Assembly: GCA_025352085.1 (NCBI GenBank)
Contig: JANXUA010000125.1
Location: forward strand, 19,439-83,438
Source of the DNA: Caulobacteraceae bacterium
Lineage (GTDB): Bacteria; Pseudomonadota; Alphaproteobacteria; Caulobacterales; Caulobacteraceae
Reading direction: 5' to 3'
DNA length: 64,000 bases
Shown piece after piece: positions 1 to 64,000 of the stretch. The translations under genes were made by a program, and so were the position numbers. The first letter of the stretch is position 1, and each line of letters starts with the position of its first letter. The notes below the pieces were generated by a model. That model ran no database searches, had not been told where the DNA came from, and worked only from the letters and a program-made list of their open reading frames with translations.

Positions 1-2
1 AA

Positions 3-1676
<1,674 letters not shown>

Positions 1677-1688
1677 GGGCGGACTTCA

Positions 1689-2315
1689 TCACGTCGGCGG
1701 AGCGGTCGGCGTGGCTTCGGGCGGGGGAGCGGTCGGCGTCGTGTCCGTAGGCGCAGGCGCCGCGGGCGGCGCGACGGGGTCGGGCGTATTGTATTTCAGC
1801 GCCGCGCCGAGGACCGCGGCGTTGGCGGTCAAGTTGCGGGCGGTGGAGTCGCATTTGTCCGGCAGGCCCCAGGACAGCCAGGCGCGCGCGAGCTCGCGAC
1901 TGGTCTTGGTCTCCGCGGGAGTCCAGATCGAGCGACCTTTCTTGACGGCGTCGACGCCGTGCGGGGCGATCGCGACGGGACTGGCCTTTTCGGCCGCCAT
2001 GACGGCGCCGGACAGGACCTTCAGCTCCTTGCGGGCCGCCGCCATGTCCGAGGCGTAGGGTTCCTTTTCGTTGGGGACGGATGAACCCCACATGCGGTCG
2101 ATATCGCGCAGGTCCGGTTTAACTTTCTGATAAACCACCAGATATTCATCCAGCGCGCCATAGCACCAGGCCGACAGCTCATAGTCGTTGGTCGGGGCGC
2201 CGGACGGCAGGGGTTCGCCCGGATCGCTCGCGGTGGAGGGCGCGGGCGGAGGGGTCTGCGCGCTGACGCCCCCGCTCAGCAGGGCGAGGGTCAGAGCGAG
2301 GTTCGTCGCCTTCAT
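1689..2315 (-). CDS. Hypothetical secreted protein (signal peptide, Pro/Ala/Thr-rich tail)
   Basis: MKATNLALTLALLSGGVSAQTPPPAP signal-like N-terminus; low-complexity PTDTTPTAPPPEATPTAPPT C-terminus. Confidence 0.7.
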   Translation of the reverse strand: MKATNLALTLALLSGGVSAQTPPPAPSTASDPGEPLPSGAPTNDYELSAWCYGALDEYLVVYQKVKPDLRDIDRMWGSSVPNEKEPYASDMAAARKELKVLSGAVMAAEKASPVAIAPHGVDAVKKGRSIWTPAETKTSRELARAWLSWGLPDKCDSTARNLTANAAVLGAALKYNTPDPVAPPAAPAPTDTTPTAPPPEATPTAPPT

Positions 2316-2347
2316 GGAACGGTCCTTGTACGGTGAAACAGAGGGGG

Positions 2348-5300
2348 TCAACGGATTGGCGGGGTCCCGAAGCCGCCGCCGCCGGGTGTGTGAATTTCAA
2401 TGGCGTCGCCAGCCTCGACGGTAACGGCGAAACAACCGGGGAGTTCCTTTACAGCCCCGTCGGCGCGGATCAACCACCCCGCGCCGCATTTTCCCGCGTC
2501 GCCGCCGGCCAGACCCTTTGGCGCGTGCGTGCGCCGGGTTGACAGCAGAGCCACCTGCAGAGGCGCCAGGAAGCGGATGCGCCGGACGATCCCGTCGCCG
2601 CCGACCTGAGCGCCCGCGCCGCCCGAGCCGCGCCGCACGGCGAAGCGCTCGACGCGCACGGGGAAACGCCGTTCGAGCACCTCCGGATCAGTCAGGCGCG
2701 AATTGGTCATGTGGGAGTGGACGGCGCTGGCGCCGGGAGCCCGGGCCGTCGCGCCGACGCCGCCGCACAGGGTTTCATAATACTGCGCCTCGTCATTGCC
2801 GAAGGTGAAGTTATTCATCGTGCCTTGTGAATGGGCCATGAACCCCAGCGCCTCATAGAGAGCGTCGACGATGTGCTGACTGGTTTCGACATTGCCCGCC
2901 ACCACCGCGGCCGGCGACGCCGGGTTCAGCATGGATCCGGCGCGCACCAGAACCTTTAGCGGCGTCAGACAGCCGGCGTTGAGGGGGATATCGTCCTCCA
3001 CCAAGGTGCGGAAAACATACAGGGCCGCGGCGTCAACGATGGCGGAGGGGGCGTTGAAGTTCGAGGTGAGCTGATCAGCGCTGCCACGAAAATCCAGCGT
3101 CGCCTCGCCGGCGTCGGCGTCGACGGCGATGTCGACGACGATTTCGCCGCAGCCATCCATGGCGACGCGCGCCGACCCGTTGCGCAAGGACCGCACCGCC
3201 CGGCGCACGCAGGCTTCGGCGTTGGCCTGGACGTGGCTCATATAGCGGGCCACTTCATTGGCGCCGCGCGTCTCGATCATGGCCAAGACGGCCGTCGCGC
3301 CGGCCTGACAGGCGGCGATCTGCGCCTTGAGGTCGCCAATATTGCGCCCGGGCGAACGGGCCGGCCAAGGCCCCGCGGTGAGGGCGGCGAGGGTCTCGGC
3401 CTCCAGGAAACGCCCCTGGCGCATGATCGGCAGGGTGTCGAGCATGACGCCTTCTTCGTCGAGGGTGGTCGAGAACGGCGGCATGGAGCTCGGCTGAATG
3501 CCGCCGACGTCGGCGTGATGGCCGCGCGCGGCGACGAAGAACTCCGGCGCGGCGGCGCCCTGGCCGAACACCGGCATGACCACGGTGATATCCGGCAAAT
3601 GCGTGCCCCCGGCGTAGGGATTGTTCAGCGCAAAGGCGTCGCCGGGCTGCTGAACTGGGTGGCGCGCCGTCACCGCGCACACGCTCGCGCCCATCGAGCC
3701 CAGATGCACCGGCATGTGCGGGGCATTGGCGACCAGGCCGCCGGCCGCATCGAACAGGGCGCAGGAAAAATCCAGCCGCTCCTTGATATTCACCGACCGC
3801 GCCGTGCGCTCAAGGGCCGCTCCCATGGCTTCGGCCACGCCCATGAAACGGCGGTTGTAAAGCTCGAGGGTGACCGGATCGACCGTGGCGGCGTCGATCC
3901 GCCTTTGCGCCGACCCGGCGACCCGCCTGAGACGGATCATCCCACCCGCGCCCCCTTCCGCCCGCCAGCCCGCCGCCACCCAGATCTGGGTGTCGGCGCG
4001 CAGGATGAGGTGAGGCCCGATCTTTCCCTCCCCTTCATGGGGAGGGCGACTCGCGTAAGCGAGCGGGGTGGGGTCTTTGAGGTGGCGCGAACCCCACCCC
4101 GGACTTCGCTCCGCTTCGTCTCGTCCCTCCCCATAAAGGGGAGGGATAAAATCTTCCTCGCCTTCCAGCTCAACCGCGGCGACGATCACTTGACCGCCGT
4201 CTTCGATAAAGCCGAACAGGCGCTGATGTGCCGTCTCGAACGCCCGCCGAACGACGGATAGGGTTCCGAAATCGACGACGAGGTCGGTGTCGGATTCACC
4301 GTAGCGCAGGCGCAACCGCCGGCGGACAGCGCAGGCCGCCACGCCCTGATCGCGCAAGGCGTCGCGAACATCCCGCTCAAGTCGGTCGCCGAGCGCGCGA
4401 GCGGCGGCGAGACCATCCTCTCCCAGCGGCTGTTCGAGCCCTCCCTGCCGCACGACGCTCATGCGCGCCTGGCCGATGCCCCAGGCCGACAACAGGCTGG
4501 CGTAGCGCGGACAGAGAATCTCATCGATCCCGAGCGCCTCGGCCACCTGACATGCCACCTGGCCGCCGGCCCCGCCGAAGGCGAGCAGGGCGTGATCGCG
4601 CGGGTCGAACCCGCGCTGCGTCGACAGACGGGCGATGGCGGCCGCCATCTGCTCGACGGCGATGGCCAGAAAGCCTTCCGCGGCCGCTTCGGCGCTCGCG
4701 GCGCCCATGGCCGTCGCCAGCTCGGTCAGCCGCGCGCGGGCGTCCTCGACGTTAAGGGCCGAGCGCCCGTCAGGGCCGAACACCGCCGGAAATGCCGCCG
4801 GATCGATGCGGCCCAGGACCAGATTGGCGTCGGTGACCGTGGCCGGACCGCCCCGACCGTAGGCGGCCGGTCCGGGATCGGCGCCGGCGCTGGCCGGACC
4901 TACCCTGGCGCGCAGGCCGTCGAAGGCCAGGATCGAGCCGCCGCCGGCGGCGACGGTCTCGATGTCAAGCATGGGCGCGCGCACCGGCGCGCCGGCGACC
5001 GTGGCGCCGGCCGTGCGCTCCAGGGCGCCGGCGAAACGGCACACGTCGGTTGAGGTGCCGCCCATGTCGAAGCCGAGCATGGGCCGCGCCGCGCCCGCCA
5101 TGTCCGCCGTCCGCGCCACCCCGACCACGCCGCCGGCGGGACCGGACAAAATGGCGTCGCGGCCGCGGAAGGCCTCGGCCCGCGCCAGTCCGCCGCCGGA
5201 GGTCATGAAGAACAGGGGCGCCCCCGCCACCGCGCGAGCGACGCCCTGGACGTAGCGCCGGACCACGGGGGTCAGATAGGCGTCAATGACCGTGGTCTGC

Positions 5301-5944
5301 GCGCGCGGGATGAAGCGAGGCAAGGGCGAGACTTCGGCGCCGCAAACCACGGTCCATTCGCGTCCCGCCTCGGCGCCGACGTCGCGGGCGATCTTGGCGG
5401 CGCGGCGCTCATGCGCGTCGTTGAGGTCGCTGTGCACGAAGGCGATGGCGACGCTTTCATAGTCTTCCGAGGCGGCCCGCTCGAGCGCGGCGCGCAGGGC
5501 GGCGTCATCGAGAACGCGAACCACTGTCCCGTCGGCGGCCATCCGCTCGTCCGCCTCGATCACCCCGGCGTAGAGCGGCGCAGGCTTGACGATGTCGAGG
5601 GCGAACAAATGCGGCCGGGTCTGATCGCCGATCTCGAGCGCATCGGCGAAGCCGGCCGTGGTGACAAACAGGGTCCTGGCCCCGACGCGCTCCAGCAGGG
5701 CGTTGGTGGCTACGGTCGTGCCGATCTTGATCGCGGCCACCCGCGCCGCCGGAAAAGGCGCGTCCGCGGCGACTCCAAGCAGGCGACGCATGCCCTCAAC
5801 GGCGGCGTCGGGATAGTCGCGCGACGCCGATGGCAGTTTGAGCGTGCTGAGAATGCCGTCCGGCGCGGCTCCGATCACATCGGTGAAGGTGCCGCCGCGA
5901 TCAATCCAGAAGGACCAGAGGCCGGAGGCGTCGATATTGGCCAT
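2348..5944 (-). CDS. Fused hydantoinase A/B family protein (5-oxoprolinase), with a dispersed repeat translated in frame between the two domains
   Basis: HyuA motifs ([52 protein letters not shown]) followed by HyuB motifs ([56 protein letters not shown]). Confidence 0.92.
4026..4145. repeat. Dispersed hairpin-ended repeat, copy 1 (inside the 5-oxoprolinase CDS)
   Basis: ccctccccttcatggggaggg ... gcggggtgggg ... ccccaccccggacttcgctccgcttcgtctcgt ... ccctccccataaaggggaggg. Confidence 0.93.
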
Positions 5945-6075
5945 CAAGAAAATGTCACCTGCGCCGCCCGCATCACAGAACCGCCCAAATTGAGTTGAAT
6001 GATTGATTGACTCTCAAGTCTAGCGAGGGGGATTATCCCTCTTTCCGCCCGTGGGCGGAAGCACAGGATACGATC

Positions 6076-6375
6076 ATGGATCGGTTCAATCAGGGTTATC
6101 CGGCGCCGCGCGGCGGTTTGGCGGTGCGGGCTCTGGCGTGGTGCGTCAGCGCGACGACCTGGACTATCGCCACCGTGGTCGGCGGCTTGGTCGCCATCGT
6201 ACTCGCCGCCGGCATGCTGGTGATGGCTGTGATGGCGACCTTGTTGATGCTGTTGGGCGCGACGGCGGTCAAGGCGCGCCGCACCGCCCGCGCGCAGGGC
6301 GATCCGAACCTCATCGAAGCGCGCCATGTCGGCGGCCATTCGTGGGTGGCCTACGGCTGGGACGGCTCGCGCTGA
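6076..6375 (+). CDS. Small hypothetical membrane protein
   Basis: MDRFNQGYPAPRGGLAVRALAWCV...TWTIATVVGGLVAIVLAAGMLVMAVMATLLMLLGATAV; two hydrophobic segments. Confidence 0.6.
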   Translation: MDRFNQGYPAPRGGLAVRALAWCVSATTWTIATVVGGLVAIVLAAGMLVMAVMATLLMLLGATAVKARRTARAQGDPNLIEARHVGGHSWVAYGWDGSR

Positions 6376-6382
6376 GAGGGCG

Positions 6383-6994
6383 TCACGGGCGATCGTAAAC
6401 CCGTTCAAACTCCAGCCACAGCGGCGCGCAATCGCCAAGACGTTTTTGTTCATAGCGCGTGGTGATGTGATCGGCCGGCGGAATGCGCCAGTCGTCGGCG
6501 GCCTCCGCTAACCACCGAAACGGACGGTCGTCCGCGGTGATCCGCAGAACCTGACTGGCGTAATCGGCCCAGTCGGTGGCGAAACGCAGGCGCGCGCCCG
6601 GCTTCATCACCCGCGCCGCCTCGATCAGAAATTCGCGGTTGACCAGACGGCGTTTGGCGTGGCGTGCCTTGGGCCAGGGATCGGGGAACAGAATGAACAG
6701 CCGGTCGAGGCAGGTGTCCGGCAGCCACGCGATCAGATCGCGCGCGTCGCCGACATGCAGGCGCACATTGGTGAGGTTGGCCGCATCGATGTGGCGAACC
6801 GCGCTCGCCACGCCGTTGAGAAACGGCTCGACGCCAAGGATCAGCACGTCCGGGCGCCGCGTGGCCTGGGCGGCCATGTGCTCGCCGCCGCCAAAGCCGA
6901 TCTCCAGCCAGATCTCGGTCGCATCGGGCATCAGCGCGCGCGGATCGAAGGCTGCGGTCGGCAGGCCGAGCGCCGGCAGCGCCGTTTCCATCAA
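6383..6994 (-). CDS. trmB: tRNA (guanine-N7-)-methyltransferase; N-terminus probably extends upstream
   Basis: LEIGFGGGEHMAAQATRRPDVLILGVEPFLNGVASAVRHI, FILFPDPWPKARHAKRRLVNREFL; conserved-looking RTFGRIKSRTLKPRQAAL lies just upstream in frame. Confidence 0.93.
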   Translation of the reverse strand: MMETALPALGLPTAAFDPRALMPDATEIWLEIGFGGGEHMAAQATRRPDVLILGVEPFLNGVASAVRHIDAANLTNVRLHVGDARDLIAWLPDTCLDRLFILFPDPWPKARHAKRRLVNREFLIEAARVMKPGARLRFATDWADYASQVLRITADDRPFRWLAEAADDWRIPPADHITTRYEQKRLGDCAPLWLEFERVYDRP

Positions 6995-7095
6995 GGCCGC
7001 CTGACGCGGCTTGAGGGTGCGGGACTTGATCCGCCCGAAGGTGCGAACCGGGCGCGGCCCGCCCGGCGCGGTTAGCCTCGGCGGCGCGTCGGCGC

Positions 7096-7695
7096 TCAGG
7101 ACGGCTTGCGGTTGAACGCCGCGCTGATGATCAAAGTCACGTCGTCGCCGATCGGGCCGACATAAGTCTTCACGCCGAAGTCGCTGCGCTTGATGTGGCC
7201 GGTGGCTTCAAAGCCGGCGCTGTAGGTCTTCATCATTGGATTGTCGGCGGCCTTGTTGAGCGTGGCCTTGAGGGTCACCGGATGGGTGACGCCGTGCAGG
7301 GTGAGGTCGCCGGTGACGTCGGCGGTGGTCGGCCCGGTGGGCACGACCTTGGTCGAGTGGAAGGTCATGGTCGGATATTTGCCGGCGTCGAGCCATTGGG
7401 CGCCGGCAAGCTCCTCATTCAGCTTGGGGCTGGCGGTCATCACCGACGCCATCGGGACGCTGATGTCGAGCTTGGAGTTGGCCGGGTGTTTGGCGTCGAG
7501 GGTGAGGCTGCCCGACGCACCCGGGAACTGGCCGTAATAGGTGGAAAAGCCCAGGTGCGAGACGCCGAACAGAATTTCGGTGTGATCGGGCTCAACCACG
7601 TAGACGCCGGACGCATCGGCGACGGGCGCGGCCTGGGCGGCGGCGGCGATCAGAGCGCACGCGACGACGAGCGCCGTGGTGAGGGTCCGGGGCAT
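7096..7695 (-). CDS. YceI family periplasmic protein
   Basis: Signal peptide; VVEPDHTEILFGVSHLGFSTYYGQFPGASGSLTLD; DVTGDLTLHGVTHPVTLKA. Confidence 0.93.
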   Translation of the reverse strand: MPRTLTTALVVACALIAAAAQAAPVADASGVYVVEPDHTEILFGVSHLGFSTYYGQFPGASGSLTLDAKHPANSKLDISVPMASVMTASPKLNEELAGAQWLDAGKYPTMTFHSTKVVPTGPTTADVTGDLTLHGVTHPVTLKATLNKAADNPMMKTYSAGFEATGHIKRSDFGVKTYVGPIGDDVTLIISAAFNRKPS

Positions 7696-7741
7696 GAGCG
7701 GTTCCTTATGCGGGATGAGCCGAGGCTATGTGGATATAGTC

Positions 7742-8977
7742 CTAAATCAGATCGCCGCCAGCGGCGGACGCGGTGGTGCCGTGCGCCTCATAGGCCTTGA
7801 TGACGTTGCGACCGACGGTCCAGCGGTGGACTTCGTCGGGGCCGTCGACCAGGCGCTGGGAGCGAATGTGAGTGTACCAGGCGGCCAGCGGCGTATCGCG
7901 GCTGTAGCCCAGGGCGCCGTGCAGCTGGATGGCGGTGTCGACCACCTTGTGCACCATGTGGGCCAAGAAAACCTTGGCGATCGAGTTTTCCTGGCGAAGA
8001 TCCAGACCCTTTTCGGCCTTGTAGGCGATGTGCAGCAGCATCAGCCGGGCCATGTAAAGCTCGCTGGCGCAATCGGCGAGCATCCACTGCACGCCCTGAC
8101 GCTCCGAGAGCTTCTTGCCGAACGTCGAGCGGGTTGTGACATGGGCGGTGGCCATGTCCAGCGCCCGCTGGGCCATAGCGACATTGTGCATGCCGTGACG
8201 CAGACGCCCGTAAGCCAGGCGATGCTGGCCCATATTGAAACCGTTGCCCTCGCCGCCGAGCAGGTTTTCCGCCGGCACGACCAGGTTCTTGATGTCGATC
8301 TCCGAATGGCCGCCGCCCATGATGTGCGATAAGGGGCCTTCGACCGCCATGGTGGCGATGTCGCGCTTGATGATGTAGCCGGGGTTGGGCAGTTCGACGA
8401 TGAAGGTCGAATAGCGCTGATGGCGCGGCGCGTCCGGGTCGGTCATGGCCATGACCACGGCCAGATCGGCGGCGCTGGCGGCGGACGAAAACCACTTCTC
8501 GCCGTTCAGCACATAGTTTTCATTGCCGTCCTTGACGGCGCGGGTCTGCATGCCGGTGGCGTCGGCGCCGGCGGCCTTTTCGGTCATCGAGTAACAGACC
8601 CGCTTGTCGCCGTTCAGCAGCGGCTTGAGGTATTTTTCTTTCTGGAAGTCGCTGCCGTGCGCCAGCAGGGTCAGCATGGTGGCGTCGTCCGGCCCCTGGC
8701 TGTTCATGGAAAGGGCGCCCAGGTGGCTCATGCCCAGCTCCATCTGGACCAGGGCGTTGGCCAGGGGACCCAGGCCCATGCCGCCGTGTTCCTTGGGGAT
8801 GAACGGCAGCCACAGCCCTTGCGCGCGGGCCTTGGCGCGCAGTTCTTTCAGCAGGGGCTTGTAGTCGGCCCCTTCGTGCAGCCGTTTTTCGGCGGGGATG
8901 CATTCATCCTGCACCCACTGGCGCACTTTCTCGCGCACCGCCTTGGCCTCCGCCGGAATCTCGAAATCGATCGACAT
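7742..8977 (-). CDS. Acyl-CoA dehydrogenase family protein
   Basis: CYSMTEKAAGADATGMQT, YVLNGEKWFSSAASAADLAVVMAMT, QLHGALGYSRDTPLAAWYTHIRSQRLVDGPDEVHR. Confidence 0.95.
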   Translation of the reverse strand: MSIDFEIPAEAKAVREKVRQWVQDECIPAEKRLHEGADYKPLLKELRAKARAQGLWLPFIPKEHGGMGLGPLANALVQMELGMSHLGALSMNSQGPDDATMLTLLAHGSDFQKEKYLKPLLNGDKRVCYSMTEKAAGADATGMQTRAVKDGNENYVLNGEKWFSSAASAADLAVVMAMTDPDAPRHQRYSTFIVELPNPGYIIKRDIATMAVEGPLSHIMGGGHSEIDIKNLVVPAENLLGGEGNGFNMGQHRLAYGRLRHGMHNVAMAQRALDMATAHVTTRSTFGKKLSERQGVQWMLADCASELYMARLMLLHIAYKAEKGLDLRQENSIAKVFLAHMVHKVVDTAIQLHGALGYSRDTPLAAWYTHIRSQRLVDGPDEVHRWTVGRNVIKAYEAHGTTASAAGGDLI

Positions 8978-9293
8978 TGGTGGCTCCTCGTGTGTTCCTG
9001 GCTTAGCGTTTCGCGGCGACTATGCGTCGTCCGGGACCGATATCACAACCCTAATCCCCATGGCGGGGCGGGAGGAAGAAGGACGTCTCAACTGGCGCCG
9101 CCGCCCATCCCCCTGAGATGACGTATCATGGCGCGGGGAATGGATGCGCCGGGTTTAATTTCTTCCGGCAAGATACGGCCTAAGACGAGGCAAAATCTTG
9201 ACAACAACCATTCTTGAGAGAATAATATTGACATGATTTTGGTTCTCTCGCGTATTTAATAGAAACAAATTCTACGACTATGGAGGATCGTAA

Positions 9294-9533
9294 ATGATTA
9301 CGGGCTCAGTGGAATATGACGTCTATGTTCTGATGCGGCACAAGTCATTCTGGCAGTGGATTTTTCCCTGGCTAAGGCCGAGCTACCAGATCGTGTTGGG
9401 CCAGGACTTCGCCAGCGCCCACAATGCGGCCAAGCAGGCCGAGTTGAAGACCAACGCCACCCCGGGCCGGGCCATCGGCATAGCGGCGGACGCCCTGGTG
9501 TGCTGCGAGGATAAACATCACGTCGTTGGATAA
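9294..9533 (+). CDS. Hypothetical protein, 79 aa
   Basis: ATG preceded by ggagg; AT-rich upstream region with promoter-like ttgaca. Confidence 0.55.
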   Translation: MITGSVEYDVYVLMRHKSFWQWIFPWLRPSYQIVLGQDFASAHNAAKQAELKTNATPGRAIGIAADALVCCEDKHHVVG

Positions 9534-9591
9534 CGTCCTGCGGCCGACTTTCCCGCCTTGGCTCAACCGTCCGAGGCTGTAGAAGGGGCGC

Positions 9592-11043
9592 ATGACCCCG
9601 CCCGCGCAACGATCCCGTCGTGATCTGACCCAGGGGCCGATCACCCGCACATTGCTGCTGTTTTCCCTGCCCCTGCTCGGCGGCAACGCCCTGCAGTCGC
9701 TCAACGGCACGGTCAACCAGATCTGGGTCAGCCATACCCTGGGCGAAAACGCGATCACCGCGCTGGGCAACGCCAATATCGTGATGGTGCTGATGATCGG
9801 GACGATGTTCGGCGTCGGCATGGCCGCCAACATCCTCATCGGCCAGGCGATGGGCGCCAGGGACCTGGCCATGATCAAGCGGGTCATGGGCACGGCGACG
9901 ACCTTTTTCCTGGGGCTATCGGCGTTGGTGGCGGTGGCCGGGTGGCTTCTGACTCCGTCAATTCTTGATCTGATGCGCACGCCGCCCGAGGCGCGGGCGG
10001 ACGCGATCATCTATCTGCGCATCATCTTCGCCTCCACGCCGTTTATGAACTATTTCATGTTCATCCAGATGGCCCAGCGCGGCGTGGGCGACTCGACGAC
10101 GCCGTTCTGGTTCCTGCTGCTGGCGATCATGATCGATGTGACCCTCAATCCCCTGCTGATCCGGGGCATCGGTCCATTTCCCAAACTCGGCATCGCCGGG
10201 TCGGCCACCTCCACCTTGATCGGTCAGGGCGTGTCGCTGGTGTGCCTCGTGGTCCACCTCTATCGCAAAAAGAGCGTTCTCATGCTGGGGTGGAGCGAGC
10301 GGCGCCTGCTGAAGCCGGACGTGGATATCCTGGGATCTCTGACCGCTCGCGGCCTGCCGATCGGGTTGCAGATGCTGATGATGTCGAGCGCCGCGGTGAT
10401 GATGATCAGCTTCGTCAATCGTTACGGGGCCCTGACCAGCGCGGCCTATTCCACCTCGTCGATCATCTGGAGCTATCTGCAGATGCCGACCATGGCCATC
10501 GGCGCGTCGGTGTCGGCCATGGCGGCGCAGAACGTCGGCGCCGGCCGGTGGGATCGGGTGGCGCAGGTGGCGCGGTCGGGCGTGTTCTCCGGCCTGGTGG
10601 TGACCGGCGTCATCGCCGCCTTGCTGTATGCGTTCAACGACCTGGTGCTGAGCGTTCTGCTGCCCGCCCATTCGCCGGCCCTGCCTCTGGCGCGGCACAT
10701 CAACACCACCGTTTTGTGGGGGTTCGTCTTGTTCTCGATCAGCTTCGCCCTGACCGGCGTGGTCCGGTCGACCGGCGCGGTTTGGGCGCCGCTGCTCCTG
10801 CTCAGCGTGGCGCTTCTGGGCGTGCGGGTGCCGTTCGCGGCGCTGATGTCGGCAAGGTTCGGCGCCGACGCCATCTGGTGGAGCTTCCCGCTCGGATCGA
10901 TCACCTCCGCGGCCCTGTCGCTTCTCTACTATCGCTTCGGCGGCTGGAAGCGCGCGCACATGCTGCAGGGCCGGGCGCACGGGCACGCCGCCGACACCGG
11001 CCTGGCTGCGCCGTCTATGGCGCCCGGCGCCATCCGCCGTTAA
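9592..11043 (+). CDS. MATE family efflux transporter
   Basis: ITRTLLLFSLPLLGGNALQSLNGTVNQIWVSHTLGENAITALGNANIVMVLMIGTMFGVGMAANILIGQAMGA; 12-TM pattern. Confidence 0.95.
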   Translation: MTPPAQRSRRDLTQGPITRTLLLFSLPLLGGNALQSLNGTVNQIWVSHTLGENAITALGNANIVMVLMIGTMFGVGMAANILIGQAMGARDLAMIKRVMGTATTFFLGLSALVAVAGWLLTPSILDLMRTPPEARADAIIYLRIIFASTPFMNYFMFIQMAQRGVGDSTTPFWFLLLAIMIDVTLNPLLIRGIGPFPKLGIAGSATSTLIGQGVSLVCLVVHLYRKKSVLMLGWSERRLLKPDVDILGSLTARGLPIGLQMLMMSSAAVMMISFVNRYGALTSAAYSTSSIIWSYLQMPTMAIGASVSAMAAQNVGAGRWDRVAQVARSGVFSGLVVTGVIAALLYAFNDLVLSVLLPAHSPALPLARHINTTVLWGFVLFSISFALTGVVRSTGAVWAPLLLLSVALLGVRVPFAALMSARFGADAIWWSFPLGSITSAALSLLYYRFGGWKRAHMLQGRAHGHAADTGLAAPSMAPGAIRR

Positions 11044-11081
11044 ACCACGGGCGATCCCGTGATCGATAAAATGGAGTTCTC

Positions 11082-12287
11082 ATGCCGCACGGTCTCTCAG
11101 CCGCCCGCCTCAAGCACATCGATGATTTCCTTCAGTCCCGCTATGTCGATCCGGGCAAGCTCGCGGGCGCCCTGACCCTGGTCGCGCGCGGCGGCGAGGT
11201 GGCCCACCTGGGCGTCGTCGGCGCCGCCGACATCGCCCGCGTCGTCCCGCTGAAGGAAGACGCCATCTTCCGCATCTATTCCATGACCAAACCGCTCACC
11301 AGCGTGGCGATCATGATGCTGGTGGAGCGGGGTCTGATCGCGCTCGACGATCCGGTGGAGAAGTTCATTCCGGCGTGGAAGGACCAGGAGGTGTTCGTCG
11401 CCGGCGCGCCCGGACGCTGGCAGACCCGCCGGCCGGCGCGGCCGATGCAGGTGATCGATCTTCTGCGCCACACCTCGGGCCTGACCTATGGGTTTCAGGA
11501 CCGCACGCCGGTCGACGCCGCCTATCGGCGCGGCCATGTCGGCGTCATGGGCTCCAAACTGCCGCTGGCCGGCATGATCGCGGCCCTGGCCGACATCCCA
11601 CTGGAGTTTTCGCCGGGCGAGGCTTGGAACTATTCCAACTCCACCGATGTCCTCGGCTATCTGGTCGAGGTCGTCAGCGGCCGGCCGTTCGAGGATTATC
11701 TGCGCGACGAGGTTATCGCGCCGCTCGGCATGGTCGACACCGATTTTCATGTTCCGGGCGACAAGGCCTCGCGCTTCACCGCCTGCTACGGCATCGGCCA
11801 GGGCGGGCCTCTGGTGGTGCAGGACGACCCGACCAAGAGCGCCTATCTCAAGGTCCCGCCATACATTTCCGGCGGCGGCGGTCTGGTGTCGACGGCTACC
11901 GACTATCTGGCCTTCTGCAAAATGATGCTGAACGGCGGGATTCTCGACGGCGTGCGCCTGCTCAGTCGCAAGACCATCGATCTGATGACCGCCAATCATC
12001 TGCCGGGCGGCCAGGACCTCACCGAGCTGTCGAGGTCGCTGTTCAGCGAGGCGACCATGGCCGGGGTCGGCTTCGGCCTCGGCTTTGCGGTGACCCTCGA
12101 TCCGGCCAAGACCATGCTGGCGGGCAGCGCCGGCGAATACTACTGGGGCGGCGCGGCCAGCACCGCCTTCTGGATCGATCCGGCCGAGGACCTGATCGTC
12201 GTCTTCATGACCCAGCTGATGCCCTCGAACATCTATCCCATCCGCCGGGAGCTGCGCACCCTGGTCTATTCCGCGTTTGATGATTGA
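11082..12287 (+). CDS. Serine hydrolase / beta-lactamase (class C-like) family protein
   Basis: SMTKPLTSVAIMMLVERGLIALDDPV (SxxK) and WNYSNSTDVLGYLVEVVSG (YxN). Confidence 0.93.
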   Translation: MPHGLSAARLKHIDDFLQSRYVDPGKLAGALTLVARGGEVAHLGVVGAADIARVVPLKEDAIFRIYSMTKPLTSVAIMMLVERGLIALDDPVEKFIPAWKDQEVFVAGAPGRWQTRRPARPMQVIDLLRHTSGLTYGFQDRTPVDAAYRRGHVGVMGSKLPLAGMIAALADIPLEFSPGEAWNYSNSTDVLGYLVEVVSGRPFEDYLRDEVIAPLGMVDTDFHVPGDKASRFTACYGIGQGGPLVVQDDPTKSAYLKVPPYISGGGGLVSTATDYLAFCKMMLNGGILDGVRLLSRKTIDLMTANHLPGGQDLTELSRSLFSEATMAGVGFGLGFAVTLDPAKTMLAGSAGEYYWGGAASTAFWIDPAEDLIVVFMTQLMPSNIYPIRRELRTLVYSAFDD

Positions 12288-12963
12288 GATCGAAACGTTT
12301 GCCGATCGCGCGGCGCTGACGGCGGCGACGGCGGATCTTATCGCCGGCGCTTTGGCCGCGCCCGGACTCCGAAGCTTTGTGGCCACCGGCGGGAGCACGC
12401 CCGGTCCGGTCTACGACGCTCTCGCCAAAGGCGACATTGATTGGGCCGGCGTGACCGTCACCCTGACCGATGAGCGATGGGTGGACCCCGACTCGCCGCT
12501 CAGCAACGAAGGCCTGATCCGCGGCCGCCTGCTGACCGGACCGGCCGCAGCGGCGCGCTTCACGCCCCTCAAAGGCGCCGGCGCGACCCCCAACGCCGCC
12601 GCCCTCGCCGTCGAGCCGGCCCTGACTGCGCTGACGCCTTTCGACGTCGTCTTGCTGGGCATGGGGCCCGACGGTCACATCGCCTCACTGTTTCCGGGCG
12701 ACCCCGGCCTCGCGGCCGCTCTCGATCCGGCCGGGAAGCGCCTGTGCGTCAGCGTCGATCACGCCGGACTGGAGCCGTTCGTTCCCCGCATCAGCCTGAC
12801 GGCGCGGGCGTTGCTGAACGCCCGGTTGATCGTCTTGCTCGTGACCGGCGAGGACAAGCGGGCGCTCATCGGTCGGGTCGTTGACGACCCCGGCTTCGCG
12901 CCTCCGGTCGTCGCGATCCTGCGCCAATCGACAACGCCCGTGCGGGTGTTGTGGGCGCGATGA
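12280..12963 (+). CDS. pgl: 6-phosphogluconolactonase
   Basis: FVATGGSTPGPVYDALA, VTVTLTDERWVDPDSPLSNEGLIR, LLGMGPDGHIASLFPG; start overlaps previous stop. Confidence 0.95.
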   Translation: MIEIETFADRAALTAATADLIAGALAAPGLRSFVATGGSTPGPVYDALAKGDIDWAGVTVTLTDERWVDPDSPLSNEGLIRGRLLTGPAAAARFTPLKGAGATPNAAALAVEPALTALTPFDVVLLGMGPDGHIASLFPGDPGLAAALDPAGKRLCVSVDHAGLEPFVPRISLTARALLNARLIVLLVTGEDKRALIGRVVDDPGFAPPVVAILRQSTTPVRVLWAR

Positions 12964-12972
12964 GGGAGGCTC

Positions 12973-14067
12973 ATGACCGCGCTGTTCGCTGACGGCGTGC
13001 TGCGCGGCGCCGCGGCGGGGCTGCTGGCCCTGCTCGCCTATCTGTTCGCCCGCGACTGGCGCCGGACGCTGACGGCGCGGCTGGGCGCGCTTCTGTCGAT
13101 TGCCGGCATAGCCTATCTGGTTCTTCCCACGCTGTCGCCCGATCAGGATCAGGCGTGGTGGCGCGTGCCGATCCAGTTGATGAGTCTGTCGGCCCCAGGG
13201 CTGTTCTGGCTGCTCGCGATCAGCTGGTTCGATGATGAATACGCTTTGCGTCGGCGCGATGTCGGCGTCGTTCTGACCAGCGTCGCCTTGGGCGGGATCG
13301 CCAACTACGCCTACCTAGTCTGGAACGTGCGTCTTTTGCCGATCGGGGCTCTTTGGCGCGTGTCGGCGGTGGCGTTGATCGTGGCCGGCATCGCCGTCTC
13401 GTTGCGCGGACGCGGCGGCGACCTGATCGAGGCGCGGCGGCGGGTGCGGCTGACTCTATCGCTGGCGATCGGCGTGGTCATATTGTGGATCGTCCTGGCC
13501 GAACTGCCGCTCAACGGCTGGCCGCCGCCGCTCGGCTGGCGCATCGTCAATGCGGCGAGTCTGCTTCTGCTGGCGGCGACCCTGGCGATCGGCGCTTTGG
13601 GCTGGCGCGATCCGGCCCTGCTCGCGCCGTCCGCCAAGGCGTCCCATACTGAACCGCCGCGCTCCGAGGCCGACGACTCAGTTCTGCTCGCCAGACTCCA
13701 GGCGGAGATGACCCGCGAGCGGCTCTACCGCCGGGACGGTTTGACCATCACCACCGTGGCCGCGCGCCTCGGCGTTCCCGAATACCGCCTGCGCCGGGCG
13801 ATCAACCAAGGGCTGGGCGAGCGCAATTTCAACGCCTACCTCAATGGCTTTCGGTTGAGCGAAGTGCGCGAGGCTCTGGCCGATCCGGCCCAGCGCGAAA
13901 CGCCGATTCTGACCATTGCGCTTGACGCCGGTTTCGGCAGCCTCGCGCCTTTCGGCTGGCCGAGGAATGTACCCCCAGCGAATATCGGCAGGCCCGGCTC
14001 ATCTCTCGCTGATCGGATTTGCAAGTTCGACCGGTTGATTGTGAAACACGCGCGGCGGCAGGCCTGA
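12973..14067 (+). CDS. Membrane-anchored AraC-type HTH regulator with frameshifted C-terminus
   Basis: About 7 hydrophobic segments, then YRRDGLTITTVAARLGVPEYRLRRAINQGLGERNFNAYLNGFRLSEVREALAD...ILTIALDAGFGSLAPF; downstream residues are off the HTH consensus in this frame. Confidence 0.85.
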   Translation: MTALFADGVLRGAAAGLLALLAYLFARDWRRTLTARLGALLSIAGIAYLVLPTLSPDQDQAWWRVPIQLMSLSAPGLFWLLAISWFDDEYALRRRDVGVVLTSVALGGIANYAYLVWNVRLLPIGALWRVSAVALIVAGIAVSLRGRGGDLIEARRRVRLTLSLAIGVVILWIVLAELPLNGWPPPLGWRIVNAASLLLLAATLAIGALGWRDPALLAPSAKASHTEPPRSEADDSVLLARLQAEMTRERLYRRDGLTITTVAARLGVPEYRLRRAINQGLGERNFNAYLNGFRLSEVREALADPAQRETPILTIALDAGFGSLAPFGWPRNVPPANIGRPGSSLADRICKFDRLIVKHARRQA

Positions 14068-14116
14068 CGGCGGCTCACAGACGGTGTCGGATCAACCGGA
14101 ACCAGGGCCACCGACC

Positions 14117-14938
14117 ATGCCGCATAATCTCAGCTTGAGTGACGCTTTCTGGCACGTTTTGCCGAACGTCTTTCTGTTCGACGGCGGACGCTATGTGATC
14201 GGGACGGTGGTGATGTCCGCCGTTCTGTGGCTCGTGGATCGCACCTGGCTGCGCGCGCGGATCATCCAAAACCGGCGGGCGGGCCGGGCCGACTACACCC
14301 GCGAGATGCTGACGTCCCTGCGCAGCGTGATGATCTATGCGCTCGTGTCGACCCCCGCGCTGTGGCTGCAATCGAACGGCTATACGGTCGGAGACTTCAC
14401 CGGCAAGGCCACCGCGCCGATCATCGCGCTTTACGTCGTCGTCCTTCTCATCGCCCACGACGCCTATTTCTATTGGACGCACCGGGCGCTGCACGACCCG
14501 CGCCTGTTCAAAAGATGGCATCGCACGCATCACCGCTCGGTGACGCCAACGCCGTTCGCCGCCTATGCCTTTGATTGGCGCGAGGCGATCGTGCAGGCGT
14601 TCTTCGTGTCGGCCTGGTTCTGCCTCGTGCCAACGCCGTTTCTGGCCATGTTCATTTTCCTGGGCGTCATGATCATCCGCAATGTATGGGGACATTCAGG
14701 CACGGAGCTGCATCCGCGCGGCATGGCCGATCACCCGTTCTGGGGCCTCTTCACCACGACCGTTCACCACGACCTGCACCATAGCGGCGGCTTCAACCAC
14801 AACTTTGGCCTGTATTTCACCTGGTGGGATCGGATGATGGGCACCGAACACCCCCGTTATCGGGAAATCTTCCGCGAGGTGACGGCGAGAGGGGCTCGGG
14901 AAACGGACGGGCTAGCGCAGCCGTTGCCGGCGGAATGA
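14117..14938 (+). CDS. Sterol desaturase / fatty acid hydroxylase family protein
   Basis: His clusters HDAYFYWTHRALHDPRLFKRWHRTHHRSVTPTPFAAYAF, HDLHHSGG. Confidence 0.95.
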   Translation: MPHNLSLSDAFWHVLPNVFLFDGGRYVIGTVVMSAVLWLVDRTWLRARIIQNRRAGRADYTREMLTSLRSVMIYALVSTPALWLQSNGYTVGDFTGKATAPIIALYVVVLLIAHDAYFYWTHRALHDPRLFKRWHRTHHRSVTPTPFAAYAFDWREAIVQAFFVSAWFCLVPTPFLAMFIFLGVMIIRNVWGHSGTELHPRGMADHPFWGLFTTTVHHDLHHSGGFNHNFGLYFTWWDRMMGTEHPRYREIFREVTARGARETDGLAQPLPAE

Positions 14939-14944
14939 AAACCT

Positions 14945-15054
14945 CCCTCCCCTTTATGGGGAGGGTCGAGACGAAGTCCGGGGTGGGGTCGCCGCCCCCT
15001 TAAGAGCCCCACCCCGGTCGCTTCGCGACTCGCCCTCCCCATAAAAGGGGAGGG
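14945..15054. repeat. Dispersed hairpin-ended repeat, copy 2 (convergent gap)
   Basis: ccctcccctttatggggagggtcgagacgaagtccggggtgggg ... ccccaccccggtcgcttcgcgactcgccctccccataaaaggggaggg. Confidence 0.93.
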
Positions 15055-15063
15055 AAAGCATCC

Positions 15064-16455
15064 TCAGCCCGGTCCGATCATGTTTTCGGGGCGGACGATG
15101 GCGTCGAATTCGGCCTCGGTCACATAGCCGCCGCCGACCGCTTCCTCGCGCAGGGTCGTGCCGTTGTGATGGGCGGTCTTGGCGATTTTGGCGGCGGCGT
15201 CATAGCCGATCTTGGGCGCCAAAGCCGTGACCAGCATCAGCGAACGCTCGAGCGCCGCCTTGATGTTGTCGACGCGCGGCTCGATGCCGACGACGCAATG
15301 CTCGGTGAAGCTCTTGGCGGCGTCGGCGATCAGGCGCGCCGACTGCAGGAAATTGTAGGCCATTACCGGGTTGAACACATTCAACTCAAAGTGACCCGAC
15401 GCCCCGGCGAAGCTGATGGTCGACTGGTTACCGAACACCTGCACGCAGACCATGGTCAGGGCCTCGCACTGGGTGGGATTGACTTTGCCCGGCATGATCG
15501 AAGAGCCCGGCTCGTTCTCCGGCAGGGCCAGTTCGCCCAGACCCGAGCGCGGCCCGCTACCTAAAAAGCGGATATCGTTGGCGATCTTGAACAGGCTGGC
15601 GGCGACGGTGTTCATCGCCCCGTGGCTGAACACCATGGCGTCGTGGGCCGCCAGGGCCTCGAACTTGTTGGGCGCGGAGGTGAATTTCAGGCCGGTGATC
15701 TGGGCGATCTTGTCGGCCACCCCCTCGGCGAAGCCGATCGGGGCGTTGAGGCCGGTGCCGACCGCCGTGCCGCCCTGCGCAAGTTGCATGAGCATGGGCA
15801 AGGTCGATTCGATCCGGGCTATGCCGTTCTCGACCTGCTGGGCGTAGCCGGAAAACTCCTGGCCCAGGGTCAAGGGCGTGGCGTCCTGGGTATGGGTGCG
15901 GCCGATCTTGATAATGCCCTTCCAGGCGTTCGCCTTGTCGTTGAGGGCGTTGCGCAGGGTGGCGAGAGCCGGCAGCAGGCGGTGGGTCAGCTCCTCGGCG
16001 GCGGCGACGTGCATGGCCGTGGGATAGGTGTCGTTGGACGACTGGGACATGTTGACGTGGTCGTTCGGATGGACCGGCGTCTTGGATCCCATCACCCCGC
16101 CCAGCATTTCGATGGCGCGGTTGGAGATGACTTCATTGGCGTTCATGTTCGATTGGGTGCCGGACCCCGTTTGCCAGACGGCCAGTGGAAAATGGGCGTC
16201 GAGCTTGCCCTCGATCACCTCGTTTGCGGCGGCGATGATGGCCGCTCCGATCTTGGGGTCGAGTTTGCCCAGAGCGATATTGGTCTCGGCGGCGGCGCGC
16301 TTGACGATGCCCAGGGCGCGGACCACCGGCAGGGGCTGCTTTTCCCAACCGATGGCGAAATTGCCGAGGCTGCGCTGGCTCTGCGCGGCCCAATAGCGGT
16401 CGGCGGGGACCTCAATGGGGCCGAAGCTGTCGGTTTCGGTCCGGGTGGCGGTCAT
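15064..16455 (-). CDS. fumC: Class II fumarate hydratase
   Basis: [50 protein letters not shown], signature [13 protein letters not shown]. Confidence 0.98.
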
Positions 16456-16557
16456 GACGGGTCTCCAAAGGCAAACATCTGGCCGCGCACGGCTCCAGCG
16501 CGCGCCAGAAAGCCACTAGACGCGTGAAGGTCAATAAGATCTGTGCGGCCATGCCGA

Positions 16558-17457
16558 TCAGGAGCGAAAGAGGACGTGCTTGATTCGATCGTCGACCGTG
16601 CGAATCCTGTGCACGAGCTTGTCGAGGTCGGGGTCGGCGATCGCCGCGGTTCTGTCGGCAAACGTCAGGGCGACAAGAATTGACTTGGGGCCCAGATGCA
16701 GCGTTTCCACCTTGGTGACCCTGGGACTCTGCCCCGCGAGCTCGCCGAGTAATTTCGTCCGGATGATGGCCGCAACCGACTCGCCCGCGACGAGACTGCG
16801 CGTGGCGCTAAGGATGATGAGGGCGTTGGCGATGAGCAAAACGCCTATCGCGCAGGATGCGGCGCCGTCCGCCCACAGCCATCCCAACAGGGCATTGGCC
16901 AGGATCCCGGCCAGAGCTATGCCAATGCCGACCAGGGCGGCGCCATCCTCCAGTTGGGACTCGTAGAGATTTGGGTCCTTCGACTGCTTGATGAACTCCC
17001 AAAAGCCAATCGCTTTGCCGGTAGGCCTGTGCCGACGAACGACCTTGCGCACCTCTCGCTGACCAACCAGGAAAGAGCCGCCTTCGATCAGGGCGGAGAG
17101 CGCCAATACGCCCACGGTCACGGACAACGACTCGATCAGTCGCGGGGATCGAATTTGCTGGAGGCCCTGAGCTAGAGAGAGCACGCCGCCGACAAGCAGC
17201 ACCAAAACCGCGACAATAGACGTCCAAAAGTAGATTTCGGCGCCGTAGCCAAAATTATGGGTCTGGTCGGCCGGGGCCTTGCTCCGCCGGTTTCCGATAA
17301 GGAGCAGAATCTGGTTTGCGCTGTCAGCCGTGGAATGGATAGCCTCGGTCAGCATGGCGCTGGAGCCGGAAAGGGCCGCGGCGGCATATTTCGAGACCGC
17401 GACCAGTATGTTGCCTGCCAATGCGGCGTAGACGACGCGGACCGAACCGTCTGGCAT
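16558..17457 (-). CDS. Cation diffusion facilitator family transporter
   Basis: LSGSSAMLTEAIHSTADSANQILLLIGNRRSKAPADQTHNFGYGAEIYFWT. Confidence 0.93.
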   Translation of the reverse strand: MPDGSVRVVYAALAGNILVAVSKYAAAALSGSSAMLTEAIHSTADSANQILLLIGNRRSKAPADQTHNFGYGAEIYFWTSIVAVLVLLVGGVLSLAQGLQQIRSPRLIESLSVTVGVLALSALIEGGSFLVGQREVRKVVRRHRPTGKAIGFWEFIKQSKDPNLYESQLEDGAALVGIGIALAGILANALLGWLWADGAASCAIGVLLIANALIILSATRSLVAGESVAAIIRTKLLGELAGQSPRVTKVETLHLGPKSILVALTFADRTAAIADPDLDKLVHRIRTVDDRIKHVLFRS

Positions 17458-17543
17458 GGGGTCAAGCCTCCGCCGCCTTGTCGGATGCGCACCCGCGGCT
17501 GGTCTTCTCGAACGCTCAACTGCTTCGAAGGTTCGCGCCGGCC

Positions 17544-18317
17544 CTACTTTCGCAGAGCGGCGAAGGGCGGCGTCATGGCGGAAAAACGCGGCCCGATGAA
17601 CACCTGCGGCTGAGAGCGCGGGCGCATGCCCTCGACGTCCTCACGCGCCGCCACGCACAGGCGCACCCGCCGGGCCAGATCGGCGAAATCGGTCGATTGC
17701 GGCAGATCCTCGATCACGCAGCCGTCGAAGAACGGGTATTTGTCGCTCTCGCCGCAGCCGAAACTCGATCGATCCCGTCGCGCCGCCGTTAGCACAAAGC
17801 GGTTCGGGGCCTTGAGCGTGTCCATGAACACGCCCGAAAAGCACGCCGACACGACCACCGCCGTCGGCCGCGCGCCACAAGCGCCATCGATCGCCGCCGC
17901 GAGCCTCTGCGGCGCGACCAGGCCTCGGCCCACGACCACGCCGTCCTGTGAGCCGTGCGAGGTGATGTAGACCAGACAGCCAACCGGCGCGGCCTTGGCC
18001 AGGGCGCGCAGGCGCGCGAACACCAAGCCCGGCGCCGTGGCGAGGGGGCGAACAGGGGGATAGCGCTCGGGGTGGAGCGAAAACTGCGCCAGGTTCGCCG
18101 GCGCCAGGCCCCGGGCCTCGAAGGCGGCGGTCACATCGCGCCGCGCGTTGTCGAAGGCCTCGGTGGGTGTGTCTTCGTGGGCCGATTGATCGTCTCCGGC
18201 CACAATGACGGCGGCCCAGTGGCCGAGCGAGGTCGCGGGGCGGATCGGCTGGGCGGCGATGGCCGGCGCCGCCGCGACGGCGAGCGTTACCGCGAACGCT
18301 GCCGCGGCGCCGCGCAT
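17544..18317 (-). CDS. Secreted C13-family (legumain-like, caspase-fold) peptidase
   Basis: Signal peptide; His motif CLVYITSHGSQDGVVVG and Cys motif TAVVVSACFSGVFMDTL; then FVLTAARRDRSSFGC. Confidence 0.85.
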   Translation of the reverse strand: MRGAAAAFAVTLAVAAAPAIAAQPIRPATSLGHWAAVIVAGDDQSAHEDTPTEAFDNARRDVTAAFEARGLAPANLAQFSLHPERYPPVRPLATAPGLVFARLRALAKAAPVGCLVYITSHGSQDGVVVGRGLVAPQRLAAAIDGACGARPTAVVVSACFSGVFMDTLKAPNRFVLTAARRDRSSFGCGESDKYPFFDGCVIEDLPQSTDFADLARRVRLCVAAREDVEGMRPRSQPQVFIGPRFSAMTPPFAALRK

Positions 18318-18784
18318 TACTTGTAGTTCTTGAACGGCGTCGGCGCCGCCGTGCCGGTGGCTTTCGCGAGCAGCCGGCCCCCGGCGTCATAGATTTCGCC
18401 CTCGGTGAAGGCGATGGTGCGGCCCCACTTCACAACCCGCCCAATCCCGCGCAGGGCGCCGGGCGCGCCGGGACGAAAAAAACTCGTTTTCATCTCGATG
18501 GTCGGCGCCACATGCGTCATGCCCGAGGCGACCATGCAGGCCACCGACATGCACTCATCGAGCATGGCGCACAGATAGCCGCCCTGGATCTGTCTCATCG
18601 GATTGAGCAGAAGCTCGGCCTTGGCGTCGAAGGTGACCTCGACCGACTTGTCGGCCTGGCTGACGCTGACCAGGTGAAAACCCAGTGTGCGCGATCCGCT
18701 CGGTTGATTGCGGGTCGACTGAAACCGGGCCAGGATCTCCGCGTCGGTGCGCGCGGCGGGCGCGTCGGCGTGCGACGACTCCAC
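18317..18784 (-). CDS. PaaI-like hotdog-fold thioesterase (GTG start)
   Basis: LNPMRQIQGGYLCAMLDECMSVACMVASG...FFRPGAPGALRGIGRVVKWGRTIAFTEGEIYDAGGRLLAKATGTA. Confidence 0.88.
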   Translation of the reverse strand: MESSHADAPAARTDAEILARFQSTRNQPSGSRTLGFHLVSVSQADKSVEVTFDAKAELLLNPMRQIQGGYLCAMLDECMSVACMVASGMTHVAPTIEMKTSFFRPGAPGALRGIGRVVKWGRTIAFTEGEIYDAGGRLLAKATGTAAPTPFKNYK

Positions 18785-18785
18785 G

Positions 18786-19268
18786 CTATTTCTTCCGGAA
18801 CTGGTCGAGGGAAACGATTTTGGGACCTTCGTCGGCGGCCTCCCCGGTTGATTTCGAGGCCGGCGTCGGGGCCGGCGGCCGCGCGGCGAGCGGCTCGGCG
18901 ACGGTGAATTGCAGCATGTACTGCACGCTGGGGTCATAGAACCGCATCACCGCCACGTAGGGAATGGTGAGCACCTTGGGCTGGCCGCCGAACTGCAGCG
19001 TCACCGAAAAGCCGGTCTCGCCGGGGTGGAGATCCCAGAACTGGTTCTGCAGCACGATGGTCATTTCGTCGGGATAACGATCGACCAGATCCGCCGGGAT
19101 CGACACCTCCGGCGCCCGGGTGCGGAAGCTGATATAGAAATGATGCTCGCCCGGCAGGCCGCGCGGCGACGCGGCGCGCTCCAGCGCCGCGCGAATGACC
19201 CCGCGCAGGGCGGTTTCGTGCAGGGCTTCGTAGCCCATCAGGTCGGGCGGCGGTTCATCCTTGATCAT
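18786..19268 (-). CDS. sspB: Alpha-type SspB, ClpXP adaptor for ssrA-tagged substrates
   Basis: MGYEALHETALRGVIRAAL...GEHHFYISFRTRAPEVSIPADLVDRYPDEMTIVLQNQFWDLHPGETGFSVTLQFGGQPKVLTIPYVAVMRFYDPSVQYMLQF...VSLDQFRKK. Confidence 0.92.
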   Translation of the reverse strand: MIKDEPPPDLMGYEALHETALRGVIRAALERAASPRGLPGEHHFYISFRTRAPEVSIPADLVDRYPDEMTIVLQNQFWDLHPGETGFSVTLQFGGQPKVLTIPYVAVMRFYDPSVQYMLQFTVAEPLAARPPAPTPASKSTGEAADEGPKIVSLDQFRKK

Positions 19269-19316
19269 CGGCGCGACGGTAGCGTTCCGCGCGCGCAAGG
19301 CAAGGTCCACGCATAC

Positions 19317-19352
19317 GAAAAACGCCGCCGACCTGTTGGGGCCGGCGGCGTC
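19317..19352 (-). terminator. Rho-independent terminator after the PEP-CTERM-like small ORF
   Basis: Minus strand GACGCCGCCGGCCCCAACAGGTCGGCGGCGTTTTTCG: GC stem followed by T-run. Confidence 0.75.
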
Positions 19353-19375
19353 GAATTCGTCAATGGCCGAAAGCC

Positions 19376-19537
19376 TCAGGCGCGAGCCCTGGCCAATTTC
19401 CGGCGCGATCGCAGGGTGTAGCCGAGGCCGGCGAAACCGATCAGCATCAGAGTCCACGAGGCGGACTCGGGAACCGTGAACGCCGTTGTGGCCAAAGCCA
19501 CGCCGAGCGCGATGGTGGCAAGCGTCCTGGACGTCAT
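19376..19537 (-). CDS. Small (53 aa) leader plus PEP-CTERM-like sorting-signal protein; not in the supplied ORF track
   Basis: Minus-strand translation MTSRTLATIALGVALATTAFTVPESASWTLMLIGFAGLGYTLRSRRKLARARA*; VPESxSWxLMLIGFxGLGxxxRSRRK tail. Confidence 0.75.
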   Translation of the reverse strand: MTSRTLATIALGVALATTAFTVPESASWTLMLIGFAGLGYTLRSRRKLARARA

Positions 19538-19759
19538 TTCTCAAGCCCCTTCTTCACCAACCCGGCTCCGCGGTCCCGACACACGCGACCGCGCGAAAAA
19601 CGCGCCTGCGTCAATCCGTCATGCGACAATGTGTCACGTATTTGGCGATGTCAAGGCGAAACAGACCAGATCTGTGCGCGTTCAAGCCGATTCGGAATCG
19701 GGCAAGAGTCTTCGCATCCGCCGTCTTCAGTATAACCGCCAGTGCGTCTGCACGAAGGG

Positions 19760-19939
19760 TAAGTGGGGAGCTTCTGTTGCCAGGCGCTCCGCCATTTTTG
19801 CGTTTTGACCGGGGGCGCCCGCAACGGGCGTTGGTAAGTAGGGGGCTTCTGTTGCCAGGCGCCCGCCATCTTTGCGTTTCATTAGGGGAGCGCCCCGGCG
19901 AATTGGGGAAAGTGGGGAGCTTCTGTTGCCAGGCGCTCC
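19760..19939 (-). repeat. Three tandem copies (~75 bp period) of the tmRNA 3'-terminal hairpin
   Basis: taagtggggagcttctgttgccaggcgctcc at 19760, taagtagggggcttctgttgccaggcgccc at 19835, aaagtggggagcttctgttgccaggcgctcc at 19909. Confidence 0.9.
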
Positions 19940-20250
19940 CCGGGCCCCGCCTGGCGCTGCTAAGACACCAGGGCTTTAGGTCGAGTGGACCGGCGCTGCT
20001 TACGCGGCGACGGCATACTCTTGAGCGAAGTTATCGTTCGCAGTTAGTTAAAGGCCCGAAACGGTGAGCCACGCCGAGAGAAAGCAACGCCTTTAGACGT
20101 CTGTCGATGCTGATCGGCCCCATGACGTCCCGCCGATAACGCGGGGGAGGAAAATGGTGGAGCCGCCGGGAATCGCACCCGGGTCCAGTCCGCTTATTAC
20201 GCGCGCGTTTATCTCCATAGACCGGCAAGCCGGACACGCTGAACATAGGC
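19914..20250 (-). ncRNA. ssrA: Circularly permuted two-piece tmRNA (acceptor piece upstream, coding piece downstream); outer ends approximate
   Basis: Minus strand: acceptor ...GGACCCGGGTGCGATTCCCGGCGGCTCCACCA ending at 20155; intervening segment; coding piece starting GGGGCCGATC at 20121; GGGGCCG pairs with CGGCTCC; tag ORF 20041-20000 = ANDNFAQEYAVAA*. Confidence 0.96.
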
Positions 20251-20353
20251 GTTGGGGCGGCGCAATGGAAGGGGCTGGAGGATGGGCGTCTCGCCCGCCT
20301 TGCGTCGTCGCGAAAGGTTTGCAGCGACGAACGGGACGCCCACCCTGCGGGAT

Positions 20354-20911
20354 TCAGCTCGCCTCGACCCCGCGCTCGATGGAGAGGACGCCGGTGCGGG
20401 AGACTTCCGCCAGGCCGAGCGGCCGCATCAGGCCGATGAATTTGTCGATCTTGCCCGGCGCGCCGGTGATCTCGAAGATGAAGCCGGTGCGGGTGGTGTC
20501 GATGACGCGGGTGCGGAAGATTTCAGCCAGCCGCAGGGACTCGGCGCGGTCGGCGCCGGCGCCGTTCACCTTGACCAGAGCCAGTTCCCGCTCGGCGCCG
20601 TTGGGGTCGGTGGTGACGTTGTGGACGTGCCGGGTCGAAACCATCTTTTGCAGCTGGGCTTCGATCTGGGCGAGAACCTGGGCCGTGCCGCGGGTGACGA
20701 TGGTGATGCGGCTGGCCCCCGATCCCCGGTCGGTCTCGGCGACGGTGAGGCTCTCGATATTGTAGCCGCGCGCTGCGAACAGGCCGACCACCCGGTGCAG
20801 GACGCCCGGCTCGTTGTCGACCAGAACGGCGAAGGTGGCGAGGGCTTCGGCCTCGTCGGCGTGGCCCATGTCATAGGCGGAGGCCGGCGAGTCGGCGGGG
20901 GTTCTGGTCAT
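20354..20911 (-). CDS. ilvN: Acetolactate synthase small subunit
   Basis: TFAVLVDNEPGVLHRVVGLFAARGYNIESLTVAETD; ACT domain. Confidence 0.97.
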   Translation of the reverse strand: MTRTPADSPASAYDMGHADEAEALATFAVLVDNEPGVLHRVVGLFAARGYNIESLTVAETDRGSGASRITIVTRGTAQVLAQIEAQLQKMVSTRHVHNVTTDPNGAERELALVKVNGAGADRAESLRLAEIFRTRVIDTTRTGFIFEITGAPGKIDKFIGLMRPLGLAEVSRTGVLSIERGVEAS

Positions 20912-22719
20912 TACACCAGCCCCCGGCCGCCGGCGTCGATCACCGAACCGATGTCGCGGGCGTCTTCGCCCAGCAGCATGTCATTGTGCGCCTTGCCCGA
21001 GGGGATCATCGGGAAACAGTTTTCCTCCCGCTCCACGCGGCAGTCGAAGATCACCGGCAGCGGCGTGTCGATCATTTCCTCGATCTTGGCGTCCAGTTCG
21101 CCCGGCGTGTGGGCGCGGAGGCCCACGGCGCCGAACGCTTCGGCCATCTTCACGAAATCGGGCATGCTGGCCGAATAGGAATGGCTGTAACGCTCGCCGT
21201 GCAGAAGCTGCTGCCATTGGCGCACCATGCCCATCCATTCGTTGTTGAGAATGAAGATCTTGATCGGCAGGTCGTATTGGATGGCCGTGGACATTTCCTG
21301 CATGGTCATCTGCACCGAGGCGTCGCCGGCGATGTCGATGACCAGGCTTTTGGGGTGGGCGATCTGCACGCCGACCGCGGCGGGCAGGCCATAGCCCATC
21401 GTCCCCAAGCCGCCGGAGGTCATCCAGCGGTGCGGTTCCTGGAATTGGTAGAACTGCGCCGCCCACATCTGATGCTGGCCGACTTCGGTGGTGATGTAGG
21501 TGTCGCGGTCCTTGGTCAAAGCGTAGAGGCGTTCGACAGCGTATTGCGGTTTGATGACCTCGGTCGACGGTCGATAGCGCAGGCAGTCGCGCGCGCGCCA
21601 GGCCTCGATCTGCTCCCGCCATGGCGCCAGGCGCTTGGCGTCCGGCCCCTGGCGATGGCGTTTGCAGGCGGCGATCAAGGCGGTCAGCACCTTGCCCGCG
21701 TCGCCAATAATGCCGACGTCGGCGCGCACGATCTTGTTGATCGACGACGGGTCGATGTCGATGTGGATCTTCTTCGAGCCGGGCGAAAAGGCGTCCAGGC
21801 GCCCGGTCACCCGATCGTCGAAGCGCGCGCCGACGGCGATCATCACGTCGCAGTCGTGCATGGCGTTGTTGGCTTCAAAGGTTCCGTGCATGCCGACCAG
21901 GCCCAGCCAGGCCGGATCGCCGGCGGGAAAGGCGCCCAGACCCATCAGAGTCGAGGTCACCGGCGCGCCGGTGAGCGCCGCCAGCTCGCGTAAGGATGCG
22001 CTCGCCGCCGGTCCCGCGTTGATCACCCCGCCGCCGGTGTAAAACAATGGCCGGCGGGCGCCCACGATCAGCGCGGCGGCCTGGGCGATCGCGGCCGGCT
22101 CGCCCTCGGTGCGCGGCTGATAGTTATGCAGGGGCCGCGCCTGAGCGGGACCCACATAGGCGCCGCTGGCGAACTGCACGTCCTTGGGAATGTCGATGAC
22201 CACCGGCCCGGGGCGTCCAGAGGTCGCGATGGCGAAGGCTTCGTGCATGACGCGCGGCAGATCGGCGATGTTCTTCACCAGATAGTTGTGCTTGGTGCAC
22301 GAGCGGGTGATGCCGACGGTGTCGCATTCCTGAAAGGCGTCGGTGCCGATCAGATGCGTGGGCACCTGGCCGGTGATGACCACCAGCGGGATGGAATCCA
22401 TCAGGGCGTCGACAATGCCGGTGACCGCATTGGTGGCGCCGGGGCCGGAGGTGACCAGAACCACGCCGCACTTGCCGGTGGAACGGGCGTAGCCTTCGGC
22501 GGCGTGGGTCGCGCCCTGCTCGTGGCGCACCAGAACGTGGCGCAGGCGCGGCTCGTGAAACAGGGCGTCATAGATTGGCAGCACCGCGCCGCCGGGATAG
22601 CCGAAGAGGTCGGTGACGCCCTGATCGACCAGGGCGCGCACGACCATTTCGGCGCCGGTCATGATCTCCGCGGCGGTGGCGGCGGGCTGCGAGGCTTTGA
22701 TCTGGGTATGGGCGGTCAT
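20911..22719 (-). CDS. ilvB: Acetolactate synthase large subunit
   Basis: TGAEMVVRALVDQGVTDLFGYPGGAVLPIYDAL, TSGPGATNAVTGI, ThDP motif GDASVQMTMQEMSTAIQYDLPIKIFILNN. Confidence 0.97.
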   Translation of the reverse strand: MTAHTQIKASQPAATAAEIMTGAEMVVRALVDQGVTDLFGYPGGAVLPIYDALFHEPRLRHVLVRHEQGATHAAEGYARSTGKCGVVLVTSGPGATNAVTGIVDALMDSIPLVVITGQVPTHLIGTDAFQECDTVGITRSCTKHNYLVKNIADLPRVMHEAFAIATSGRPGPVVIDIPKDVQFASGAYVGPAQARPLHNYQPRTEGEPAAIAQAAALIVGARRPLFYTGGGVINAGPAASASLRELAALTGAPVTSTLMGLGAFPAGDPAWLGLVGMHGTFEANNAMHDCDVMIAVGARFDDRVTGRLDAFSPGSKKIHIDIDPSSINKIVRADVGIIGDAGKVLTALIAACKRHRQGPDAKRLAPWREQIEAWRARDCLRYRPSTEVIKPQYAVERLYALTKDRDTYITTEVGQHQMWAAQFYQFQEPHRWMTSGGLGTMGYGLPAAVGVQIAHPKSLVIDIAGDASVQMTMQEMSTAIQYDLPIKIFILNNEWMGMVRQWQQLLHGERYSHSYSASMPDFVKMAEAFGAVGLRAHTPGELDAKIEEMIDTPLPVIFDCRVEREENCFPMIPSGKAHNDMLLGEDARDIGSVIDAGGRGLV

Positions 22720-22748
22720 GGCGATATCTGCGTTGTTTTAAGGGCAAG

Positions 22749-22772
22749 AAAAAAGGCCCGCGAGGGGCCTTG
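22749..22772 (-). terminator. Attenuator/terminator hairpin in the ilvBN leader
   Basis: Minus strand AAGGCCCCTCGCGGGCCTTTTTTC immediately upstream of ilvB. Confidence 0.85.
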
Positions 22773-22804
22773 TAAACACGATCAGCAACAAGCGGACTCT
22801 TTAT

Positions 22805-22858
22805 TCAAGAGTCCGTCGTGACTGATCGCCGTCTAAGTACGATGTACGCCGCGCGCAT
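22805..22858 (-). CDS. Putative ilvBN leader peptide, 17 aa
   Basis: Minus strand ATG CGC GCG GCG TAC ATC GTA CTT AGA CGG CGA TCA GTC ACG ACG GAC TCT TGA = MRAAYIVLRRRSVTTDS; Ile-Val-Leu codons upstream of alternative hairpins. Confidence 0.75.
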   Translation of the reverse strand: MRAAYIVLRRRSVTTDS

Positions 22859-23013
22859 GGGTGGAACTCCAACGAAGGCGGCAATAAGTGACCCACTCGG
22901 CGGGTCGGGTCAAGCGAAATTGACCGCAGGACATCTCTCCAACCGCAACGGGAGGAAGAATTTACCCCTGTCGATCCGAACCTACCGTTGCACCCCGTAT
23001 CTCGCCGCATCGG

Positions 23014-23991
23014 TCAGAAGTGCCGCCAGCCCGGCTGTTCGACGGGGATCGGCGCTCCGGCGTGAGACACTCTTACCCCGCTTGTGGCATCGAATGTTCC
23101 GATGATGGCTGCCAAAATCCCCTGGGCCTCAACCGCCGCGATCAGGGCGGACGCGTCCGCCGGCGTAACCGCGCAAACCAGGGCGTAGTCGTCGCCGCCG
23201 GTCGCGAGGGCGAGACTGGCCGCCGCCTGGTCCCGTTGGGCGCTCAGCCAGGCGCGGCCCCCGGTCGACAGCGGAAGCTGATCGAGCTGGATCGACAGGC
23301 CCAGACCGCTGGCGTCGGCGATGTGTCCGGCGTCGGCGATCAGCCCGTCGGAGACGTCGGCGGCGGCGTGGGCGTGGTCCAGCAGGGCTTGCCCGAGCGA
23401 GATCAGGGGTTCGGGCAGACGGTAACGGTTCGCCAGCACCCCGCCTGGATCGACGATCTCACCGCGCGCCGCGCGTAGGCCCAGGGCGCCATCGCCAATC
23501 GCGCCGCAGACGACGATCAGATCGCCCGCCCTGGCGCCCGATCGCAACACCGCGCGGCCCCGCGGCGTCCAGCCCAGAACGGTGGCGCTGACGGTGAAGG
23601 GGCCCGGCGTCGACACCGTGTCGCCGCCGAGGAGGGCGACGCCAAAGCCTTCCCCGTCGCGCGCGAGGCCCTGCTTGAAATCGTCGCGCCAGGCCTGATC
23701 GCGATCGCCGGGCCAGGCGGTCATGAGGAAATAGCCGAACGGCTCGGCGGCCTTGGCGGCGAGGTCGGAGAGGGCCGTGCGCAGCAGCCGCCGGGCGATG
23801 ATGTCCGGGGCCTCGCCGACAAGGAAATGCACGCCCTCGACCATGGCGTCCTTGGATATGACCAGATCAAAGCCCGGCCGCGCGGGGATGACCGCCGCAT
23901 CGTCGCGCAGATCCAGGGCCCGCGGATCGCCGCGCGTCAGCGGGCGTAAGGCCGCGATCCAGGCAAATTCGTCAGGCGGCGGACGCGTCAC
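23014..23991 (-). CDS. thiL: Thiamine-phosphate kinase
   Basis: [82 protein letters not shown]. Confidence 0.95.
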
Positions 23992-24469
23992 GGGCGATGG
24001 CGTCCAAGACGCCGTTTATGAAGCCGGGTTCGGTCCCCGAGAAGAAGGATTTGGCGATCTCGACATATTCGTCCATCACCACCTCGCCGGGCACATCGCG
24101 GCGCTCCGTCAGCTCGAAGACGGCGCAACGCAATATGGCCCGCGCCGTGGCGTCAAGCCGGTCCAGCCGCCAGTTCGCGGCCAGATGGGCGCGAATGGCG
24201 CGGTCGATCGCGGTCTGATGCTCCACCACCCCGCGCGCCAGGGCGTCGAAGAAGGCTTCGTCCGCCGCCGCCAAGGGCGCGCCGTCGATATCGGTCTCGA
24301 AGCGATGGTCGTGGAACTCGCGCACCACGCTTTCCACGCCCGAGCCGGCGGCCTCCATCTGATACAGCGCCTGGACGGCGGCCAGCCGGGCGACCGACCG
24401 AGCCTGCCTTTGCGACACGCCTTTGGGCGAGGCGGTTTTGGGCGCGGCGCCATTGGGTTGACCGGTCAT
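23972..24469 (-). CDS. nusB: Transcription antitermination factor NusB
   Basis: [19 protein letters not shown]...[48 protein letters not shown]. Confidence 0.96.
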
Positions 24470-24948
24470 GCGTCTTTGTCTTCGGGGGCGACGTCCTCGG
24501 CCAGGCCCTCGTCATTGAGGAACTGGGCGAAATCCTGGGTCTCGCGAAAGTCGCGATAGACCGAGGCGTAGCGAACATACGCAACGTCATCCAACGCTTT
24601 GAGCGCCTTCATGACCATTTCACCGACGACAGTCGAGGCCAGCTCGGTTTCGCCCATGCTTTCGAGCTGACGGATGATGGCGTTGACCATGCGCTCCACC
24701 CTTTCCGCCTCGACCGGACGCTTGCGGGTGGCGATGGAGATCGAACGCACCAGCTTTTCGCGATCGAACGGCGCCCGACGGCCCGAACGCTTGAGAATGG
24801 TCAGTTCGCGCAGTTGCACCCGCTCGAAGGTGGTGAAGCGTCCGCCGCATTCGGGGCACAGCCGCCGCCGGCGGATCGCCGCGCCGTCTTCCGACGGGCG
24901 GCTGTCCTTGACCTGGCTTTCCATCTCACCGCAGAACGGGCAGCGCAC
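24466..24948 (-). CDS. nrdR: Transcriptional repressor NrdR
   Basis: [58 protein letters not shown]. Confidence 0.98.
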
Positions 24949-24953
24949 GCGCG

Positions 24954-26258
24954 TCAGCCGTAGATCGGAAAGCGTGACGTGAGCGCGGCGACTTGGGCGC
25001 GCACCCGCGCCTCGACCTCACCGTTGCCGTCTTCGCCGTTGACGGCCAGGCCGTCGACCACTTCGGCGATCAGCTGGCCGATCTTGCGAAACTCGGCCGG
25101 GGCAAAGCCGCGCGTCGTCCCCGCCGGCGTGCCGACGCGGATGCCGGAGGTGACCATGGGCGGGGCGGGATCGAATGGGATGCCGTTCTTGTTGCAGGTG
25201 ATGTTGGCCCGCTCCAGGCTTTGCTCGGCCGCCGTGCCGGTCACGCCCTTGGGGCGCAGATCGACCAGCATCAGATGGCTGTCGGTGCCGCCCGAGACGA
25301 TATTCAGGCCCGACCCGGCCAGGGCGTCGGCCAAGGCATGGGCGTTGTCGATCACCCGGCGGGCGTAAGCCTTGAATTCCGGCGTCAGGGCTTCGCCGAA
25401 GGCCACCGCCTTGGCGGCGATGACGTGCATCAGCGGCCCGCCCTGCAGGCCCGGAAACACCGCCGAATCGATCTTCTTGCCGAGTTTGAGGTCGTTGGAG
25501 AGGATCATCCCGCCGCGCGGCCCGCGCAGCGTCTTGTGCGTGGTGGTGGTGACGACGTGGGCGTGCTGCATTGGGCTGGGAAACACCCCGGCCGCCACCA
25601 GTCCGGCGAAATGGGCCATGTCGACCATCAGCTTGGCGCCAACGCTGTCGGCCACTTCGCGGAACCTGGCGAAATCGATGGTGCGCGAATAGGCCGATCC
25701 GCCGGCGATGATGATCTTCGGCTGACACTCCGTGGCGATATCGGCCAGGGAGTCATAGTCGATTATCTGGTCCTGGGTGCGCACCGTGTAGGGCACCGGG
25801 TGGAACCATTTGCCCGACTGGTTGACTGACTTGCCGTGGGTCAAGTGCCCGCCAGCGGCCAGATCCATGCCCATGAAGGTGTCGCCGGGCTTCATGATCG
25901 CCATGAACACCGCCTGGTTGGCCTGCGAGCCGGAATGCGGCTGCACATTGGCCCAGGCGCAACCGAACAGGGCCTTGGCCCGCTCTATGGCCAGAGTCTC
26001 GACCTCGTCGACGTATTCGCAGCCGCCGTAATAGCGCTTTCCGGGATAGCCCTCGGCGTATTTGTTGGTCAGCACCGAGCCCTGCGCCTCCAGCACGGCG
26101 CGCGAGACGATGTTTTCTGAGGCTATCAGCTCGATCTGGCCCTGCTGTCGGGCGAACTCGCGCCCGATCATGCCCGCGACGGCGCTGTCGCGCGCGGCCA
26201 GATCGGCGGAGAAGAAAGGATCGGCGGCGTCGTTTGACGCCTCTAGCGTTACGCTCAA
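24954..26258 (-). CDS. glyA: Serine hydroxymethyltransferase
   Basis: [66 protein letters not shown]. Confidence 0.98.
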
Positions 26259-26344
26259 GACGATGGCTCCCTGGCGAGTCGTGGTGCGGGCCGCCTTCTT
26301 AAACCCGTTTGCGGCGCGATCAACCGCGAGCCCCGATTCTGGCC

Positions 26345-26455
26345 TTAGCCGAAGCCTTCATAGCTTAAGACCGCGCCGCGCAGGACCGTGCTAAGAAACC
26401 ACAGCGCGACCGCGACGGCGCCGCACCCCAATATCAGTAAGATCAACGACCGCAT
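26345..26455 (-). CDS. Small single-pass membrane protein, 36 aa (not in the supplied ORF track)
   Basis: Minus strand [42 protein letters not shown] Shine-Dalgarno-like sequence before ATG. Confidence 0.45.
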
Positions 26456-26517
26456 CGCCGCCCCTCACAACCTCTTCCGCTTCGTTGGTGGCGAGCTAAA
26501 AAGAGGGAATGGCCTTC

Positions 26518-27753
26518 CTACGCCGCGACGCCGCCCATGCGTTGGATGTTGCAGCGGGTCCACAGTTTTTCCAGCGCCGAAACCAGTTCGTCCATCATGG
26601 CGTCGGTGTGAAAGGGCGTCGGCGTGAAGCGCAGGCGCTCGGTGCCACGCGGCACGGTCGGATAGTTGATCGGCTGGACGTAGATGCCGTGGTCGGTCAG
26701 CAACATGTCCGAGATCAGCTTGGTGTGCACCGGATCGCCGACCAGCAGGGGCACGATGTGGCTGACCGACGGCATGACCGGCAGGCCGGCGACTTTCATC
26801 CGGCGTTTCAGGGAGGCGGCGCGTTCCTGGTGGACGACGCGGACCTCGTCATGTTGCTTGAGCCAGCGGATCGAGGCCAGGGCGCCCGCCGTCAGGGCCG
26901 GGGGCAGCGAGGTTGTGAAGATGAACCCGCCAGCATAGGAGCGGATGGCGTCGATCAGGTCGGCGTCCCCGGTCACATAGCCGCCCATCACGCCGAACGC
27001 CTTGCCGAGCGTGCCTTCGATGATATCCACCTGGTCGGCGACGCCGTCACGTTCGGAAACGCCGCCGCCGCGCTTGCCGTACAGGCCGACGGCGTGAACC
27101 TCGTCGAGATAGGTCATGGCGCCATAGCGTTTGGCCAGGGCGGTCGTCGCGGCGATGTCGGACATGTCGCCGTCCATGGAATAGACGCTCTCGAACGCCA
27201 CCAGCTTGGGCGCGTCGACCGGCGCGTCGGCGAGCAATTGCTCCAGATGCTCGAGATCGTTGTGGCGCCAGATCTTGCGCGGCCCACCGCCGGCTCGGAT
27301 GCCGGCGATCATCGAGGCGTGATTGAGGGCGTCGGAAAAGGTGATCAGCCCCGGCAGGACCTTTTGCAAGGTCGCCAGGGTCGCCTCGTTGGAGACATAG
27401 CCCGAGGTGAAGAGGAGCGCTGCTTCCTTGCCGTGCAGATCGGCGAGTTCCACCTCCAGTTCGACGTGATAGTGGGTGGTGCCGGAAATGTTGCGCGTGC
27501 CGCCCGAACCGGCGCCGGCCTCGTCGACGGCCTTGTGGATGGCCTCGATGATCACCGGGTTCTGGCCCTGGCCCAGGTAGTCGTTGGAGCACCAGACGAT
27601 GACGTCGCGCGTTTCGCCGCCCGGCGCCGTCCAGGTGGCGAAGGGAAAATTCCCGCGATGGCGTTTGAGATCGGCGAACACCCGGTAGCGGCCTTCGCCG
27701 CGAACCTGCTCCACCGCGTCTCTGAAAGCGGCCTTATAGTCCATCAAACCCAC
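26518..27753 (-). CDS. hemA: 5-aminolevulinate synthase
   Basis: [69 protein letters not shown]. Confidence 0.97.
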
Positions 27754-27795
27754 GCGCTCCGCGCTTTTTGAAACGAAAACCCCGTCGTTCGGAGG

Positions 27796-28689
27796 CTAAA
27801 GATCGGCCATCCGCCCGCGCATGAGCTGCAATATGGCCGAAAAATCCTTCTGGCCATAGCCCTGAGCTTCAAACAGGGCGTAAAGCGCCTGCGCCTGGGC
27901 GCCCAGAGGCGTCGCCGCGCCGCTTTTCGCCGCCGCGTCCTGGGCCAGTTTCAGGTCCTTCGACATCAGGGCGGTGAGGAAACCGCCCTCATAATTGCGA
28001 TTGGACGGCGCCGATTCCACGCCGCCGGGCCACGGGCAATAGGTGTTCAAACTCCAGCACTGACCGGACGACTTTGAGGCGATATCGAAGAACCGCATCG
28101 GGTCGAGCTCCAGTTTTTCGGCCAGGGCGAAGGCTTCGCACACGCCGATCATCGAAATGCCCAGCAACATGTTGTTGCAGATCTTGGCCGCCTGACCCGC
28201 GCCGGGCGCGCCGGCGTGGATCACCACCCGCGCCATGGGGGCGAGCGTGGCCTCCACCGCCGCATAGTCGGCGTCGGTGCAGCCGACCATGAAGGCCAGA
28301 GTCCCGGCGTCGGCGGCCATGATGCCGCCGCTGACCGGCGCGTCGGCGGCGCGCAGGCCGGCCTTGGTCGCCAGGGCGGCGACGAACCGGGCGCTTTCCA
28401 CGTCGATGGTCGAGCAGTCGACGACCAGGCATCCCGGCTTGGCGTGAGGGATGACCTCTGCGGCCCAGACCGCGCGGACATGGGTTCCGGCCGGCAACAT
28501 GGTGATCACGACATCCGCCGCCGCGACGGCCTCCGCCGTCGACGCCGCCCTGACGCAGCCGGCGCCGACCGCGCGGTCGAGCGCCGCCGCCGAGAGGTCG
28601 AACGCCAGGACCTTTTGGCCCGCCTTGGCCAGATTGGCCGCCATGCCGGCCCCCATATGGCCCAGACCGATAAACGCGATGGATGTCAT
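27796..28689 (-). CDS. mmsB: 3-hydroxyisobutyrate dehydrogenase
   Basis: IAFIGLGHMGAGMAANLAKAGQKVLAFDLS, DAPVSGGIMAADAGTLAFMVGC, AAKICNNMLLGISMIGVCEAFALAEKLELD. Confidence 0.94.
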   Translation of the reverse strand: MTSIAFIGLGHMGAGMAANLAKAGQKVLAFDLSAAALDRAVGAGCVRAASTAEAVAAADVVITMLPAGTHVRAVWAAEVIPHAKPGCLVVDCSTIDVESARFVAALATKAGLRAADAPVSGGIMAADAGTLAFMVGCTDADYAAVEATLAPMARVVIHAGAPGAGQAAKICNNMLLGISMIGVCEAFALAEKLELDPMRFFDIASKSSGQCWSLNTYCPWPGGVESAPSNRNYEGGFLTALMSKDLKLAQDAAAKSGAATPLGAQAQALYALFEAQGYGQKDFSAILQLMRGRMADL

Positions 28690-28739
28690 GAATTTAGATC
28701 CTGTCGATAGGTCGCGAGTTACAAACAAGCAGTCCCCAA

Positions 28740-28828
28740 TCCGTCTCCCCCACGAAGGCGGGGGTCCAGACTTCTACTCGGACGGCTACAAGAAAGATTG
28801 AGTCCCCGCCTTGGCGGGGCAGACGGAG
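28740..28828. repeat. Second inverted-repeat family (tccgtct-c/g-ccccgcc arms)
   Basis: ccgtctcccccacgaaggcgggggtcc ... agtccccgccttggcggggcagacgg; outer arms are reverse complements. Confidence 0.75.
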
Positions 28829-28860
28829 TGTAGCTAGCTTTGGTTATGCGACGGGGCCGC

Positions 28861-29619
28861 TCAAGGCTTGCGGAACACATAAATGAACTGGTCGGTGTGG
28901 CCCCGGATCGACGGGTCGAACACCAGCTTGGTGCGCGGATCGGCCGGATTGCGCAGCAGGTCGCTCTCGCGCACGAATTTGAAGCCCGTCGCGGCGAGAT
29001 CGGCCTTCACCCGGGCGGCGTCGATGCGGTGGGTGGTGTTGGTCGAGGCTATGCCTGTGCCGTCCGGCGCCGAGTGGTCGATGACCACGAACAATCCGCC
29101 GCGCTTGAGCGCCTTGAACACCGCCTTGTCAAAGGTCGGCACGTCGGCCGGGGCCATGAACGGATCGTAGATGTCGTGATAGTTCTGGCGGATCCACACG
29201 ACGTCCGCCGCGCCCGGCACGGCGAAACTGTTGGTCGGGGCGATAATGGCGGTGACGTTGGGGTGATCGGCCATCGGGTGCGATCCGTCGGCGGGAAGGG
29301 GCGTCTTTATTTCCTTGGTGATCTCGGTCGGGATGAACATGAAAACCTTGCCGGTCGGTCCGACTGCGTCGGCGAACAGGCGGTCGAAATACGGGCCGGG
29401 GAAGATATCGACGACGGTCTGGCCGGGCTTTATGCCGATGAAGGTCAAGACTTCGGCGGGCTTGCGGGCGGCGTCCAGATCGCGGTCGGCCTGGGTGCGG
29501 GCCGGATCGGCGATGGCTTCGGCGATATTTTTGGGCGTCGGTGCGGCCGAAGCGGCGCCGGACGCGCCGCCGATGGTCAAAATCGTCGCCAGTAGGCCGC
29601 TCAAAAGGCGGTTACGCAT
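28861..29619 (-). CDS. Predicted SAM-dependent methyltransferase, secreted
   Basis: Signal peptide; RDLDAARKPAEVLTFIGIKPGQTVVDIFPGPYFDRLFADAVGPTGKVFMFIP; LKRGGLFVVIDHSAPDGTG. Confidence 0.88.
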   Translation of the reverse strand: MRNRLLSGLLATILTIGGASGAASAAPTPKNIAEAIADPARTQADRDLDAARKPAEVLTFIGIKPGQTVVDIFPGPYFDRLFADAVGPTGKVFMFIPTEITKEIKTPLPADGSHPMADHPNVTAIIAPTNSFAVPGAADVVWIRQNYHDIYDPFMAPADVPTFDKAVFKALKRGGLFVVIDHSAPDGTGIASTNTTHRIDAARVKADLAATGFKFVRESDLLRNPADPRTKLVFDPSIRGHTDQFIYVFRKP

Positions 29620-29640
29620 GAGTGTCTCCCTCTAATTGTG

Positions 29641-30570
29641 TCATCGTTTGACTAATCCATAACTCAAGGCGTTGGCGAAGTCAGCGGACGTCGCGATTCT
29701 CGGCCAATCGGGGGTCTGGGTGCGAAACCAGGTCGTCTGGCGTTTGACATAGCGGCGGGTGTCTTGCCGGGCCTGGGCCAGGGCTTCGTCGCGGCTGACC
29801 CGGCCGGCCATCAAGGCCGCGAACGGCGCGACGCCCAGCGCCTTCATCGCCGGCAGGTTGGGGTGGAGGTTTCGGGCGATCAGGGCGGCGACCTCGTCCA
29901 GGGCGCCGCCCTCGATCATCGCGCCCAGCCGGGCGTCGCAGCGCCGATAAAGCTCGTCGCGCGGCGGGTCGAGTACGACGCCGCGCCAACCGCGCGCAGC
30001 GATCGGGGCCGGGGCGGTCGAACGCCAGTCGCTCAAGGACCGGCCGGTCGCGGCGTGGACTTCAAAGGCCCGGGTCAGGCGTTGGCGATCACCGGGCGCA
30101 ATTCGCGCCGCCGCCGCCGGATCGACGCGCGCGAGGGTCTCGCGAAACGCCGTCTCGCCCAGGTTATCATAGATCACGGCGACGTCGCGGCGGATCTGGA
30201 CCGGAAGTTCGGGAATGTCGGCGAGGCCTTGGGTGAGGGCGCGAAAGTAAAGGCCGGTGCCGCCGACCACAATGGCCGGGCGCCCGCGCGCGGCGATATC
30301 GCTCAGCACCTCGCTCGCCGCCCTTAGCCATCGACCGACCGACCAGGCCTCGGCGGCGTCGGCGACGCCGAACAGGTGATGCGGCGCTTGCGCTTCGTCC
30401 TCGACGGACGGCCGTGCGGTCAGGATACGCAGATCGGCGTAGATCTGCATGGAGTCGGCGTTGACGATTTCGGCGTCGGTCTCGCGCGCGAGATCGAGCG
30501 CCAGGGCGGACTTGCCGCCGCCGGTCGGCCCGGCGATGAGCCAAAGGCGCGGCCCGCTTTCGCCCTTCAC
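29641..30570 (-). CDS. miaA: tRNA dimethylallyltransferase (GTG start overlapping the modB-like stop)
   Basis: [67 protein letters not shown]. Confidence 0.96.
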
Positions 30571-31265
30571 CGCGCCGATCCGTGCCGCTGGTCGATCAGG
30601 CGCCGATTGAACAGTTCGGCGACCAGCACCGCCGTCACCGCGATCACGGCGGCGACCACGCACAGGGCCACGGCGTGGCTTTCACCGCCGGGGCTTTGGG
30701 TCGCCTGATAGATCGCCGTCGGCAGGGTCAGGGTCTCGCCGGGGATGGCGGCGACGAAGGTGATGGTCGCGCCAAATTCGCCGAGCGCCTTGGCGAACCC
30801 CAGCACCGCACCGCCGGCGAGACCGGGCGCGGCGAGGGGGACGGTGACGCGAACGAAGCGCGCCACGGCGCCGGCTCCCAGCGTGCGGGCCGCCTCGTCG
30901 ACCTCGCGGTCGATGGCCTCGATCGCCAGGCGGATCGGCCGGACCATCAGCGGAAAGGCCATGATTCCCGCCGCCAGCGCCGCGCCGGTCCAGCGGAAGG
31001 CAAACACGATCCCCATCCCCTCCAGCGCGTGGCCCAGAACGCCGCGGTGGCCGAGCAGGACCAGAAGGGCGTAGCCGGTCGCCACGGGGGGCAAAACGAG
31101 CGGCAGGTGCACCATCGCGTCGAGCACGACATTGCCCCTGAGGCGTCCGCGCGCCAGCAGATGGGCGACGGCCAGGGCGAACGGCAGGCCGAAAACCGTC
31201 GCCGTGGCGGCGACCTTGAGCGACAGTAGCACCGCCTGGATGTCGTCGGGGCTGAGCAGAGTCAC
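30567..31265 (-). CDS. modB: ModB-like molybdate ABC transporter permease
   Basis: [82 protein letters not shown] (EAA loop). Confidence 0.85.
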
Positions 31266-32155
31266 GGCGGCGGCGCGGCCCCCAGCACCTCGACGGCGAC
31301 GTCGAGACCCGCGAGGCGGGCGGCCAGGGCACGATCCGGCGCCGTGTCGACCACGGCGATCAGGCGACCCTTGCGCGCCAGATCGGCCAGGGTCTTAAGG
31401 TCGGCCTCTTCGGTCGTCAGGCGTTCGGCGTCTCGCCGTAGATGCGCCGCCAATATCGCCTCGGCGCCCGCGCCGACCACCGCGACGTCGGCGATGTTGA
31501 GCGCCCGCGCCGCGCGCAGGGGGATCAGGTCGGCGTGGGCCGGCGCGGCGATAAAGGTGACCTTGCCCATGGCGCTCCATCCCTCCGCGATGGCCTCGGC
31601 CAGGCGTATGGCGGCAAGAGCTGCGTCCCCCGCCGCCGCCGCATCCGCCGCCGGACCGGTCAGCACGGCGCGCAGGAAGGCGCGGCGGTGCGCGAGATCG
31701 GGGAAGGCGGCGCGCAAGGTCTCGCGCTGGGCGCCGAGCAGGGCCGCGACGGCCCCGGCGCCCTGCGGTATGCGCGCCTCGATCTCCGCGCGCAGCAAGG
31801 ACGCCAGCAGGGGCGCCGCGCCGGCGGTGCCGATGGCCGCGACGACCTGGCCGCGATCGATGATCGCCGGGGTTTGGAAGTCCGATAGCGCCGGATGGTC
31901 GACGACATTCAGCGGCGCCCCCGCCGCCCGCGCAGCCGCGCTTGCCGCCTTGACGAAATCGGCGTCGAAACTGGCCACGAAGATCAGGTCCGCGCCGGCG
32001 TAGGCTTGCGGATCCAGCGCCGCGTCGCCGACGAGCCGGATCACCGTCGCCGGCGAGCCCGCAAACAGCCGCGCCTTTATCTCCGCCGGCTCGCCCTCGC
32101 CGGCGATGATCACGCGGCGATCCTTCAAGGGGAAAAAGGCGGGGAACGTCTCCAT
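31262..32155 (-). CDS. Siroheme synthase-like protein: precorrin-2 dehydrogenase/ferrochelatase N-terminal domain with a short C-terminal SUMT-like remnant
   Basis: FFPLKDRRVIIAGEGEPAEIKARLF, VVDHPALSDFQTPAIIDRGQVVAAIGTAGAAPLLASLLRAEIEARIP; tail GKVTFIAAPAHADLIPLRAARALNIADVAVVG. Confidence 0.85.
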   Translation of the reverse strand: METFPAFFPLKDRRVIIAGEGEPAEIKARLFAGSPATVIRLVGDAALDPQAYAGADLIFVASFDADFVKAASAAARAAGAPLNVVDHPALSDFQTPAIIDRGQVVAAIGTAGAAPLLASLLRAEIEARIPQGAGAVAALLGAQRETLRAAFPDLAHRRAFLRAVLTGPAADAAAAGDAALAAIRLAEAIAEGWSAMGKVTFIAAPAHADLIPLRAARALNIADVAVVGAGAEAILAAHLRRDAERLTTEEADLKTLADLARKGRLIAVVDTAPDRALAARLAGLDVAVEVLGAAPPP

Positions 32156-32337
32156 GGCGGCACCTTAGACGGCTTCGTCGACCCGGCCAACGCGGCGGCG
32201 ACGTCGTGGAGGGTGACGTCGCGGTCAACGCGCAGGCGCGCGAGTCGCTTGAACCCTGGACCTGTCGTCTGATTGCACGACGGTGACTTTCCCTTGGCGT
32301 TAGGCTAGTCGTTCGCGTCCTCGGGGAGGGCGCATCC

Positions 32338-32853
32338 ATGAAGTCGATCCTGATGGCCACGGCCTGCATCGTGGTGACCGGACCGGCGGTCGCACAGGCG
32401 ATCCACCACCCAGACGGGAGCACGAGCGCGACGATGACCGACACATCCCACATGACCGGTGAGGCGGCGGCGATTTCGTCGCTCGAGGCGCGCTGGACCG
32501 CCGCCCTCATCGCCAAGGACCAGGCCGCGCTCGCGGACCTGCTCGCGCCGGAGTTTCAGTTGGTCGGCATTCGGTCGACCGGCGTGACCGCCATACACCG
32601 CGCCGAATGGCTCGCGACCGCCGGCTCGATCATTTTTCATGATTTCACGACGCAAACGACGTCGGTGCAGGTGTTCGGCGACACTGCCCTGGCGACCGTT
32701 GAGGGCCGATGGGACATCGTATTCCGCGGTCATCCGATCAAGGAAAACTTTTACGTCACCGACGTCTGGGTTCGCCGTGACGGCGCCTGGCGGGTCGTGC
32801 GGCGTCACTCAAGCCCCTATCAAACCACGGTTGCTTCTGCTGCGGCTCGGTGA
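32338..32853 (+). CDS. NTF2/SnoaL-like (DUF4440-type) secreted protein
   Basis: Signal-like N-terminus; SSLEARWTAALIAKDQAALADLLAPEFQLVGI...TTSVQVFGDTALATVEGRWDI...DVWVRRDGAWRVVRRHSS. Confidence 0.85.
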   Translation: MKSILMATACIVVTGPAVAQAIHHPDGSTSATMTDTSHMTGEAAAISSLEARWTAALIAKDQAALADLLAPEFQLVGIRSTGVTAIHRAEWLATAGSIIFHDFTTQTTSVQVFGDTALATVEGRWDIVFRGHPIKENFYVTDVWVRRDGAWRVVRRHSSPYQTTVASAAAR

Positions 32854-32995
32854 TTCAGGTGACATGTCCACCGTTTCCGCCACGGTAACTCCGCGCGCGC
32901 GATGGGCGCTTTTGCGGCGCGCGTTTTCAAGTTAACATCGTTCAGACGAAGCGGGCCGGCGGTGTCGGCTCAACCAACCGGGGAGAAACACGATC

Positions 32996-33451
32996 ATGGC
33001 CGCAACGTTGGACATCAACGGCAAACCGGTGACGGTGCAGGCGGCGCCGGAGACGCCCCTGCTGTGGGTTCTGCGCGACGAGCTGGGGCTGACCGGCACC
33101 AAATACGGCTGCGGCATCGCCCAGTGCGGCGCCTGCACCGTGCACGCCAACGGGACGGCGATCCGCTCGTGCCAGGCGCCGATCGGCTCTCTGGCCGGGG
33201 TCAAGATCACCACCATCGAGGGTCTGGAGGGGCGCCATCCGGTGCAGGCGGCCTGGGTCAAGCTCGACGTGCCGCAATGCGGCTATTGCCAGTCGGGGCA
33301 GATTATGTCGGCGACGGCTCTTCTGGCCAAGACGCCCAAGCCGTCCGACGGCGATATCGACGCGGCGATGAGCGGCAATATCTGTCGCTGCGGCGCCTAT
33401 CAGCGCATCCGCGCGGCCATCAAGGACGCCGCCGGCGTCGTCGCGGCTTGA
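32996..33451 (+). CDS. (2Fe-2S)-binding subunit of a molybdenum hydroxylase (isoquinoline 1-oxidoreductase alpha-like)
   Basis: [66 protein letters not shown]. Confidence 0.95.
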
Positions 33452-33462
33452 GGGGATCGGTC

Positions 33463-35646
33463 ATGAACGCGCCTTTCAAAGCCCTCGCCAAACTCCGCCC
33501 ATCGCGCCGCGAGATGATCGTAGTGTCCGCCGCCGCCGCCGGCGGAGCCCTGCTGGTCGGCTGCTCGCCGGCCGACATCCTCTCCATCGGCGCCGACAAC
33601 AAGCATTTTGGCCCGTTCGGCCCGTTCCTGCGCATCGACGCCGACGGCACGGTGACCGTGGTCTCCAAGCACATCGAATTTGGCCAGGGCAGCCACGCCA
33701 GCCTGGCGGCCATGGTCGCCGAGGAACTGGACGCCGATTGGGACAAGCTCAAGGTCGCCCAGGCGGGCGCCAACGCCAAGGTCTACGCCAACCTCGATCA
33801 GGGGGCGCAGGGCACCGGCGGCTCGTCGGCCATCCACAATTCCTGGGATCAGCTGCGCAAGGTCGGCGCCGCGACGCGGGCGATGTTCGTCACCGCAGCC
33901 GCCGACCGGTGGAAGGTCCACGCGAACGAGATATCGGTCGCCAACGGCGTGGTCGCCCATCCGTCGGGTCAGTCGGCGACCTTCGCCGATCTGGTGGCCA
34001 ACGCGGCCAAGGTGAAGCCGCCGGGATCGCCCAAGCTGAAGGACCCGAAAGCCTACACCCTGATCGGCACCAATCGGGTGCGGCGCAAGGACAGCCTGGC
34101 CAAGGCCACCGGCACGGCCAGATTCACCCAGGACGTGCATCTTCCCAACATGCTCACCGCCATGGTCGCCCACTCGCCGCGTTTCGGCGGCAAGGTCAAA
34201 TCCTTCGACGCCGACGCCGCCAAGAAAATCCCCGGCGTGGTCGATGTGTTCAAGATCCCCTCCGGCGTCGCGGTGACGGCGCAAAACACCTTCGCCGCGC
34301 GGCAGGGCCGCGACGCGCTTAAGGTCGAGTGGGATGACGACAAGGCCGAAACGCGCGGCTCGGACGCCATCCTGGCCGCCTATCACGATCTCGCCTCGGG
34401 CAAGACGGCGGCCACGGACAAGCTCAAATGGCAGCCATTCGACAGCCACGGCGTCGGCGTGGCCCCCGGCGCCGGCAAGGTAGTCGAAGTGGCCTACGAT
34501 TTTCCATTCCTGGCCCACGCGCCGATGGAGCCGATGAACTGCGTCGCCGAAATCGGCGGCGGCAAGAACAAGCTCACCTCAGGCTCGCAGATTCCGACCC
34601 TTGACCAGCTCAACACCGGCATGATCGTCGGCGCCCTGCCGGGGTCGGTGGAGATCGAAACCCTGTTCGCCGGCGGCTCATTCGGGCGGCGGGCCAATTT
34701 CCAGTCCGACTACGCCGCCGAATGCGTGCACATCGCCAAGCATGTCGGCGGCGGCCGTCCGGTCAAGCTGGTGTGGACCCGCGAAGACGACATGACCGGC
34801 GGTTACTACCGGCCGATGGTCCACCACGCCGTGCGGGTGACCCTGGGCGCCGACGGCTATCCGGCGCATTGGCGTCACCGGATCGTCAGCCAATCGGTGA
34901 TGAAGGGCTCGCCCATGCCGAGCAAGGGCGTGGATGAATCAGCGGTGGAGGGTGTCAGCGGCTCGCCCTATCTGAAGGCGACGCCGGTAGTGGACGCCCA
35001 GGCCATCCTGCCCGACAGCCCCATACCGGTGCTGTGGTGGCGGTCGGTCGGCGCGACGCACACCGCCTTTGTGATGGAGCACACCATCGACCAACTGGCC
35101 CGCGCCGCCGGCAAGGACCCGATCGACTATCGCCGCGCGCTCTATACGAAAGCCGGCGCTGATCGGCATCTGGTCGCGCTCAGCCTGGCGTTGGAGAAGG
35201 CTGGACTCAATCCGGCCCCTGGCTACACGCGCGGCGTCGCGGCGCATGAGAGCTTCGGCTCGGTCGTGGTCCAGATCGCCGAGGTCAAGCTGGACGGCGG
35301 CGTGCCCAAGGTAGGACGCGTGGTCACCGCCATCGACTGCGGCACGGCCATTTCGCCCGATCAGGTCGCCGCGCAGATGGAAGGCGGCACATGCTTCGGC
35401 CTCTCCGCCGCTTTGTTTGGCCAGATCACCCTCAAGGACGGCGTCGTCGATCAAAAGAACTTCGACGCCTATCGCGTCCTGCGCATGAACGAAGCCCCGC
35501 ACGTAGAGACCTACATCGTTCCCTCCGGCGCCCATCCCAGCGGCGTCGGCGAGCCGGGCACTCCGGTCATTGCGCCGGCTGTCGCCAACGCCATCCTGGC
35601 CATCACTGGCAAGCCGACGACGAGTTTGCCGTTCGTGAAGGCGTAA
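33463..35646 (+). CDS. Xanthine dehydrogenase-family molybdopterin-binding subunit (isoquinoline 1-oxidoreductase beta-like), twin-Arg-type N-terminus
   Basis: LRPSRREMIVVSAAAAGGALLVGC; VSKHIEFGQGSHASLAAMVAEELDADWDKLKV; FLAHAPMEPMNCVAEI; SFGRRANFQSDYAAECVHIAK; GVGEPGTPVIAPAVANAI. Confidence 0.94.
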   Translation: MNAPFKALAKLRPSRREMIVVSAAAAGGALLVGCSPADILSIGADNKHFGPFGPFLRIDADGTVTVVSKHIEFGQGSHASLAAMVAEELDADWDKLKVAQAGANAKVYANLDQGAQGTGGSSAIHNSWDQLRKVGAATRAMFVTAAADRWKVHANEISVANGVVAHPSGQSATFADLVANAAKVKPPGSPKLKDPKAYTLIGTNRVRRKDSLAKATGTARFTQDVHLPNMLTAMVAHSPRFGGKVKSFDADAAKKIPGVVDVFKIPSGVAVTAQNTFAARQGRDALKVEWDDDKAETRGSDAILAAYHDLASGKTAATDKLKWQPFDSHGVGVAPGAGKVVEVAYDFPFLAHAPMEPMNCVAEIGGGKNKLTSGSQIPTLDQLNTGMIVGALPGSVEIETLFAGGSFGRRANFQSDYAAECVHIAKHVGGGRPVKLVWTREDDMTGGYYRPMVHHAVRVTLGADGYPAHWRHRIVSQSVMKGSPMPSKGVDESAVEGVSGSPYLKATPVVDAQAILPDSPIPVLWWRSVGATHTAFVMEHTIDQLARAAGKDPIDYRRALYTKAGADRHLVALSLALEKAGLNPAPGYTRGVAAHESFGSVVVQIAEVKLDGGVPKVGRVVTAIDCGTAISPDQVAAQMEGGTCFGLSAALFGQITLKDGVVDQKNFDAYRVLRMNEAPHVETYIVPSGAHPSGVGEPGTPVIAPAVANAILAITGKPTTSLPFVKA

Positions 35647-35664
35647 CGGTTGGCGATTTCCCCT

Positions 35665-35783
35665 CCCTCCCCTTTTTGGGGAGGGTCGAGACGGAGTGAA
35701 GCGTAGTCCGGGGTGGGGCTGTTTAGACCCTAAGAACCCCACCCCGGTCGCTTCGCGACTCGCCCTCCCCTTAAAGGGGAGGG
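35665..35783. repeat. Dispersed hairpin-ended repeat, copy 3 (tandem gene gap)
   Basis: ccctcccctttttggggagggtcgagacggag ... gtccggggtgggg ... ccccaccccggtcgcttcgcgactcgccctccccttaaaggggaggg. Confidence 0.93.
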
Positions 35784-35801
35784 AGATAATAGTGGGCGCC
35801 G

Positions 35802-36332
35802 ATGACGGATAGATCAGAGGACATCACCGTCATACCGGCGACCCAGACCGAGCGGGCGCTGATCGAGGGTCTGTTTCAGTTCTACATCTATGATTTTTCC
35901 GCTCTGGAGCCGGCCGAGTCGGAACGCTTTGAGCCCGGGCCCGATGGTCGGTTCGCGGCCTATCCGGATCTCGACAGCTATTGGCGGGATTCCACCCGCG
36001 CGGCCCTGATCATTCGCCGGGGCGGTTCGCCGGTCGGCTTCGCCCTGATCAACGCCGTCTCGCACAGCGGCTTCCCGGTGGACCGCAACATGGCCGAGTT
36101 TTTCGTCATGCGGAAACATCGTCGCGGCGGGGTGGCCAGCGCGGCGGTGCGGGCGATCCTGACCCGCTATCCCGGACGGTGGGAGTTGGCGATCGCGCAG
36201 CGCAACACCGGCGCCCGCGCCTTCTGGCCGGTCGCGGTGGCGACGACGCCGGGGGTGACCGACCTCACCACCCTCACCGGCGACGGCGTCCATTGGACCG
36301 GCTCGATTCTCAGATTTGCGATTGAGGGTTAG
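35802..36332 (+). CDS. GNAT family N-acetyltransferase
   Basis: LIIRRGGSPVGFALINAVSHSGFPVDRNMAEFFVMRKHRRGGVASAAVRAILTRYPGRWELAIAQRNTGARAFW. Confidence 0.92.
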   Translation: MTDRSEDITVIPATQTERALIEGLFQFYIYDFSALEPAESERFEPGPDGRFAAYPDLDSYWRDSTRAALIIRRGGSPVGFALINAVSHSGFPVDRNMAEFFVMRKHRRGGVASAAVRAILTRYPGRWELAIAQRNTGARAFWPVAVATTPGVTDLTTLTGDGVHWTGSILRFAIEG

Positions 36333-36345
36333 GAATGCCTTCCTT

Positions 36346-36490
36346 CCCTCCCCTTTATGGGGAGGGTGGATTGGCGCGCAGCGACAAGACGGGTGGGGAA
36401 GTGTCGTGGAGGGCGAGGGAGTGGGTCCCACGAAATTTCCCCACCCGGACTTCGCTTCGCGCCGTCTCGACCCTCCCCAGACGGGGAGGG
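36346..36490. repeat. Dispersed hairpin-ended repeat, copy 4 (convergent gap; different left interior arm)
   Basis: ccctcccctttatggggagggtggattggcgcg ... ccccacccggacttcgcttcgcgccgtctcgaccctccccagacggggaggg. Confidence 0.9.
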
Positions 36491-36501
36491 AAAGGTCTCC
36501 C

Positions 36502-37563
36502 CTACCCCTGCAACACCGCCCAGGCCTGGGCGGCGAGGTATTTGGTGTTGTCGTTGTCCACAGGGCCCTCGGCGTTGCCGATGCCATCGAGATTGCGCTT
36601 GAAGACGCCCTGGCCGATCGAGGCCAGGCGGAACATTGAAAACGCCAGATAGACGTTGAAATCGGCGATGCCGGCTCGCCCGGTCCGTCGACAATAGGCC
36701 GCGACGTACTCATCCTGCGTGGGAATGCCCGCCGCCGCCAGATCGACGCCGTCCAGCGTGCCCCAGCTTTCCGAGTTGGAACGATAGAGGATGCAGCCAT
36801 AGGCAATGTCGGCCAGGGGATGGCCGAGGGTCGAAAGCTCCCAGTCCAGCACGGCGATGACGCGCGGCTCGGTCGGGTGGAACATGACGTTTTCCAGGCG
36901 GTAGTCGCCGTGGGCGATGGAAACCGCGTCGTCGACCGGAATGCGGGCTGGCAGGGTCTCGATCAGGCGCTCCATGTCCGCGATCTCCCCGGTCTGGGCG
37001 CCACGATATTGCCGGGTCCAGCGATCCATCTGACGTTGGAAATAGTTGCCGGGCTTGCCGTAATCGGCAAGGCCGGCGGCGGCGACATCGACCCCGTGCA
37101 GTCGGGCGAGGGTGGCGCCCAGGTCATCATAGATCGCGGCGCGTTCGGCGGGGGTCAGGCCCGGCAGACGGGCGTCGCGGAAGATCCGACCCTGCAGAAA
37201 ATCCATCACATAGAACGGCGTGCCGATAACGGCGGCATCTTCGCACAGCGCCCGCATGACCGGCACGGGAAACCTCTGGGCGCCCAAGGCCGACATGATG
37301 CGAAATTCCCGCTCGATCTGGTGCGCGCTGGCCAGAAGCTGGCCGGGCGGCTTCTTGCGCAGAACCCAGCGGTTGGCGCCGGAAGTCAGCAGAAAGGTCG
37401 GGTTGGAGGCGCCCTTGTTGAATTGCTGCAGGGTGAGCGGCGCGGCCAAGGGTTCAACGTGGGCCTCGAACCAGGCGGCCAGCGGCGCGACATCGAAGCG
37501 ATGATGATCCTTCACATCGCCGACCGAGGGGCGACTGGGGTCGTTCGGCGGCGCGTCCGGCAT
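36502..37563 (-). CDS. Phosphotransferase family protein (APH/ACAD10-like kinase)
   Basis: LTLQQFNKGASNPTFLLTSGANRWVLRKKPPGQLLASAHQIEREFRIMSAL, VSIAHGDYRLENVMFHPTEPRVIAVLDWELSTLGHPLADIAY. Confidence 0.95.
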   Translation of the reverse strand: MPDAPPNDPSRPSVGDVKDHHRFDVAPLAAWFEAHVEPLAAPLTLQQFNKGASNPTFLLTSGANRWVLRKKPPGQLLASAHQIEREFRIMSALGAQRFPVPVMRALCEDAAVIGTPFYVMDFLQGRIFRDARLPGLTPAERAAIYDDLGATLARLHGVDVAAAGLADYGKPGNYFQRQMDRWTRQYRGAQTGEIADMERLIETLPARIPVDDAVSIAHGDYRLENVMFHPTEPRVIAVLDWELSTLGHPLADIAYGCILYRSNSESWGTLDGVDLAAAGIPTQDEYVAAYCRRTGRAGIADFNVYLAFSMFRLASIGQGVFKRNLDGIGNAEGPVDNDNTKYLAAQAWAVLQG

Positions 37564-37690
37564 GGCGTTAAGTCCTCAAGCGACAGCAAACTGCGTCGGG
37601 CGGAACGATATCGCGCCGGCGTTCGGGCGAGCAACTGCAATCGACGCGCCCTCTGGACGGCGACGCCGACGCAGGTCAGGTTCGCGGGCG

Positions 37691-39406
37691 ATGAGCGACG
37701 ACCCCCCGATCAACGACGAGACCTCCGCGCCGCCGATCAAGCGGGGCTTCGGCGCGGCGCTGGCGGTGTTTGGCGAGCGGCCGATTGCGGTCATGCTCGG
37801 CCTGGGTTTCGCCGCCGGCCTGCCCAATTTTCTGGTGTTCGACACCATGTCCGCCTGGCTGCGGGCCGCCGGCCTGTCGCTGGCGGTGATTTCGCTCTTC
37901 AGCCTGGCGACCTTGCCGTATTCGTTCAAATTCCTGTGGGCGCCGCTGGTGGATCGCACCGCGATCCCGTTTCTCACCCGCAGGCTGGGCCATCGCCGCT
38001 CGTGGATGGTCGCGGCGCAGACGTGCATTATTCTCGGGTTGATCGCGATCTCGACAGGCGATCCGAAGACTGGTCTCGGGTCCCTGGCCGCCTGCGCCGT
38101 TTTCACCGGTCTGGCGTCGGCGACGCAGGACATCGTCATCGACGCCTGGCGGATCGAGGCGGTCGACGCCTCGCGTCAGGGGGCCATGGCGGCGGTGTAT
38201 CAGTGGGGTTATCGGGTCGCCAATATCGTCGCCGGCGCCGCGCCGCTGCTGCTCGCCGACCGCATCGGGTGGAACGCCGCCTATGCGATCATGGCCGGAG
38301 TCATGTCGCTGGGGCTGGTCGCGGTCCTGCTCGCCCCGCGCGAGGCGCAACACTCTATCCGGCCCATTTCCACCGACGGCGTCGCCGCCGCGCCGGTGTG
38401 GGAGCTGACCGAATGGACCCTCCGCCTGGCGTTGATCCTGCTGGGCGCATTGTTTCTGGCCTCTGGCCTGGGCGCCAAGGCCGATCTTCTGGCCGGCGGT
38501 CTGAAACTCATCGGCGCGGATGGCGCGGCGGGGGCCTTGACGGCGGCGTGGACGGCCAAGCCCAACGGCGTCTGGCTGCAACTCCTGGCGGTGCTCGCCG
38601 GGTTCGGCGCGGTCGCCCTCGCCGCCTCGCCCGTGCCGGGCGTGCGCACCCGACCGGGCCTCTTTCTGTTTCATGCCCTCGGCGACCCCCTGGCCGATTT
38701 TTTCCGGCGCTTCGGCAAGCAAGCCGTCCTGATCCTGGCCCTGATCTGCCTCTACCGCCTGTCGGACTTCGTCCTCAACATCATGAACGCCTTCTACCAG
38801 GACCTCGGCTTTTCGCTCACCCAGATCGCCGAGGTGCGCAAGGTGTTCGGCGTCGGCGCCTCGATGATCGGGGTTTTTCTGGGCGGTCTGGCCATCGCGC
38901 GTCTGGGGGTGATGCGCCCATTGGTCGTCGGCGCCGTGGCCCTGCCGATCACCAACACCATCTTCGGCTGGCTGGCCTTGCAGGGACCCAGCGTCCACGC
39001 CCTCCTCATCGCCATCGGCGTCGACAACATCGTCTCGGCCTACGCCGGCACCTGTTTGATCGCCTATATGTCGAGCCTGACCGGCGTCGGTTTCACGGCG
39101 ACGCAATACGCCCTCTTTTCCTCGCTCTATTCCCTGCCGGGCAAGCTGATCGCCTCGCAATCGGGCCGGATCGTTGAGGCCGCCGCGCGCTCGGCGCAGA
39201 ACGGCGGACTGTTCGCGCCGCTGAAAGCCCTGTTCGTCCACGCCCCGCCGGAAGCCTTCGCCGCCGCCCTGGCCAAGTCCCAGGTCGCCCCGGCGGCGTT
39301 GGGCGCTGGCTATCTGGTGTTTTTCCTGTATTCCGGGTTCGTGGGCCTGGGCGCGATGGTGCTGGCGCTACTGGTGGCGCGCAAGGGCGAAACGCGTGCG
39401 CTCTAG
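37691..39406 (+). CDS. AmpG-like MFS transporter
   Basis: LGFAAGLPNFLVFDTMSAWLRAAGLSLAVISLFSLATLPYSFKFLWAPLVDR; GHRRSWMV; ATQDIVIDAWRIEAV. Confidence 0.92.
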   Translation: MSDDPPINDETSAPPIKRGFGAALAVFGERPIAVMLGLGFAAGLPNFLVFDTMSAWLRAAGLSLAVISLFSLATLPYSFKFLWAPLVDRTAIPFLTRRLGHRRSWMVAAQTCIILGLIAISTGDPKTGLGSLAACAVFTGLASATQDIVIDAWRIEAVDASRQGAMAAVYQWGYRVANIVAGAAPLLLADRIGWNAAYAIMAGVMSLGLVAVLLAPREAQHSIRPISTDGVAAAPVWELTEWTLRLALILLGALFLASGLGAKADLLAGGLKLIGADGAAGALTAAWTAKPNGVWLQLLAVLAGFGAVALAASPVPGVRTRPGLFLFHALGDPLADFFRRFGKQAVLILALICLYRLSDFVLNIMNAFYQDLGFSLTQIAEVRKVFGVGASMIGVFLGGLAIARLGVMRPLVVGAVALPITNTIFGWLALQGPSVHALLIAIGVDNIVSAYAGTCLIAYMSSLTGVGFTATQYALFSSLYSLPGKLIASQSGRIVEAAARSAQNGGLFAPLKALFVHAPPEAFAAALAKSQVAPAALGAGYLVFFLYSGFVGLGAMVLALLVARKGETRAL

Positions 39407-39740
39407 CGGCAAGGCGTCGCCGCCCGGGATCGTCGAGCACATTGTCGATGTCCTGCGGGCCTTGGGTCCAGTGGAATATCAGAGGTTCTTCGGCGGCTGG
39501 GGTCTTAGCCTGCACGGCAGGCAGTTCGGCATGGTGACGCGGAACGAGGAGCTTTATTTCTCGGTCGACGCCGCCCTGCGCGAGGAGTTGATCACCGCGG
39601 GCTGCGCGCCGTTCTCGTTCATGAAGGCCAAGGGCCTAGTGGTCGCCGAAAAACTGTATTCAGCCCCGCCGGGATGCGTCGACGATGCCGATGAGTTGTG
39701 CCTCTGGGCCGCCAGGGCGATCCGAGCGGCGGGGCTTTAG
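39396..39740 (+). CDS. TfoX N-terminal domain protein
   Basis: VEYQRFFGGWGLSLHGRQFGMVTRNEELYFSVDAALREELITAGCAPFSF. Confidence 0.88.
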   Translation: MRSSGKASPPGIVEHIVDVLRALGPVEYQRFFGGWGLSLHGRQFGMVTRNEELYFSVDAALREELITAGCAPFSFMKAKGLVVAEKLYSAPPGCVDDADELCLWAARAIRAAGL

Positions 39741-39742
39741 GA

Positions 39743-40675
39743 TCAATCGTTGCGATGCCGCCCGAAATCGGGCTCGGCGGTTTCCTGGCCGGCGTCGATG
39801 ACGCCCTTGCGGATCGAGCGGGTGCGGGTGAAGAATTCCTCCAGCTTGTCGCCGTCGCCCCAGCGGATGGCGCGCGATAGGGCCTGCAGGTCCTCGTTGA
39901 ACCGCCCGAGCACTTCCAGCACCGCGTCCTTGTTGGCCAAAAAGACGTCGCGCCACATGATCGGATCGGAGGCGGCGATGCGGGTGAAGTCGCGAAAGCC
40001 GCCGGCGGAAAACTTGATCACCTCGCCGCGGGTGACTTCCTGCAGATCGTCCGCCGTGCCGACGATATTGTAGGCGATCAGGTGCGGCAGGTGCGAGGTG
40101 ACGGCCAGGACGAGATCATGATGCCGCTCATCCATCAGTTCGACCTTGGATCCCAAGGCTTCCCAGAACCGGGTCAAGCGGTCGAGCGCGGCCTGATAGG
40201 GCGCGTCACCCCGCGTGCGCGGGGTGAGAATGGCCCAGCGCCCGTCGAACAGGGTTGCAAAACCCGCGTCCGGACCGGATTTTTCCGTGCCGGCGATAGG
40301 GTGGCCGGGAATGACGAAGACGTCGGTCGGCATGACCAGGGCGAACGCGTCGGCTACCGCGCCTTTGACGGATCCAACGTCGGTGACGGTCGCGCCGGGC
40401 TTGAGGTGGGCGGCGACGGCGGCCGCCGCCGGGCCGATGGCCAAGGGGGGCGTGGCGAAGATGACCACATCGGCGTCCTGAACGGACTCGCACGGGTCGG
40501 CACACACCGCGTCGGCCAGACCCAGGGCGATGACGCGCTCGCGCACGGCGGCGCTGGTGTCATAGACCGTGATAGAGCCGACCACGCCGCGCGCGCGGGC
40601 GGCGCGGGCGACCGACGAGCCGATCAGGCCGCAGCCGACGATCGCCAGGCGTTCATACAGAGCCGGACCGGTCAC
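39743..40675 (-). CDS. tyrC: Prephenate/arogenate dehydrogenase
   Basis: LAIVGCGLIGSSVARAARARGVVGSITVYD, TDVGSVKGAVADAF, FVIPGHPIAGTEKSGPDAGFATLFDGRWAILTP. Confidence 0.93.
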   Translation of the reverse strand: MTGPALYERLAIVGCGLIGSSVARAARARGVVGSITVYDTSAAVRERVIALGLADAVCADPCESVQDADVVIFATPPLAIGPAAAAVAAHLKPGATVTDVGSVKGAVADAFALVMPTDVFVIPGHPIAGTEKSGPDAGFATLFDGRWAILTPRTRGDAPYQAALDRLTRFWEALGSKVELMDERHHDLVLAVTSHLPHLIAYNIVGTADDLQEVTRGEVIKFSAGGFRDFTRIAASDPIMWRDVFLANKDAVLEVLGRFNEDLQALSRAIRWGDGDKLEEFFTRTRSIRKGVIDAGQETAEPDFGRHRND

Positions 40676-41778
40676 CGCGCGTCGCCGCTCATGAAAGCGG
40701 CCAGGGCGTCGACGACGGCGCGGTTATGCACTTCCAGCCCGATGGTGATGCGCAGATGGTGGGTCAGGCCATAGCCGGCCAGGCCGCGCAGGATCAGACC
40801 CCGCCCGGCCATGAAGGCCTCGGCCTCGGCGGCGGTCTTGCCGGGCGCGGTCGGAAAGCTGACCATGATGAAATTGGCCGAGGACGGCGTGACCTCCAGC
40901 CCCAGGCCGCCCAATTGCTGGGTCAGCCAGGGGCGCCATTGCTCGATCAGGGCCAGGGACTTTTCCTGAAACTCGGTGTCGGCCAGGGCGGCGACGGCGG
41001 CGGCCTGCCCGGCGATCGAGGTGTTGAACGGCAGGCGGATGCGATCGATCGCCTCGGCCACCGCCGCCGGTGCATAGGCCCAGCCGACGCGCAGGGAGGC
41101 CAGGCCATGCAGCTTCGAGAAGGTGTGGGTGACGACGACATTGGCGGCGTCCCGGGCCAGATCCAGGCCGTCGTTGAAGCCAGGATCGGTGTTGAACTCG
41201 GCGTAGGCCCCGTCGAGCACCAGCAAAACATTACCCGGCAGGCCCGCGTGCAGGCGCGCCACCTCGTCGGCGGTGATGAAGGTGCCGGTCGGATTGGCCG
41301 GATTGGCGAGGAAGACCAGCCGCGTGCGCTCATCGACGGCGGCTAGCAGGGCGTCGACGTCGATGCGATAATTGTGTTCGGGCGCGAACCTGACCTCGCC
41401 CTCATTGGCCCGCGCGCCGATGGCGTAGGCGCCAAAACCCCACTCGCCCTGGACGATATTGTCGCCGGCGCGCAGGAACACCTGGTTCAAGAGGGCGAAG
41501 ATCTCGTCGGTGCCGCAGCCGAGGATCAACCGGTTGGGTTCAATGCGATACTTTTCGGCCAGGGCGGCGCGCAAGGCCCCGCCGCGACCGTCGGGATACC
41601 GGCCAAGGTTTTCCGCCGCCGCGACAAAGGCTTCCTTCGCGTGCGGGCTGCAGCCCAGAATGTTCTCGTTGGCCGACAGCTTGACCGGATCGATCACGCC
41701 GTCGGCCCCCGATTTGCCCGGCGTATAGGGGTTGATGTCGAGAATCCCGGGGCGGGGTGTGGGAGTGGCGTCGGTCAT
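40672..41778 (-). CDS. hisC: Histidinol-phosphate aminotransferase
   Basis: KLSANENILGCSPHAKEAF, YPDGRGGALRAALAEKY, LANPANPTGTFI, THTFSKLHGLASLRVGWAYA. Confidence 0.95.
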   Translation of the reverse strand: MTDATPTPRPGILDINPYTPGKSGADGVIDPVKLSANENILGCSPHAKEAFVAAAENLGRYPDGRGGALRAALAEKYRIEPNRLILGCGTDEIFALLNQVFLRAGDNIVQGEWGFGAYAIGARANEGEVRFAPEHNYRIDVDALLAAVDERTRLVFLANPANPTGTFITADEVARLHAGLPGNVLLVLDGAYAEFNTDPGFNDGLDLARDAANVVVTHTFSKLHGLASLRVGWAYAPAAVAEAIDRIRLPFNTSIAGQAAAVAALADTEFQEKSLALIEQWRPWLTQQLGGLGLEVTPSSANFIMVSFPTAPGKTAAEAEAFMAGRGLILRGLAGYGLTHHLRITIGLEVHNRAVVDALAAFMSGDAR

Positions 41779-42578
41779 GGCGGGGCGGTATGGCGAGGAA
41801 GGGGGCGGGGGTCAACAATGCCCCACGCGAAGGGCGAGTGCGGCGGGTCGTCCAAGCGCCGTATGTGCAACGTTCCGCCGGCCTTTGCCCATGACTGGAA
41901 AGCGTCGGAAAAATTGCGCCCGCGAAGCGCCCGGGCGTGGGTGTATGTCGCGTCAAAAATCGAGGTCTCCGGTGGTTCCATCCCCGCCGATGTGCGCGCC
42001 TGGTCCAACTCAATAAAAAGCGCCCCCTGATCGTTAGGGCCGGCCTTGGCGTGCAGATGAAACTCTGCAGCAGTGGACATCCAAACCGGTTGTGCACCCG
42101 CATTGGTGCCAACTCGCAACCCTATACCCTCGACGGAAATGCGTGGGGGCACGGCGCCGAAGTCGGAAAGGCTTCCACGCAATACCTTCGCCGTTACGAA
42201 CTCCAGATCGCCGTTTGGCCGGGTGATCACCACCCCCATCGGCGCGAGCATCACCCAATGGGTCGGCGCGGAAATATAGGCCTGAGCCTTGAGCACCGGC
42301 GCTGCAATTGACCAGCCAGACGCCTCGCCCCACCGCGCGTTCTGCAAATCGACGTTCAATCGAAACGGAAACCCCGACACCGTCCGGCTCGACCAGTCCA
42401 GCCGCCAGCCGGTCTGGGCCATCGACGCGCGCGCCGCGTCCATTCGTCGTTCGGTTTCGCCTTTCAGCCACACCCAACCAAGGCTCCAGGCGACGACGAA
42501 CACGACCGCTAATCCCCACGGAATGATCAAGCCCAGGCGACGGGGTTTGCGGGCGGGGCGGTTGTCGGGCAGGGTCAT
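41775..42578 (-). CDS. DUF2125 family protein, possibly C-terminally shortened
   Basis: WSLGWVWLKGETERRMDAARASMAQTGWRLDWSSRTVSGFPFRLNVDLQNARW; stop overlaps the hisC start (ATGA). Confidence 0.8.
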   Translation of the reverse strand: MTLPDNRPARKPRRLGLIIPWGLAVVFVVAWSLGWVWLKGETERRMDAARASMAQTGWRLDWSSRTVSGFPFRLNVDLQNARWGEASGWSIAAPVLKAQAYISAPTHWVMLAPMGVVITRPNGDLEFVTAKVLRGSLSDFGAVPPRISVEGIGLRVGTNAGAQPVWMSTAAEFHLHAKAGPNDQGALFIELDQARTSAGMEPPETSIFDATYTHARALRGRNFSDAFQSWAKAGGTLHIRRLDDPPHSPFAWGIVDPRPLPRHTAPP

Positions 42579-42610
42579 GCGGGATTCGAAGCGACGGGAA
42601 CTCTAGAGGG

Positions 42611-43189
42611 ATGGCGGTGGAAGAGCCCGGCGAGCTTTGGGTGTTCGGTTACGGCTCGCTGATGTGGCGACCGGGATTCGACTATGTAGAGCGCCAGAGC
42701 GCCGTCCTCCATGGCCGCCGGCGGGCCTTCTGCATTTATTCGGTGCATCATCGCGGCACGCCGGCGCGGCCGGGCCTGGTTCTGGGCCTGGCGGCGGGCG
42801 GCGCGGTGCGCGGCGCGGCCTATCGCATCGCGCCCGCCGACTGGCACGCCGTCCACGCCTATCTGATGGAGCGTGAACAGCCGACCGAGACCTATGTCGA
42901 GGCCTACGCCGAGGTGCTCCTCACCGACGGCCGCCGCGCCCGCGCCCTCACCTTCCTGTCCGATCGCGGCCATCCGCAATGGGCCGGCGCCTTGAGCCAC
43001 GAGGCCCAGGCCGACCTGATCGCCGGCGCGCGCGGCCTGTCGGGGCGCAATATCGACTATCTGCGCGATCTGGTGGAGCATTTGCACGACGAAGGGATAC
43101 GCGACCACGGCATGGAGCGCCTACTGGCGTTGGTGGAGGCGCGCGAGCCTAAAAACCCCCTCCTCTTTATGGGGAGGGTCGAGACGTAG
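42611..43189 (+). CDS. Gamma-glutamylcyclotransferase (ChaC-like)
   Basis: LWVFGYGSLMWRPGFDYVERQSAVLHGRRRAFCIYSVHHRGTPARPGLVLGL; C-terminal PLLFMGRVET* is encoded by repeat copy 5. Confidence 0.93.
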   Translation: MAVEEPGELWVFGYGSLMWRPGFDYVERQSAVLHGRRRAFCIYSVHHRGTPARPGLVLGLAAGGAVRGAAYRIAPADWHAVHAYLMEREQPTETYVEAYAEVLLTDGRRARALTFLSDRGHPQWAGALSHEAQADLIAGARGLSGRNIDYLRDLVEHLHDEGIRDHGMERLLALVEAREPKNPLLFMGRVET

Positions 43190-43291
43190 CGGAGCGAAGT
43201 CCGGGGTGGGGAAGTCTCCTCAGACACAACACGTGCGCCAAGATCCCCACCCCGCTCGCTTCGCGAGTCGCCCTCCCCATAAAGGGGAGGG
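43157..43291. repeat. Dispersed hairpin-ended repeat, copy 5 (convergent gap; overlaps the ChaC-like C-terminus)
   Basis: cccctcctctttatggggagggtcgagacgtagcggagcgaagtccggggtgggg ... ccccaccccgctcgcttcgcgagtcgccctccccataaaggggaggg. Confidence 0.93.
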
Positions 43292-43299
43292 AAAGAGTG

Positions 43300-44007
43300 C
43301 TACTCCCCCAACAACGCCCGCGACCCCGTCTCCAACCGCTCCTCCAGAACCCGCATGAACTCGGCGCGCGGCAGGCCGGGCGGGATGGGTTCGAGGAATT
43401 CATAGACGATCACGCCGGGTCGACGAATAAAGCCGTGCGCCGGCCAGTGCGTGCCGGAATTGGTGGCCAGCGGGATGCAGGCGAGGCCCTCGGCGCGGTA
43501 GAGGGCGGCGATGCCGGGGTGGTATTCGCCGGTCTCGCCCGGCGCGACGCGCGTGCCCTCGGGATAGATCACCAGTTGCCGACCCGCCGCCAGCGCCGCC
43601 TTGCCGTCGGTGAGGAGTTTGCGCAGGGCCAGGGACCCGCCCTCGCGGTCGACCACGATCATGTCGACCTTGGCGCAATACCAGCCGTAGAAAGGGACGC
43701 GCGTCAGCTCCTTTTTCATCACATAACAGGCGTCGGGCAGGATCACGAACGGGCCCATGGTGTCGAACATGCACTGGTGCTTGGCGCCGATCAGGGCCGC
43801 GCCCGTGGGCAGGTGCTCCAGGCCGCGAAACTCGACGCGGACGCCGCATGTGGGGCCCAGGATGGCCAGCACGCCGCGCCCCCAGAATTTCATGGCGCCC
43901 AGCATCCAGCCCCGCGGGGCCAGCAGCAGCGGGATCATCGCCAGCCCGACGATCAGGGACCACAGGTAGAAAACGGCCACGAAGACCAGCGAACGGGCCG
44001 CGATCAT
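43300..44007 (-). CDS. plsC: 1-acyl-sn-glycerol-3-phosphate acyltransferase
   Basis: GAALIGAKHQCMFDTMGPFV, QLVIYPEGTRVAPGETGEYHPGIAALYR; start overlaps upstream stop. Confidence 0.93.
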   Translation of the reverse strand: MIAARSLVFVAVFYLWSLIVGLAMIPLLLAPRGWMLGAMKFWGRGVLAILGPTCGVRVEFRGLEHLPTGAALIGAKHQCMFDTMGPFVILPDACYVMKKELTRVPFYGWYCAKVDMIVVDREGGSLALRKLLTDGKAALAAGRQLVIYPEGTRVAPGETGEYHPGIAALYRAEGLACIPLATNSGTHWPAHGFIRRPGVIVYEFLEPIPPGLPRAEFMRVLEERLETGSRALLGE

Positions 44008-44612
44008 GCGCCCGTCGCTGTCTTGTCGGGGCCGCCCAGGCCGATAAACCACTCGCTGGCCAGGGCGGCGAGGAATTTGTCGTATTCGACGATCATCCGC
44101 CGCGCGCCCTGCGACGTGGCGCGCCAGTTGCGCACGTCCAGCTCCGCGGTCGCCACCGGATAGGCGGTGATGCGGACGCCCGGCAAGACGGCGTTAAGCT
44201 CGAGCATGGCGCGGGGCATGTGATAGTCGGCGGTGACCAGGATCAGGCTCGAAAAGCCCATCGCATGGGTCCATTCGGCCGCCTCGCGGGCGTTGCCGAT
44301 GGTGTCGGCGGCGGCGTAGCCAAGGTCCACGCAGCAGTCGAACACCGGCTTGGCGGCGCCAGTCACGCCCCACAGATCGCTGCGGCGCGCCTGCAGATTG
44401 ACCCCGGACACCAGCAGGCGTTGGCCGAGGCCGCTTTGCAGCAGGTTGGTGGCCGCCGCCAGGCGCAGGTCCGATCCCCCGGTCAGCGCGACGATGCCGT
44501 CGGCCGCCGCCGGCGTGTCGGCGGGTGTCAGCCGCGTGACCCGGTCGGCGAAGGTCAGCAGGCCCGCCGTCCAGATCAGCAGGCCGGTCAGCAGGGCCGT
44601 CAATCCTTTCAT
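44004..44612 (-). CDS. YdcF/ElyC family (DUF218) protein
   Basis: ADGIVALTGGSDLRLAAATNLLQSGLGQRLLVSGVN, TIGNAREAAEWTHAMGFSSLILVTADYHMPRAMLEL. Confidence 0.92.
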   Translation of the reverse strand: MKGLTALLTGLLIWTAGLLTFADRVTRLTPADTPAAADGIVALTGGSDLRLAAATNLLQSGLGQRLLVSGVNLQARRSDLWGVTGAAKPVFDCCVDLGYAAADTIGNAREAAEWTHAMGFSSLILVTADYHMPRAMLELNAVLPGVRITAYPVATAELDVRNWRATSQGARRMIVEYDKFLAALASEWFIGLGGPDKTATGA

Positions 44613-44650
44613 ATCTGGCCTTTCATATCTGGCCCATCATATCGCGCCCT

Positions 44651-45523
44651 TCACGTCAGTCGCCTTAAGGCGCCGCCCGCGCCCAGACGGGCAAACACCC
44701 AACCGATCAGGCCGGCGATCAGCGGCCAGGGCAAGGCCGCCAACAAATCCCAATCATCCAACGCCAGGGCGGTGAACCACGGACGCGCGAACCGATCCGC
44801 GCCCCACAGGATCAGGGCGACCGCCAGCACCGCGCCGATCAGACCGCCGATAGTCGCCGACATGCTCACCGGACCTGGGAACTGGGCGGCCATGAATCGC
44901 TGCGTCGCGCCAAGACTCCTCAGCAAGGACATGCGGCCGCGCACGCGCCTGACCCCAATCCGCGCGGCGTGCGCCGCCAGGGCGGCGATGACGATCAAGA
45001 CCGCCAGCAGGGCCGCCGCCAGAGCGCCGGCGGCGATCAGGGCGGCGCGTTCAATCGGCGCGTTTTGGGTCCGGTGATCGTCATAGCGGGCCACAATGGC
45101 CTGGGCGGCGACGGGCGTGGCCAGATCGGCCTGCGTGACTTTGGCCCCGGGTCTCAGGCGGACGATGAGAAAGCGCGGCGCATCGACGCCCTGGCCCGCG
45201 GCGTCCATCAGGCCGCCGATCAGCGCGTCGTTGGGCGTCGGATCTTGGATCTGGACGCCGGCGACGCCGGCGTGGCGCCCCAGCAGGTCTTCGATGCGCG
45301 CGGCGGCGGCTTCGGAGGTTTCCAACCCATGGCCAAGGGCGGCGATGGTGATCGATTCGCCCCATTGCGCGCGCCAGGCCGTTCCGGCGCGGACGCCTGC
45401 CATGCCGATGATCGAGGCCGCCGCGCCGATCAGGGTCACAGCCAGGACGGCCATCCACAAGCCCATGCCGGTGGAGCGCGGCGCGAGCGGCGCGGGTCGC
45501 CAGCGGGCGACGTTCAGGCTCAC
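44651..45523 (-). CDS. ftsX: Cell division protein FtsX
   Basis: Four TM segments with periplasmic domain; GRMSLLRSLGATQRFMAAQFPGPVSMSATIGGLIGAVLA; adjacent to ftsE. Confidence 0.88.
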   Translation of the reverse strand: MSLNVARWRPAPLAPRSTGMGLWMAVLAVTLIGAAASIIGMAGVRAGTAWRAQWGESITIAALGHGLETSEAAAARIEDLLGRHAGVAGVQIQDPTPNDALIGGLMDAAGQGVDAPRFLIVRLRPGAKVTQADLATPVAAQAIVARYDDHRTQNAPIERAALIAAGALAAALLAVLIVIAALAAHAARIGVRRVRGRMSLLRSLGATQRFMAAQFPGPVSMSATIGGLIGAVLAVALILWGADRFARPWFTALALDDWDLLAALPWPLIAGLIGWVFARLGAGGALRRLT

Positions 45524-46257
45524 GCCGGGTCCTCTTCGTGCGGGTCGCGCGCGGCGTGCGGGACCAGCGACATGACCGTCCCGCCCGCGTCGCCCAGAAG
45601 ATCGGCCCGGCGGCTGGCGACCAGGACGGTGGCGCCGACATGGTGCATGTCGATCAGGGGTCCCAGGACGGCCGCCGCCGCCTTACCCTCCAACTCGCCG
45701 GTGGGCTCGTCGGCGATGATCAGAGTCGGTCGATTGACCAGAGCCCGCGCGAGCGCCAGGCGGCGCTGATCGAGGGGCGACAGGCGTTTGGGACGCTTGC
45801 CCATCTGGGCGGTCAGGCCCAGCCAGCCGAGCAGTTCGGCGATCTGATGACGACTGTCCTCGGCGCTGGCGCCGGTCGCGCGGACGGCCATGGCCACATT
45901 GTCGAAGGCGCTCAGGTCGTCGTCCAGGCGCAGGTCCTGAAACACCCGCCCGATGCGCCGCCGCATCAGGGGGACTTCGCGGGTCTTCAGGCGGCTCACA
46001 TCCTGACCGAACAGGTCGATGCGGCCCTGCGCGCGGCGCGAATTGAGACCGATCAGATCGAAGGCCTCCGTCTTGCCCGAGCCCGCCGGTCCGGTGAGGA
46101 GATAGAGCCCGCCCGGGTTGATGGCGAACGTGGCCTTGACGCCGCCGACGCCGCCGCCCAGCCGCACACCCTCGAACCGCACAACGGGCGGCGGGGTGGA
46201 GGCGCCTTCGTCGGCGGGGTCGGTGGGTGTTCTGGACATGGACGCTAAAATGGGCAA
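45520..46257 (-). CDS. ftsE: Cell division ATP-binding protein FtsE
   Basis: LLTGPAGSGKTEAFDLIGL (Walker A), LSPLDQRRLALARALVNRPTLIIADEPTGELE. Confidence 0.92.
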   Translation of the reverse strand: MPILASMSRTPTDPADEGASTPPPVVRFEGVRLGGGVGGVKATFAINPGGLYLLTGPAGSGKTEAFDLIGLNSRRAQGRIDLFGQDVSRLKTREVPLMRRRIGRVFQDLRLDDDLSAFDNVAMAVRATGASAEDSRHQIAELLGWLGLTAQMGKRPKRLSPLDQRRLALARALVNRPTLIIADEPTGELEGKAAAAVLGPLIDMHHVGATVLVASRRADLLGDAGGTVMSLVPHAARDPHEEDPA

Positions 46258-46296
46258 CCTCGTCTCGCCGAAACTCAGGCGTCCGGATTCGCTACC

Positions 46297-46710
46297 ATGA
46301 TACTGACCTGCCCTAACTGCGCCACAGACTTTTTAGTCCCCGATCATCAGATCGGGCCCGAAGGTCGGGAGGTGAAGTGCGACGAGTGTGGCGAAGTCTG
46401 GGTGGGCGGCGTCAAGGACCCCGCGCCGGAACCCCAATCGGCCGCCGCCGCGGTCAAATCGCCGCCGGCTTCGGCCACGCCCGAAGCGGAAACGCCCAAC
46501 GTCATGTTCGCGCCGCCCAAAGCCGCTCCGGCGCCCAAAGCCGAGCGCGGACGGATGGCTCTGGTTATCGTCCTGATGGTTCTGGCGTTGACGGCTCTGG
46601 GGTTCATCGCGTTTCAGGGCGCCGTCGTGAAGGCCTGGCCCGGGGCGGACGGGGTCTATCGCGCGATTGGACTTTCAGGAGCGCCCGCCGTTCGACCGTC
46701 GCATGGCTGA
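46297..46710 (+). CDS. MJ0042-type zinc-ribbon protein with one TM segment
   Basis: MILTCPNCATDFLVPDHQIGPEGREVKCDECGEVWVGG; TM MALVIVLMVLALTALGFIAF. Confidence 0.92.
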   Translation: MILTCPNCATDFLVPDHQIGPEGREVKCDECGEVWVGGVKDPAPEPQSAAAAVKSPPASATPEAETPNVMFAPPKAAPAPKAERGRMALVIVLMVLALTALGFIAFQGAVVKAWPGADGVYRAIGLSGAPAVRPSHG

Positions 46711-47248
46711 AACGCCGGGCGGGATTGAGGTCCTGCTGCCGGCGGATGAGGTCGCCGCCAAGGTCAAGGACTTGGCCGCGCGTCTGGCGCCGGTCCTTCC
46801 CGACGACACCGTGGCGATCACGCTTCTGCTCGGCGGTCTGTGGTTCGCCGCCGACCTGACCCGCGCCCTGGCCGATCTTGGCCGTCCCGTCGCGTTCGAC
46901 GCCCTGTGGCTGTCGTCCTACGGCGACGCGCGGACCAGCACCGGCCTTTGCGCGGTCCACGCGGGCCTGCAGCGACCGATCGGCGGCCGCCACGCCCTGA
47001 TCATCGATGACGTGTTCGACAGCGGCGCGTCGCTTGCCCAAGCCGTCGGCTCGATCCGAAACGCCGGCGCCCGCGCCGTCACCACCGCCGTGTTCGCCCG
47101 CAAACCCTGGCCCAGTCCCCGCGAACTCGCGCCGGACCATGTGGCGTGGGAAGCGCCGGCGCGGTTCCTGGTCGGCTACGGCATGGACGCGGCAGGCGAA
47201 TGGCGCGGGCTGCCGTATGTGGGGGTGTTGGGGGAGGCGACACGCTAG
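46703..47248 (+). CDS. Phosphoribosyltransferase (hypoxanthine PRT-like)
   Basis: FDALWLSSYGDARTSTG, PRPP motif HALIIDDVFDSGASLAQAV; ATG overlaps the previous stop. Confidence 0.92.
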   Translation: MAETPGGIEVLLPADEVAAKVKDLAARLAPVLPDDTVAITLLLGGLWFAADLTRALADLGRPVAFDALWLSSYGDARTSTGLCAVHAGLQRPIGGRHALIIDDVFDSGASLAQAVGSIRNAGARAVTTAVFARKPWPSPRELAPDHVAWEAPARFLVGYGMDAAGEWRGLPYVGVLGEATR

Positions 47249-47266
47249 GGTCGGCGCCTTAGCGTT

Positions 47267-48499
47267 TCAGGCGTCGCCCAGGACGTGCGCGCGGTGCTCG
47301 GGGGTGAACATCTCCGGCGGCAGGGTCTCGGGACCGGCCATGATCGCGAAGACCCGGGCGCCGAGCATGGGGTCGGCCTTGGCGCGCCCGTGGTAGCGGG
47401 CGCGGCGCTCGCGCGCGACGGCGCCGAACTCGGCCTCCAGGGTCGCGGTGAGAGCGGCGGCGAAGCGAAGGCGGCGCATGCGTTCGGCGCGCTCTTGGCC
47501 ATAGGCTTCGAAAATATCGGCGTTCCAATTAGCATTGGCGGTCAGGATGTCCGCGACCATCCGCACATCGCGATAGGAGATTGACAGGCCCAGCCCGATG
47601 ATCGGGTCGTTCCAACCGGCGGCGTCGCCGATCAGCACCACGCCTTGCGCATACGGTTGATCGGTCCAGCTGTCATGGTTGAAATAGGCCAGCAGCGGCC
47701 CCGCCGGGCGACCGGCGGCGATGGCGCGATTCTTCGGCGCGCTTGGCATGCGAAAGGCGTCGAGAAAGGCGCGCGGTCCCTCGGGCCCGGCAAAGCGGCG
47801 GCGCTGGTCGAGCGAAAAGCTGCCATAGATCCGCGCCCGCGCCTGGCCCTGGGGGAAGGTCAAGAAGGCAAAATCCCCTTCCGTGCCGATGGCCTGAAGG
47901 TCGTCGTCCCATTCGGGCACGCCGTCGATCAGCAGGCCGGCGAACATGTGGTGCGGCTGATCTTGATGCAGCGCCACGCCCGCCGCCTCGCGCACGCCCG
48001 ACGCGCGGCCGTCGGCGCCGACGATCAGGCGGGCGTTCACACTCTGCGTTTCGCCCGCGTGAGTGAAGGTGACGCAGGGCGTGACGCCGAAGGTCAGGGC
48101 GCCGACCTCGACGCCGCGCCGCATGTCCGCCCCCGCCGCGCCGGCCGCGTCGAACAGGGTCTGGCAGTGATGCGGATGGCCGATGCATAGAGGTCCGGGC
48201 ACCCCTTGCACGAACATCGACAGCGGCAGCTCCTCGATCTCGTCGGGCGGGACGGTCTCGTCAAAGGTGGCGTGGCGCGTCAAATGATGGCCGCCGGCGC
48301 CGACCAGCAGATCGTAAAGCCCCAGCCGCCGTGTCTCGGCCACGCCCCACGGGGCGATCCACTCGCCGCGCACGCGGTCGGCGAAGACGGTGGAGGCCTC
48401 CAGAACCAACACTGAGCGCCCGGCCCTGGCCATCGTCGCCGCCAGCGCCGAACCGGCGATCCCGCCGCCGATGATCACCAGATCGTAGGCTTGGGTCAT
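47267..48499 (-). CDS. FAD-dependent oxidoreductase
   Basis: YDLVIIGGGIAGSALAATMARAGRSVLVLEAS; LIVGADGRASGVREAAGV; GVVLIGDAAGWNDPIIGLGLSISYRDVRMVADIL. Confidence 0.95.
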   Translation of the reverse strand: MTQAYDLVIIGGGIAGSALAATMARAGRSVLVLEASTVFADRVRGEWIAPWGVAETRRLGLYDLLVGAGGHHLTRHATFDETVPPDEIEELPLSMFVQGVPGPLCIGHPHHCQTLFDAAGAAGADMRRGVEVGALTFGVTPCVTFTHAGETQSVNARLIVGADGRASGVREAAGVALHQDQPHHMFAGLLIDGVPEWDDDLQAIGTEGDFAFLTFPQGQARARIYGSFSLDQRRRFAGPEGPRAFLDAFRMPSAPKNRAIAAGRPAGPLLAYFNHDSWTDQPYAQGVVLIGDAAGWNDPIIGLGLSISYRDVRMVADILTANANWNADIFEAYGQERAERMRRLRFAAALTATLEAEFGAVARERRARYHGRAKADPMLGARVFAIMAGPETLPPEMFTPEHRAHVLGDA

Positions 48500-48562
48500 G
48501 GCTCGGGCTCCTCGATCGCGGATGGTCTGGACGCCGAACTATTGTCTAGGAAATCGCGCCGC

Positions 48563-49834
48563 CTAAAGCCAGGGCGCCCGCGTCTCGCGGCTGAGCATTT
48601 CCTCATAGCTCGGCCGTGCCCGCACCACCGCGAAAGCGTCGCCCCGGACCAGGACTTCGGGGATCAGCGGGCGGGTGTTGTATTCGCTGGACATCACCGC
48701 GCCATAGGCGCCGGCGGACATGAAGGCGACCAGATCGTCGCCTTCGAGGGGCGCCAGCAGGCGGTCGCGGGTGAAGGTGTCGCCGGTCTCGCACACCGGG
48801 CCGACGACGTCATAGCTGACCGCCGCGCCGGGGCGCGGCGCGACCGGGCGAATGTCGTGATAGGCCTCGTACATGGCCGGGCGGATCAGGTCGTTCATGG
48901 CCGCGTCGAGCACCGCGAATCGGCGTCCGTCCGGGCGTTCGTGCACATGGATCACCCGCGCGACGAGCACGCCGGCGTTGGCGGCGATCACCCGGCCGGG
49001 CTCGAAAGCGAGCTCGACGTCCAAACCCCCGACCACCGACGCCGCCATGGCCGCGAAGGCCCGCGGCGACGGTGGTTCGGGATTGTTGAAATAGGAGACG
49101 CCCAGGCCGCCGCCCAGATCGAGCCGTTCGACCGTCCAACCCTGGGCGCGCAGGCGAAGCACAAGATCGCGCATCACCCCGAAGGCCGCTTCGAGCGGGG
49201 CCAGATCGGTGATCTGACTGCCGATGTGACAGGCGAGGCCGACGGCGTTCAGGGCGTCATCCGTTTCGGCCAACCGATAAAGCCGCTCGGCTTCGGCCAA
49301 CGAGACGCCAAACTTGCTCTCATGCCCGCCGGTGGAGATCTTGGCGTGGCCGCCGGCGCCGACATCCGGATTGACCCGGATGACCACCGCGGGCCTGACG
49401 CCCACGGCGCGGGCGACGCCGGTGAGGCGTTTGAGCTCGGGCTCGGATTCGACGTTGATCTGGGCGACGCCCGCCTTGAGCGCGAAGGCGAGCTCCTCGC
49501 TGGTCTTGCCCACGCCGGAAAACACGATCCGCTCCGGCGGGATGCCGGCGGCGAGGGCGCGGCGGATCTCGCCTTGGCTGACGGTGTCGGCCCCCGCGCC
49601 GAGCCTGGCCAGGGTGGCCAGGACCGACAGGTTGGAATTGGCCTTGACCGCATAGGCGATGGCGGGCGAGCCCAGCGCCGGATGGGCGGTGAGGGCGTCT
49701 CTGAACACCTGATAATGCCGCTCCAGCGTCGCCGATGAATAGACGTAGACCGGCGTCCCGACCGCCCGCGCGATCGCGGCCAGCGATACGCTCTCACACG
49801 CGAGCGCACCCTCCCGAAGATCGAAATGGTTCAT
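48563..49834 (-). CDS. lysA: Diaminopimelate decarboxylase
   Basis: TPVYVYSSATLERHY, AYAVKANSNLSVLATLARLGAGADTVSQGEIRRAL, VGPVCETGDTFTRDRLL. Confidence 0.97.
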   Translation of the reverse strand: MNHFDLREGALACESVSLAAIARAVGTPVYVYSSATLERHYQVFRDALTAHPALGSPAIAYAVKANSNLSVLATLARLGAGADTVSQGEIRRALAAGIPPERIVFSGVGKTSEELAFALKAGVAQINVESEPELKRLTGVARAVGVRPAVVIRVNPDVGAGGHAKISTGGHESKFGVSLAEAERLYRLAETDDALNAVGLACHIGSQITDLAPLEAAFGVMRDLVLRLRAQGWTVERLDLGGGLGVSYFNNPEPPSPRAFAAMAASVVGGLDVELAFEPGRVIAANAGVLVARVIHVHERPDGRRFAVLDAAMNDLIRPAMYEAYHDIRPVAPRPGAAVSYDVVGPVCETGDTFTRDRLLAPLEGDDLVAFMSAGAYGAVMSSEYNTRPLIPEVLVRGDAFAVVRARPSYEEMLSRETRAPWL

Positions 49835-50157
49835 GGCGGATGGTTGAACGGGTCGGGCAGGACGCCTTGTGGACCGGGAGCGTTGGGCGCCGTCGGCGCG
49901 CCGGGAATCGGCAGATAGCGCGACGGGCCCGGATCGGCGTTGGGGTCGTAACGCCGGTCGTCCGGCAGCGTCTCGATCTGGCTGTCGTCCCTCTTGCTCT
50001 GGGCGGCCGCGGCTTCGGCGGCCTTGCGCGCCCGATAGTCGGCCTTGGCCTTCTCGCCGTAGAGCGGCGCCGGCTGGTCCAGAGAACCGACCTTGCCACA
50101 GGCCGTCAGGGCCAGGGCCGACGCGGCGATGATGAGCAGAGCGGACGTGCGGGTCAT
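49831..50157 (-). CDS. Small LptM/YifL-like lipoprotein
   Basis: [28 protein letters not shown]: lipobox plus LptM-like CGxxGxLxxP; sits between argH and lysA. Confidence 0.8.
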
Positions 50158-51554
50158 TTAAGCTTGTCTTTCCAACGTTGGGCTTGGGCGCGCACCTGAT
50201 CGGGGGCCGTCCCGCCGAAACTGAGGCGGCTGGCCGCCGATGCGCGCGGGGTCAACACGTCGTAAACGTCGGACGTGACCCCCGGGTTCAACGCCTGCAA
50301 GGCGTCCAAAGGAAGGCCGGCGAGCTCAACTCCCAGGCTTTCGGCCTGTTTGACCGCCGCGCCGGTGATGTGGTGGGCCTCGCGGAACGGCAGGCCCAGG
50401 CGCCGAACCAGCCAGTCGGCGAGATCGGTCGCGGTGGCGTAGCCGACCCCCGCCGCCGCCGCCATCGTCGAGGAATTTGGGGTCATGTCGCCGACCATGC
50501 CGGCCATGGCCGCCAGGGCCAACTCCAGGGCGTCGAAGGCCGCGAACACCGGAACCTTGTCGTCCTGCATATCCTTGCCATAGGCCAGCGGCAGGCCCTT
50601 CATCACCACGGTGACGCTGACCAGGGCGCCCAGGATCGCGCCGACCTTGGCGCGCACCAGTTCGGCGGCGTCGGGATTGCGCTTTTGCGGCATGATCGAC
50701 GAGCCGGTGGTGTAGGCGTCGGAAAGGGCGATGAAGCCGAATTGCGGGGTCACCCACAGCACGATTTCCTCGGCCAGACGCGAGAGGTGTGTGGCGCAGA
50801 TCGCCGCCGCCGCCAGGGCCTCGAGGGCGAAATCGCGCGCCGAGACGCTGTCGAGACTGTTGGCGGTCGGCGCGTCGAAGCCAAGTGTTTTGGCCGTCAT
50901 TGCCCGATCGATCGGAAACGAGGTCCCTGCCAGGGCCGCGGCGCCCAGCGGGCACTCGTTCATGCGCCGGCGGGCGTCGGCGAACCGCCCGGCGTCGCGA
51001 CCGAGCATTTCGACATAGGCCATCAGATGATGGCCGAAGGTCACCGGCTGGGCCGACTGCAGATGGGTGAAACCGGGCATCAGGTCGTCGGCGTGAGCGT
51101 CGGCCTTGGCGATGAGGGCGCGCTGCAGGGTCGCGATCCGCGCCACCGTCCGGTCGCAGGCTTCGCGCACCCACAGGCGCAGGTCCAGCGCCACCTGATC
51201 GTTGCGCGAGCGGGCGGTGTGCAGACGTCCGGCGGCAGGACCGATCAGTTCGGTCAGTCGCGCCTCGATATTCATGTGGATGTCTTCAAGCTCGACGCGA
51301 AACGCAAACACGCCGGCGGCGATCTCGCCTTCGATGGCGGTCAGGCCGCGCTGAATGGCCGTCTCGTCCGCCGCCGAGATGATCCCGGTCGCGCCCAGCA
51401 TGGCGGCGTGGGCGCGCGAGCCGGCGATATCCTGCGCGGCCAGGCGTTTGTCGACGTCGATCGAGGCGTTGATGGCCTGCATGACCGCGCCGGGCTTGGC
51501 GGAGAAGCGGCCACCCCATAGAGAGTGACCCAGCGCCTCGGAGTCTTCGCTCAT
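50154..51554 (-). CDS. argH: Argininosuccinate lyase
   Basis: [58 protein letters not shown], signature [19 protein letters not shown]. Confidence 0.98.
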
Positions 51555-52151
51555 ATGCCCGTCAATCCTCTGCCCGCCGTTTTCGCCATCCGTCGGCGCC
51601 TGATCATCCTGACCGGGCTGGGCGCGCTTCTATACGCCATCGCCGGCTGTTCCAACACGCCGGGCGATCTGCACCCTCTCGCCAGAGGGGCCATGGCCAA
51701 GCTGGCGGTGACCGATCATCCCGCCCCGGCGCCCGACACGGTGTTCGCCGACGCCGCCGGCAAGCCGCACACCCTGGCCGATTTCAAGGGCAGGATCGCC
51801 ATCGTCAACGTCTGGGCCATCTGGTGCGCGCCGTGCAAGGCGGAGATCCCCAGTCTGGCCCGGCTGCAGGCCGCCTACGCCGGCAAACCGCTGGTGGTGG
51901 CGGCGATCAGCGTCGGCAAGGGCGACGACGAGCCCGCCGGCCGGCGCTTCATCGACCGCAATCCGCCGCTCGCCTTCTACACCGAGCCCACCTACACCCT
52001 GGCCTACGCCTTCAAACCGATGATGGAGGGCATGCCCACGACCTTCATCTACGATCGCCATGGCGTGGAGCGGGCGCGGCTTTCCGGGGGCGCCGACTGG
52101 TCGGGCGCCGACGCGCGGGCGGTGATCGATTCCCTCATCGCGGAAAAATGA
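51555..52151 (+). CDS. TlpA-like thiol:disulfide interchange protein
   Basis: [37 protein letters not shown] (WCAPC). Confidence 0.94.
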
Positions 52152-52161
52152 GCCTGAAGAC

Positions 52162-52923
52162 GTGATTGGCGGCGGGCTCGATATCGCGGCGTTCGAGCGC
52201 ATCGCCGCGCGCGCGTGGCCGGCGGCGCGGGACGGGCGGATCGGCGACTGGCGGCTCTACGCTTCGTCGGGCTATTCGGGCCGAATCAACGCCTGTTGGC
52301 CGCTCGGCGACCCCGGCCTCAAGATCGGAGACGCGATCGCGGCGGTCGAGGCGTGGTACGCCATCCAGTCCCAACCTCCCCTGTTCAAGATCGTCGACAC
52401 CGCCGCGTCGTCGGGCTTGATCGCGATCCTAGGCCAAGCCGGCTACCGCCCAAGAACCGAAACCTTGATGATGACCGCGCCGATCGCGCGCGGATCGGCC
52501 GGGGGCGTGCGGCTGACCGCCGACCTCGATAACGCCTTCGCCGAGGTGTTCGCCGCCGCCGGGCCAACCGATCCGGGCGACGCAAGCGAGCGGCTCGAAG
52601 CCCTCGCCCGCGTTCCGCCGCCACGCGCCCTCGCGTCGCTCGATATCGCCGGTCGCCCGGCCGCCATCGGCGCCGTCGCGGTCGAAGGCGAATGGGCCGG
52701 CGTCTTCGCCATGCGCACCGACCCCGCCCAACGCCGTCAGGGCCTCGCGCGGCGAGTGCTGGCGGCGCTGACCGGTTGGGCGGCTAAGAAGGGCGCCACG
52801 CGGGCGTGGCTCCAGGTCGAGGCCGCCAACGCCGCGGCGATATCCCTCTATGCGACGGCGGGGTTTGAGGAGGTTTATCGCTATCGGTATTGGGAGCGGC
52901 GGGTCGGTCCGACCCAAATTTAG
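52162..52923 (+). CDS. GNAT family N-acetyltransferase
   Basis: GEWAGVFAMRTDPAQRRQGLARRVLAALTGWAAKKGATRAWLQVEAANAAAISLYATAGFEEVYRYRYW. Confidence 0.93.
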   Translation: MIGGGLDIAAFERIAARAWPAARDGRIGDWRLYASSGYSGRINACWPLGDPGLKIGDAIAAVEAWYAIQSQPPLFKIVDTAASSGLIAILGQAGYRPRTETLMMTAPIARGSAGGVRLTADLDNAFAEVFAAAGPTDPGDASERLEALARVPPPRALASLDIAGRPAAIGAVAVEGEWAGVFAMRTDPAQRRQGLARRVLAALTGWAAKKGATRAWLQVEAANAAAISLYATAGFEEVYRYRYWERRVGPTQI

Positions 52924-52998
52924 GCGACCGCGGTCGCGGGCTGACGTCCAAACGTCCGTAATTGTCCCCCACCCAATTCGGCGCCAAGAAGAACCGGC

Positions 52999-53589
52999 AT
53001 GGCTCTGCTCGACTGGATCGCTCCCGACCACGACCTTCGCCTCGAGGGCGACGGCGTGCGGCTTCGGCCGCACCGGGCGTCGGACTATGCCGCCTGGGCG
53101 GCGCTGCGCGCGCGGTCGCGGGCGTTTCTGCAGCCGTGGGAGCCGACCTGGCCGGCCGATGACCTGAGCCGGGCTGCTTATCGGCGGCGTCTTTCGGCCT
53201 ATGCGCAGGATATGGATCGGGGTCTGGCCTATCCGTTCCTGGTGTTCCGCGCCAGCGACGGCACCTTGGTCGGCGGAGTCACGCTATCCAACATCCGTCG
53301 AGGCGTCGCCCAGATGGGGACCCTCGGCTATTGGATCGGCGAGCCGTTCGCGCGCCACGGCCACACTCTGGCCGCCGTGCGCGCCGAGGTCGACTTCAGC
53401 TTTCTCCGCCTGGGCCTGCATCGCCTTGAGGCCGCCTGCGTGCCGACCAACACCGCCTCGCAGGGCGTCCTCGTCAAGGCCGGTTTCGCGCAGGAAGGCC
53501 GCGCCCAGGCTTATTTGAAGATCGACGGCGTCTGGCGCGATCACTTACTGTTCGGATCGGTGTCAGGCCCGACCGGTCTGGGCCGATAA
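52999..53589 (+). CDS. GNAT family N-acetyltransferase (RimJ-type)
   Basis: LRPHRASDYAAWAALRARSRAFLQPWEPTW, GTLGYWIGEPFARHGHTLAAVRAEVDFSFLRLGLHRLEAACVPTNTASQGVLVKAGF. Confidence 0.94.
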   Translation: MALLDWIAPDHDLRLEGDGVRLRPHRASDYAAWAALRARSRAFLQPWEPTWPADDLSRAAYRRRLSAYAQDMDRGLAYPFLVFRASDGTLVGGVTLSNIRRGVAQMGTLGYWIGEPFARHGHTLAAVRAEVDFSFLRLGLHRLEAACVPTNTASQGVLVKAGFAQEGRAQAYLKIDGVWRDHLLFGSVSGPTGLGR

Positions 53590-54138
53590 CCGCTCGGCGG
53601 CGACGCCGATCTTGGCCAGGGCCCGCGACCATTTGTGCTCATGGTCGTCGTCGAACACCAGGGCTTCGGTCGGCTCGCACACCAGCCAGACATTGTCGCG
53701 GATCTCGCGCTCCAGCTGACCGGCGTCCCAGCCGGCGTAGCCCAGGGTCATGATCGCCCGGCGGGGGTTCGGCAGACGGCCGGCCAGGGCTTCGAGCACT
53801 TCGCGTGTCGCAGTCAACACCAGGCCGCCGGCGACAACCATACTGGTGGGCTCGCCGGCGTAATCATCTGTATGCAGAACAAATCCGCGCTCCGGCTCGA
53901 CGGGACCGCCCATCAACACCAGCTCAAGACCCGCGTCGTCCGCCGGTTCGACGCCCAGGCGCTTGAGCAGGTCGGCGACGGAAAGGCCGTCCACCGGTCG
54001 GTTGATCGTCAGGCCCATGGCGTGACTAGCGTCGTGCGCGCACAGATAAATCACCGACCGCTCGAACCTCGGGTCGTCTATGCCCGGCATGGCCACCAAT
54101 AGCCGACCGGCGAGGTAGGGGGTGTCGTGGGACGGCAT
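53563..54138 (-). CDS. YqgE/AlgH family protein
   Basis: YLAGRLLVAMPGIDDPRFERSVIYLCAHDASHAMGLTINRPVDG, MGGPVEPERGFVLHTDDY, LGYAGWDAGQLEREIRDNVWL. Confidence 0.96.
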   Translation of the reverse strand: MPSHDTPYLAGRLLVAMPGIDDPRFERSVIYLCAHDASHAMGLTINRPVDGLSVADLLKRLGVEPADDAGLELVLMGGPVEPERGFVLHTDDYAGEPTSMVVAGGLVLTATREVLEALAGRLPNPRRAIMTLGYAGWDAGQLEREIRDNVWLVCEPTEALVFDDDHEHKWSRALAKIGVAAERLSAQTGRA

Positions 54139-54281
54139 GGGACCATGATCGCGGTTGCGTCCGTCAGATTCAAGCTCCGAGATTCAAACCCTTGTCGTGA
54201 GTTCGGCCGACGATGGCCTTGGCGCGGGCCCCGCGCGTCTCTATTTGAACAACGTCCCATTCATTCGAGGAGAGAAACACC

Positions 54282-54764
54282 ATGGCTATCAACGTCGGCG
54301 ACCATATTCCCAACGCCACATTCATGACCTTCGCCGCCGACGGCCCCCGGCCGATCACCACCGAAGAGATCTTCGCCGGCAAGACGGTCGGCCTGTTCGC
54401 CGTGCCGGGCGCCTTCACCCCGACCTGCTCGGTCAAGCATCTGCCGGGCTTCAAGGACCACGCCGCCGAGCTGAAGGCCAAAGGCGTCGACACCATCGCC
54501 TGCGTGTCGGTCAATGACGTGTTCGTGATGAAGGCCTGGGGCGCCGATCAAGGCGTGGGCGATTCGGTGCTGATGCTCGCCGACGGCAATGGCGAATTCA
54601 CCAAGGCCGTGGGCCTGGAGATGGACGCCCGCGGCTTTGGCATGGGCGCCCGCTCGCAGCGGTATTCCCTTGTCGTCAAGGACAACGTGGTGACCCACGT
54701 CAATGTCGAAAACGGCGGCGAGTTCAAAGTCTCGTCGGCGGAGTACATGCTGGCGCAGCTTTAG
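54282..54764 (+). CDS. Peroxiredoxin (Prx5 type)
   Basis: TVGLFAVPGAFTPTCSVKHLPGFKDHAAELKAKGVDTIACVSVNDVFVMKAWG. Confidence 0.97.
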   Translation: MAINVGDHIPNATFMTFAADGPRPITTEEIFAGKTVGLFAVPGAFTPTCSVKHLPGFKDHAAELKAKGVDTIACVSVNDVFVMKAWGADQGVGDSVLMLADGNGEFTKAVGLEMDARGFGMGARSQRYSLVVKDNVVTHVNVENGGEFKVSSAEYMLAQL

Positions 54765-54781
54765 AGACTAAGGCGCTCTTT

Positions 54782-54902
54782 CCCTCCCCTTCGGGGGAGG
54801 GCGGGTCGCGTCAGCGACCGGGCTGGGGCTCCTGAGGCCAAGACAGCCCCACCCCGGACGTCGCCGACGCTCCGTCTCGACCCTCGCCATAAAGGGGAGG
54901 GA
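54782..54902. repeat. Dispersed hairpin-ended repeat, copy 6 (convergent gap)
   Basis: ccctccccttcgggggagggcgggtcgcgtcagcgaccgggctgggg ... ccccaccccggacgtcgccgacgctccgtctcgaccctcgccataaaggggaggg. Confidence 0.92.
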
Positions 54903-54912
54903 GGATTTTCTC

Positions 54913-56304
<1,392 letters not shown>

Positions 56305-56366
56305 GGCGGGCTCCTGTTTGCGGGTTTAGGGGCTCTATAAACGGCGCGGCGGGCGGCGGCAATATA

Positions 56367-56388
56367 GATATAAAGATATCTTTATGTC
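56367..56388. promoter_or_regulatory. Palindromic operator candidate in the ahcY-bioB divergent gap
   Basis: gatATAAAGATATCTTTATgtc: 16-bp perfect palindrome (56370-56385) inside a 22-bp near-perfect one, in an AT-rich pocket. Confidence 0.7.
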
Positions 56389-56409
56389 TGTTTCGCTTGG
56401 CGGGAGCGA

Positions 56410-57462
56410 TTGCACGCGCTAACGCGGAACGCCGTTGCAACAGAGGCTCCCATAACCGTGTCCCGTTTCACCCAGCCTCGCCACGATTGGACCCCGGATG
56501 AGGTCGAGGCCTTGTTCGACCTGCCGTTCACTGAACTGGTGTTCCAGGCCGCCCTGGTCCACCGCCAGTGGTTCGATCCGGCCGAGGTGCAGATCTCGCG
56601 ATTGTTGTCGGTGAAGACCGGCGGCTGTCCGGAAAACTGCGGCTATTGCAGCCAGTCGTCCCACTTCAAGACCGGCGTGAAGGCCACCAAGCTGATGGAG
56701 GTCGAGGCGGTGATCGCCGAAGCCGCCGCGGCCAAGGCCGGCGGCGCGCAGCGGTTCTGCATGGGCGCGGCGTGGCGCGACCTCAAGGACCGCGATCTGC
56801 CGCGCGTGTCGGCGATGATTTCGGGCGTCAAGGCGCTGGGGCTGGAGACCTGCGTCACGCTGGGCATGCTTGAGCCGCATCAGGCCCGCGCGCTCAAGGA
56901 CGCCGGGCTCGACTATTACAACCACAACCTCGACACCGGTCCGGACTATTACGAAACCGTGGTCACCACGCGCACCTACCAGGACCGGCTGGACACCTTG
57001 ACGGCGGTGCGCGACGCGGGGGTTTCGACCTGCTGCGGCGGCATTGTCGGCATGGGCGAGACGCGCCGCGACCGCGCCGGCCTGCTGCACGCCCTGGCGA
57101 CCCTGCCGGCTCATCCCGACAGCCTGCCGATCAACGATCTGATGCCGGTGAAGGGCGCGCCGCTCGGGGACTCGACGCCCCTCGATCCGCTGGAATTTGT
57201 CCGCACCATCGCCGTGGCGCGGATCGTCTGCCCCAAGGCGGTGGTGCGCCTGTCGGCGGGCCGCGACCACATGAGCCGCGAACAACAGGCCCTGTGTTTC
57301 CTGGCTGGCGCCAACTCGATGTTCGTCGGCGGTAAGCTCCTGACCACCAAGAACCCGGAACTGGACGACGATGCGCGCCTGTTCGCCGATCTCGGCCTTA
57401 GGCCTATGGGCGAGGCGGCGGGCGAGTCCCTACCGCTCTTCCTCGAACCGGCTTTGAACTAG
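56410..57462 (+). CDS. bioB: Biotin synthase (start could be the GTG at 56458)
   Basis: [22 protein letters not shown] (radical SAM CxxxCxxC), [28 protein letters not shown]. Confidence 0.98.
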
Positions 57463-57702
57463 CGCCGCCAGGGCGGCCACCGCCGCCTGTTCGTCAGGAC
57501 CGTCGGCGGTGATGTCGATCGTCGATCCGGGCCCGGCGGCCAGCATCATCAGGCCCATGATCGACATGGCGTCGACCGTCTGATCCTCGCGGGTCACCGT
57601 GACCTCGGCGTCGAAGGTTCCGGCCAGCTTGACGAACTTGGCCGACGCCCTGGCGTGCAGCCCACGCTCGTTGACGATTTCGACACTGGCTCGCGCCGTC
57701 AC
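57430..57702 (-). CDS. ptsH: HPr-type phosphocarrier protein
   Basis: [72 protein letters not shown]. Confidence 0.96.
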
Positions 57703-58103
57703 TTCTCGCCCGCCAGGACGTAGGACGCGACGGAGATATATTTGCGTCCGGCCTCCTGGGCGTAGTGGACACAGGTCTCCAGCGGCTCGCGCACCCGCAC
57801 GCCGGCCAGCTTGATCAACATGGGCAGGTTGAGGCCGGCGATGACCTCGGCCTTGGTCTGTTCCATCACCGATATGGCGAGATTCGATGGCGTGCCGCCG
57901 AACATGTCGGTGAGCAATATGACGCCCTGACCGGAATCCACGGTCTGGCAGGCCTTCAAAATGTCGCGCCGGCGACGCTCCATGTCGTCGTCCGGCCCGA
58001 TACAGATCGCCGCCACCGCCGTTTGCGGCCCGACAACATGCTCCATGGCGTGAACGAATTCCTCGGCCAGCCGCCCATGGGTCACGATCACGAGCCCGAT
58101 CAT
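57699..58103 (-). CDS. PTS EIIA component, mannose (EIIA-Man) type
   Basis: MIGLVIVTHGRLAEEFVHAMEHVVGPQ, VILLTDMFGGTPSNLAISVME. Confidence 0.95.
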   Translation of the reverse strand: MIGLVIVTHGRLAEEFVHAMEHVVGPQTAVAAICIGPDDDMERRRRDILKACQTVDSGQGVILLTDMFGGTPSNLAISVMEQTKAEVIAGLNLPMLIKLAGVRVREPLETCVHYAQEAGRKYISVASYVLAGEK

Positions 58104-58127
58104 GCCAGATGCCTCAACGGCGAAACC

Positions 58128-58613
58128 TCATACCCCACCACGCCCGGAATTTGGCGCGAAGGGGGCGTCATACTCTTGTTGGCGGTGCGCTCCAAGATGT
58201 TCCATCGCGCGAATAAGCTTGTCCGGCGCGGATGTGTCAAACGGCCACAGATCGACAACCGGGAGGCGAACGCCAGCGACGGTTTCAAAGGTTGGGTCGG
58301 GTAGCCGCCGCATTGCGTCCGGGCGGTCCAGGCACCGCGCCAGAAGGACAATCGGGGTCATCGGCAGGGCCGGTTCGCTGACGATCCCGACGCCGCGCAC
58401 CTCCAACAAGCCGTTCAGGGTCGTCGGCGCCTTGCCGTAGAGGCCGCCCTTCGAGACGAACACCAGCGTGCGGTCATCGGCGACCAGGCGAAAGCCGGAC
58501 CCGATCGCTCGGAGGGCGAGATCGCTCTTGCCCGATCCAGACGGCCCTTCGATCAGCACGCCGCGCCAGAGTCCGCGGTCGATCCTCGCGATCAGGCCGG
58601 CGTGGCGGATCAT
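58128..58613 (-). CDS. hprK: HPr kinase/phosphorylase, short alphaproteobacterial form
   Basis: GVLIEGPSGSGKSDLALRAIGSGFRLVADDRTLV (P-loop); GLLEVRGVGIV. Confidence 0.93.
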   Translation of the reverse strand: MIRHAGLIARIDRGLWRGVLIEGPSGSGKSDLALRAIGSGFRLVADDRTLVFVSKGGLYGKAPTTLNGLLEVRGVGIVSEPALPMTPIVLLARCLDRPDAMRRLPDPTFETVAGVRLPVVDLWPFDTSAPDKLIRAMEHLGAHRQQEYDAPFAPNSGRGGV

Positions 58614-60280
58614 GCGCGGGGAAGGGTGATGACGAAGCGGGCCCCGACCACCTGGCCTTCGACCTGGCGATTTTCCGCCCAGATGGAACCCGAATGGGTC
58701 TCGATGATCTGGCGGGCGATGGCCAGGCCTAGGCCGGAATTGCCGCCGAAGGCCGCGCCCTTGGGCCTGTAGGTGTAGAAGCGCTCGAACACCGTTTCCA
58801 GATTGTCCGGCGGCATGCCCGGCCCGTCATCCTCAACGCTGATTCGCACTTCCCCCCGGTCGGCGGCGAGCGCCACGCGCACTTCGCCGCCCGGCTGGCT
58901 GAAGGAGCGGGCGTTGTCGATCAAATTGCGGATCACCTGGCTGAGGGGTCCCTCGAGGCCGGAAACGTGGATCGCCCGCCCGGGCGGCGGCGCGATGAAG
59001 GTCACGCCAGGTTGCCCGGCCTTGAGGGTCGCCTGATACAGCCGGCAGATATCGCCGATCAGGCGCACGGCGTCCAAAGGCGTCAGCGTATCGCGGGCGA
59101 GCTCGGCGTCGAGCCGCGAGGCGTTGGAAATGTCGGTGATCAGCCGCTCCATCCGACCGACGTCCTGTTGCAGGATGTCGGCCAGGCGGCCCCGCTGCGT
59201 CTCGGTCTTGACCAGGCTGAGGGTCTCGACCGCCGAGCGGATCGAGGTCATCGGATTGCGAAGTTCATGCGCGACGTCGGCGGCGAACCGCTCGATCGCC
59301 TCCATGCGATTGGAAAGGGCGCCGGTCATCGCCTCCAGCGATCGCGTCAGATCGCCCAGTTCATCGTCGCGCCCCGCCAGATCGGGCAGGGCGATGGCGC
59401 GCGAGCGCGACAGCCGCACCCGGTCGGCGGCCCGGGCCAGACGCAGCACCGGCACCGCCACCAGCTGGGTGAGCAGGAGCGATGACAGCAGAGTCACGCC
59501 GATGGCGACCAGAATGAACGGAATCAGGGCCCACCGCTCGGCGACGACGTCCTGCTCGACGGCGCCCGATTCGAGAGTGAGAACACCGACGACGGCGCGC
59601 ACCCGGCGGATGGGAATGGACACGGACACCACCTTGCGGCCGTCCTCGTCAAAGCGGGTCAGATCGCCGACGACGACGCCGCTCATGGCCCCGGCGAGTT
59701 CGCGGCGCAGGGCGGTCGCGGCGGCGGCGGCGAATTGCGCCGGGGGCGGACCCTGGCGCTCGCGGATCCCGCTGGCGCCAGGCTCGCGCGGCGGCGGCAG
59801 GGCGTGCGCCTCCACCCGGTCGGCGACGACATAGGAATCGGCCAGCAGCCGGCCTCGGGCGTCGAACAGTCGCGCACGCTGCGAGCGTGGGATGAACAGG
59901 GTCTGCAACACGCTGCTGGCGGTGTCGGGCGCCAGGGCCGGCTCGGGCTCGCCGACCGTGGCGGTCTGGTCGATGACATTGGCGATCAACTGACCTTGCA
60001 GGGTCAGGCTTTCGAGCCGCCCCCTCAGCAGGCTCTGCCGCGAGCCGTTGAGGATCAGGGCGCCGATGATCAGAATGGCCAGCCCCAGAAGGTTGAGGCC
60101 GACGATCAGCCCGCTCAGCCGCGATCCGGGAAACCAGCTTCCGCGACGCTTGCCGCCCGCGCGTGACGCAGACTCATGCGCCGCCGCGCCGCGCGCCGCT
60201 GGGGGGCGGGCGCCGTCGGCGTCGTCTGGCCCCCGACCCGGCGGTGGTTCAGGATTCGCGGTACCGGTATCCGACGCCAT
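58610..60280 (-). CDS. chvG: Sensor histidine kinase, ChvG family
   Basis: [24 protein letters not shown]-box; [61 protein letters not shown]; adjacent chvI. Confidence 0.94.
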
Positions 60281-60971
60281 ACAGGGTTTCGATCGCGTCG
60301 AACTCCGGATCGACGTCCCGGAATTTCTTGCGCATGCGCTTGATGTGACTGTCGATGGTGCGATCGTCGACATAGACCTGATCTTCGTAGGCCGCGTCCA
60401 TCAGATTGTCGCGGCTCTTCACGAAGCCGGGCCGCTGGGCCAGCGCTTGCAGCAGCAGGAATTCGGTCACCGTCAGGCGCACGGGGCGCTCATCCCACAG
60501 ACAGTCGTGGCGGGCCGGATCCATGGTCAGGCGACCGCGCTTGATGGCGCGCGCCTGGATCGCCTCGGCGCTCAGCATGGTGCCCATTTCGTCGGCGTCG
60601 GGATTGGCCCGGCGCAGCACCGCCTTGACCCGCTCAAGCAGCAACCGCTGGCTGAACGGTTTGTGCATATAGTCGTCAGCGCCGAGGTTAAAGCCGAGGA
60701 TTTCGTCGATCTCGTCATCCTTGGAGGTCAGGATGATCACCGGCACGCTGCTGGTCTGGCGCAGCCGGCGCAGCACCTCCATGCCGTCCAGCCGGGGCAT
60801 CTTCACGTCCAAAATGGCCATGTCGGGCGGATCGCTTTCCAGGGCGGCCAGCCCGGCCACGCCATCGTGATAGGCCTTCACCGTATGGCCGTGGCTCTCG
60901 AGCGCCAGAGAGATCGAAGCGACGATGTTTTCGTCGTCATCCACCAGGGTGATATTCGCCATAGACTTCAA
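60249..60971 (-). CDS. chvI: Response regulator, ChvI family
   Basis: [69 protein letters not shown]; winged-helix DNA-binding domain. Confidence 0.95.
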
Positions 60972-61136
60972 CTTCCTTGAGAGACTCTTTAGCCCCGGTT
61001 AGGATCAAGGTAGCGATCCGTCGTCATTTATTCAATGAAAGGCGCCGATGGCTTCGTTGCGGCGCCAGAGCATGATGCGGTTGCACGGAACAGCCGCGAA
61101 CGCTGAATCAGGCTCTACACTTTTTGATTCTAGAGC

Positions 61137-61925
61137 TCACATGGCGGAGATGCCGCCATCGAGCTTCATCTCCGCGCCGGTCATGAACTTACTCTCGTCG
61201 CTGGCGAGATACAGTACGGCGTTGGCGATGTCGGCTGGCTCGCCGATGTGGCCCAGCGGCACCTGGCGACCGAGCTTGGCCTCCGCCTCGTCTTTGCCGA
61301 ACCGCTGGCGCAGGGGGTCGAGGATCGGCGTGTCGATATAGGTCGGATGGATGGAATTGGAGCGCACATCGACGCCTTGCTTGGCGCAATGCAAGGCGAT
61401 CCCCTTGGACAGCAGCCAGACCGCCGCCTTGGAAGCGTTGTAGACCGGGGTGTTGTGCGCGGCGATCAGCCCGGCGATGGAGGATATGTTGACGATCGAT
61501 CCCGGCTGGTTGGCGCGCAGGTATTTCAGGGCGTGCTTGGTTCCCAGAAACACCGAGTCGACATTGACGCTCATCACCAGCTTCCAGTCTTCCAGCGACA
61601 AGGTCTCGATGTCGCCGCCGCGCGAAATGCCGGCGTTGTTGACCAGCACCGAAATGCCGCCCATCGCCGCGTCGGCCGCGTTCAGCGCTTCGATCCAGCC
61701 AGCTTCGCTGGTGACCTCCAGATGGACGGCGAAGGCGTTCCGCGGCCCCCAGCGCGCGTTGATCGCGTCGGCGACGCGCCGCGCCCCCTCGATGTTGATG
61801 TCCGCCAATGTGACCTTGGCGCCTTCCTCGGCGAGACGGCGGGCGGTCGCCGCGCCCAACCCTTGGGCGGCGCCGGTGACGAAAGCCAGCTTGCCGGCGA
61901 CGCGCGTTCCGCGAGCGGCGCTCAT
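61137..61925 (-). CDS. SDR family oxidoreductase
   Basis: [55 protein letters not shown]. Confidence 0.95.
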
Positions 61926-62230
61926 GCGGGTTCATCCTTTGGCGTACGGGCGGCGGCGTCCATGATCTGGGCCAGGGTCACATCCAGCTCGGTGACACCG
62001 TCGGCGTCGTGGGTGGCGAGGGTCACTTCGACCCGGTTGTAGACATTAAACCATTCGGGATGGTGATTGAGTTTCTCCGCCGCCAGAGCGACCCGGGTCA
62101 TCCAGCCGAAGGCGCCGTTGAAGTCCTTGAAGGTGAAGGTCTTGGCGATCGCGTCGCGGCCGTCCGCCGCCGACCAGCTGGCGAGCCTGGCCAGCGCCGC
62201 CACCACGCCGATGCGCGCCGGGCGGCTCAC
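61922..62230 (-). CDS. phhB: 4a-hydroxytetrahydrobiopterin dehydratase
   Basis: [54 protein letters not shown]. Confidence 0.95.
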
Positions 62231-62883
62231 GCGGCCACCCTCTCGAGAGCCAGGCCGGTAATCCGGGCCAGATCGGTCAGGGCCTGCGCTTCGCTTATCA
62301 CCTTGATCGCCGTCATGCCGAGCAAAGCCGCCGGTTTGCAGTTGATGCCGAGGTCATCGAGATAGACGCAGGCTTTGGGACTGACGTCCAGGGCCTTGCA
62401 TATCATCTCATAGATGCGTGGATCGGGCTTGCGCACGCCGGCCTTGGAGCTTTCGATCACCACGTCGAAGAGGGCCATGATCTGCGCGCCCTGATCGGCG
62501 CCGGGTTCGGTCGCGGCCATGCCAGGGCCGTGGCCCTGGGCCATGTTGTTGGTGATGCAACCGACCTTGAAGACCGCCTTGCAGGCCTTCAGCGCCTCGA
62601 CCATCGCCGGGCGAAAATCGCCCGACAGCAGGGGGAGGACGTCGGCGCCGCGCACCGCTTGACCCGCCGCCGTGGATTCTTCCAGGAATAAGCCGTCAAA
62701 ACCTGCCGCGTCGATCTTCGCCTGTTCGAACAGCGCCCAGGCGTTCGCGTCGGGGTTGGTCGCGTTAATGGTGCGGATGAAATCCTTCGGCAGACCACGC
62801 GCCAACTCATAGCGATTGAACGCCTCGAACGGCGAGGTCGTAAACACCCCGCCAAAATCCCAGATCACCGCTTCGATGGTCAA
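62227..62883 (-). CDS. HAD-family hydrolase (TTG start)
   Basis: [78 protein letters not shown]. Confidence 0.92.
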
Positions 62884-64000
62884 AGCATCGTCCTCACGTC
62901 GACGATATGCCCGGCGATGGCCGCTGCGCTGGCCATGGCGGGGCTCATCAGATGGGTGCGGCCGCCGCGACCCTGACGGCCTTCGAAATTGCGGTTGGAT
63001 GTAGAGGCGCAGCGCTCGCCCGGCGCCAGGCGGTCGGGATTCATGCCCAGACACATCGAGCAACCGGGTTCGCGCCAGTCGAATCCGGCGGCGCGGAAGA
63101 TCGCGTCCAGACCCTCGGCCTCAGCCTGGATTTTCACCAAGCCGGAGCCCGGAACAACCATGGCCCGCACGTGCGGCGCGACGGTCTTGCCCCTGGCGAT
63201 GGCGGCGGCGACGCGCAGATCCTCGATCCGGCTGTTGGTGCACGAGCCGATGAACACCCGGTCGATCCTGGCCGCATCGATCCGTTGGCCCGCAGAGAGG
63301 CCCATATAGTCGAGGGCGCGGGCGATCTGCGCGGCCTTGGCTCCGTCGAAGTCGGCCGGATCGGGAACGGCGCCGTCCACCGCGACGACGTCCTCGGGGC
63401 TGGTGCCCCAGGTAACGGTGGGGGCGACGGCGGCGACGTCGATGGCGACCTCGCGGTCGAACCGGGCGTCGGCGTCGCTGACCAGGGTTTTCCAGTAGGC
63501 CAGGGCCATCTCCCCGGCGCCTGCCTTCGGCGCCGCGGGCCGGCCGACCAGATAGTCGAAGGTCGCCTGGTCCGGCGCGACGAGGCCGGCGCGGGCGCCC
63601 GCCTCGATGGTCATATTGCAAAGCGTCATGCGCTCTTCCATCGAAAGCGCGCCGATCGCCTCGCCGGCGTATTCGATGACGTAGCCGGTCCCGCCGCTGG
63701 TGCCGATCTTGCCGATCATCGCCAGGGCGTAGTCCTTGGCCCCGACGCCGGGCGCCGGCGCGCCGGTGAAAGTGACCCGCATGTTTTTCGACTTCATCTG
63801 GCGCAGGGTCTGGGTCGCCAGCACGTGCTCGACCTCCGAGGTGCCGATGCCCTGCGCCAAAGCCCCAAACGCGCCGTGCGTCGAGGTGTGGGAATCGCCG
63901 CAGACAATGGTCATGCCCGGCTGGGTTCGGCCCTGTTCGGGACCGACCACGTGCACAATGCCGTTGCGCACATCGCCCATCGGGAAAAATTCGATGCCAT
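62880..64000 (-). CDS. leuC: 3-isopropylmalate dehydratase large subunit, N-terminus beyond the window
   Basis: [110 protein letters not shown]. Confidence 0.98.

Follow-up and report, generated by a model that had tools for sequence, protein, structure and literature searches.

A variable HyuA loop as an apparent recurrent landing site for palindromic repeats in relatives of Caulobacter

RESULTS

A palindromic repeat within a HyuA-HyuB fusion gene

The window (the whole 64 000-nt stretch of a Caulobacteraceae genome analyzed here) codes on its reverse strand for a protein of the hydantoinase/oxoprolinase family (Table 1). Judged by its sequence matches, this protein is a HyuA-HyuB fusion with both domains in one chain. 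The reading frame is open throughout and corresponds to 1199 residues from a TTG codon or to 1198 residues from the adjoining ATG. The closest relatives with solved structures are a 1288-residue N-methylhydantoinase (7hk5, the alignment covering host residues 14-1196) and a 5-oxoprolinase (6yra); all NCBIfam equivalogs score below cut-off. Outside the linker, comparison with the homolog at locus L033 (79% identical) gave a dN/dS of ~0.15, a rough value, as synonymous sites are near saturation. By this estimate, the host gene outside the linker is under purifying selection.

Table 1. Location of the host gene, its loop and the copies of the repeat family in the window
Feature	Position	Strand	Evidence or remark
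HyuA-HyuB fusion gene, hydantoinase/oxoprolinase family (element host)	2348-5947	-	Pfam Hydant_A_N, Hydantoinase_A, Hydantoinase_B; dN/dS ~0.15
HyuA C-terminal domain, variable loop (linker EEDFI..KI)	4020-4160	-	Alignments; low-confidence loop in the model; apparent recurrent landing site in homologs
120-bp palindromic repeat	4026-4145	- (gene strand)	Residues 602-640 and parts of codons 601 and 641; uniform ends across genome copies
Full copy of the window family	14945-15054	-	No ORF of tested size spans the copy
Full copy of the window family	35665-35783	-	No ORF of tested size spans the copy
Full copy of the window family	43158-43291	-	No ORF of tested size spans the copy
Full copy of the window family	54782-54901	+	No ORF of tested size spans the copy
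Divergent or split copy of the window family	36346-36491	+	Spanning open frame without a Pfam domain

The original prediction was that a complete 120-bp copy of a dispersed repeat family is read in frame inside this gene. Its limits proved exact, and the 1198-residue frame is indeed open across it. The element (120 bp exactly) is palindromic and hairpin-forming, the RNA having a minimum free energy of -89.2 kcal/mol (z = -10 against shuffled sequences). Its first base is the third of codon 601 and its last base the second of codon 641. The final residue of the peptide initially quoted as the element, K642, therefore already belongs to the flank, with I643 standing between K642 and GPHLIL.

To locate the element in the protein, we used an AlphaFold2 model of the HyuA part (695 residues, mean pLDDT 87). 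Confidence falls to 63, 41 and 42 at residues 601-610, 611-620 and 621-630, respectively, and the element segment is flanked by two confidently modeled strands (587-598 and 641-657). The element is thus predicted to form a disordered loop that connects two beta-strands within the C-terminal domain of HyuA. In a relative (L048), residues 137-208 of the tested stretch match Pfam Hydant_A_C, weakly and below the curated cut-off, just past this protein's own element. The modeled strands and this match place the loop inside the HyuA C-terminal domain. The suggested inter-domain placement is thus not strictly correct: the residues that follow it are still part of HyuA, and the site is not the HyuA/HyuB junction itself.

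The repeat family in the genome

The whole genome (3.0 Mb, a draft of 187 contigs) yielded 74 blast matches to the window family. The 40 loci that were fetched contain 42 copies; the family numbers about 42 in this genome. The copies fall into two length clusters, ~120 and ~143 bp, and share uniform ends, with CCCTCCCC preceded by TTT on one side and GGGGAGGG followed by AG on the other. Because the ends are uniform across copies, the limits of the window element can be considered real. The divergent copy in the window (Table 1) has an altered spacing between the two element halves. The family had been described as normally intergenic, and this agrees with the Pfam-based survey, in which just one of the 42 sampled copies, that of HyuAB, resides in an ORF carrying a recognized domain.

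The site of CcrM methylation, GANTC, is present in 20 of 24 full copies (the window element and copies in loci L001-L029 and L235-L245; raw count). Rfam has no match at the window element, and a search of the plasmid collection for a plasmid origin of the element likewise returned no match. Elsewhere in the window, Rfam RF01849 identifies an ordinary permuted alphaproteobacterial tmRNA gene (19911-20274, reverse strand). The RAYT-type transposase domain (Y1_Tnp, PF01797) was not detected in the draft genome, while control genomes were positive in the same search.

Comparison with the nearest relative

L033, the closest relative found, has the same gene without the window element. Where the window has EEDFI-element-KI, the L033 linker reads EESPPVSLGPADETASVRPPAEIEEVN, i.e. 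27 unrelated residues. The original prediction had named the presence of the same residues in all close homologs as an observation that would speak against it; L033 shows that they are not shared. The L033 genome contains 21 matches to the window family elsewhere, and no match was obtained in five other genomes of the genus searched.

In other proteobacteria the canonical linker has ~52 residues and includes a conserved segment (e.g. RETVRMYSGGQWHDAALVVREDLRPGD). The suggestion that the element replaced linker sequence is consistent with this greater length and with the mere ~7 non-element codons left in the window linker. However, the element-free sister L033, with its linker shortened to 27 residues, is already devoid of the canonical segment, and therefore the loss of this segment is independent of the window element. 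Relative to L033, the window has a net excess of 20 codons, and ~20 L033 codons are without counterpart. Since the loop turns over too fast, insertion and replacement are inseparable in this genome.

Recurrent filling of the loop across the clade

We took homologs from 16 genomes of the genus, from 300 genomes of the family and from the genome_contigs collection. The clade of the host gene, recognized by a DTQI-type motif, comprises 82 distinct linkers. Inverted repeats with a score of at least 14 occur in 27 of these, as opposed to 3 of the 102 linkers from HyuAB proteins outside the clade (Fisher P = 2.5e-8) and 1 of 1614 same-length control windows elsewhere in the same genes (P = 8e-37); both values ignore relatedness. 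Based on DNA and peptide patterns, recognizable repeat sequence is present in half of the clade linkers (41 of 82) and represents about nine families, with ~14 of the 41 assignments being decayed remnants judged by eye. The most common family, E, accounts for 20 linkers and is read as AHPREGGDP..LGPRLRGDER. The other peptide types include SPLAGEG..LLPQGEK, SPHSWGEGG..SPYPLPPxDGGRG, HPGRSEAESRDP and the window type. The linker of L171 (genome G169), NHGKHGKSPAP..SVKSAPSVV, contains AACCACGGAA ... TTCCGTGGTT, which looks like a further repeat type.

Outside the main clade, positive linkers were found in L105, L120 (Sphingomonas) and L230 (Caulobacteraceae, HyuAB clade B). Their inserts are palindromic and occupy the same loop (inverted-repeat scores 20-23, z from -6 to -9).

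Misassembly is a known hazard of dispersed repeats, and the window genome, being a 187-contig draft, might have had a repeat stitched into the gene during assembly or binning. This is extremely improbable, as the reading frame and the conserved flanks are intact and the same site is filled in dozens of independent assemblies, including the one- or few-contig genomes G060, G224 and G175.

To count the fillings, family labels were mapped on a tree from which the linker columns had been excluded. This required 29 changes at equal costs and at least 16 gains when losses were free; collapsing weak branches alters the counts little. Differences in filling reach down to close relatives: L129 carries the window type while L133 and L140 carry E (end branches 0.03-0.05), and L058 differs in loop family from L167 and L174. 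The host-gene loop is, by these comparisons, a recurrent landing site for unrelated repeat families within its clade.

For each of the three types examined (the window family, the L056 type and E), the linker repeat is also dispersed in its own genome. Among 77 clade genomes matched by hand, a linker element was present in 36 of the 52 with E copies and in none of the 25 without (Fisher P = 1.3e-9, a value inflated because of shared ancestry). Presence or absence at the site together with genomic dispersion suggests that the elements are mobile.

A single old insertion, inherited vertically and then diversified or converted by dispersed copies, would be an alternative history. E is common across the clade and, taken alone, is explicable by one gain followed by many losses (parsimony with losses free). 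Nevertheless, the about nine families have no common sequence, all of them together still need 16 gains even if losses cost nothing, and the G136 linker copy is identical in both halves to many dispersed G136 copies. We therefore regard a single origin as very improbable.

Instead, we favor, with a probability of roughly 0.8, a tolerant loop that has repeatedly captured, in frame and nearly neutrally, active MITE/REP-like repeats resident in the genome. In the window, a non-autonomous palindromic repeat of this kind would have entered, in frame, a HyuA loop under little structural constraint, and the inserted segment would be tolerated as a disordered, hydrophilic stretch. Across the HyuAB clade the loop would behave as an intergenic spacer inside a gene: any palindromic family active in the genome could enter it and would be kept if length and frame fit. 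The loop element would then decay, to be lost or succeeded by another family. We infer that the insert is nearly neutral and undergoes translation in the cell, and that an enzyme acting in trans moves the elements.

Other host genes

In G136, none of the 25 other E copies has domains on both sides. In a survey of the E peptide in ten genomes, HyuAB accounted for eight of the nine longest open frames without interruption among the matches listed; the remaining one, in G223, lacks a known domain. HyuAB is thus, as far as these searches can tell, the recurrent host. The surveys of hosts rest on Pfam matches, and therefore genes without known domains may be missed.

We also considered HyuAB as the sole host gene. 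This had to be rejected, because an asparagine synthase of G281 (XrtA/PEP-CTERM-type amidotransferase; L304, 954-2945, reverse strand) carries a complete in-frame E element (SAHPREGGDPGVFDDIGSRRRSSKKTWVPAFAGMSGEEE). Capture is consequently not confined to HyuAB. The G281 element is situated between GATase_7 and Asn_synthase, and its right half is read differently from the HyuAB cases.

Occupancy of the loop and its possible causes

For 43 loci with flanks, a strong inverted repeat was found in 19 of the 43 linkers and in 8 of 801 flanking 160-bp windows. If ~10% of the flanks are intergenic, which is assumed, the loop seems to be filled at a few times the frequency of ordinary intergenic DNA. 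An enrichment of tens of times over intergenic DNA, entertained at one stage, was dropped, as the flank control gives only a few-fold excess over the assumed density. Since occupancy appears to exceed the flank background, strict neutrality may be an incomplete explanation; the excess would be compatible with target preference or retention and demands neither.

Under target-site preference, insertions would be drawn to the loop DNA or to an older palindrome within it, and the loop would act chiefly as a mutational hotspot and less as a tolerant site. Insertion elements are known to target REP palindromes. The seeming excess over flanking background fits such a preference, as does the succession of different families at one place in close relatives. 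Yet the ends differ between families, and inserts are rare in the paralogous HyuAB clade B (3 of 102), with the reservation that the DNA context there may differ. We consider target-site preference as the principal cause doubtful, though it may contribute alongside capture by a tolerant loop.

Alternatively, the capture might be functional, the insert itself or an mRNA hairpin between the HyuA and HyuB halves being selected, for example, for the pace of translation or folding or for mRNA stability. The hairpins are very strong (z down to -11), unrelated families converge on one site, and occupancy seems to exceed the flanking background. Moreover, all complete linker E elements are read as the hydrophilic HPxE..DP / PRLRGDER, while the dispersed E copies in G136 are open more often in a different reading, this left frame accounting for 10 of their 41 open ones. 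We set this frame bias aside as proof of selection, because it could reflect one old gain of E, which suffices if losses are free. Half of the clade, including all 25 E-free genomes, does without an element; the elements have no common sequence, and many of them are decaying. Covariation across the window family (24 full copies) points the same way: 30 consensus pairs are 97% paired, but only 2 of them show double-sided changes, and these data do not show selection on RNA structure. Overall, functional capture seems quite unlikely. The broader proposition that the loop is actively favored, either by target preference or by a selected coding hairpin, and that the elements are convergently acquired functional parts of the protein or mRNA, fares little better and remains unlikely.

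DISCUSSION

Near-neutral capture by a tolerant loop, the reading preferred here, has its closest known counterpart in the Rickettsia palindromic elements (RPE), which comprise ten families of ~150 bp with 44 gene insertions in Rickettsia conorii (PMC10969869). In both cases palindromes of ~100-150 bp, belonging to several families, sit in frame within metabolic genes, where they persist as an extra peptide. The likeness drawn originally between the window element and RPE is borne out for the mechanism: the window family is palindromic and multi-copy (120 or ~143 bp), and its copy is in frame with the host intact. It does not extend to the insertion of RPE into many unrelated genes. Copies of the window family hardly ever reside in genes (1 of 42 sampled), and the hosts found for E are HyuAB and one asparagine synthase. 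The two systems, set side by side by description, also differ in bacterial order and in that a single orthologous loop is here filled by many families.

Among other repeats, the Caulobacter CIR resembles the window family in being a palindromic intergenic repeat of Caulobacteraceae with the CcrM site GANTC. In the passage of PMC10969869 that cites Chen and Shapiro (2003), CIR is given as strictly intergenic, whereas the element studied here is located within HyuAB. The frequency of GANTC suggests a possible kinship between the two, compared here by description. REP/BIME repeats associated with RAYT are likewise short high-copy palindromes, often made of two inverted units and likely moved in trans; the window unit is larger (~120 or 143 bp), and the draft genome is devoid of Y1_Tnp. 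ERIC-type enterobacterial repeat units are portrayed in the excerpt of PMC2759123 as small mobile repeats with open frames fused to genes. They come from another lineage, and that excerpt makes no mention of one orthologous loop reused by several families. More generally, we found no report of one orthologous site with many families in the open-licence papers searched.

The contribution of in-frame selfish repeats to protein evolution was called unexplored in a 2024 review (PMC10969869). In relatives of Caulobacter, the HyuA loop appears to have taken up repeats of about nine families on at least 16 occasions, and close relatives are element-free or differently filled. These many fillings therefore constitute natural replicates, in which the neutrality of inserts, selection on frame and hydrophilicity, and the succession of palindromic elements inside a gene could be studied. 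There is also a practical warning for annotation, as peptides such as HPREGGDP..PRLRGDER can mark translated repeats. The loop would thus represent a natural record of selfish DNA becoming protein.
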